Positions 1 to 31,464 of a DNA stretch of 31,464 nt are shown here, piece by piece. Numbering within the stretch: the first letter of the stretch is position 1; every line of letters starts with the position of its first letter. The position numbers were made by a program, and so were the translations under genes. The notes under the pieces are model-generated. The model did no database searches. It saw only the letters and a list, made by a program, of their open reading frames with translations, and was not told the origin of the DNA. Origin of the DNA: a virus; the IMG/VR virus record IMGVR_UViG_3300048107_000188, positions 1-31,464 of that record; one strand, written 5' to 3'.

Positions 1-969
1 ACCTGCTGATCCAGGCACCTTATCTTTTAGGCACCACCATGCAGCATCACCATCAGTCAGAGAGTATCCAGAAGGACCAGCAATCTCATTGTGATAGTTG
101 TACTCATTACCATTCTCAGATTCATAGACAGGGACTCTCTCAGGGAAGCAGTTCTTGATACAAACTTCCGTCTTGTTAGCAGACCATCCACGAGGGTGGA
201 ATCCTTCACAGTCTGCCTTGGCAGGTGTCCAACCACCACCTAGGTATGGTTTGAATGTACATTCTAAAGTTTTTCTAACACATCTTGCCCAATCGTCATC
301 CTCTGGTTTAGAGAAAGGACAATACAATATCTCTTCAGGGTCACTTCCAATTACTTTCCAGTATCCATTACCTATATCTTTTACTTTGCCACGAATTCTT
401 AACTCACTGACACGCTTACAGTCATCAGGGGGACCACCGCCAGTGCTACCACCAGTGCCTATCCATGGACCATCAGGCTCGGGACCAGTTGGCCAGTGGA
501 TGGTGATGGGATTGCCGCATTTCAGACCAGGAATTTCTATACCTAATTCATCTACAACGAAACAAATAATAGGATCGATGTTAACAATCGTAGGGAGATC
601 AGGTAAATCGTCAGGTGGACGGGGTGGTAGTAGTGGCGGAAGGGCAGGGTAACATCTCCCAACCAGATCTTGAATCACCTCATTAGGTGTTGGCGGGGGA
701 GTAAATTCAGGAGCATCAGGACGCTCAGGGATATTGAGCGAGTCCAGTGGGTTGGGACTGTTTGGTGGTGCAGTAGGACCATAACATCTACCCACCAGAT
801 TCTGAATCACTTCAGAAGGTGTTAGTGTTGGTGGTATACCCTCGGAGGTTCCACCTGCGGGTCTAAATTCACTAGCAGGATTCTCACCATCCAATGCGTT
901 GGGGGTCAGACCAATCGGACCCGTGACATTGTAACAGCGAGCAACTAGATTACGAATATGCTCGGACAT
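1..969 (-). CDS. Large Pro- and Cys-rich protein, 3' end missing (possible virion protein)
   Basis: The minus frame is open from an ATG at 967-969 to the left edge, giving at least 323 residues with no stop, so this is an N-terminal fragment. Residues 1-107 carry three copies of a short motif ending in L-V-(A/G)-R-C-Y (residues 8-13, 58-63 and 102-107), separated by proline-rich linkers. A Pro/Gly-rich stretch follows (about 108-182), then a Cys- and Trp-rich part (about 184-313). There is no signal peptide or membrane segment. I do not recognise the family. The repeat-plus-linker build, and a late-type promoter (CTAAATA, 998-1004) directly upstream, suggest a virion or tail-associated protein. 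That is inference. No good ribosome binding site precedes the ATG, because a terminator U-tract occupies that place. A plus-strand open frame at 155-652 is its shadow. Confidence 0.75.
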   Translation of the reverse strand, partial: MSEHIRNLVARCYNVTGPIGLTPNALDGENPASEFRPAGGTSEGIPPTLTPSEVIQNLVGRCYGPTAPPNSPNPLDSLNIPERPDAPEFTPPPTPNEVIQDLVGRCYPALPPLLPPRPPDDLPDLPTIVNIDPIICFVVDELGIEIPGLKCGNPITIHWPTGPEPDGPWIGTGGSTGGGPPDDCKRVSELRIRGKVKDIGNGYWKVIGSDPEEILYCPFSKPEDDDWARCVRKTLECTFKPYLGGGWTPAKADCEGFHPRGWSANKTEVCIKNCFPERVPVYESENGNEYNYHNEIAGPSGYSLTDGDAAWWCLKDKVPGSAG

Positions 970-998
970 TAAAAAAGAGGAGCGGGTGCTGCTCCTCT
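970..998 (-). terminator. Intrinsic terminator after the psbD operon
   Basis: On the minus strand an 8-bp stem (AGAGGAGC paired with GCTCCTCT, 7-nt loop) is followed by a run of six T. It lies downstream of the 68-residue ORF and ends one base before the next start codon. Confidence 0.85.
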
Positions 999-1004
999 AT
1001 TTAG
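998..1004 (-). promoter_or_regulatory. Late-type promoter CTAAATA abutting the terminator
   Basis: CTAAATA on the minus strand resembles the T4-like late promoter core (TATAAATA, with relaxed first bases in marine relatives). Initiation about 6 nt downstream would fall inside the first arm of the terminator hairpin. A second match, GATAAATA, lies at 1055-1062 over the end of the 68-residue gene. Confidence 0.45.
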
Positions 1005-1053
1005 TGTGATGTGTTTGATGGATTTTGCCATCCACATCAGCGGCGACGATACT

Positions 1054-1260
1054 TTATTTATCGTTGTATAGATTCTCCAGTTTTTCTCTGGATAGATCTA
1101 CATACAATACCTCTTCACCTATCTGAGGTGCCTCGGGATGTTTCCGAGATCTAGCACCCCAGTAAATAGATTTAAGGTTGTAATACATAAGAGCAAAGGC
1201 ACCGCCAGCAATGAGAGCGAAGCATGTGAAGTAAAGAAAGACTTCAAAACTATTCATCAT
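1054..1260 (-). CDS. Small membrane protein, last gene of the psbD operon (68 aa)
   Basis: A 68-residue protein with one hydrophobic segment near the N-terminus (about residues 6-27: F-L-Y-F-T-C-F-A-L-I-A-G-G-A-F-A-L-M-Y-Y) followed by a charged tail of about 40 residues. Its ATG overlaps the stop of the 81-residue gene upstream (ATGA at 1257-1260), so the two are translationally coupled. A terminator follows. I recognise no domain. Its place behind psbD suggests a thylakoid or inner-membrane role, but that is inference. The last codons overlap a GATAAATA late-promoter-like word. Confidence 0.7.
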   Translation of the reverse strand: MMNSFEVFLYFTCFALIAGGAFALMYYNLKSIYWGARSRKHPEAPQIGEEVLYVDLSREKLENLYNDK

Positions 1261-1502
1261 GCCTCCTGAAGAGATTGAACTGTGTTGTGTAACTCACCAA
1301 CATCACGAAGACCCTCGGCACTAAACCAAGGAGCATTAGCCCAACTGAATCCTTCACCAAAGGTGTTATCAGGTGCAGTGATATACCAATGACATGATGT
1401 GTCAGGCACATCTACTGCACACTTAGACCAATCGTCACTCCACTGTGGGACTTGCACCCACATTAGAGCAGCAAACATAATACTGAAGAGTGATTTAATC
1501 AC
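1257..1502 (-). CDS. Small exported protein following psbD (81 aa)
   Basis: An 81-residue protein. The first roughly 17 residues ([17 protein letters not shown]) look like a short signal peptide or membrane anchor. The rest is Trp-rich with two cysteines (about 28 and 37) that could form a disulphide if exported. The start overlaps the psbD stop (ATGA, 1499-1502) and the stop overlaps the next start, so it is expressed with psbD. No family is recognised. Function unknown; export is inferred from the N-terminus only. Confidence 0.7.
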
Positions 1503-2554
1503 AGTGCATTACCTCTTGGTAGTACTTCCTCAGGGAAGATGAAGTTTTCATGTGGTTGGTCAGCAGGTGCCATCCAAGCACGGAGTCCTTCATTCAGGAG
1601 GATATTCTTGGTGTAGAAGGTCTCGAATTCAGGATCCTCCGCTGCACGAATCTCCTGAGATACGAAGTCGTAAGCACGAAGATTAAGAGCGAGTCCAACA
1701 ATACCGATAGAAGAAGTCCAGAGACCCATGACGGGCACGAATAGCATAAAGAAATGCAACCAACGCTTGTTACTAAAAGCAATACCGAAGATCTGTGACC
1801 AGAAACGGTTCGCAGTAACCATCGAGTAAGTTTCCTCCTCTTGCGTAGGCTCAAAAGCCTTGAAAGTATTCGCTTGCTCACCATCTTCAAACAGCGTGTT
1901 TTCTACAGTAGCACCATGGATTGCACATAGCAATGCTCCACCCAGTATACCAGCAACACCCATCATATGGAAGGGGTTGAGGGTCCAGTTGTGGAAACCC
2001 TGCAGGAAGAGTAGGAATCTAAAGATTGCTGCTACCCCGAAACTAGGTGCAAAGAACCATGAAGACTGACCCAGTGGATACAGAAGGAATACGCTGACAA
2101 AGACAGCAATAGGACCAGAGAACGCAATAGCATTGTAGGGACGGATACCAACTAGACGAGCGATCTCAAACTGTCTAAGCATGAAACCAATGAGAGCGAA
2201 GGCACCGTGGAGAGCCACGAAAGCCCAGAGTCCCCCAAGTTGGCACCAGCGGACGAAATCCCCCTGAGCTTCAGGACCCCAAAGTAGAAGAAGAGAATGA
2301 CCCATAGCGTCAGCAGGCGTTGAGACAGCTGACGTAAGAAAATTAGCACCCTCAAGATAGGAAGTAGCAAGTCCGTGGGTGTACCAACTCGTGACAAAAG
2401 TTGTGCCAGTAAGCCAACCACCAATGGCAAGATAAGCAGTGGGAAGAAGAAGTATTCCAGACCAACCCACAAAGACAAAGCGATCCCGTTTAAGCCAGTC
2501 ATCAAGGATATCAAACCAACCCCTCCGTTGTTGTTGTAGTGTAGCAGTCGTCAT
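1499..2554 (-). CDS. psbD: Photosystem II reaction-centre protein D2
   Basis: D2 pairs with D1 to form the photosystem II core and carries pheophytin, QA and the non-heme iron. The phage copy is thought to keep electron flow going while host D2 turns over. The protein is 351 residues, one shorter than the usual cyanobacterial 352, and collinear over its full length. Cofactor residues are present with a one-residue offset: TyrD Y159, H188, the special-pair ligand H196, and the iron ligands H213 and H267. It starts N-terminally M-T-T-A-T-L, preceded by a weak AAGG. It lies 11 nt after a 73-residue membrane protein and is coupled to two small downstream genes. No intron or truncation. Confidence 0.98.
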
Positions 2555-2565
2555 TGAATTTTACC

Positions 2566-2787
2566 TTAGTTGTTTAGTTCCAAATAGAATTTTGTTTGAT
2601 CACTAGGTGCATTCTCGTAGAATGAGATGTCACCATACATTTTATGATCTTTGTATCCAACCATGCGACCTTTTGTATTTTGGATAGCACCCATCATAGC
2701 AATGATAAGGAAGATAGCAGGAGGACCAATGATTAAAGCACCACCGATCACATAGTAAGTGAGCAATTCGATTAGATCAGTAGACAT
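2566..2787 (-). CDS. Small membrane protein between psbA and psbD (73 aa)
   Basis: A 73-residue protein with one long hydrophobic segment (about residues 8-34, including Y-V-I-G-G-A-L-I-I-G-P-P-A-I-F-L-I-I-A) and a polar C-terminus rich in Tyr, Lys and Asp. It sits between the psbA terminator and psbD, so it is probably transcribed with psbD. I do not recognise it as a named photosystem II subunit. Its neighbours make a thylakoid role plausible but unproven. No clear Shine-Dalgarno precedes the ATG. Confidence 0.75.
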   Translation of the reverse strand: MSTDLIELLTYYVIGGALIIGPPAIFLIIAMMGAIQNTKGRMVGYKDHKMYGDISFYENAPSDQTKFYLELNN

Positions 2788-2804
2788 AAAACTTTACAGT
2801 AATG

Positions 2805-2835
2805 AAGAAAAGAAAAGGGGTCCGTAGACCCCTTT
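2805..2835 (-). terminator. psbA terminator
   Basis: On the minus strand a perfect 9-bp stem (AAAGGGGTC / GACCCCTTT, hairpin 2814-2835) with a TACG tetraloop is followed by TTTTCTTTTCTT. It begins 21 nt past the psbA stop. Confidence 0.93.
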
Positions 2836-2841
2836 ATTATA
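2836..2841 (-). promoter_or_regulatory. Extended -10 element (TGGTATAAT) before the psbA terminator
   Basis: TATAAT preceded by TGG on the minus strand forms an extended -10 without a good -35. Initiation about 7 nt downstream would fall within the psbA terminator hairpin, giving a transcript for the 73-residue gene and psbD that lacks the 5' arm. Confidence 0.4.
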
Positions 2842-2856
2842 CCACAAGTTGAGTGA

Positions 2857-3936
2857 TCAACCGATGCTAGGTGCGGTAAGTGCCACAGGTGTGGACTCGG
2901 CAGCAGCCAGATCGAGTGGGAAGTTGTGAGCGTTACGCTCGTGCATGACTTCCATACCAAGACCAGCGCGGTTAAGCACGTCTGCCCAGGTAGGGAGGAC
3001 ACGACCATTGTTGTCCAAGATGGACTGGTTGAAGTTGAAACCGTTGAGGTTGAATGCCATGGTGCTTACGCCCAGTGCAGTAAACCAGATTCCGACAACA
3101 GGCCATGCGGCAAGGAAGAAGTGAAGACTTCTGCTGTTGTTGAAGGAAGCGTATTGGAAGATCAAACGACCAAAGTAACCATGAGCGGCGACGATGTTGT
3201 AAGTCTCTTCCTCTTGTCCAAACTTGTAACCATAGTTTTGTGACTCAGATTCAGTCGTCTCACGGACGAGTGAAGAAGTAACAAGACTACCATGCATTGC
3301 CGAGAAGAGTGATCCACCGAAGACACCTGCTACTCCCAACATGTGGAAGGGGTGCATAAGGATGTTGTGCTCTGCTTGGAAGACAAGCATGTAGTTGAAT
3401 GTGCCAGAGATACCAAGAGGCATTGCGTCAGAGAAAGAACCTTGACCGAAAGGATAGACCAGGAAGACTGCGGATGCTGCTGCAACAGGTGCAGAGTATG
3501 CAACACAGATCCAAGGACGCATCCCAAGACGGTAAGACAATTCCCATTCACGTCCCATATAGGCAAAGATGCCGATCAGGAAGTGGAAGATTACCAATTG
3601 GAAAGGACCGCCGTTATACAACCACTCGTCGAGTGATGCGGCTTCCCAGATGGGGTAGAAGTGAAGACCAATTGCGTTGGAGGATGGGACAACAGCACCA
3701 GAAATGATGTTGTTACCATACATGAGTGAACCTGCTACGGGCTCACGGATACCGTCGATATCGACGGGTGGTGCCGCTACGAAAGCGATCACGAAGCAGA
3801 TGGTTGCCGCCAACAGAGTTGGGATCATCAGCACTCCAAACCATCCGACATAGAGTCGGTTGTTTGTGGAAGTTACCCACTCGCAGAACGAATCCCACGC
3901 GGAGGTTGTTTGTTGTTGCCTTGAAAGAGTTGACAT
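2857..3936 (-). CDS. psbA: Photosystem II reaction-centre protein D1
   Basis: D1 holds the oxygen-evolving manganese cluster, TyrZ, pheophytin and QB. It is the fastest-damaged photosystem II subunit, and phage copies replace it during infection. The protein is 359 residues, full length and without an intron. Every functional position I checked is in register: E130 (pheophytin), Y161, D170, H190, H198, H215, H252, F255, S264, H272, H332, E333, H337, D342 and A344, with a cleavable C-terminal tail after A344. Glu rather than Gln at 130 is the high-light form of cyanobacterial D1. The gene has its own sigma-70-type promoter (4083-4111), a leader of about 140 nt and a strong terminator. No Shine-Dalgarno is obvious. 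Confidence 0.99.
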
Positions 3937-4059
3937 TGAAATTAGGGTAGGTATGAGTGCAGGGAAACACTAATATAATATGCCTGTTGCACCCTCAGCA
4001 GCAGGTATGAAAGACTGTTATTTAATGACGCTGTTTAGTCTTGGTGAGGCGTCAAGTGT

Positions 4060-4075
4060 GTCGTTGTGTAACGAC
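4060..4075 (-). other. Stem-loop at the 5' end of the psbA leader
   Basis: A perfect 6-bp stem (GTCGTT / AACGAC) with a 4-nt loop begins about 1 nt after the predicted psbA transcription start. It could protect the mRNA 5' end; there is no U-tract, so it is not a terminator. Confidence 0.4.
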
Positions 4076-4082
4076 CGTCCAT

Positions 4083-4111
4083 ACTATATATGGTTTTCAA
4101 CACCTTGTCAA
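4083..4111 (-). promoter_or_regulatory. Sigma-70-type promoter of psbA
   Basis: On the minus strand a perfect -35 TTGACA (4106-4111), a 17-nt spacer and -10 TATAGT (4083-4088). The -35 overlaps the halogenase stop codon. The same -35, spacer length and -10 occur before the hli genes (7263-7291). Confidence 0.8.
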
Positions 4112-5577
4112 GTGTAATCGAAGGTGGACTCCAAGAAAACCGACATAGGAGGACATGTCTTGGCATATTGTAGCACAAGTTGGTGCTCATATGCCCAGTC
4201 ATCGACTTTGCGACGAGTAACAAGCTCTGGATACTTGAAGTATTCAGTGAGTCGCTTGTTGACTGTAGTATAACCTGATCCTGCAAGGATGTGAAGGACC
4301 TGTGTGCCACCATGGGAAATGGCTTCGTTGCCATTCATAATATACTGAATGGCTTCATGGGTTCCTGTGAGATCATACTCTATCTCATCGCTGACATGAC
4401 TCCAGAAAGGTGTGTCACGACGGCGACTGTAATAGTAGTGTGCCTCTACAAACTCACGCCATCCGTCCATATGCTCAGTGAGGTTATGGTTGAAGCGATC
4501 ACGCTGGAATTGTCCAGGCAGAGGTGCCTCCTGTAGGAGGTCCATGAGAGCAAGGATGCCATGGTGTGTGTTGAAGAGACTTGTAGATTCTAACGGCTCA
4601 ATGAATCCAAACGAGAGTCCGATGGACACACAGTTACCTGTCCATGCTCTCTCATGCCTGCCGTTTTCAAACTTGATCAGACGTGCATCATCGTATCCGA
4701 ATTCTTTACGGGCATCCTCTTCGCTCTGAAACTTTGAGCAGAATACATATCCCCTGCTGAGGAAGTCATAGGTAGGGATGGTCCACTGCCAACCAGCAGT
4801 CATTGCTTTAGCGTTGGTGTAGGGGACCATCTCGGTCTCACGATCAGTGTAGTCAGTCTTAACTACGAGTGCGCTGTCAGTTACAATTGAATCGTAGGGT
4901 TTCCACTTGCTAAGCGCCCCCCCGACAACTGCTTGCTGCCCACTACAGTCGATAAAGAGATCACCAAAAATCTTTTCTCCCCCGAGTTTGTATGGTCCAC
5001 CTGTGACCACGACGTGCTCGATGTTCCTTCCTTTAGTAGCAACAGACTTAACTGTGCTATTAACCACCTTAAGATCTTTGCAGAAGGTGTCTCTGAGAAA
5101 GTTGGAGAAGGCTGCTCCGTTAATATGGAATGATCTGTCTTTAGCGAGGTCATATGGTCCTAGGATATTTTTATTCAGTGGTAGTCGCCCTGCCTCTGCC
5201 ACCGCCGTGAATGGCATGAATACTTGGGAGAAGGGTGGTAGATTCTCTGGATGAAATGCTTTGGCGAGCATCCACTCTTGAAATTTTATATGTTTTGCGA
5301 CTGACTGTCCATTGGGATAGTGAAATACTTCACCCTCCTTCACGAAACCATCAAACCTTGAAGAGGATTTGAATGTTGCTCGTGCTGCAGGGAGGAATAC
5401 TTCATCAGTGATCCCCATGTAATCAAGATACTGATTGATGTGTGGCGTAGTGCTTTCACCTACACCGATGGCATCACCACCATTGATCATAGTGATGTCC
5501 CAGTTAGGGAAAGTTTTACAAAAAGCGGCGGCAGTCATCCAACCAGATGTACCACCACCGACAATCACAATACGCAT
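4108..5577 (-). CDS. Flavin-dependent tryptophan halogenase family protein
   Basis: A 489-residue FAD-dependent enzyme of the PrnA/RebH family, which uses FADH2, O2 and halide to chlorinate or brominate an aromatic substrate. Visible motifs are the N-terminal FAD-binding G-G-G-T-S-G-W (7-13), G-V-G-E-S-T-T-P (38-45), a Lys in A-T-F-K (K70) at the place of the catalytic lysine, the diagnostic W-x-W-x-I-P (263-268), and G-F-I-E-P-L-E-S with the conserved glutamates (324-331). Length is a little under the usual 500-540. The substrate cannot be read from sequence and no flavin reductase lies in the window, so a host reductase would be needed. It starts 1 nt after a small basic protein and ends inside the psbA promoter. 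Similar genes are known in some cyanophages. Confidence 0.92.
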   Translation of the reverse strand: MRIVIVGGGTSGWMTAAAFCKTFPNWDITMINGGDAIGVGESTTPHINQYLDYMGITDEVFLPAARATFKSSSRFDGFVKEGEVFHYPNGQSVAKHIKFQEWMLAKAFHPENLPPFSQVFMPFTAVAEAGRLPLNKNILGPYDLAKDRSFHINGAAFSNFLRDTFCKDLKVVNSTVKSVATKGRNIEHVVVTGGPYKLGGEKIFGDLFIDCSGQQAVVGGALSKWKPYDSIVTDSALVVKTDYTDRETEMVPYTNAKAMTAGWQWTIPTYDFLSRGYVFCSKFQSEEDARKEFGYDDARLIKFENGRHERAWTGNCVSIGLSFGFIEPLESTSLFNTHHGILALMDLLQEAPLPGQFQRDRFNHNLTEHMDGWREFVEAHYYYSRRRDTPFWSHVSDEIEYDLTGTHEAIQYIMNGNEAISHGGTQVLHILAGSGYTTVNKRLTEYFKYPELVTRRKVDDWAYEHQLVLQYAKTCPPMSVFLESTFDYT

Positions 5578-5578
5578 G

Positions 5579-5716
5579 TTACTTTTTTTTCAGTGTCTTT
5601 TTAATCATCTTAGCATACAAAACTTCCTCTGGTGTATACCAATTGGGATGTTTCTTTGCTCCTTTAAGTAGTTTCTTTACTGCTTTCTTTGTTGAGAGTT
5701 GTTTCTTTTCTTCCAT
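5579..5716 (-). CDS. Small basic protein upstream of the halogenase (45 aa)
   Basis: A 45-residue, very lysine-rich protein containing K-K-A-V-K-K-L-L-K-G-A-K-K-H-P and W-Y-T-P-E-E-V-L-Y-A-K. It resembles a short conserved cyanophage protein I have seen without a function. The ATG at 5714-5716 is preferred; the frame stays open upstream to 5785, but that part runs over the 101-residue gene. With this start it overlaps that gene by 53 nt. It ends 1 nt before the halogenase ATG. Nucleic-acid binding is possible from charge alone. Confidence 0.6.
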   Translation of the reverse strand: MEEKKQLSTKKAVKKLLKGAKKHPNWYTPEEVLYAKMIKKTLKKK

Positions 5717-5969
5717 TAATGGATTGATATTTAGAAAATTCTTTGAAGAGATTCTCACCAACGAAAGCATAGAGGTCTCCGCCATGGGTAGACAATGCTT
5801 CTTCTAATCCTTGCTGGGTGGATGGGACATTAAGCAACCCATTCGACACATAGTAGTGACAGAACTCATACACTTCTCTATTTATGGGGATTTGCTTATG
5901 AATAAATGCAGTCAGACAAATCTGTCTCTCTGCCATCTTGCCGTCGTCATAGCGCCAGTCTTCAATCAT
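5664..5969 (-). CDS. Conserved hypothetical protein (101 aa)
   Basis: A 101-residue soluble protein, probably helical, with a Lys/Thr/Ser-rich tail. Its ATG overlaps the stop of the 51-residue gene upstream (ATGA, 5966-5969), supporting this start. The 3' 53 nt are shared in another frame with the 45-residue gene. A CATAAATA word at 5879-5886 resembles a late promoter but lies in the coding body. No recognisable domain. Confidence 0.65.
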   Translation of the reverse strand: MIEDWRYDDGKMAERQICLTAFIHKQIPINREVYEFCHYYVSNGLLNVPSTQQGLEEALSTHGGDLYAFVGENLFKEFSKYQSINGRKETTLNKESSKETT

Positions 5970-6121
5970 TGAGCAATCATCCTGAATTCTTTTTTAGTTT
6001 GGAATGCCTTCTGCCCTGCTTCACACAGGTGCAGAAGAAATTGAGCCTTGTGTAGGGATAGGTTGGAGTAGTTTTTTAACTTAACCCAGTTACCATCCCA
6101 GTAAAACTCTAAGCAATACAT
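5966..6121 (-). CDS. Small hypothetical protein (51 aa)
   Basis: A 51-residue frame with ATG at 6119-6121 and TGA at 5966-5968. It begins 3 nt after the stop of the lysozyme-like gene and its stop overlaps the start of the 101-residue gene (ATGA), which strongly supports that it is real although short. The sequence starts M-Y-C-L-E-F-Y-W-D-G-N-W-V-K-L-K and is followed by a helical part with Q-F-L-L-H-L-C-E-A-G-Q-K-A-F. Function unknown. Confidence 0.7.
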   Translation of the reverse strand: MYCLEFYWDGNWVKLKNYSNLSLHKAQFLLHLCEAGQKAFQTKKEFRMIAQ

Positions 6122-6124
6122 GAC

Positions 6125-6718
6125 TCATGCATCCAACCTGAGTTTATTTAGATAATCCCAAGCATATACTTCACGGTTACCTTTGATGCCCCATCCCAAC
6201 CAACGATAAGAAGGTTGCATATAGTATGCAATACTCATTCCATTCGATTGGAAGTATGGAAGTTGACGCTGAAATATATTCTCGTTAACCATGTAACGAA
6301 GTTGGCAGTCGAATGTGGAGGGATCACACTCAAACTTATTGGCAAATTTGCCGAGGTTGACGTAGCGGTTTACGCTGGTCCACTGAATGATGCCATAACC
6401 ACCCCGATGACAATCGTGGTAAGAAACTCTAGCACCTCCCTCGCATATATTGGCAGTGAAATTAGACTCCTGTCTAATGTTGCCAAGAATTGTAGCAATA
6501 GCATTTTTGTCTTTGATATTTACTGATGGTGTTTGTAAATACGCTACGACTTTTGTCTCTTCAGGGGAGCAATCTTCACACTCCCATTTAGTCTCTAAGA
6601 TCTTTGTAGGTCTCAGTCCTGCTGCTTCAACTTTGTGAGGAGCAGAAGAAGTACATGCCATAAGCAGTGGCAGCATTGCTGTTACCATTACAAGTGGTCT
6701 CATGTCTAGTCTATCCAT
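6125..6718 (-). CDS. Lipoprotein with phage lysozyme-like (cell-wall hydrolase) domain
   Basis: The C-terminal two thirds resemble the phage tail-lysozyme family (Phage_lysozyme2 type): A-T-I-L-G-N-I-R-Q-E-S-N-F with a candidate catalytic Glu, then G-G-Y-G-I-I-Q-W-T-S and a Cys-containing region ending in Y-R-W-L-G-W-G. The N-terminus has a classic lipoprotein signal: R-P-L-V-M-V-T-A-M-L-P-L, then the lipobox L-M-A-C followed by T-S-S. I chose ATG 6716-6718 (197 aa); ATG 6701-6703 is equally possible. The frame extends to a GTG at 6742, but that lies in a terminator hairpin and would bury the signal peptide. A membrane-anchored peptidoglycan hydrolase for lysis or superinfection control is inferred. 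Neighbours are small proteins leading to the halogenase. Confidence 0.75.
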   Translation of the reverse strand: MDRLDMRPLVMVTAMLPLLMACTSSAPHKVEAAGLRPTKILETKWECEDCSPEETKVVAYLQTPSVNIKDKNAIATILGNIRQESNFTANICEGGARVSYHDCHRGGYGIIQWTSVNRYVNLGKFANKFECDPSTFDCQLRYMVNENIFQRQLPYFQSNGMSIAYYMQPSYRWLGWGIKGNREVYAWDYLNKLRLDA

Positions 6719-6721
6719 AAT

Positions 6722-6744
6722 AGAAAAGGGTGCCAGAGGCACCC
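6722..6744 (-). terminator. Intrinsic terminator after the hli operon
   Basis: On the minus strand a perfect 7-bp GC-rich stem (GGGTGCC / GGCACCC, 3-nt loop) is followed by TTTTCT. It lies between the 45-residue hli-operon gene and the lysozyme-like gene. Confidence 0.85.
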
Positions 6745-6748
6745 GAGT

Positions 6749-6776
6749 ATCATAGCGTATTTAGCGTGGTTGTCAA
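6749..6776 (-). promoter_or_regulatory. Overlapping sigma-70-type and late-type promoters
   Basis: On the minus strand TTGACA (6771-6776), a 16-nt spacer and TATGAT (6749-6754). A late-type CTAAATA (6758-6764) lies in the spacer. Both point toward the lysozyme-like gene, and initiation would occur at the edge of the terminator hairpin. Confidence 0.6.
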
Positions 6777-6910
6777 GAGGTTGGAGCATAAGAAGGAATC
6801 ATCATTCCCCCATCACTTCCGTCGTCATCCTCATCAGTGTCTGCTAGTAGTAGCAAGATAATGAAAGGAGTAAAACAGAAGACGATCGTCTGAAATACCT
6901 CTAGACTCAT
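6773..6910 (-). CDS. Small membrane protein in the hli operon (45 aa)
   Basis: A 45-residue protein with an N-terminal hydrophobic segment (F-Q-T-I-V-F-C-F-T-P-F-I-I-L-L-L-L-A) and an acidic, glycine-rich tail (D-T-D-E-D-D-D-G). Its ATG (6908-6910) overlaps the TAA of the second hli gene (TAATG), fixing the start; the longer frame up to 6988 is only the shadow of that hli gene. Unknown function; co-expression with hli suggests a thylakoid role. Confidence 0.65.
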   Translation of the reverse strand: MSLEVFQTIVFCFTPFIILLLLADTDEDDDGSDGGMMIPSYAPTS

Positions 6911-7017
6911 TACCAAATACCTGGGATGATCTGTCCTGTGACAGCGTAGGTGCCCATTGCGGCAACGATTCCGATCATTGCCATCCAACCATTAAAACGT
7001 TCTGCTTGAGGAGTCAT
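6910..7017 (-). CDS. hli: High-light-inducible protein, short form (35 aa)
   Basis: A 35-residue single-helix Hlip. The chlorophyll-binding pattern E-R-F-N-G-W-x-A-M-I-G occupies residues 6-16, followed by the hydrophobic helix and a G-I-W end. The usual Arg after N-G is Trp here. Hlips bind chlorophyll and carotenoid, protect photosystem II under excess light and act during assembly. ATG at 7015-7017, 1 nt after the stop of the first hli gene; the stop TAA overlaps the next ATG. It lacks the longer N-terminal extension of its neighbour. Confidence 0.9.
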   Translation of the reverse strand: MTPQAERFNGWMAMIGIVAAMGTYAVTGQIIPGIW

Positions 7018-7018
7018 T

Positions 7019-7237
7019 TCACCACACTCCGAAGAAGAGTTTGCCAGTGAAGGCATAGGACAGGAAGGCAGAGACGATGCCAAGCATTGCTAGGCGTCCG
7101 TTGAGTTTCTCTGCGGACTCATTGTGAGTCTCGTATACTTCTGATTGCATTGCTTTCTCCACTTTAGGGTCGATGTACATTTGGGGCTCGGTGGCATACA
7201 TGTTGGTGCGACCACCGTCTTCGATTGTAACAGTCAT
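7019..7237 (-). CDS. hli: High-light-inducible protein (72 aa)
   Basis: A single-helix chlorophyll a/b-binding-like protein. Residues 1-40 form a polar N-terminal extension; the motif E-K-L-N-G-R-L-A-M-L-G at 43-53 and the hydrophobic helix ending in F-F-G-V-W are diagnostic of the family. Phage Hlips are thought to protect photosystem II together with phage D1. First gene of a three-gene operon (hli, hli, 45-residue protein) behind a sigma-70-type promoter. No obvious Shine-Dalgarno. Confidence 0.96.
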   Translation of the reverse strand: MTVTIEDGGRTNMYATEPQMYIDPKVEKAMQSEVYETHNESAEKLNGRLAMLGIVSAFLSYAFTGKLFFGVW

Positions 7238-7262
7238 TTGTTAAGGTATGTTACTTCTTGTA

Positions 7263-7291
7263 ACTATATATAACTTTACAATATTTGTCAA
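7263..7291 (-). promoter_or_regulatory. Sigma-70-type promoter of the hli operon
   Basis: On the minus strand TTGACA (7286-7291), a 17-nt spacer and TATAGT (7263-7268), 26 nt upstream of the first hli start codon. Hexamers and spacing are identical to the psbA promoter. Confidence 0.82.
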
Positions 7292-7297
7292 GCCCCC

Positions 7298-7615
7298 TTA
7301 AGAAAATGTGATGACATCCTGTCCACCGATCACCCCACCGAGGTCTACTGGTTGTGCTGCAAAGGTGTCCCCACTGAAGGAGATCGTGTCACTGCTCTCA
7401 ATGTTCTGGAAGTCATAGTTATCGTTGAGATAGATCGGACTGCTAGGGAATTCGATCTGTGGCACGTCCTCAGCACACTGCTCAGTGATGGTCTGTAGAC
7501 CATTGTAGTGACGCCACAGCTCACTCAGGTGACTGCGATTGAAGTTAGGGTCATCGATCGCACTGTGCAGTGCTTTCTTGAGTGCCTCTGTTGCTGCTGT
7601 CAATTCTGCTTTCAT
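7298..7615 (-). CDS. Hypothetical protein (105 aa)
   Basis: A 105-residue soluble protein. The N-terminal half is helical (K-A-E-L-T-A-A-T-E-A-L-K-K-A-L) and the acidic C-terminal half is rich in Asp, Ser and Gly. I chose the ATG at 7613-7615. The frame continues to 7729, but that extension covers a clear terminator hairpin (7672-7697) and is unlikely to be translated. It ends just before the hli promoter. No domain recognised. Confidence 0.65.
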   Translation of the reverse strand: MKAELTAATEALKKALHSAIDDPNFNRSHLSELWRHYNGLQTITEQCAEDVPQIEFPSSPIYLNDNYDFQNIESSDTISFSGDTFAAQPVDLGGVIGGQDVITFS

Positions 7616-7671
7616 AATTCCAGTGACGGATAACTCCGCTGACGATAAAACAATTGGTGACAAGATAGGAT

Positions 7672-7697
7672 ACAAAAATGCAGGTACGAATACCTGC
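7672..7697 (-). terminator. Intrinsic terminator with UUCG tetraloop
   Basis: On the minus strand a perfect 7-bp stem (GCAGGTA / TACCTGC) with a TTCG tetraloop is followed by ATTTTTG. It lies between the 93-residue gene (stop 7762) and the 105-residue gene. A TATGAT word lies just upstream at 7707-7712. Confidence 0.85.
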
Positions 7698-7761
7698 AAT
7701 GTAATTATCATAGGGTCCTGTCTTGTCATCAGAGAATGACCCTAGGGAATACTTCCAGACG

Positions 7762-8043
7762 TTAAGAAGACGCTTTAACACTGTCTCGTGTATAGCAAGG
7801 GACACCAGCAGGGTCTAACCATTTGGCATACTCAAAGTCTTCAATAGCAAGAAGCATCTGATCACCATTATCAAAGAGATAGATGTCAGAATACTTCTTT
7901 GTATACTCGTTTGCTTTTTGCAAACGAAAATCAGGTTTGCCATTCAATTGAATGTGACCCTTCTGCACATAGCGATAGGGAAACCTCTCGTGAATCACAG
8001 TAGTCTTGGTCGTTGCGACTGACTGCGGATCAAGATCATTCAT
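7762..8043 (-). CDS. Conserved hypothetical protein (93 aa)
   Basis: A 93-residue soluble protein with mixed alpha/beta character and many aromatic residues (R-F-P-Y-R-Y-V; Y-L-F-D-N-G-D). The ATG overlaps the stop of the 56-residue gene (ATGA, 8040-8043), so the two are coupled. A terminator follows. No domain or catalytic motif recognised. Confidence 0.7.
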   Translation of the reverse strand: MNDLDPQSVATTKTTVIHERFPYRYVQKGHIQLNGKPDFRLQKANEYTKKYSDIYLFDNGDQMLLAIEDFEYAKWLDPAGVPCYTRDSVKASS

Positions 8044-8210
8044 GGTCGTCTGAGTGTCTTCAAATATGATAGCACATCCTCACGGATCCACAACAGTTCG
8101 TGGTAACATTTCTGGGAATGAGCACATGCTCTCAGTTTGGGATCAGGTTCTAGCACACTCTCTATGAAAATGTCAAGTCCCCTATTCCATTTGTCGTCCT
8201 GTGTCTCCAT
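8040..8210 (-). CDS. Small hypothetical protein (56 aa)
   Basis: A 56-residue frame with ATG at 8208-8210 and TGA at 8040-8042. A strong Shine-Dalgarno, AAGGAG with a 5-nt gap, immediately precedes the ATG and overlaps the stop of the oxygenase gene upstream. The stop overlaps the next start. The protein is mainly helical and ends in an Arg-rich tail; two Cys occur near the middle. Function unknown. Confidence 0.75.
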   Translation of the reverse strand: METQDDKWNRGLDIFIESVLEPDPKLRACAHSQKCYHELLWIREDVLSYLKTLRRP

Positions 8211-8218
8211 GTAACTCC

Positions 8219-8842
8219 TTAGATAAAATTAAACCAACCTGTAATAATCATCTTCTCACTATCGTTAGAGACTCTACCACGATGGTGGAATGTCCAATCT
8301 GCTGGCCAGATCACAGTGTATCCACGCTGCGCTGGGACATACTTCTGCTGATAATACCATTCGGTACCACCATCAGGGACATCATTGAGGTAAGTCATGA
8401 AGACTAGGTGTCGATAGACGGATCCAGGCAGGGCATTAGACCTTTCGGTATGCCACTGCTTGAATCCACCACCTTTAGGATACCACTGCATAGACAGTGG
8501 CTCCTTTACTTGGAATCGTGAGGTCTCACAGAAAGGAAACCTCTCCAAGTATTGATTGAGCACGTCTTGAAGTGCGTGCATATAGTTTTGCACCTGAGGA
8601 CAGGACAGTTGATAAGGGACATGTAGATCGAGAGAGTCTTTATACTCCTTATCCACCGTCACATCTCCTTGTCTAAGGACCTGACCCTCATGAAAATTCA
8701 AGACGTTTTGATTATGCCAGAAATCTTCAAGTCCCGTCACAACGGATTCATCAATAAAATTACCCCAGATGAAGTCATTACACTCATCATTAAGTGGGGT
8801 GCAGACGTTACCTTTATAAATTGTGATTTCTTCTTTAAGCAT
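8219..8842 (-). CDS. 2OG-Fe(II) oxygenase (prolyl-hydroxylase-like)
   Basis: A 207-residue 2-oxoglutarate and iron(II)-dependent oxygenase. The iron triad reads H131-x-E133 in K-Q-W-H-T-E-R and a distal His (186 or 187) in W-T-F-H-H-R-G, with K197 in S-E-K-M-I-I-T-G-W as probable 2OG-binding residue. HxE instead of HxD is an accepted variant. A strand pattern L-V-F-M-T-Y-L-N-D then G-G-T-E fits the double-stranded beta-helix. Substrate unknown; phage members are proposed to hydroxylate proteins or nucleobases. It is one of three such genes in the window. Confidence 0.9.
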   Translation of the reverse strand: MLKEEITIYKGNVCTPLNDECNDFIWGNFIDESVVTGLEDFWHNQNVLNFHEGQVLRQGDVTVDKEYKDSLDLHVPYQLSCPQVQNYMHALQDVLNQYLERFPFCETSRFQVKEPLSMQWYPKGGGFKQWHTERSNALPGSVYRHLVFMTYLNDVPDGGTEWYYQQKYVPAQRGYTVIWPADWTFHHRGRVSNDSEKMIITGWFNFI

Positions 8843-8865
8843 AAGTATCCCGACCAGGGTAAAGT

Positions 8866-9090
8866 TTAGGTCATTTCCAGGACGCCATCGGCAATCATGT
8901 TATCAATGAGAATCGTATAGTCCTCCTCAACATCCAGTCCCCAAAAGTGGACGTGACGTGCGCTCTTGTCACTGTAAAAGCGACAGAGTGCTGAGAAGAG
9001 GGGAGGATACTCTGTGTCAAGGGCAATGTTACCATTGACAGTCTCCTTCAGAATTTGCATAGAATCTGCAAAGCGATCTCTAACAGTCAT
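8866..9090 (-). CDS. Conserved hypothetical protein (74 aa)
   Basis: A 74-residue soluble protein. A good Shine-Dalgarno (AGGAG, 8-nt gap) precedes the ATG, and the gene begins after the hairpin that follows the tRNA. The content is helical with an aromatic middle (R-H-V-H-F-W-G-L-D-V-E-E-D-Y) and an acidic end. It resembles a short protein common in cyanophages, but I cannot assign a function. Confidence 0.7.
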   Translation of the reverse strand: MTVRDRFADSMQILKETVNGNIALDTEYPPLFSALCRFYSDKSARHVHFWGLDVEEDYTILIDNMIADGVLEMT

Positions 9091-9117
9091 GACTGACTCC
9101 TATTCGGTTTTCCAACA

Positions 9118-9133
9118 TGCACCCTAGGGTGCA
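9118..9133. repeat. 16-bp perfect palindrome downstream of tRNA-Arg
   Basis: TGCACCCTAGGGTGCA reads the same on both strands. As RNA it can form a 6-bp stem with a 4-nt loop just past the tRNA 3' end. No U-tract follows on either strand, so it may be a processing or stability element rather than a terminator. Confidence 0.6.
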
Positions 9134-9134
9134 A

Positions 9135-9208
9135 CGATCCAGGATGGATTCGAACCATCGACCGACTGCTTAGAAGGCAGTTGCTCTATTCCACTGAGCT
9201 ACTGGACC
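9135..9208 (-). tRNA. tRNA-Arg (anticodon UCU)
   Basis: A full cloverleaf reads on the minus strand. The 7-bp acceptor stem is GGTCCAG / CTGGATC with one G-U pair; the D arm contains AGCTCAGTGGAATAGAGC; the anticodon loop CTTCTAA (anticodon at 9172-9174) reads AGA and AGG; the T arm contains GGTTCGAATCC. CCA is not encoded, so the host adds it. The 5' end abuts the stop codon of the upstream oxygenase gene, so it must be cut from a longer message. tRNA-Arg(UCU) is among the commonest tRNAs in cyanophages. Confidence 0.95.
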
Positions 9209-9799
9209 TTAAGCATTTACACGAACGATTGGGTCACCCTCCCACATAGTCCTCTTAACCTTGTCAACTTTGCCTCGTAGGTTAAACGAAACGATGGTGC
9301 GTGGTCTGTCTGACTCATTGGGTAGTGCCTCATGTGCAATGGTTGCTGGAAAAATAACCATGTCACCTTCTTTAACAGGTGGGACGAAGGACTGTAACCT
9401 ACCGCTCCAAGGATTATTGAAAGGTGAAATGAATTGCGTGGCTTGATGGAGTTGTGGATCAAAGTCCACATACATTACTGCTGACCATCCACTGTGTCCA
9501 TGATTGTGTAGACCGTGCTTCTGACCTTTGTATGATGTTTGACACCACATGTCAGTAAACTCGGTGCGTCTACGCTCAGTAAACTCAGCAATGTATGGCT
9601 CGATAATATCAATTACCGTATCAGCGTAAGGTGGCAACTCCCATTCTGCCTGATGAAAGAAGTCTGTGTATTGCTCACCATTAGAATCTAAATGCTCTTG
9701 CCCAAAGATAGGCAGAGCACTCATGATCTTTTCTTTATTCTGTTTCCAATTCTGTATTTCATAGTGTGCAATCGGAATTGAGAATAAAGAATGAATCAT
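9209..9799 (-). CDS. 2OG-Fe(II) oxygenase superfamily protein
   Basis: A 196-residue protein matching the phage/marine family annotated as putative 2OG-Fe(II) oxygenase. The H-N-H-G-H-S-G-W block (98-105), a distal His in A-T-I-A-H-E-A-L-P (H156) and R167 in R-P-R-T-I-V-S-F-N supply the metal and 2OG ligands. The N-terminal part (L-F-S-I-P-I-A-H-Y-E-I) is typical of the family. Its ATG overlaps the stop of a 50-residue gene (ATGA, 9796-9799). The stop TAA directly precedes the tRNA. Substrate unknown. Confidence 0.88.
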   Translation of the reverse strand: MIHSLFSIPIAHYEIQNWKQNKEKIMSALPIFGQEHLDSNGEQYTDFFHQAEWELPPYADTVIDIIEPYIAEFTERRRTEFTDMWCQTSYKGQKHGLHNHGHSGWSAVMYVDFDPQLHQATQFISPFNNPWSGRLQSFVPPVKEGDMVIFPATIAHEALPNESDRPRTIVSFNLRGKVDKVKRTMWEGDPIVRVNA

Positions 9800-9948
9800 T
9801 TAGATGCTTCAGAGTATTGTTTGATCTTGTCTGCAAGGACTTCACCTCGTAGGAGATCTCCTGCTGCTAAGGCTTCATGTAGTTGGTCTACTAGAAATTC
9901 GATTGTGTAATTAATCTCATCAATCTCCTCAAGAAATTGATTTTCCAT
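9796..9948 (-). CDS. Small hypothetical protein (50 aa)
   Basis: A 50-residue acidic helical protein with ATG at 9946-9948, a GGAGA Shine-Dalgarno about 7 nt upstream, and a stop overlapping the oxygenase start. Heptad-like spacing of Ile and Leu (I-D-E-I-N-Y-T-I-E-F-L-V-D-Q-L-H-E-A-L) suggests a short coiled coil. It is the first gene after a possible sigma-70-type promoter. Confidence 0.75.
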   Translation of the reverse strand: MENQFLEEIDEINYTIEFLVDQLHEALAAGDLLRGEVLADKIKQYSEASK

Positions 9949-9977
9949 GGTAGGTCTCCACTTCCCTTAACTTGCTA

Positions 9978-10007
9978 ATTATATATGCTCAATAGGTTGA
10001 CTGTCAA
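9978..10007 (-). promoter_or_regulatory. Possible sigma-70-type promoter
   Basis: On the minus strand TTGACA (10002-10007), an 18-nt spacer and TATAAT (9978-9983), overlapping the end of the nuclease gene and pointing at the 50-residue gene. Hexamers are perfect, but the spacer is 1 nt long and much of it lies in coding sequence. Confidence 0.5.
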
Positions 10008-10335
10008 CCCCAAAGTGTTTGATAAACCATTCGGCATCCACTACCACGAGTGCTTGCTTCCTATTCTTTTTCATGAAGAGGATGGGTTCGTAATTTCCAG
10101 AGTTAGCACATGCCTGATCGTAAGCATCATACACATTCAACTTCTCTACATTTTTACACTCGATACTAAAAGGAAATTTCTTCCTAGCATCTCGTGCCAT
10201 GATGAGATCTTCTCCACCAGCACCCATGCTGCGAGACTCAATGTCTTCAGGGTGGACATCCCTATGCTCAATGAGCATGTCTCTCACCCACTTCTGGAAG
10301 TTTCTACCCTTTGCTTTCGCACTCTGTGGTTTCAC
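9979..10335 (-). CDS. PD-(D/E)XK endonuclease, Holliday-junction-resolvase-like
   Basis: A 118-residue protein with the core of a small restriction-endonuclease-fold nuclease: a basic N-terminal helix (K-A-K-G-R-N-F-Q-K-W-V-R), then S-M-G-A-G-G-E-D-L-I (catalytic D43), then I-E-C-K-N (E59-x-K61), and a Gln-containing helix (Y-D-Q-A). Such proteins resolve or cut branched DNA, a need of T4-like recombination-dependent replication. Whether it is a resolvase or another nuclease is not decided by the sequence. Its start overlaps the end of the upstream 56-residue gene (ATGA). Confidence 0.8.
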   Translation of the reverse strand: MKPQSAKAKGRNFQKWVRDMLIEHRDVHPEDIESRSMGAGGEDLIMARDARKKFPFSIECKNVEKLNVYDAYDQACANSGNYEPILFMKKNRKQALVVVDAEWFIKHFGVDSQPIEHI

Positions 10336-10502
10336 TTAGGTATCCTCTCATCAAGTGCTTCATGAATAATTTGCTTCAACTCAATACGTTCTTCTGCTGT
10401 AAAGATTGTCCTTACCTTGACAGGCATAGGTGCATAACTACTAGGTTTCTTTGATTTGCCAGGGAGACTCATGCCCTGTGTGTCGATCTTATTCAATGAC
10501 AT
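10332..10502 (-). CDS. Small hypothetical protein (56 aa)
   Basis: A 56-residue basic protein. The ATG at 10500-10502 has a good AAGGAG about 8 nt upstream and lies inside the last codons of the 72-residue gene; the frame extends to 10529 only through a non-ATG codon. The N-terminal half looks unstructured (G-K-S-K-K-P-S-S-Y-A-P-M-P-V-K) and the C-terminal half is one helix (E-E-R-I-E-L-K-Q-I-I-H-E-A-L). Coupled to the nuclease gene; possibly a partner, unproven. Confidence 0.7.
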   Translation of the reverse strand: MSLNKIDTQGMSLPGKSKKPSSYAPMPVKVRTIFTAEERIELKQIIHEALDERIPK

Positions 10503-10707
10503 CTTCTTCAGTCTCCTTCTTGAATCCAAACGGCGAAACTTTATCTTCTTCTAGTCTCAACTTAAGTGCAACAGCACCCAGAGACTCCATTACTTTGAGG
10601 ATGTCTTCGGTCTTAGCATCACCGCCTAACTCTTTAGCAACATACCAATACTTTTCCCAGAAAGTATCTCCTGCTTTCTTGTAATCATCTAACGTTAATA
10701 GTTTCAT
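10489..10707 (-). CDS. Conserved hypothetical protein (72 aa)
   Basis: A 72-residue acidic helical protein (L-D-D-Y-K-K-A-G-D-T-F-W-E-K-Y-W-Y-V-A) resembling a short protein common in cyanophages. Function unknown. The ATG comes directly after a terminator U-tract, with no Shine-Dalgarno. First gene of a run leading to the nuclease. Confidence 0.75.
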   Translation of the reverse strand: MKLLTLDDYKKAGDTFWEKYWYVAKELGGDAKTEDILKVMESLGAVALKLRLEEDKVSPFGFKKETEEDVIE

Positions 10708-10720
10708 ATAAAAGTATAAT

Positions 10721-10744
10721 AAAAAAGAGGGGTTACCCCCTCTT
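10721..10744 (-). terminator. Intrinsic terminator
   Basis: On the minus strand an 8-bp stem (AAGAGGGG / CCCCTCTT, 4-nt loop) is followed by six T. It follows the 55-residue gene. A CTAAGTA word, one base from the late-type CTAAATA, abuts the hairpin at 10744-10750. Confidence 0.9.
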
Positions 10745-10751
10745 ACTTAGG

Positions 10752-10919
10752 TCACTTGCTGTAGGTCTTTCCACGGTAGCAGAAAGTCCCGTGAGACTCT
10801 TTGCTTTCCACACAACGTGTGTCATACTTTACACCGCGATATGTGGTGTGAGTAATCTGTGCGTTATGCAAGGCAGATGCCTTGTGAATTTGCTTGCGAA
10901 TGAGGTTAAGTGTGTTCAT
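10752..10919 (-). CDS. Small protein with a YRG-type motif, DUF4278-like (55 aa)
   Basis: A 55-residue protein with ATG at 10917-10919 and GGAG about 9 nt upstream. The N-terminal half is helical (N-L-I-R-K-Q-I-H-K-A-S-A-L); the C-terminal half reads T-Y-R-G-V-K-Y-D ... G-T-F-C-Y-R-G-K-T-Y. The paired Y-R-G blocks recall DUF4278, a short family widespread in cyanobacteria. Role unknown. A terminator follows 7 nt after the stop. Confidence 0.75.
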   Translation of the reverse strand: MNTLNLIRKQIHKASALHNAQITHTTYRGVKYDTRCVESKESHGTFCYRGKTYSK

Positions 10920-10959
10920 GAGTTCGTCTCCGAAGTTAGGGTTTTTAATCCCCGTTCCT

Positions 10960-11121
10960 TCAATCGTGTGCGTCCCAATAACACTCAGGGACAGATTCCT
11001 TTACGGTCTCTATCAACTCTACCTTAAAAGCATGTGAGAGATCCTCATTTGCTTTCATTTTAAGCATGATTGTATCAGCTTGTTGGCAGGTGAGTGATGA
11101 ATACAGAAGTAATTCAAACAT
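10960..11121 (-). CDS. Small hypothetical protein (53 aa)
   Basis: A 53-residue frame from ATG 11119-11121 to TGA 10960-10962, with GGAG about 10 nt upstream. The composition is protein-like (M-F-E-L-L-L-Y-S-S-L-T-C-Q-Q-A-D) with an acidic end (P-E-C-Y-W-D-A-H-D). It resembles a short conserved cyanophage protein of unknown function. The long intercistronic leader upstream holds two hairpins and a late-type promoter. Confidence 0.65.
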   Translation of the reverse strand: MFELLLYSSLTCQQADTIMLKMKANEDLSHAFKVELIETVKESVPECYWDAHD

Positions 11122-11218
11122 GGGATCAACGCTCCGTTGCGCGACTTACTTGCGTCCCACCCAAGAGTGGGATGAACGTGTTGTCATGATAGCATGACAT
11201 TACTATTTATGCAACCCC
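11122..11218 (-). promoter_or_regulatory. Intergenic control region: late-type promoter and two hairpins
   Basis: CATAAATA on the minus strand (11204-11211) is a good match to the T4-like late promoter. The transcript would pass a 7-bp stem-loop (TGTCATG / CATGACA) and then a 6-bp stem-loop (TCCCAC / GTGGGA) before the 53-residue gene. Neither has a U-tract. A 24-codon frame starts in the first hairpin but does not look like a protein. Confidence 0.5.
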
Positions 11219-11416
11219 CTACTTCTTTCGTTTCTTTTTGCGACGATGGTAGGGAGTGTTACTAATGGGCTTGGTATTCTTTAAGTCCTTCTTGAGTTTC
11301 TTCAAGAAGGATAAGTGGTCCCTGATACCATGTATCGGGGTTTTCGGAATACCAGTCGATTGTGTCTCGTTTGTATACAGGGACCTCGCTTGTCTCTTCC
11401 AATTTCTTCTCGGCAT
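11219..11416 (-). CDS. Doubtful overlapping ORF with a lysine/arginine-rich end (65 aa)
   Basis: This frame overlaps the ORF 11262-11558 in a second phase. Its first half looks like a shadow, but the last roughly 30 residues (K-K-L-K-K-D-L-K-N-T-K-P, then P-Y-H-R-R-K-K-K-R-K-K) look like a genuine basic tail and continue past the stop of the other frame. It may be a separate gene, or the C-terminus of the overlapping one reached by frameshift. I cannot decide. Confidence 0.3.
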   Translation of the reverse strand: MPRRNWKRQARSLYTNETQSTGIPKTPIHGIRDHLSFLKKLKKDLKNTKPISNTPYHRRKKKRKK

Positions 11417-11504
11417 CGTGATGTGTATCTGGATACACCTTGGGTATCCGTATCCATGTTGTAATTTTATAGCTTAAACCCGCTAAAAGTTTCCGCACTA
11501 ACAT
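11262..11504 (-). CDS. Hypothetical protein overlapping the end of nrdB (about 80 aa)
   Basis: The frame after nrdB reads as a well-composed protein: W-I-R-I-P-K-V-Y-P-D-T-H-H-D-A-E-K-K-L, then R-D-T-I-D-W-Y-S-E-N-P-D-T-W-Y-Q-G-P-L. There is no ATG after the nrdB stop in this frame. The start is therefore either an ATG inside nrdB (11502-11504, used here, or 11526-11528) or a non-ATG codon near 11457. Unknown function; it follows nrdB, where T4-like phages often carry small redox or nucleotide genes, but no CxxC is present. Confidence 0.55.
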   Translation of the reverse strand: MLVRKLLAGLSYKITTWIRIPKVYPDTHHDAEKKLEETSEVPVYKRDTIDWYSENPDTWYQGPLILLEETQEGLKEYQAH

Positions 11505-12603
11505 CCTGCTTGATTCCCCCAACGACATAGGATTCAATCTCAGTTTCCTGAGGGGCATTTTGTTGACCCTTGCTATTTAGCCAGTGCTCTGTCCAAGGCA
11601 GAGGATTGTTTTTAGCAGGGATATCGAAGGCGGGTGCTAGTCCGATTGCTTTCATACGACGATTAGCAATCCATTCCACGTATTGAGAAAGCAGACGCTC
11701 GTTAAGACCGATCATACTACCATTCTCAAACAAATATTTTGCCCACTCTTTCTCTTGGGCAACTGCGTCAAGGAACATCTGACGCACTGTCTCTTCCTCT
11801 TCCTGAATGATCTGCTGCATCTCAGGATCGTCACCCTTCTTCCACTTGTAGAGGATCTTCTGGGTCAATGCGAGGTGCTGTGACTCGTCCCTGGCAATAA
11901 GGGAGATAATTTTTGCAGAACCTTCCATGAGTTTAAGTTCACCAAAAGCAAAGCTGCAAGCAAAAGAAACATAAAACCGAATTCCTTCAAGGATATTGAC
12001 ATTAGCAATCGCCAGATAGAGTTTACGCTTGACATCTCTGATAGTCCACTGTGAAGTAGGAGAGTCTTTCCAACCTTCCTTCCACATGTTACTGAGTGAC
12101 CACTCAGTTGCTACCTCAATGAAGTCATTGTATGCTTTGCATACTGCTGTAGCACGGTCAAGGATCTTCTCATTATCTAATACTGCATCGAAGACTTCTG
12201 ATGGGTCTGCGTATACGTTCTTGATGATATGGGTATAGGAGCGAGAGTGAATCTGCTCCATGAATTCCCAGACTCCCATGCATCCTTCCAACTCTGGAAG
12301 ACTACAGTAAGGTGAGAATGCCATGCCAGGACCACGCCCTTGCACAGAGTCCAGAAGGATCTGATACTTGAGGTTGCTGGTGTAGATATGTTTTTGTTGC
12401 TCATTCAGTGTCTTGTAATCGGCACGGTCCTTCTGTAGAGATACCTCTTCAGGTCTCCAGAAGTAACCGAGTTGTGTCTGTGTTAGTTTGTCGAAGTCAG
12501 GATACTTATATTCATCGTATCGTTGCATCCCCAAGGGAGCTCCGAAAAACATTGGTTGTTTTTTGGTGTCTACTTTCTTGTCGTTGAAAACAGTCAGTCC
12601 CAT
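11467..12603 (-). CDS. nrdB: Ribonucleotide reductase class Ia, beta subunit
   Basis: NrdB carries the di-iron centre and tyrosyl radical that start ribonucleotide reduction in NrdA. I start at ATG 12601-12603 (378 aa), which has GGGAG 6 nt upstream; the longer frame to 12627 overlaps the small gene before it. Ligands line up almost exactly with E. coli R2: D85, E116 and H119, the radical Tyr Y123 (I-H-S-R-S-Y-T-H), then the Glu in I-L-E-G-I-R-F-Y, and E and H in D-E-S-Q-H-L-A. A flexible tail ends in S-A-E-T-F-S-G-F-K-L, the usual peptide that docks on NrdA. Supplies dNTPs for phage replication. Confidence 0.97.
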   Translation of the reverse strand: MGLTVFNDKKVDTKKQPMFFGAPLGMQRYDEYKYPDFDKLTQTQLGYFWRPEEVSLQKDRADYKTLNEQQKHIYTSNLKYQILLDSVQGRGPGMAFSPYCSLPELEGCMGVWEFMEQIHSRSYTHIIKNVYADPSEVFDAVLDNEKILDRATAVCKAYNDFIEVATEWSLSNMWKEGWKDSPTSQWTIRDVKRKLYLAIANVNILEGIRFYVSFACSFAFGELKLMEGSAKIISLIARDESQHLALTQKILYKWKKGDDPEMQQIIQEEEETVRQMFLDAVAQEKEWAKYLFENGSMIGLNERLLSQYVEWIANRRMKAIGLAPAFDIPAKNNPLPWTEHWLNSKGQQNAPQETEIESYVVGGIKQDVSAETFSGFKL

Positions 12604-12761
12604 TTTGGCTCCCTTGGATTCTTGCATGTACCGTAGTTGTGAATATAATTTAGGAATGCATTGATCCTTGGAGCAAAGTCCAGGGAGTCACAGCAGTCAA
12701 GATAGGACTCAAATTCTTCTTGTAAGTCCTTGCTGAGTGTGATAGTAATGTCCTTAGACAT
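12594..12761 (-). CDS. Small hypothetical protein between nrdA and nrdB (55 aa)
   Basis: A 55-residue protein starting at ATG 12759-12761 inside the last codons of nrdA; the frame upstream to 12797 is nrdA shadow. It reads M-S-K-D-I-T-I-T-L-S-K-D-L-Q-E-E-F, then a C-C pair, a helix, and C-K-N-P-R-E-P-K-W-D. The strand-then-helices pattern faintly recalls ribbon-helix-helix regulators. That is a guess. It overlaps both nrdA and nrdB, so it is made with the reductase. Confidence 0.65.
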   Translation of the reverse strand: MSKDITITLSKDLQEEFESYLDCCDSLDFAPRINAFLNYIHNYGTCKNPREPKWD

Positions 12762-15075
12762 TGCAGGCATCGCATTCAGACTCATCGCCTGCATCAATCT
12801 CCGCTAAGAGATTGTCTAGTTTGGAAGCAGTCTCATCAACCCATCCAATTGAATGAGCAGGCTCGTCTACATCTTTTTTGGCATCGTATGTATTTTGATA
12901 GTAAGAAGTTTTCCAACCATACTTGTAGGTCATTAGTAGGTCTTGTGCCATAACGGATACAGGCACTTCATTATTTTCAAATTTCTCTGGGTTATAAGAC
13001 CAGTTGCCTGAGATGGCTTGGTCAAAGAATTTCTGCATGACTGCAACAATCTCAACGTATCCTTTGTTGGATTGCATTTCCCATAGGAGAGTATAGTTAT
13101 TCTTCAGTGTATTGAATTGAGGAACAATCTGCTTAAGAGGTCCCTTCTTGGACTTTTTAATGGACAAGTAGTCTCTAGGTGGCTCAATTCCATTTGTTGC
13201 GTTTGACACAACGGAACTGCTTTCCGATGGCATTTGTGCGGACAGAGTGCTGTGCCTGAGTCCGTATTCATCGATAGATTGCCTAAGAGAATCCCAATCA
13301 TAGTTGTATTCTGGTGCTACTAAGTCATCGACATCCTTCTTATATGTATCTAATGGTAGAAGTCCATCAGAGTACTTGGTGCGGTGGAATGCTTCGCATG
13401 GACCACGCTCTTGAGCGAGTCTATTAGATGCTCTCAGCAGGTAGTATTGGAATGCTTCAGTCAACTCATGGACGAGTCTCAATGCACCTTTGTCATCGTA
13501 ATGCTCACCGTTCTTAGCAAGGTAGTGTGCTAGTCCGATGTATCCAATACCCAGAGAGCGACGTGCCAACGTGCTACGCTCAGCAGCAGCGACTGGATAC
13601 TCCTGGTAGTCAATCAACTCCTCCAGACCCCTCACAGAGAGGTCACAGAGGTCTTCCATCTCATCTAGGGACTTCAGTTTACCCACGTTGATAGCAGAGA
13701 GAATACACAGAGCAATCTCACCACCACGATCATCAATGTGATTGATAGGATCAGTAGGTAGAGTGATCTCCTGACAGAGGTTACTCATATTCACCTTGTC
13801 CTTGAAGGAGGAGTGAGTATTACAGTGGTCGATATTCATGATGTAAATACGACCTGTCTCTGCTCGCTCCTTTAGTAGATCAAGGAAGAGTTGCTGGGCA
13901 GAGATGGTGAGTCTAGGGACCGACTGATCCCCTTCGTAACCAAGATACATAGCGTCAAACTCATCAGTCCCGTAAGCGTCATACAACCCAGGGACATCAT
14001 GAGGACTGAAAAGCGCCATCTCTCCGTTTCCGATGAATCTTTCATAAAATAGTTTACTAATTTGGATAGAATAGTCAAGTTTCCTTACTCGGTTGTCTTC
14101 TGTGCCTTTGTTGTTTTTGAGGACGATGATGTCTTCGATCTCTCTGTGCCAGATGGGGAAGTGGACAGTTGCGCTTCCACCTCGGACGCCATTTTGAGTA
14201 CAGCATCTGACAGTGCTCTCAAACTTCTTGAGGAAAGGGATAACACCTGTGTGTTGAACTTCTCCCCCTCTGATTTTAGCGTTGATGCCACGGATTCTGC
14301 CTGCGTTGATGCCAATCCCCGCCCTTTGAGCAACGTAGTAACCAATAGCCATGTCACTGCTAAAAATGCTATCGAGGGTGTCATCAGCATCAACAAGAAC
14401 ACAGCTAGCAAATTGTCGTAGAGGGGTCCTGACCCCTGCCATGATGGGGGTTGGGATGTTGATCCTGTGCTTTGAGATCGCGTTGTAGTATCGTCTGACA
14501 TAATCGAGTCTTGTCTCTTGTGGATAGGTTTGGAAGAGAGTTGCTGCAATCATGATGTACATCTGCTGGGGTGTCTCATACACCTCCCCAGACGATCGAT
14601 CCTGCACGAGATATTTATCAACGACCTGCCTTAGACCAGCATATGTAAACAAATAGTCACGGTCGTGGTCAATGAATGATTCAATCTGATCCCACTCATC
14701 ATCACTATATGTTGTAAGGATACTTTTATCATAGACACCACGATGAACGCAGTCCCATACATGCTCCTGAATATGAGGACGCAAGTCTGGGTGTCCATTA
14801 TATACTTGCTTGCGAAGACCAAACAGAAGCAGACGTGCTGCTACAAACTGATAGTTTGGTGCATCTAATGTAATCAAATCATTAGCAGAGCGCACAAGAA
14901 TCTCTTGGATGTCACTGGTTTTGATGCCATCAAATAGTTGCAGGTTAGCATTCATTTCGATTGCCGACTCTGACACACCAGCAAGTCCTCTGCAAGCGTG
15001 CTCTACCATTTCATGGATTTTACTTAGGTGGATCTCTTCCACCTGTCCGTTGCGTTTGACAACTGTGTTGCTCAT
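12754..15075 (-). CDS. nrdA: Ribonucleotide reductase class Ia, alpha subunit
   Basis: The large subunit reduces ribonucleoside diphosphates. ATG 15073-15075 overlaps the primase stop (ATGA), giving 773 residues; the frame to 15087 opens with TTG. An ATP-cone regulatory domain occupies about residues 1-90 (V-V-K-R-N-G, 5-10). Catalytic residues: C225, N432-x-C434-x-E436 and C457. The radical-relay tyrosine pair is in T-S-Y-Y-Q-N-T, P-S-E-S-S is intact, and the C-terminus has the redox pair C-D-A-C. The set is complete, so the enzyme should be active with NrdB. A glutaredoxin or thioredoxin partner is not in the window. Confidence 0.98.
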   Translation of the reverse strand: MSNTVVKRNGQVEEIHLSKIHEMVEHACRGLAGVSESAIEMNANLQLFDGIKTSDIQEILVRSANDLITLDAPNYQFVAARLLLFGLRKQVYNGHPDLRPHIQEHVWDCVHRGVYDKSILTTYSDDEWDQIESFIDHDRDYLFTYAGLRQVVDKYLVQDRSSGEVYETPQQMYIMIAATLFQTYPQETRLDYVRRYYNAISKHRINIPTPIMAGVRTPLRQFASCVLVDADDTLDSIFSSDMAIGYYVAQRAGIGINAGRIRGINAKIRGGEVQHTGVIPFLKKFESTVRCCTQNGVRGGSATVHFPIWHREIEDIIVLKNNKGTEDNRVRKLDYSIQISKLFYERFIGNGEMALFSPHDVPGLYDAYGTDEFDAMYLGYEGDQSVPRLTISAQQLFLDLLKERAETGRIYIMNIDHCNTHSSFKDKVNMSNLCQEITLPTDPINHIDDRGGEIALCILSAINVGKLKSLDEMEDLCDLSVRGLEELIDYQEYPVAAAERSTLARRSLGIGYIGLAHYLAKNGEHYDDKGALRLVHELTEAFQYYLLRASNRLAQERGPCEAFHRTKYSDGLLPLDTYKKDVDDLVAPEYNYDWDSLRQSIDEYGLRHSTLSAQMPSESSSVVSNATNGIEPPRDYLSIKKSKKGPLKQIVPQFNTLKNNYTLLWEMQSNKGYVEIVAVMQKFFDQAISGNWSYNPEKFENNEVPVSVMAQDLLMTYKYGWKTSYYQNTYDAKKDVDEPAHSIGWVDETASKLDNLLAEIDAGDESECDACNV

Positions 15076-16064
15076 ACCTTTTTCCAATCTGTAAGTTGTA
15101 CCTTTGCTTTTAATCCTGAAAAGGTGTTGCTCTTTATTATAGCAGCAGGGTCAAGTCCTGCCAACACCATGTCATTAATATCTTTTTCTTTTACTGACTT
15201 CGGCCAGATGACTACTGCTTCGCCGCTTCCAATTGCCGCATCAATCCTAGACACGATCTGTCTGTTTCTAGGCTCGTTGTCGAAGACCCAGACCCTATGT
15301 GTATAAGGAAGAGTGCGGTGGTCAACATCGCTGCCACACATAGCAACAGATTGCTTAATGAAAGTACTATCGAAGGGTCCTTCTGTGACATACACTGTCT
15401 CCTCTGGGTTTACTTGGTCTTGTCCGAATAGTTTGAGTTGATTCTCAAACATCACGGTGATGTATCGTAGCGTAGAAGTTGCTGCCATAGATCTACCCTG
15501 AATGCCAAACCAATTACCGTCCTTGTCAATGAGAGGGATAATAATTCTAGGTCTGTCATTCTGAAGATTGTCAAATGTCTGGCGTTGCGTATTAACCCAC
15601 CTCTTAAACTTGTCAACATAGAAGAATCTACCCAGTTGATCTTCTGGGATTCTTCTATCAAGAAGATACTTCTTGGCGGGGTGCGTTGTATTTAGCTCGC
15701 TGATCGGAGTGAGATCTGTCACTTTGTTAGCAAACTTTGGCTTTGCACCTTTGTATTCAGGAGCAGGTGTGTGCCTACCTTTACCAGTCATCCCCTGCTT
15801 ATATTTCTCCATGACGAACTCACCATGAAGGTCAGCAGCATTGTCCTTTAGAAAATTAGACAGCGATCTACCCATGCCACAGTTGTGACACTTGAAGATG
15901 TATTCAGTCTTCTTCAGAAAAAAATACCCCCGTGCCTTATTCTTATGCTTCTGTGAATCACCACAGTAAGGGCAGCGGAAGTTATATAGTCCTGATTTGA
16001 CGTGTTTGTATTTCTCTAGCCTGGTGCTGAGAAGTCGGATGTATTTGTCATCGACGTAATCCAT
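15072..16064 (-). CDS. 61: DNA primase (T4 gp61-like)
   Basis: A 330-residue primase that makes RNA primers for lagging-strand synthesis with the gp41 helicase. The N-terminal zinc ribbon uses C31-P-Y-C34 and C59-H-N-C62. The Toprim domain begins around 222 with V-Y-V-T-E-G-P-F-D (E228) and continues with V-W-V-F-D-N-E (D262) and the D-I-N-D block near 295. Length is close to T4 gp61 (342). Its ATG (16062-16064) lies within the end of the upstream coiled-coil gene, a 49-nt overlap. Its stop overlaps nrdA. Confidence 0.95.
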   Translation of the reverse strand: MDYVDDKYIRLLSTRLEKYKHVKSGLYNFRCPYCGDSQKHKNKARGYFFLKKTEYIFKCHNCGMGRSLSNFLKDNAADLHGEFVMEKYKQGMTGKGRHTPAPEYKGAKPKFANKVTDLTPISELNTTHPAKKYLLDRRIPEDQLGRFFYVDKFKRWVNTQRQTFDNLQNDRPRIIIPLIDKDGNWFGIQGRSMAATSTLRYITVMFENQLKLFGQDQVNPEETVYVTEGPFDSTFIKQSVAMCGSDVDHRTLPYTHRVWVFDNEPRNRQIVSRIDAAIGSGEAVVIWPKSVKEKDINDMVLAGLDPAAIIKSNTFSGLKAKVQLTDWKKV

Positions 16065-16447
16065 GCAGAGCGGTCCATTGCATCCACCATAGCAGATGGA
16101 TCGCCAGGTGTCAATGACCTAAGCAATGCTTGACCTGGGACACTGACGAGGAAAGAGATCACAGCAAGACCACCAAAGATGGACCACATCTTTTTCTCCA
16201 TCATCCTAAGTCTATCATCGACTAGACGGATGTCTCTCTCACAACCTTTCTTGATTGTGTCTGTCTCTTTATTCAGATCTGCATGAAGTCTATCTACTTT
16301 TTCAAATAGAATACCGTCAACTTCACTCTGTGTAGATAGTTTTTCGTTATGTACTGCAAGTAGTTGACCCATCTTTACAGAATTATCCTGTAATGAATCA
16401 ACTACCTTTTCTAATCTTTCTAGAATCGCTGAGTTAATGTCGGCCAT
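16016..16447 (-). CDS. Coiled-coil protein with a C-terminal membrane segment, XhlA-like (143 aa)
   Basis: A 143-residue protein. Residues 5-90 form a long amphipathic coiled coil with regular Leu/Ile/Val spacing; a single membrane segment follows (about 88-108: W-S-I-F-G-G-L-A-V-I-S-F-L-V-S-V), then a polar tail of about 35 residues. This layout resembles hemolysin XhlA-type phage proteins linked to lysis, but the similarity is architectural only, and the tail is longer. A membrane anchor for the adjacent replication machinery is another reading. The stop lies 49 nt inside primase. Confidence 0.7.
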   Translation of the reverse strand: MADINSAILERLEKVVDSLQDNSVKMGQLLAVHNEKLSTQSEVDGILFEKVDRLHADLNKETDTIKKGCERDIRLVDDRLRMMEKKMWSIFGGLAVISFLVSVPGQALLRSLTPGDPSAMVDAMDRSAWITSMTNTSDFSAPG

Positions 16448-16836
16448 TATTCGGATCTAAGTGCTGCTTGTCGTTTCTTCCAGTAAAACTGGATTACATC
16501 ATTAGGATAAAGACGTTTAACATCCAACTTCTTAAAGTTTTCTGGGCGATAGATCTTACGAAGTTCTATCTTTAGTTGTGCTTCTGACTTACTATACAAT
16601 ACATACTGCTCTGCCCCATCATAGGAGATAAGGAATGGTAGGTATGAGGTATCTTTCTGTGCTCCTTCAGTCGCTAACATGTCGGACTGGGAAATAGTAT
16701 AGCGACGACGCTTCTTAGGTTTCTTTTTCGACCCTCCTAGGAGAGGAGTGAAACCAGCATTGGGTCCAGTTGCATCAGCAGTGTTGCTGAAACCACCATC
16801 GCCTGCGCTCATTGTGGGTGCGTCTTCATTCATCAC
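16447..16836 (-). CDS. Conserved cyanophage protein, basic, unknown function (129 aa)
   Basis: A 129-residue protein. The N-terminal third is low complexity and Gly/Ala/Thr-rich (M-S-A-G-D-G-G-F, then T-G-P-N-A-G-F-T-P-L-L-G-G). A very basic patch K-K-K-P-K-K-R-R-R follows (about 37-45), then a mixed alpha/beta C-terminal domain with many Tyr and Lys (Y-V-L-Y-S-K-S-E-A-Q-L-K-I-E-L-R-K-I-Y-R-P). The same start pattern is common in cyanophage proteins of unknown role. It overlaps both neighbours by 1-4 nt. Confidence 0.75.
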   Translation of the reverse strand: MMNEDAPTMSAGDGGFSNTADATGPNAGFTPLLGGSKKKPKKRRRYTISQSDMLATEGAQKDTSYLPFLISYDGAEQYVLYSKSEAQLKIELRKIYRPENFKKLDVKRLYPNDVIQFYWKKRQAALRSE

Positions 16837-17204
16837 AGATCTTCTAGTAAGTCTTTTACGTCGTTATCGATATCAACAAGGTCAAGACATCCAGCAGGAA
16901 CCTGTGGATATCTATTCAGATATACAAGAAAGGTCTTTATCAGGGACCAATATTCTCTCTCTAATTTATACATCAGTAGCGGGATCGTCCCGTCACTAAA
17001 CACATTAAACAGAATGATAAGATGATTGAGTATCAGATTGACACGGAGGACACCCGTTTTCAAATACCTCTTGAGTAACCTCTTAAGGTATTTGAATTTC
17101 TTCATGTCCTCCATAAAATCATCTACGGTAACCGACTGTGGGTTATCATAATGCTGAATAGCAAACATTAAATAGTTTTTTTCACTAAGTTGATCAAAAT
17201 GCAT
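16833..17204 (-). CDS. Conserved T4-like phage protein of unknown function (123 aa)
   Basis: A 123-residue, largely helical protein. It reads M-H-F-D-Q-L-S-E-K-N-Y-L-M-F-A-I-Q-H-Y-D-N-P at the start and has a basic central helix (F-K-Y-L-K-R-L-L-K-R-Y-L-K-T-G) followed by a hydrophobic one (L-N-H-L-I-I-L-F-N-V-F). It resembles a family widely conserved in marine T4-like phages near structural genes. No catalytic motif. Overlaps the next gene (ATGA, 16833-16836). Confidence 0.8.
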   Translation of the reverse strand: MHFDQLSEKNYLMFAIQHYDNPQSVTVDDFMEDMKKFKYLKRLLKRYLKTGVLRVNLILNHLIILFNVFSDGTIPLLMYKLEREYWSLIKTFLVYLNRYPQVPAGCLDLVDIDNDVKDLLEDL

Positions 17205-17222
17205 TATGTAAAAAGTCAGTTA

Positions 17223-18047
17223 TCAAGACCCGAAGGTCAGAGCGCCTACGCCATCGGTGATCACTTCTTCGGTGCCACCTGCTGAGGTAATCTTGACGCG
17301 ATACTTGTAACCGTCCAGAGTGTCGCCAGCGAGACCACTGTAAGCAAGAGTTGCGGTCGTGAAGTCTGCATAGGTGATGCCAGTGTCAAGGGAAGCAGTG
17401 ATGTTAGTCCACTTCTTAGTTGAGGCAGCAGTCTGACGTTGCCAGACATATGCAAGTGCTCCAGGTGTTCCTGTGGTGGATGTGGTAAGAGTAAACGTAC
17501 CAGCACCAGAGGAAGAAGTAGAAGCAGCAGGTTGTGCTGTAACAGTTACAGCAGATGCTACATCAGCAACCACAGTGTCATCAGCGTCGTCACCAGCAAC
17601 ACCAGCAGTAGCATGGACGAATGCAATGCACTCAGCCTTATGCTTGGTGTCACCATTAGCAGTAGTGAATGTGCGATACTGCCACCAACCAGGACCTGTG
17701 ATACCGCGAGACTTATTCTCAGCGAGTGCCATTTCCGTGGTGTCAACAAATACGAGATCGTATGAGTTGCTGTCGCCACCCTTGATCACATACTCAGCAA
17801 CCGCTTTAGGTGCAGTCCTACGGACAGCGCCAGCGAGAGCAGCAGCAGTGCTACCTGCATATACTTTGTGCAATTCGATTGCAGTAGTGCTAGTAACTTC
17901 TTTAACGATGTAAGCAACGTTAGAGAGCTCTAAGATGTCGCCTACGACGACGGTATCCGCAGCGTTTTTCGTAACAGTGGCGTCACCATTGGTGACCGCT
18001 ACATTGTTTGCGAAGGTTGCGGCATCAATTTTTCCAAATACAGCCAT
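17223..18047 (-). CDS. Virion structural protein with Ig-like domain
   Basis: A 274-residue protein, almost free of Cys and rich in Ala, Thr, Val and Gly, typical of capsid or fibre proteins. The N-terminal part (1-150) is beta-rich. From about 165 an Ig-like domain reads V-T-V-T-A-Q-P-A, A-L-A-Y-V-W-Q-R-Q, W-T-N-I-T, A-T-L-A-Y-S-G-L, then Y-K-Y-R-V-K-I-T-S-A-G-G, which is the phage decoration-protein pattern. GGAGA lies 5 nt before the ATG, and a perfect late promoter TATAAATA is 37 nt upstream. A head decoration or fibre role is inferred. Confidence 0.85.
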   Translation of the reverse strand: MAVFGKIDAATFANNVAVTNGDATVTKNAADTVVVGDILELSNVAYIVKEVTSTTAIELHKVYAGSTAAALAGAVRRTAPKAVAEYVIKGGDSNSYDLVFVDTTEMALAENKSRGITGPGWWQYRTFTTANGDTKHKAECIAFVHATAGVAGDDADDTVVADVASAVTVTAQPAASTSSSGAGTFTLTTSTTGTPGALAYVWQRQTAASTKKWTNITASLDTGITYADFTTATLAYSGLAGDTLDGYKYRVKITSAGGTEEVITDGVGALTFGS

Positions 18048-18083
18048 TGTTTCTCCGTGTATGAAGATTATATTCCTATAAGT

Positions 18084-18091
18084 TATTTATA
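18084..18091 (-). promoter_or_regulatory. Late promoter TATAAATA of the Ig-like structural gene
   Basis: An exact match to the T4 late promoter core on the minus strand, 37 nt upstream of the structural-protein start codon, in a gap with no coding. Confidence 0.8.
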
Positions 18092-18092
18092 G

Positions 18093-18269
18093 CTATTCTT
18101 CTTTCTGGAAAAGAAGTGACTCTACTACATCAACTGCCTTGTCGTCTAACTTGTTATCAGTTGTAGCGACTAGGGAGCGCAGCACGTCCACAAGAAAGTG
18201 GCGCACTTCGTCTTTACCAAGTAGTGCAGTGATTGTTTTCTTTGCTAAAGGTAGGAGCAGTGCTAACAT
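18093..18269 (-). CDS. Small hypothetical protein (58 aa)
   Basis: A 58-residue frame, ATG 18267-18269 to TAG 18093-18095. The N-terminus is hydrophobic (M-L-A-L-L-L-P-L-A) and the rest is an amphipathic helical sequence (V-R-H-F-L-V-D-V-L-R-S-L-V-A-T-T-D-N). It resembles a short protein found next to virion genes in cyanophages. An inverted repeat (AGATCA / TGATCT, 11-nt loop, 18270-18292) sits directly upstream of the ATG; no strong ribosome site. Confidence 0.7.
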   Translation of the reverse strand: MLALLLPLAKKTITALLGKDEVRHFLVDVLRSLVATTDNKLDDKAVDVVESLLFQKEE

Positions 18270-18302
18270 AGATCAATACGGGTTACTGATCTATATATGT
18301 GA

Positions 18303-18686
18303 TTACTTCCCGCCTGCCTTCTTTCTATCGAAATCGGCTGTAGCTTGTAGCATCTTTTCCTTCATGCGATCCTTAGCAGCTTTCTTTGCAGCGTCGTCTG
18401 CTACGTTGTCTACCTTGGGGGCAGGGGTGTCGCACTCTTCTTTCTTGACATCCTGACCAGGCTCATACCACTTGCCATCGCCGTCAGAATCCTGCCAACG
18501 CTTACCTGCCTTGGCGGCTTTGATGTGTTTGTCTTTTTTCTTGGCAGCTTCCTTGAGTGCTTCTACGCTACTCAGGATTCTACTTCTCAGATGTTCAGAC
18601 ATAAGGTCCTCTTTCTTTGGATTGATGGTGACGTTACCTTTCTTGGTAGTCTTTAGAGATGATTCTTTGTGACCGATTGGTTTCAT
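18303..18686 (-). CDS. Charged protein with EF-hand-like loop, probable head-associated (127 aa)
   Basis: A 127-residue, Lys/Ala/Asp-rich protein, largely helical. Residues 65-75 contain Q-D-S-D-G-D-G-K-W-Y-E, the D-x-D-x-D-G core of an EF-hand-like calcium loop, a motif recurring in cyanophage internal or scaffold-like proteins. The C-terminus is very basic (A-D-F-D-R-K-K-A-G-G-K). Its ATG overlaps the stop of the 292-residue gene. A late-type promoter lies 59 nt upstream inside that gene. Exact role unknown; head assembly is inferred. Confidence 0.7.
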   Translation of the reverse strand: MKPIGHKESSLKTTKKGNVTINPKKEDLMSEHLRSRILSSVEALKEAAKKKDKHIKAAKAGKRWQDSDGDGKWYEPGQDVKKEECDTPAPKVDNVADDAAKKAAKDRMKEKMLQATADFDRKKAGGK

Positions 18687-19561
18687 TCAATCTCACCCAT
18701 CTTTTGTAATTCAGCCTCAGTAAATAATCCTGAGTCCGATAGTTTATTTATAAAGTCCTCATTCTTTGCTTTGAGGTTTGCTTTACGCATTACTAATTCG
18801 GCACGACCACCTTTGTCCATTCTACCTTGTGCCTTTGGTTTCTTAGAACCACCAGCAGGTTGTGGACCAGCGCCACCGTCGTCAACTCTTCTGCCGTGAG
18901 AGTATTTTGCACCACTCCCTTTAGAATCGCCAGAGACCATCTTGCCACCTTGTGAGCGACCGTCTTGATACTCTTTCTCGGACTGTCCGTGCTTACCTTT
19001 GTAGAGTTCGTCTAACTCTTCTTCTTTGACACAGTTGGGGACATCTTTGCCACCCTTCTTCTTAGTGCCACTTGCTTTGTATCCGTCCCAGCACTTGCTA
19101 GCACCCACATTCTTGCGTGCTTGCTTGAGACCTTCAAGCATTTCTTGATGGAGGTCATCGATATCAATGCCGACCACTTCTTCTTTGGCGGTCACGCCGA
19201 GGTCAGCAGCATCTCTCGCTGACTTCTCTCCTTTCTTACCGACAACAATGTAACGACCGTCTGCCTTCTTACCAGTGATGAGCATAGAGTCACCACTACC
19301 AGATCTGACAACACGACCTACATTTCGATCATCTTTATACTCTGCCTTCTTCTTTGAGACGGAGTTACGATCAATTTTGAATCCTGCATAGCCTTCTACT
19401 GTAGGCTCGTAAGCATCGAATGCTTCCATCACTTTCATGACACCTGTGTGGAGTCTCTGTGATTTTGGAAGAGTATCTTCTTCGATTGCTTTGAGGATGT
19501 ATGTCTGCTCAGTGGGATTGTAATCCATGAGTGCGGCAGACACCAGCATTTCTAACGTCAT
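18683..19561 (-). CDS. Charged Gly/Lys-rich protein, probable head-associated (292 aa)
   Basis: A 292-residue protein. The N-terminal roughly 60 residues look folded (L-E-M-L-V-S-A-A-L-M-D-Y-N-P). The middle carries C-W-D-G-Y-K-A-S-G-T-K-K-K-G-G-K then V-P-N-C-V-K-E-E (about 158-183), a Cys-containing motif repeated in many cyanophage internal or scaffold-like proteins. The C-terminal third is Gly/Lys/Asp-rich and probably disordered, ending in a helical segment. No enzyme motif. It follows a CTAAATA promoter-like word and a short hairpin at about 19566-19579. Function unknown. Confidence 0.75.
   Translation of the reverse strand: MTLEMLVSAALMDYNPTEQTYILKAIEEDTLPKSQRLHTGVMKVMEAFDAYEPTVEGYAGFKIDRNSVSKKKAEYKDDRNVGRVVRSGSGDSMLITGKKADGRYIVVGKKGEKSARDAADLGVTAKEEVVGIDIDDLHQEMLEGLKQARKNVGASKCWDGYKASGTKKKGGKDVPNCVKEEELDELYKGKHGQSEKEYQDGRSQGGKMVSGDSKGSGAKYSHGRRVDDGGAGPQPAGGSKKPKAQGRMDKGGRAELVMRKANLKAKNEDFINKLSDSGLFTEAELQKMGEIE
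18745..18752 (-). promoter_or_regulatory. Late promoter TATAAATA inside the 292-residue gene
   Basis: A perfect late core on the minus strand, 59 nt upstream of the 127-residue gene. It lies in coding sequence, so chance cannot be excluded. Confidence 0.5.
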
Positions 19562-19591
19562 GTTTCTAAACCGAAATGAATTTCGCTAATA

Positions 19592-20731
19592 CTATTTAGT
19601 TTCAGCAGATTTTCTGAAATCTGTGAATTTAACTGTCTTTTGACCAGGGGTCATGTTCTGAAGTGCTTCACGGTAGCGATCAGTCCCTGCTTTCCAGGTG
19701 TTACCACTGCCATCATCGGCACTATAGTTGCTTTGATCCTTAGTAGTATCAGCAGCAACCTCTTGCTTGTGACTAAGATCTGATGGTCCTAGTTGTGCAA
19801 CTTCACTGATGTGCTGCAACCAGCAACGGTGCTCGCCACCCCAACTATCACGAATGATAACGTAGTTAGTGCCACGATGTGCAACCCTACCACGGATACC
19901 ACTGTCATCATGCTCTACGATTGCACCCACCTTAAAGATTTGGTTGAGCATATAGTAGTCACGGAAGGCATCGAAGTCAAGTTTAGGAGCGTATGACCAC
20001 ACAGATTCGTGGACAGACTCACCCTTCTTACCCTTCTTCGCTTTAGGTGGAGGTGTCATCCCAGTGAGGACATCACCCATCAGTTTCTTAGAGTCCTTGT
20101 ATCCACCAGTCCCAGCGTGGAATGATTCATGGTCACCCCCTTGGGCGTGTTTACGCATTGCTGATGCAGACAGATTCTCGATAGGATCATCAGAGTCAGT
20201 AGCACGAGCCCCTGCAGACTTAATGTTAATAGACTTGAAGTCATAGTGCTTACCATTATATTTGTTAGCAAGAGTTTCAAACTCTTTCACACGGTCGTCT
20301 CCGACAACCATAGTTACATGCTCATGCCCTTCATCATGAAGGTCACGAAGGATATCAAAAATATTTCTGTGCGCTTCATTGTTCTGGATAGCATCCTTGT
20401 GCCCCTTAAACATCTTACGCATGTGATCCACCTTCTGATGTGCAGTCAGTGGATTCTTCTTATGATCTTGTGATCTAGATGGGTAGATACGATAGTTACC
20501 TGAGTCACCACCATGGTCCTTGACTGCATCAAGGAGTTTACCATGACCAGCATGAGGTGGATTGAATCTACCAAAGGTGATAGCAACATGCTTATCATCT
20601 ATCTTTGCTTGAGCAGCAGGAGACTTACCCTTACTAGATGTGGAAGGTTTCTTAGCAGCAGGTTTTGCTGCAGCCGCTGCTTCTCTTATGAATGTAATAA
20701 ATCGCATTGGTTTACTAAAAAACTCAGCCAT
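19592..20731 (-). CDS. HxGH nucleotidyltransferase with capsid-targeting-like N-terminus
   Basis: The core (about 48-215) is a nucleotidyltransferase of the cytidylyltransferase/NMN adenylyltransferase type: I-T-F-G-R-F-N-P-P-H-A-G-H (GRFNPPHAGH at 54-63), V-V-G-D-D-R, and S-A-S-A-M-R in place of ISSTxxR. Similar cyanophage genes are annotated as cytidylyltransferase. A second, SH3-like region (V-G-A-I-V-E-H-D-D-S-G-I-R-G-R-V, about 272-315) follows. At residue 9 starts M-R-F-I-T-F-I-R-E-A, like T4 internal-protein capsid-targeting peptides cut after E-A; an Ala/Lys/Pro linker comes next. A late promoter (20738-20745) would start transcription at the first ATG, so Met9 (20705-20707) may be the real start. 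Substrate unknown. Confidence 0.82.
   Translation of the reverse strand: MAEFFSKPMRFITFIREAAAAAKPAAKKPSTSSKGKSPAAQAKIDDKHVAITFGRFNPPHAGHGKLLDAVKDHGGDSGNYRIYPSRSQDHKKNPLTAHQKVDHMRKMFKGHKDAIQNNEAHRNIFDILRDLHDEGHEHVTMVVGDDRVKEFETLANKYNGKHYDFKSINIKSAGARATDSDDPIENLSASAMRKHAQGGDHESFHAGTGGYKDSKKLMGDVLTGMTPPPKAKKGKKGESVHESVWSYAPKLDFDAFRDYYMLNQIFKVGAIVEHDDSGIRGRVAHRGTNYVIIRDSWGGEHRCWLQHISEVAQLGPSDLSHKQEVAADTTKDQSNYSADDGSGNTWKAGTDRYREALQNMTPGQKTVKFTDFRKSAETK
19593..19599 (-). promoter_or_regulatory. Late-type promoter CTAAATA before the 292-residue gene
   Basis: CTAAATA on the minus strand overlaps the last codons of the nucleotidyltransferase gene and precedes the 292-residue gene by 32 nt. Confidence 0.45.
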
Positions 20732-20737
20732 ATACTT

Positions 20738-20745
20738 TATTTATC
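20738..20745 (-). promoter_or_regulatory. Late promoter GATAAATA before the nucleotidyltransferase gene
   Basis: GATAAATA on the minus strand overlaps the stop of the ligase-like gene. Predicted initiation is at or 1 nt before the first ATG, so late transcripts would be leaderless or use the downstream Met9. Confidence 0.55.
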
Positions 20746-21928
20746 AACCCCAGTTCTTCTCGACGGTGAAATTCGCTCTGGAAAACTCCAAGCGGTCCAC
20801 CAATTTGAGTGCATTGCCCGACTTGATAGCAACGAATCCTTCTGGTGCAGTAACTTTGTAACCTTTATCAGTCTTGATATAGGTGCCAATGCCTTGGACT
20901 TTCTCTAGTTGTCTGATGACCAGAGTCTTAGCAGCAGTGAGATTCATGTAGGAAGCGACAGTCATGTAGATAGCAGTGCTATTCATTTTGATAAACTTCA
21001 GACCATTCTCTTTCATTGTAAGATACTTCTTCTTGGTTGTCTCCTGCTTCTTGAGGGAGATCTCCTTATCAAGTGCAGCAGTATAGAAGTCTTCAAATCC
21101 CTTGGATACTTGTGCAGCACTGGGGAATGTCTTACCTTGTCGGATATATGTGTTGAAATAAATCTTAAACATAGGAGCAAGCATAAACTTACCTTCACCA
21201 CTCGTCTGCAGAATATCTAAGAACTTAGATGCCTGCTTGAGAGATCCTTCTGCCTTCTTGACAGCAGCATTGTAACGAATACGCTCAGCATTAGTGAAGT
21301 AAGACTTACCTTTATCGTCTGAGAAGTTGGAAGAGAATACAGCGACACTCTTCACACCCTGCATACCATTAACATTAACACCAAAGGATGCCTTCATGTC
21401 ACGGAGGGTAGGACCACCACTATATGAGGTGTGGAATACAATGCCCACCTTCGCTGCTTGCAATTTCTTTGCCATATCTGTATCGGCAGGTACTGCATAG
21501 GTGATGGTGTTGGGTTGGAAGACCAAGGACTTCTCACCATTAATATTTTTAACAATCGTATCGTTAGTGAAGAGGAGATCACCCTGTAGCACACCTTTGA
21601 TACCTAACTTAGGTAACTCGTTAAGACAATCTTTAAGTTTCTCTGCTAAGGCACCGCTATACCATGTGTCAACATCCTCATGAGTCACACAGATCTTAGG
21701 CATCTTAGCAAAGACACCCTTGGTGCCCACGAAGAAGTTACCAGTGCCAGGATGAATGCCACAGATGACAGCGGGAGCACCGTCCCACTTAGTAGTGACC
21801 CTCATGTTGGACTGAGGTTTGCCAAGCATGTCGCCTAGCGAGCGCAAGAATGCGATAGCGTTGTGACCTCCCTTGGATCCTCCATTGAGGATGTCGTCCT
21901 CTAGGTGCTCTAAGTGTGTGTTTGCCAT
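20744..21928 (-). CDS. Ligase-like protein with KxDG motif (394 aa)
   Basis: A 394-residue protein of a family conserved in T4-like phages (I associate it with DUF6267, not certain). It shows the signature of covalent nucleotidyltransferases such as DNA/RNA ligases: motif I as T-K-W-D-G-A-P (Lys47), then F-F-V-G-T-K-G-V-F (65-73), then G-V-L-Q-G-D-L-L-F (112-120) where ligases have a D/E-G-E-L-like motif. The rest (150-394) is helical and Lys-rich. I cannot place all ligase motifs, so activity is unproven. It starts 7 nt after the nuclease-like gene and precedes the HxGH nucleotidyltransferase. Confidence 0.75.
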   Translation of the reverse strand: MANTHLEHLEDDILNGGSKGGHNAIAFLRSLGDMLGKPQSNMRVTTKWDGAPAVICGIHPGTGNFFVGTKGVFAKMPKICVTHEDVDTWYSGALAEKLKDCLNELPKLGIKGVLQGDLLFTNDTIVKNINGEKSLVFQPNTITYAVPADTDMAKKLQAAKVGIVFHTSYSGGPTLRDMKASFGVNVNGMQGVKSVAVFSSNFSDDKGKSYFTNAERIRYNAAVKKAEGSLKQASKFLDILQTSGEGKFMLAPMFKIYFNTYIRQGKTFPSAAQVSKGFEDFYTAALDKEISLKKQETTKKKYLTMKENGLKFIKMNSTAIYMTVASYMNLTAAKTLVIRQLEKVQGIGTYIKTDKGYKVTAPEGFVAIKSGNALKLVDRLEFSRANFTVEKNWG

Positions 21929-21935
21929 ACCTGTA

Positions 21936-22760
21936 TTATACCTCGTATCGGATCACAATGGCGTTCTGACGGACACCTGTAACTTTGTCCGTGCCCCTGC
22001 CCTTGAGGGATACCCTGACTCCTGCCACCTTCATCACGTCACGGACTGCCTTCTCATCTATGGGTTTGATCCCGTCCTCTGTCAGGATATGAGATGCTGC
22101 CCTGTCATCACCGTTAAACAGGAGGGCACCAGTCATACACTCGTGCGTCAAGTTATATTTGAATCTATCATATGCTTCTGCACCATTAGGTTTCTGCTTT
22201 GATCCTAAGATCTCTTGCAGTTGCTCATTCAACCCACCCGACTTCTTGATATCAGAGAGGATTGCTTTGGCCTGTGGTTGTGCGATGGTGCCTTTTGCAT
22301 TCTCACACTTGTTACCGATCTGCTCCAGGACTAATTGTAGATAACCTAGGGTCTCAGCATCAGTGCTACCACCCATTTCCTTTGCAGTCTTTTTCAAAAC
22401 ATTTTGTAAAACAAGAAGACTCTTATCAACCCCCGCTGATGAGAGTTGAAAAGAGTCTCCCCATTTCATTGAGCACTTATATACTGTGCTACCAGACTTA
22501 AACTTAATATCAGTCTTAGGTTCTTCTCCACCACCAGACATCTTCTCGAATGAAGAATAGTATTCTTGTCTTGCACCGAGACCAGATGGAGCATAGTTTT
22601 GCACAACTCGATCTGCTGCTTGCTTGATGTCATTAGGAATGGCTTCATAGCGTCCAGCAGCATCATCAAAATCTTTTTTATTTTGTGATGACTTACTGGT
22701 GACTCTGCTCATAGCAGAATACATTACAGCGTGCTCAAATTGTAAACCCTTGTTTGCCAT
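21936..22760 (-). CDS. Conserved phage protein, possible PD-(D/E)XK nuclease fold (274 aa)
   Basis: A 274-residue protein. The start K-G-L-Q-F-E-H-A-V, then E-E-P-K-T-D-I (79-85), then K-C-S-M-K-W-G-D-S-F-Q-L-S-S-A-G (95-110), follows the Glu ... Asp ... x-x-K order of restriction-endonuclease-like phage proteins, with S-M-K in place of E-x-K. That reading is tentative. The C-terminal half has a helical domain and ends in a beta-rich segment (R-Q-N-A-I-V-I-R-Y-E-V). A CTAAATA element 23 nt upstream suggests late expression. It lies directly before the ligase-like gene. Confidence 0.6.
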   Translation of the reverse strand: MANKGLQFEHAVMYSAMSRVTSKSSQNKKDFDDAAGRYEAIPNDIKQAADRVVQNYAPSGLGARQEYYSSFEKMSGGGEEPKTDIKFKSGSTVYKCSMKWGDSFQLSSAGVDKSLLVLQNVLKKTAKEMGGSTDAETLGYLQLVLEQIGNKCENAKGTIAQPQAKAILSDIKKSGGLNEQLQEILGSKQKPNGAEAYDRFKYNLTHECMTGALLFNGDDRAASHILTEDGIKPIDEKAVRDVMKVAGVRVSLKGRGTDKVTGVRQNAIVIRYEV

Positions 22761-22777
22761 CTGACCTAGGACTCGAT

Positions 22778-23044
22778 CTAACTATTTAGATGATGAGGTT
22801 TGTGCTCCCTGTCCATAGGTTGAGACTTGGTGTCGTCGTTGCGTGATAGGTTCTTGATAACAATGAATGCATCCTTATTATACTTGCGGTCACCCTTTTG
22901 GGCTGCCCACTTTTTATTGTATCCTTCAGGTTGCTCGATACCAGATACCTGTGTGCCACCAATCTCGATGTGAATGTTATCATGCCTTACATCCCAACCA
23001 AGGGATGCAATCTGATTCCAAAGATCATCTTGACTAAACTGCAT
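22778..23044 (-). CDS. Conserved hypothetical protein (88 aa)
   Basis: An 88-residue protein. The N-terminal part is alpha/beta (D-L-W-N-Q-I-A-S-L-G-W-D-V-R-H-D-N-I-H-I-E-I-G-G) and the C-terminal 25 residues are polar and probably disordered. Its ATG overlaps the MazG stop (TAATG). I recognise no domain. Its last codons overlap the CTAAATA element serving the next gene. Confidence 0.65.
   Translation of the reverse strand: MQFSQDDLWNQIASLGWDVRHDNIHIEIGGTQVSGIEQPEGYNKKWAAQKGDRKYNKDAFIVIKNLSRNDDTKSQPMDREHKPHHLNS
22783..22789 (-). promoter_or_regulatory. Late-type promoter CTAAATA before the nuclease-like gene
   Basis: CTAAATA on the minus strand, 23 nt upstream of the 274-residue gene, overlapping the end of the 88-residue gene. 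It marks the change from replication genes to putative late genes. Confidence 0.5.
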
Positions 23045-23700
23045 TAGATATCTCCTGGAGCACGATTCTCACTGTAGTTGACATCAAACATACCCTCAGG
23101 GTAACGTGCTGCCAGTTTCAGTGTGTTGATGTAGATGATTTCATCGAGTCGCATGTCCAGTGCAATAGCAGCATTGGCAACATACCACATGATATCACCC
23201 AACTCTTTCTGCAGGTGCTCTTTGTTAGCAGTGTCCCAAGGTTTGCCTTGGAATTTGATCTTCTTAACGATCTCTGCAAACTCTCCACCCTCTGCACAGA
23301 TACCTGCTGCAGCAGTGTCAAGACGCTCGATGTTACAACCTGCTTTGTGCAACTCAGTCAGACGCTCCATGTAAGACAGGTAGTCCTTACTAGCAGGAGA
23401 AGTAACACGATCTACAAAACTGCAATAGCGATCAAGATCCACTTCAAACTTCTCACTCCCACCCTTTCCTGCAGCGGCAGCAGCTTTCTTCTCTGCTGCT
23501 TTCTTCTTGGTCTTGGGTGCCACAACATCAGGGTTGTTGAGCATCTCCTCAGGAGTCTTGGGAGTAGAGTCTGCGACCTCTTGAGCACGAACACGCTCCT
23601 CTTCAACCTTCTCTTGAGCATCACCAGAGATTTTCTCTGTCTGTTGCTCTAATTCATAATTAGGCTCACCTTGTTGGGTAAACTTGTTGGGGTCAGTCAT
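23044..23700 (-). CDS. mazG: MazG-like nucleotide pyrophosphohydrolase
   Basis: The C-terminal domain (about 85-218) is a MazG-type all-alpha NTP pyrophosphohydrolase: A-E-G-G-E-F-A-E (137-143) and K-E-L-G-D (165-169) give the E-x-x-E ... E-x-x-D magnesium site, followed by the long helix W-Y-V-A-N-A-A-I-A-L. Cyanophage MazG proteins hydrolyse (d)NTPs and are thought to shift host nucleotide pools. Unlike the usual short phage MazG, about 85 residues of charged, Ala/Lys-rich, probably disordered sequence precede the domain. Start and stop overlap the neighbouring genes by 1-4 nt. Confidence 0.88.
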   Translation of the reverse strand: MTDPNKFTQQGEPNYELEQQTEKISGDAQEKVEEERVRAQEVADSTPKTPEEMLNNPDVVAPKTKKKAAEKKAAAAAGKGGSEKFEVDLDRYCSFVDRVTSPASKDYLSYMERLTELHKAGCNIERLDTAAAGICAEGGEFAEIVKKIKFQGKPWDTANKEHLQKELGDIMWYVANAAIALDMRLDEIIYINTLKLAARYPEGMFDVNYSENRAPGDI

Positions 23701-25073
23701 ACTTTGAATCCGTCAAAACTTTTTTTAGTATCGGTGAATGCATCCTCACTGATGTCACCAGCATCAATGATGTTGTCCTGGGCGGACTGGTCACAATCAT
23801 ACAGCCTCATCTTCGCCCTGTCAATCCCTACAACAAATCGTTTGAATAGGGTGGGGTCGTTGTATCTATTTTTGAGTTGCTTGACCATGATCTGACCCAG
23901 CTGCTCCATCTCCTCTGTGGATATAAGCGCGACCATAAGATCAGCAGTAGCAGGCAGTCCAAAAGACTCGCTAGTATCGGTAATATCCACATCAGAATTT
24001 CCATATCCACTTCGGGTAGTTTGAGTAGCAGAGACAATAGGGACATTCAACTTGCCAGCGAGTCCTCTCAATTCCTCTGCGATGGACTTAACATATGTAT
24101 AGGAATTGACTGCAGTCCCTTTGTATCGTGAGGACGCACAGATATTAAGGTAGTCAACAAATACAATGTCAGGATGGAAACCTTTCTTGAGTGACAACTC
24201 ATTCAAGAGTGCTTCAAAGTGTCCCACATGTGCAGACGCTGTGGGATACTCTTTAATAACTAAGCGACCTTGTGTCTTCTTCTTAAGAGAGTCCACCTTC
24301 TTGATGTATCTCTCTTTAGTAAACATCGGATCACTCAGTTGTTGGATCGGGATGTCCAGAAGGTTGGCGTCAATTCGCTCAGCAATCTTCTCCTCTGCCA
24401 TTTCAAGTGTAATGTAGAGTACGTTCCTCCCCTGCAGGAGACTGGCACTAGCGCAGTGGCACATGAATAGAGACTTCCCGACACCTGTGCCAGCAAGTGC
24501 GATGTTGAGAGTCTTATTAGGCAGACCACCTTTTGTGATTTTGTTAAAATAGTCGATGTCAAAGGGAATCTTCTCCTCTTTCCTGTGGTAAAAGTCGTAA
24601 CGGTCTGATGCATCAGAGATGTAATCGTGACCTACATGATCATCAAAACAGACGCCCAATGCCTCAGACATAATGCTGGGGATAGCGTCCTTTGTCCTTG
24701 TCTTATCTTGTCCATCTGCAATCTTAACTGACTCCATGAGAGCAAGATAGACTGCACGTTCTTTACACCACTTCTCAGTGGTCTCCATCAACCATTCATC
24801 GTTGTATGTGTCACGGTCTAGGTTATCAAGGAAGGTTTCAATCTCCTTGTAAGTGTCCTCCGTGATGTCACGTCGCTGCTCAATCTCAATCTTCAGAGCG
24901 TTAGGCTCTGGATTGATATCGTACTCACCGATGTATTCCTGAATCGTCTGAAACAACAGACGGTTAGTAAACATATCGAAGTATTCATCCTTAAGGAAAG
25001 GCAAAACCTTTCGACAGTAATCTTCCTCAAGGATAAGTTTACTGAGTGCAATCTCTTCGATCTTTAGGCTCAT
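23697..25073 (-). CDS. 41: Replicative DNA helicase (T4 gp41-like, DnaB family)
   Basis: A 458-residue hexameric 5'-3' helicase that unwinds at the fork and works with the gp61 primase. The N-terminal domain (1-140) is helical. The RecA-like motor has Walker A A-G-T-G-V-G-K-S (194-201), a catalytic Glu in T-L-E-M-A, Walker B D-I-V-F-V-D-Y-L-N (about 299-307) and an S-A-T-Q-T-T-R motif. Length is near T4 gp41 (475). Overlaps of 4 nt with both neighbours couple it to the oxygenase upstream and MazG downstream. Confidence 0.97.
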   Translation of the reverse strand: MSLKIEEIALSKLILEEDYCRKVLPFLKDEYFDMFTNRLLFQTIQEYIGEYDINPEPNALKIEIEQRRDITEDTYKEIETFLDNLDRDTYNDEWLMETTEKWCKERAVYLALMESVKIADGQDKTRTKDAIPSIMSEALGVCFDDHVGHDYISDASDRYDFYHRKEEKIPFDIDYFNKITKGGLPNKTLNIALAGTGVGKSLFMCHCASASLLQGRNVLYITLEMAEEKIAERIDANLLDIPIQQLSDPMFTKERYIKKVDSLKKKTQGRLVIKEYPTASAHVGHFEALLNELSLKKGFHPDIVFVDYLNICASSRYKGTAVNSYTYVKSIAEELRGLAGKLNVPIVSATQTTRSGYGNSDVDITDTSESFGLPATADLMVALISTEEMEQLGQIMVKQLKNRYNDPTLFKRFVVGIDRAKMRLYDCDQSAQDNIIDAGDISEDAFTDTKKSFDGFKV

Positions 25074-25630
25074 TGATAATGTAGATAGGTGGTCAATTCA
25101 TACTTGTCATTACTGATAGGAGCGTTGTCCGAGTAAGGAAACGTCCACCCAGGTGGATATAATACCACATCACCTTGCTGTGGTTTAATCTTGAGACCCA
25201 CTTGCGGGAATTCCATTTCGCCTCCCTCCTCAACATCGTTAAGGAAGAATTTGTATGCTAGGAATCTCTTAGCAGAGTCGGCATCACCAACATCGATATG
25301 TAGACCGAAGTTATCCCCAGTCTCGACATTGTATTTATTCAATTTGATCTGCTCAAGATTATTCTTGGTTGCCCAGAATTTCTCGCAGTCCATCTGCTTC
25401 ATGTATTCATGTGCAGACCACTGAATGATGGGTACAATCTGTTGTTGGATTGCATTCCACTCATGATCACCCTCGTCTGCCAGGAAAGAAATGTTGATGA
25501 TGTTATATTGTGGGACACCATCATCCCACCGCATCATCTTGTCAGTATTGTCTGCCTTAAGGAGAGCATTACGACATACATTTGGATCAAGTGCTTTGGG
25601 ATAGATCTTAATCCATTCCTTATGATCCAT
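25070..25630 (-). CDS. 2OG-Fe(II) oxygenase-like protein with an altered distal ligand
   Basis: A 186-residue protein from ATG 25628-25630, which has AGGAG 7 nt upstream; the frame to 25660 opens with TTG. It has the family layout: G-L-H-I-D-V-G (H111-x-D113), [20 protein letters not shown], and K176 before Y-E-L-T-T-Y-L as 2OG ligand. Where relatives read P-H-R-G this one has P-Y-S-D, so the distal iron-binding His is Tyr166 (a single C-to-T change would do it). It may be inactive, bind metal differently, or use the neighbouring Asp168. It lies between uvsX and the helicase and overlaps uvsX by 11 nt. Confidence 0.82.
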
Positions 25631-26633
25631 AAGAGAACTCCTGCTCTGCTGCTTTGTCAAGTTTAACCATCACTTCGGGGGTGAAGTATTTTTCGGGATC
25701 AGAGAGAATAGACTTAGGATAAACAGAAGTCTCACCAAACTTGATACGATTACCGACCCGTTGGAAGACTCCATACTTCTCACCCAATTCCAGTAGTCCG
25801 AAATAGCGGTCAAGTCCACGCTCGTCATAGTAAAGACGTGTTTCAACGACAGTGTTCTCCTTACTCAGACGCGACTTAGCAGTCTTTGCCTTGATAATGT
25901 TTCCAATAACTTCTTTGCCATCCTTCTCTTTTTTCTTTGAGAGATAGATGATTGTAGATGCAGCATACTTGAGTCCACTGCCTCCACCCATTTCCTTTGT
26001 AGGGACATAAGATCCAATAACATCATAAGTGTGGTTAGTAACGATCATAGGCACGTTTGCTTTACCCAGTTTAAGAGTGAGCACACGGAAGATAGACTTA
26101 ACTACCTGTGCCCGTGACATATCGCGGGTTTCTTTACCCGCTTCGGTGTCCTCAATCTCCTTAGAGGTTGAGAGCATTCCTAATGAGTCTAACACAAACA
26201 TCATAGGTTGGCGAGACTCCTCAGGCAGACTTAAGTATTTGTCAATAATCTTGATTGCCTGCTGCCTAAACTCCTGCACTGTAGTGACAGGGACAATGAC
26301 CATACGATTTGAGTCAATCTTGCGAGACTCGATCATGTTCTTACTGATGGCAGACTCAGATTCAAAATAGATTACACCTGCATCAGGATCCATGTCAAGA
26401 AAATGCTTGACAATCCCAAGGCAATAGAAAGTCTTACCAGTTGAAGACTCGCCTGCCAGAGCTGTAATCTTATTGGACGGGATGCCACCATAGATCGATC
26501 CAGATACCAGTGCATTAAAAATATAACTGCCAGTATCGATATAAGAGGTGGTATCACCTGCTGCAACTCCGTCTGAAACCAGACCAGCGTATTCATTATC
26601 GATCTCCTTTACGATATCAGAAAGAAAATTCAC
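25620..26633 (-). CDS. uvsX: UvsX recombinase (RecA-like)
   Basis: Strand-exchange recombinase for recombination-dependent replication and repair. I start at GTG 26631-26633: it has GGAGG 10 nt upstream, overlaps the polymerase stop (GTGA) and gives [10 protein letters not shown], the usual start of cyanophage UvsX; the frame to 26675 opens with TTG inside the polymerase gene. The protein is 337 residues, with Walker A G-E-S-S-T-G-K-T (61-68), E in Y-F-E-S-E-S, Walker B M-F-V-L-D-S-L-G, and V-T-N-H-T-Y in the DNA-binding loop region. The acidic C-terminal tail is short. Confidence 0.96.
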
Positions 26634-29137
26634 GACCAAAGTGCCTCCAGGGTGTTTATTTTTTCGGGTTTCCAACCAATGGTGTCTAAGATCACAGTCA
26701 AAGGGTCAAGAAACGACTTCTTAAACTGTAGGTCATAGTCTATGCTTTTGTCAAGTCCAAACTCGGTTGGGAGAGTCTGGAAGAATGAGATCACGTTCTC
26801 GTTGATCTGGTTTGGTGTCCTCAGCATCACATACTTAATCTTCTCACCCTCTTGGATGATGGGATACTTGTGTGCCAGTTTCCTCTTCTTGATATAGAAG
26901 TTATACAGCAGTGCTCCTCGCACATGCATGGGGCATCCCTTGCCATAGATGGTAGCAGGTGACGAATTCTTTGCCACGTTGTTACATCCACGGGGGAATG
27001 CAATCTCCTCCACAGGCATCGCCTCAAACCTCTCACGGAAGTCAGCGATAAACTTCTGCAACTCATCCTCTGTGCCATTCATAATGACCTTCAGAGCATC
27101 CTTAATGGCAGTGCGACAGGGTGCAGGGGTAGAAGACTTGACTGCTTCAATACCGTTGATCTTAAGTTTGGGAGTCTTGTAACGGACACCCTCACTATCA
27201 AATACATTGAGGATATATCTCTTCTTTGCTGTCCAGATGCCACGGTTAGCGATATTCTCTCGCTTCATAAACATCTTCTGGTCGTAGGCGTTTACATAGG
27301 TCGCCAACGCTTCATAAGAATTTCCAATATACTTCTCAAATTCCACTTCACACACCTTGTTAAGGAACCTAACAACACTTTCATCGCTCTTCTCTCTGCC
27401 TTGGAATACCTTGTCAACAAAAGGACCCAGATTGAGATAGATGGAATCAGTATCAGCAGCAATAACGTAGTCAACATCAGTAGTCCTCAAGATTTTATTA
27501 AGGTAAGTATTCATTTTGTTTTGAATCCATCGGATACTTACCTGTCCCGATAGAGTAATCGCTTCAGCATTTGCCAGAGAGTAGTATCGGAAGTATTGAT
27601 TTCCGATGGCACCATAGGCGCTGTTGAGTTGGATCTTTCTTGCCATTTGGATGTTGTTGAATTTTGACACATCCTTTTGTAATGCCAAGGTTTCTGCAGG
27701 TGTGGTGGCATCTTCGAGATTTTGCTTAGCGGCAAGCATTCTCTTCTTGTAAATGGTCCTTTCATCATAGATTCTTTGCATCATTTGTGGAAGGAATCCA
27801 AGTGTATCCTTACGGTATTGAGCACCGTTAGCACACACACAACCATCCCCATCGAATACTATTTCCTGATTAAGTATTTTATCAACTGTAACCGTTGGGT
27901 GTCGCTCATCCATGAGCGTCTCGGGGGAGATGTTGTACTGCATAATGAGATGAGGATACAGAGAGTTAAGATCGAAAGACACCACCCAATCATAACTTCC
28001 TGGAATCGGTTCTTTGACATATGCTCCTGCATACTTATCATCCTTCTTAGTAGTTAGGCGAGGTGGCACCACAATGTTACGACCTTTAAGATCATTATAG
28101 ATCAGGGTGTCCCACATACGGACTTGAGAATATACATCCTCAAGGTTTACCTTAGCGTCATACGCCATGGTAACTGCCAACTCGATTAACTTCATCTTAT
28201 CTTCCAGCATGTCAACCAGATTCACGTCATGGATGTTGTATTCCACGAAGCGTTGCCAGTCAGACGTGTAGAAATCCTTGAAGTTTTCAAACTCAGAGTG
28301 GTCCAACTTCTTATCACCCAATTCAACCATAGCAATATGGTCTAGGCGATAGGATTCCTGGTTAGTGTAAGTGAATTTCTTATAGAGATCGAGATAATCG
28401 AGGATCGCTACACCAGTTATTTCATACGCTATATTGGTGCGTCCCATCATCTTGATCTCTCTGTCAATGACCCTATTCCAGGGGGACAGAGACTTCTTCC
28501 ACTTCTCACCTAGCACCCGCTCGATACGACGACAGATGTAAGGGATGTCATACAGGTTGTTATTCCATCCAGTAATGATATCAGGGGTATTCTGATTCCA
28601 CCATGAGTGAAAGTCCTGTAGCATCTCTTGCTCTGTCCAGAAGACACGGTATTCAACATCCTTTGGAGCAACAAACTCTCTGGTCCCCCAGGTGATTGTC
28701 TCCTTGGTATTGAAGTTCTTCATCGTAATACAAAGCATCTCCTCAGCAGATGCTTGCACGTCTGGGAATCCATTTTCGCAGGCAACCTCAATGTCAATAG
28801 TCCAGATCTTCATCTTAGACATGTCATAATCAATCTCACCCTGCCACTTCTGAGCAATATGTTGATAAACATACCGCTCATATCCATGGACTTCCAGACC
28901 CGATGCGCCCTCATACGTTTTGATAAACTCTCGTGCTTCACGAGCGCCATCAAACTGCTTAGGGAAAGCATAACGACCATCCAGTGTCCGATACTTACTC
29001 GTCTTCTGTTGTGCGTTAGGCACTAGAAACAAAGTAGGGCGAGACTTCTCTCGATACTGCACGGGGTCTCCGTGCTCGTAACCTCTGATGAGAATGTCAT
29101 CGCCCAGTAGACAGACACTTGTGTAAAAATCACTCAT
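26630..29137 (-). CDS. 43: DNA polymerase, family B (T4 gp43-like)
   Basis: The phage replicase, 835 residues, shorter than T4 gp43 (898). Exonuclease motifs: ExoI D115-x-E117 (T-I-D-I-E), ExoII with D197 (N-N-L-Y-D), ExoIII with D304 (Y-N-I-H-D). Polymerase motif A is D-L-N-S-L-Y-P (389-395), motif [10 protein letters not shown] (501-509), and motif C A-D-T-D-S (561-565). All catalytic acids are present, so both activities should work. The start overlaps the stop of an 81-residue gene (ATGA) and the stop overlaps uvsX. No intein or split is seen, although some T4-like polymerases are interrupted. Confidence 0.99.
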
Positions 29138-29379
29138 TCCTTAACTGCTTTCTGGTATGCTGCCAGCACTGCGGGTGCAGGATCCAGTATAGACATAATA
29201 TCTGTAGATGTCAAGAAGAGAAATGATTGGTCAGTGTGCAGGGGATACCTATGAAGGCTGGTGTCTACATCAATCACATGAGAGTCTTCCAATAGGAGAC
29301 TGGGTTCTTCATCCATCTCAGTCAGTTTACCAATGAGGTAAGTGTCAGGATTGTTCTTAAGAATTAAAACTTTAATCAT
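29134..29379 (-). CDS. Small protein before DNA polymerase, possible Sm-like fold (81 aa)
   Basis: An 81-residue protein. Strands K-V-L-I-L-K-N-N, then Y-L-I-G-K-L-T-E-M-D then S-L-L-L-E-D-S-H-V-I follow the hydrophobic rhythm of an Sm/LSm motif. A short Ala-rich helix ends it (A-P-A-V-L-A-A-Y-Q). The match is pattern-level only. It overlaps both neighbours by 4 nt and forms a pair with the 130-residue gene upstream, which has the same rhythm more clearly. Confidence 0.7.
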   Translation of the reverse strand: MIKVLILKNNPDTYLIGKLTEMDEEPSLLLEDSHVIDVDTSLHRYPLHTDQSFLFLTSTDIMSILDPAPAVLAAYQKAVKE

Positions 29380-29768
29380 AGGTCTCTTGCAGATGCATCT
29401 TCTTCGTCGAAGTAAACACTCATACCAGCAGGTTTATGAGATTTAAGTATAGCCTTGTAACTTTCAGTCACGTTTTCGTGAGGGTCACCAAGACTGACAA
29501 CTGACATTACAGATACAATGTTGTTACCAACAGTCAGTGGTGACCATGGAAACAGTTTGATCTGCACGTCAGAGAGGTCCATCTCGTCAGGGACAGTCTC
29601 TCCCCCTTGGAAATCAAACATCTTGTCTGCTGGTTGCTCAATCACCACTGAGTATGGTTGACTAAACTGATACGCGAGAGGCAGAGTGCTGTCGTCGGAC
29701 GCCCTGACTTCTTTAATGTCAGCGATTACGTCCTCGCCGCTTTGCATTCTTGCGATTTTTACGCTCAT
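29376..29768 (-). CDS. Probable Sm-like (SH3-fold) phage protein (130 aa)
   Basis: A 130-residue protein that begins V-K-I-A-R-M-Q-S-G-E-D-V-I-A-D-I-K-E, then Y-Q-F-S-Q-P-Y-S-V-V-I. This is the pattern of small phage proteins with an Sm-like fold (a strand with S/N-G-E-E-V-I, an acidic strand, then an N-P-like strand). A later block L-F-P-W-S-P-L-T is also typical. The C-terminal half has a helix with Y-K-A-I-L-K-S and an acidic end. RNA or protein binding near the replisome is possible but unproven. The start overlaps the 80-residue gene by 50 nt. Confidence 0.75.
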   Translation of the reverse strand: MSVKIARMQSGEDVIADIKEVRASDDSTLPLAYQFSQPYSVVIEQPADKMFDFQGGETVPDEMDLSDVQIKLFPWSPLTVGNNIVSVMSVVSLGDPHENVTESYKAILKSHKPAGMSVYFDEEDASARDL

Positions 29769-29961
29769 AATCTTTTTCCATTAGTTGTTCGTAAGTGCCT
29801 TGCACCATGTCTTGAAAGGCACGGCGAGCAGAGATGTTTTTCTCTTCCGCAAGGACGTGGACATACTGCATAAACGTATCCATCTGATCAGGTGGCACGT
29901 CTAGAGTAAGTGTTTCGCTTTTCTCTGCGTATGCAGTACACAGGTTAACATACATGTTCAT
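29719..29961 (-). CDS. Small basic-tailed helical protein (80 aa)
   Basis: An 80-residue protein starting at ATG 29959-29961, which has GGAG 9 nt upstream. The frame goes on to 29994, but that ATG is within a terminator hairpin. The middle is a helical block with D-V-P-P-D-Q-M-D-T-F-M-Q-Y-V and A-R-R-A-F-Q-D-M-V-Q-G-T-Y-E-Q-L-M, and the last 15 residues are almost all Lys, Arg and Asn. The overall form (short fold plus basic tail) suggests nucleic-acid binding. Function unknown. Confidence 0.7.
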   Translation of the reverse strand: MNMYVNLCTAYAEKSETLTLDVPPDQMDTFMQYVHVLAEEKNISARRAFQDMVQGTYEQLMEKDYERKNRKNAKRRGRNR

Positions 29962-29975
29962 TAAAATCAACTCCA

Positions 29976-30008
29976 AACAAAAAGAGACCCCCATCAGGGT
30001 GGTCTCTT
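29976..30008 (-). terminator. Intrinsic terminator after ferredoxin
   Basis: On the minus strand an 11-bp stem with one bulge (AAGAGACC plus CCC / GGG plus GGTCTCTT, 4-nt loop) is followed by TTTTTGTTT. A TATAAT word lies at 30018-30023, 10 nt before the hairpin. Confidence 0.92.
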
Positions 30009-30027
30009 CAGTTGCATATTATATATG

Positions 30028-30315
30028 TCAATAAAGATACTCTTCTTGCTCTGCTAGGATCACCAGATCTGATGTGGGATACGATACACAAGTGAGTAGG
30101 AATCCTGCTGCGATCTGATCGTCATCTAAGAATGATTGATCTTCCTGATTCACTGTGCCTGATTCAATCTTGCCTGCACAAGTGCTACAGGCACCTGCAC
30201 GGCAGGAGTATGGCATATCTGCTCCTGCTTCTTCTGCTGCGTCAAGAATATATGTGTCACCGTCACATTCAAAAGTTGTTTCGGTCCCGTCTGTCTGCTT
30301 AATAGTTACGTTCAT
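30028..30315 (-). CDS. petF: Plant-type [2Fe-2S] ferredoxin
   Basis: A 95-residue soluble electron carrier from ATG 30313-30315; the longer frame to 30372 opens with TTG. The cluster ligands are C38 and C43 and C46 in [13 protein letters not shown], plus C76 in L-L-T-C-V. An acidic surface (E-D, D-D-D) is typical of photosynthetic ferredoxin, which takes electrons from photosystem I to FNR, NrdA reductants, bilin reductases or other enzymes. Here it may feed phage redox enzymes. Preceded by a small membrane protein and followed by a strong terminator. Confidence 0.97.
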
Positions 30316-30344
30316 GTTTCGTAAGTCACTAACCCCAGTATATA

Positions 30345-30560
30345 TCAATAATCGGTGCTGTAACTTTTGCAAGTCGCTTTGTTTTGATCTGAAGACCTAC
30401 ACCATTGCCTGACATATGCATCTGCATCCTTCTCCATGGAGAAGTGAGCATGGTTATGGAGCACTCCAATCATAATCAGAGTGCCCACCATCATAAGGTT
30501 AGCGTGCGTCGCTGGGTGTGTCACTGCTACCTTGATCCAGTGCAGTATTTTCGATGTCAT
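30345..30560 (-). CDS. Small membrane protein between hsp20 and ferredoxin (71 aa)
   Basis: A 71-residue protein with a basic N-terminal helix, T-H-P-A-T-H-A-N, then a hydrophobic segment [17 protein letters not shown] and a polar tail with two Cys (54 and 64). The first ATG (30558-30560) overlaps hsp20 by 62 nt; an internal Met at 30492-30494 would avoid the overlap but would cut the conserved-looking N-terminus. Histidines flank the membrane segment; metal or heme binding is possible but only a guess. Confidence 0.65.
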
Positions 30561-30993
30561 AAACTTTTCGTTTCTGATGATCAGGAATAATCCTCTGCAA
30601 TTCTACCACGAGCAACCCGTTTGTAAACCTGACTGTACCGACTTCGACATCATCACTCAGGTTGAATCCCCTAGTGAAGGTGCGTGAAGACAATCCACGA
30701 TGCACATACTCATCATCTTCAATATCATTCTTAGATGCAACAGATTTTACTAAGAGTATATTTGACTCAGTAGTTACCTCAACATCTTTCGGATCCCATC
30801 CAGCAAGTGCTACTTCAATGCGCCATTTAATATTTGATTCTTTGATGATATTGTATGGGGGATATTGTCCACCAGGATGATTCGATCCATATGAATGTAA
30901 TCGATAGAAGATATCATCTAGTCCGATGCTGTATCTGTTCGCAGCATCAAAAATTTTATCGACATCTTTCGATGACCATCTAGTAAGGTCCAT
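30499..30993 (-). CDS. Small heat-shock protein (Hsp20/alpha-crystallin)
   Basis: A 164-residue ATP-independent chaperone. The alpha-crystallin domain spans about 50-145: Y-N-I-I-K-E-S-N-I-K-W-R-I-E-V-A-L-A-G-W then D-V-E-V-T-T-E-S-N-I-L-L-V, the R-G-L-S-S-R-T-F-T-R-G-F block, then F-T-N-G-L-L-V-V-E-L, close to the usual A-x-x-x-n-G-v-L pattern. Most T4-like cyanophages carry one. It may protect photosystem or virion proteins. AAGGAGA lies 7 nt before the ATG; a late-type promoter is at 31050-31056. Confidence 0.96.
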   Translation of the reverse strand: MDLTRWSSKDVDKIFDAANRYSIGLDDIFYRLHSYGSNHPGGQYPPYNIIKESNIKWRIEVALAGWDPKDVEVTTESNILLVKSVASKNDIEDDEYVHRGLSSRTFTRGFNLSDDVEVGTVRFTNGLLVVELQRIIPDHQKRKVYDIENTALDQGSSDTPSDAR

Positions 30994-31049
30994 GTAACTT
31001 CTCCTTATAAAGCGAGATTGTATTGTGTGGTCCCCGAAGGCAACCGATA

Positions 31050-31056
31050 TATTTAG
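31050..31056 (-). promoter_or_regulatory. Late-type promoter CTAAATA of hsp20
   Basis: CTAAATA on the minus strand, 56 nt upstream of the hsp20 start, with its last base shared with the first GTAAACA half-site. Confidence 0.5.
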
Positions 31057-31087
31057 TAAACATACCTAGTAGTGTTTACCGTAAACA
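31056..31087. promoter_or_regulatory. Three GTAAACA half-sites in the divergent control region
   Basis: GTAAACA at 31056-31062, its inverse TGTTTAC at 31073-31079, and GTAAACA again at 31081-31087. The last two form an odd palindrome GTTTAC-C-GTAAAC. They lie between the two divergent late-type promoters. An operator for a DNA-binding protein is likely, but an RNA hairpin cannot be excluded. Confidence 0.5.
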
Positions 31088-31098
31088 TACTCATCTTG

Positions 31099-31105
31099 CT
31101 AAATA
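31099..31105 (+). promoter_or_regulatory. Late-type promoter CTAAATA of the plus-strand gene
   Basis: CTAAATA on the plus strand, 20 nt before the exported-protein ATG. It is the only plus-strand promoter seen with a gene behind it. Confidence 0.5.
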
Positions 31106-31125
31106 CCTCTAGCACTTTATAACCG

Positions 31126-31464
31126 ATGGAAATGAGAAAATCTCTGCTCCCTATCGTTATGTTATTGATGACAGCGGGTGCCGCCCAAGCAGGTGGACTC
31201 GTTACTAAACATGCTTCTAGTGTGCAGTTGAATGTTGATGCAGCAAGGTCTACCGTATCCAGAGTTGGAAACTCTTACGCGATCTCAGGTAGTGGTATAA
31301 ACACTACTGATGGCACGACTGCTGGCACTATCTCAGCAGGCACGATCACCTCAGGTGTCATGGCACCTGGCACTATCGCAGCAACACAGCATACAAACGG
31401 CAATGCATTTAGCTATAGCCAGTCCTTTACTCAAGGTGATGCTATTTCAACTAGCGCACCAACT
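31126..31464 (+). CDS. Exported protein, 3' end missing
   Basis: An open frame from ATG 31126-31128 (or 31132-31134) to the right edge, 113 codons with no stop. A clear signal peptide, M-R-K-S-L-L-P-I-V-M-L-L-M-T-A-G-A-A-Q-A, is followed by G-G. The mature part is rich in Gly, Ala, Ser and Thr with short repeats of the form G-T-I-(S/A)-A and S-G, as in secreted or surface fibres. Export makes a virion role less likely than a role in the envelope or outside the infected cell. The family is not recognised. It is the only plus-strand gene in the window. Confidence 0.75.
   Translation, partial: MEMRKSLLPIVMLLMTAGAAQAGGLVTKHASSVQLNVDAARSTVSRVGNSYAISGSGINTTDGTTAGTISAGTITSGVMAPGTIAATQHTNGNAFSYSQSFTQGDAISTSAPT

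Follow-up and report, generated by a model that had tools for sequence, protein, structure and literature searches.

A halogenase-type gene of a cyanophage-specific clade lies ahead of psbA, with a psbA promoter-like site enclosing its stop codon

Introduction

VirX1 of cyanophage Syn10 is a characterised halogenase, which passages of a review (PMC8407142) describe as having a broad substrate range, a preference for iodide and an open active site. Cyanophage halogenases also appear as prnA in passages of the comparisons PMC2984593 and PMC3037559, and 'tryptophan halogenase' is given for 20 of 153 cyanophages in a passage of PMC10452541. The tryptophan halogenase of S-MbCM6 (YP_007001928.1) is known here from annotation alone. 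Genes of this kind have been listed in cyanophages for years without a native role. The titles, abstract openings and passages that we consulted in the cyanophage-halogenase literature yielded no description of a subfamily anchored at psbA or of a promoter in a halogenase stop codon.

Here we describe a flavin-dependent halogenase (FDH) gene in an IMG/VR virus record of 31,464 bases (the window, meaning the whole stretch of DNA analysed), and separate one clade of these genes from the others. Cyanophage halogenases are already known, and what the clade adds to them is a new subfamily.

The window and its gene content

On the basis of its gene content (Pfam, PHROGs) the window appears to come from a T4-like cyanophage. 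The photosynthesis and nucleotide genes behind this assignment are psbA, psbD, hli and those for the large and small chains of ribonucleotide reductase, and the remainder encode a family-B DNA polymerase, a RecA-like protein, a DnaB-like helicase, MazG, Hsp20, ferredoxin and 2OG oxygenases. The FDH gene lies on the minus strand and is surrounded on that strand by psbA, coding for photosystem II D1 (2857-3936; PF00124, E 7.5e-90), psbD, coding for photosystem II D2 (1499-2554; PF00124, E 2.6e-73, called D2 after the gene at the corresponding position of cyanophage records), and hli, coding for a high light inducible protein (7019-7237; phrog_178, E 1.8e-29). Its placement in a photosynthesis block, as in the original prediction, therefore holds.

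Between hli and the halogenase is a gene for a Phage_lysozyme2-domain protein (6125-6742, minus strand; PF18013, E 3.4e-12), a probable lipoprotein judging from the lipobox-like stretch LLMAC that follows an inner ATG. Proteins with this domain are also encoded ahead of the halogenase of S-MbCM6 and ahead of psbA in ACG-2014d. The ferredoxin gene (30372-30028) is about 25 kb from the halogenase and there is no adjacency. We also note three 2OG-Fe(II) oxygenase genes (8219-8842, 9209-9799 and 25070-25660, minus strand) and a tRNA-Arg (TCT) gene (9208-9135, minus strand).

A halogenase-type protein with an intact catalytic core

The FDH gene is a complete open reading frame exactly where it had been called, 5577-4108 on the minus strand, with an ATG start and a TGA stop, and encodes 489 amino acids that match PF04820 (E 3.2e-82; 277 bits against a cut-off of 21) and phrog_2928, 'tryptophan halogenase'. 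Conservation of its residues was counted over 74 clade sequences, which were those of 50% identity or more with near-copies included, and PrnA numbering was transferred via L143, a Pseudomonas piscis sequence with the length of PrnA (538) and nearly identical to it over 400 aligned residues. In the GxGxxG FAD-binding motif (residues 7-12; 5542-5559, minus strand) G7 and G9 are present in 74 of 74 members and G12 in 69. The catalytic lysine K70, corresponding to PrnA K79 (5368-5370, minus strand), the catalytic glutamate E330, corresponding to PrnA E346 (4588-4590, minus strand), and W263, W265, I267 and P268 of the WQWTIP motif (residues 263-268; 4774-4791, minus strand) are each found in all 74.

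A third halogenase motif is written Fx.Px.Sx.G in a passage of PMC12645471, which we interpret as FxxPxxSxG; the window protein keeps F325, P328 and S331 and has S333 in place of the final glycine. The claim that all family motifs are intact thus stands for G7xG9xxG12, K70 and W263-Q-W-T-I-P268 but not for the last residue of the third motif. That position is serine in almost the whole clade (71 of 74 members) and also in 69 of the 97 bacterial relatives, so the glycine is not universal in the family.

An AlphaFold2 model built from 59 aligned sequences has a mean pLDDT of 92.0 and a pTM of 0.91. When its Foldseek matches were re-examined, ranks 1-48 of the 50 listed were tryptophan-halogenase-type by title (Z 36.5-45.1). 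The tightest listed match is to VirX1 (Z 44.0, rmsd 2.0 Å over 481 residues), which is also the best solved relative by sequence, and the match to PrnA (2ard) has a Z of 44.1 at 2.7 Å over 464 residues; the predicted model therefore recovers the fold of PrnA, RebH and the phage halogenase VirX1, the comparison that had been proposed as a check.

Ratios of dN/dS (Nei-Gojobori; identical and saturated pairs left out, pairs with 0.08<pS<0.6 used) range from 0.097 to 0.235 between the window gene and 28 relatives with usable pS, and in 404 other clade pairs the median is 0.143 and the maximum 0.338. These values show that the protein is under purifying selection, and an intact catalytic core of halogenase type is supported.

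We regard the protein as probably an active halogenase, with the reservation that halogenation does not follow from intact residues. A flavoprotein of the same fold that no longer halogenates, and acts instead as an oxidase or hydroxylase, would agree with the serine that ends the third motif and with the clade's own residues N89, F335, N336, Y382 and Y383, but K70 and E330 are invariant in the clade and most of the bacterial relatives carry the same serine; we consider this alternative unlikely.

A clade of cyanophage halogenases

A search with the FDH protein identified 69 IMG/VR loci with 53-100% identity, and the next relatives in a profile search, among the best 80 of 590, are no more than 37% identical. 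Other phage halogenases among the matches listed also reach at most 37%, with VirX1 at 33%. Among phage records the nearest are seven from the S-MbCM6 group (58%), in a comparison from which close records of the window's own genome may be missing. A quick maximum-likelihood analysis of 238 rows, which gave long-branch warnings, places 60 distinct sequences on one side of a branch with an SH-aLRT of 100, and the neighbouring group holds other phage halogenases including VirX1, together with one bacterial MAG sequence. Residues S73, F335, N336, T337, Y382 and Y383 are typical of the clade, each occurring in 73 or 74 of 74 members, and some of them also occur in single other phage halogenases. 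As judged from these alignments, the window FDH belongs to a supported halogenase clade of cyanophages.

Among the more distant homologues we note several peculiarities. The halogenase of Syn1 (L003 5001-6437, annotated tryptophan halogenase) has glutamine at the catalytic glutamate position (EPLQAT). In the S-PM2 record NC_006820 (L084, about 6001-7146) there is halogenase homology without a CDS, and the gene is annotated in the S-PM2 record LN828717. Homologues also occur in the human-faecal phage records MT835646 and MT837902 and, by a tally of organisms, in four Campylobacter phage records.

Gene order at psbA

The claim that the halogenase stands directly before psbA extends to most of the clade: among the 64 clade loci with at least 450 bases after the FDH gene, psbA lies within 450 bases downstream in 57 (45 of 52 by distinct protein). 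In four of the seven exceptions (L071, L170, L174 and L175) psbA is found about 1.1-1.2 kb further on, after small ORFs that include a purC-like ORF in L170, and in the other three (L069, L172 and L176) there are only small ORFs up to the end of the flank sequence. In L170 the intervening segment, 2877-3929, contains a small ORF and the purC-like ORF (named by eye), and the psbA that follows is divergent. None of 88 other phage halogenases (22 from isolates and 66 from IMG/VR) has psbA downstream in the flank covered, which is at least 2 kb in 78 of them.

A different halogenase-like gene was seen just before psbA on a single contig, L243 (602-1861), encoding a divergent PF04820 protein (E 1.8e-30) in which GWCFGIP replaces WxWxIP and EPLHG replaces EPLES. 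It matched only its own contig in a search of viral contigs, and so gives no second FDH family at psbA. Distant relatives occur in S-SSM5, S-MS29, S-SSM7, S-ShM2 and others, and in the three surroundings that were read (S-MS29, S-ShM2 and S-SSM7) there is no psbA within 5 kb of them.

The adjacency to psbA raises the possibility of a photosystem II target: the product would be a halogenated phenol or quinone directed at photosystem II or at electron transport, and the phage D1 would be a target that tolerates it. Bromoxynil and ioxynil, both of them halogenated phenols, bind at the QB site of D1, which speaks for the idea. However, 26 D1 positions in the region 211-275, which we take to cover the QB pocket, are identical in all FDH-linked D1 sequences (50-56 per position) and all 62 unlinked ones, and this herbicide model was rejected. 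Columns outside the pocket, including 124, 130, 155, 285, 288 and others, do differ in frequency and could be read in its favour, but the unlinked psbA set was picked by similarity to the window D1 and these differences may reflect kinship; overall we consider a photosystem target highly improbable. Position 130 of D1 is glutamine in 26 of 65 FDH-linked loci and in 2 of 62 unlinked loci. In a broader version a viral enzyme dedicated to photosynthesis would draw on light-made reduced flavin and oxygen, and would halogenate a cofactor or redox molecule of photosynthesis (a quinone, pigment or phenolic); electron flow would be tuned, or competitors killed, in the course of infection. We hold this version to be quite improbable.

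The psbA promoter and transcription

A promoter-like site, TTGACA-17-TATAGT, lies at 4111-4083 on the minus strand, and its -35 hexamer encloses the TGA stop codon of the FDH gene (4110-4108), just as the original prediction had noted. A sigma-70-like promoter matching at least 10 of 12 positions is present between the end of FDH and psbA in 61 of 63 linked loci, the two without a good promoter being L063 and L065. In 51 of the 63 loci (38 of 49 by distinct protein) the -35 box encloses the FDH stop codon, always in the register T[TGA]C and always as TGA. Among the 12 loci in which the stop codon is outside the box, the promoter is 10-19 bases further up in L031, L032, L039, L040 and L066 and further down in L033, L034, L038, L072 and L173.

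The window has eight promoter-like sites that match at least 11 of 12 positions, whereas 60 order-1 Markov sequences average 0.6. At a looser cut-off of 9 of 12 (window positions 1000-8100) the count is eight, below the 11.5 of shuffled sequences, and the excess is thus limited to the strong sites.

The psbA promoter is also found without the halogenase. Within 260 bases of psbA, 47 of 62 FDH-less loci (60 from IMG/VR and two isolates) contain a promoter that matches 10 or more of the 12 positions, and in 43 of those it is 179-214 bases before psbA. The promoter is therefore independent of the halogenase and is probably the older of the two. It is followed by a PhotoRC-II cis-regulatory RNA in the psbA leader (3970-4066, minus strand; RF01717, 49.9 bits against a gathering score of 39), and a hairpin resembling a terminator, identified by a consensus match, lies 3' of psbA (2814-2835, minus strand). 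With its own promoter, RNA leader and hairpin, psbA looks like a separate transcription unit.

The halogenase itself is probably transcribed from further upstream along with small genes. A candidate promoter of the unit that contains it, TTGACA-16-TATGAT, lies at 6776-6749 on the minus strand and in close relatives is about 1.2 kb before FDH; a second strong site in the window is at 7291-7263. Sites of at least 11 of 12 occur within 2.6 kb upstream of FDH in 56 of 60 clade loci examined. The suggestion that the position of the gene ties it to light-related expression thus survives insofar as the place is conserved, but the promoter points at psbA, is present in most of the loci that have no FDH, and lies beside a slot that can hold unrelated genes.

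The slot before psbA and the origin of the halogenase

A small predicted-helical protein, hyp101, is encoded upstream of the halogenase (5664-5969, minus strand). Of the 68 clade loci that extend far enough, 66 have a homologue within the 700 bases that precede FDH, and in 16 of 70 loci it overlaps the halogenase by four bases. An AlphaFold2 model of hyp101 has a pLDDT of 84 and contains only helices, and no convincing Pfam match was found (the lowest E value, 0.017, came from one of 38 members). Between hyp101 and FDH is a small ORF (5579-5785, minus strand) in which phrog_14921 matches residues 31-68. Its long form overlaps hyp101, and its true start is perhaps the inner ATG at 5716.

Among the best 80 of 105 hits to hyp101, the halogenase follows in 65 of 66 testable loci with a full-length match, L373 being the exception, and 11 of 12 partial matches have psbA at 297-316 bases and no halogenase, the twelfth contig ending first. 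An obligate partnership between hyp101 and FDH was considered. It is weakened, within these same hits, by the shorter relatives that stand before psbA without FDH; in addition, hyp101 is present in one of the 62 FDH-less psbA loci and is absent in S-MbCM6 (L001) and L062.

Some FDH-less cyanophage loci have an empty slot: IMG/VR contig L376 has the order peroxiredoxin-like ORF, hyp101-like ORF, psbA, and ACG-2014d, in whose genome there is no PF04820 match, has a lysozyme-domain gene directly before psbA. In other such loci the slot is occupied by unrelated ORFs, for example subtilase-like or tail-fibre-like (named by eye). The hot spot 'near psbA', one of four such regions in a passage of PMC3037559, explains the place of the halogenase well, and the presence of the psbA promoter in FDH-less loci indicates that the halogenase was probably inserted there.

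Distances between FDH sequences and between psbA sequences correlate (Mantel r 0.489, none of 1000 permutations as high, 36 loci). Among 12 loci compared for identity to the window several are concordant, such as L015 (FDH 94.0%, psbA 95.2%), and others are discordant, as in L012 (92.6% and 81.0%), L170 (89.5% and 76.0%) and L030 (75.4% and 88.8%). Since the discordance runs in both directions, it suggests that psbA alleles have been exchanged in some lineages while the order FDH-psbA persisted.

It may be, then, that the halogenase is a passenger of the hot spot, its place before psbA saying nothing about photosynthesis and its function lying elsewhere. The unrelated ORFs in the slot, the hot spot itself and the promoter found without FDH all agree with this, but the order is kept over 53-100% identity and in 57 of 64 loci despite the apparent psbA exchange. 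We give this reading an even chance, and it is compatible with the explanation that we prefer.

That explanation, which we consider likely, is of a working PF04820 halogenase of a cyanophage-specific subfamily, with a single insertion before psbA and transcription from upstream. A plausible scenario is that the gene was acquired probably once, by insertion at the hot spot between hyp101 and a pre-existing psbA promoter, and has been inherited there since; it would be transcribed, probably from upstream promoters of host type, with the small genes, and the separate psbA promoter begins in its stop codon. Set against it are the seven loci without psbA within 450 bases, the 12 of 63 in which the stop codon is not in the -35 box, and L373, which has hyp101 without FDH.

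Substrate and flavin supply

PrnA residues H101, F103, Y443, Y444, E450, F454 and W455 are those that we take to bind tryptophan. H101 and F103 are replaced by Y87 and N89 in all 74 clade members; opposite Y443 and Y444 stand I420 and S421, and E450, F454 and W455 fall in a gap covering residues 450-455. Because the C-terminal part aligns poorly with PrnA, the change at 87-89 is the only secure one. The PrnA pocket for free tryptophan is therefore not kept, and action of the enzyme on free tryptophan is without support: F103 has become N89, and PrnA 450-455 lies in the gap, if the roles of these residues are as we assume. The substrate would instead be an aromatic molecule bound otherwise than in PrnA.

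A free-tryptophan halogenase of PrnA type, making chloro- or bromotryptophan, for example as an antibiotic that protects the infected host, would suit the Pfam name of PF04820 (tryptophan halogenase) and the shared fold, and antibiotic protection is speculated on in passages of PMC2984593 and PMC9964418. We find it improbable, because both substitutions at 87-89 are fixed in the clade, the segment 450-455 lies in the (uncertain) gap, and among the window ORFs scanned against Pfam there are no further genes of pyrrolnitrin-type biosynthesis.

No flavin reductase of family PF01613 was detected in the window or in the three complete genomes of S-MbCM6, Syn10 and Syn1, so FADH2 would have to come from elsewhere; PF01613 is present in 13 of 14 control genomes, including Synechococcus elongatus, and no partner enzyme is named thereby. 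In the preferred explanation the host cell would supply FADH2, which, by analogy to known members of the family, would react with oxygen and halide to give HOX. This would be handed to K70 and E330, and an aromatic molecule would be halogenated in a pocket other than the free-tryptophan pocket of PrnA.

Several phage halogenases whose annotation was read have a neighbourhood of tail-fibre and 2OG-oxygenase genes, and others do not. Tandem overlapping pairs of halogenases are found at L002 3473-6578, L004 3500-6611, L005 4986-8142 and L077 4001-7097, and adjoin tail-fibre and 2OG-oxygenase genes of cyanophages including Syn9, the sister of Syn10; this neighbourhood may point to modification of the virion or a surface structure. 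Syn10 has the gene order of Syn9 with its neighbours unnamed, and the S-CREM1 halogenase is accompanied by 2OG-oxygenase genes. By extension, the window enzyme could modify a phage protein or glycan, and MibH, titled lanthipeptide tryptophan 5-halogenase, is among its fold matches. However, the psbA-linked clade is separate from the tail-fibre-linked halogenases and neither Pfam nor PHROGs identifies a tail-fibre gene among its neighbours in the window, which makes this decidedly unlikely.

Comparison with known halogenases

PrnA, RebH and PyrH share the fold and the lysine-glutamate catalytic pair with the window FDH at 26-29% identity over the structural alignment, but the residues for free tryptophan in PrnA are not kept. 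VirX1 (6QGM) shares the fold, the catalytic residues and a viral origin at 33% identity, and like the window FDH has tyrosine at the site of PrnA H101; in contrast, it keeps phenylalanine at the site of PrnA F103, differs at N89, F335, N336 and Y382, and falls outside the clade (SH-aLRT 100). It is one of a tandem pair and not at psbA, and tail-fibre assembly genes are nearby in Syn9.

The closest counterpart is the S-MbCM6 halogenase, which belongs to the same clade at 58% identity and shares the order halogenase-psbA, with the differences that no hyp101 homologue was found before it and that a ferredoxin gene lies between psbA and psbD. The S-MbCM6 group thus provides isolates in which a gene of this clade can be tested, and the enzyme, if active, would be a new halogenase for chemistry. 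The comparison also gives an example of a gene whose stop codon is supplied by the -35 box of the promoter next to it, in a clade that has mostly stayed before psbA although psbA itself was apparently exchanged in some lineages.
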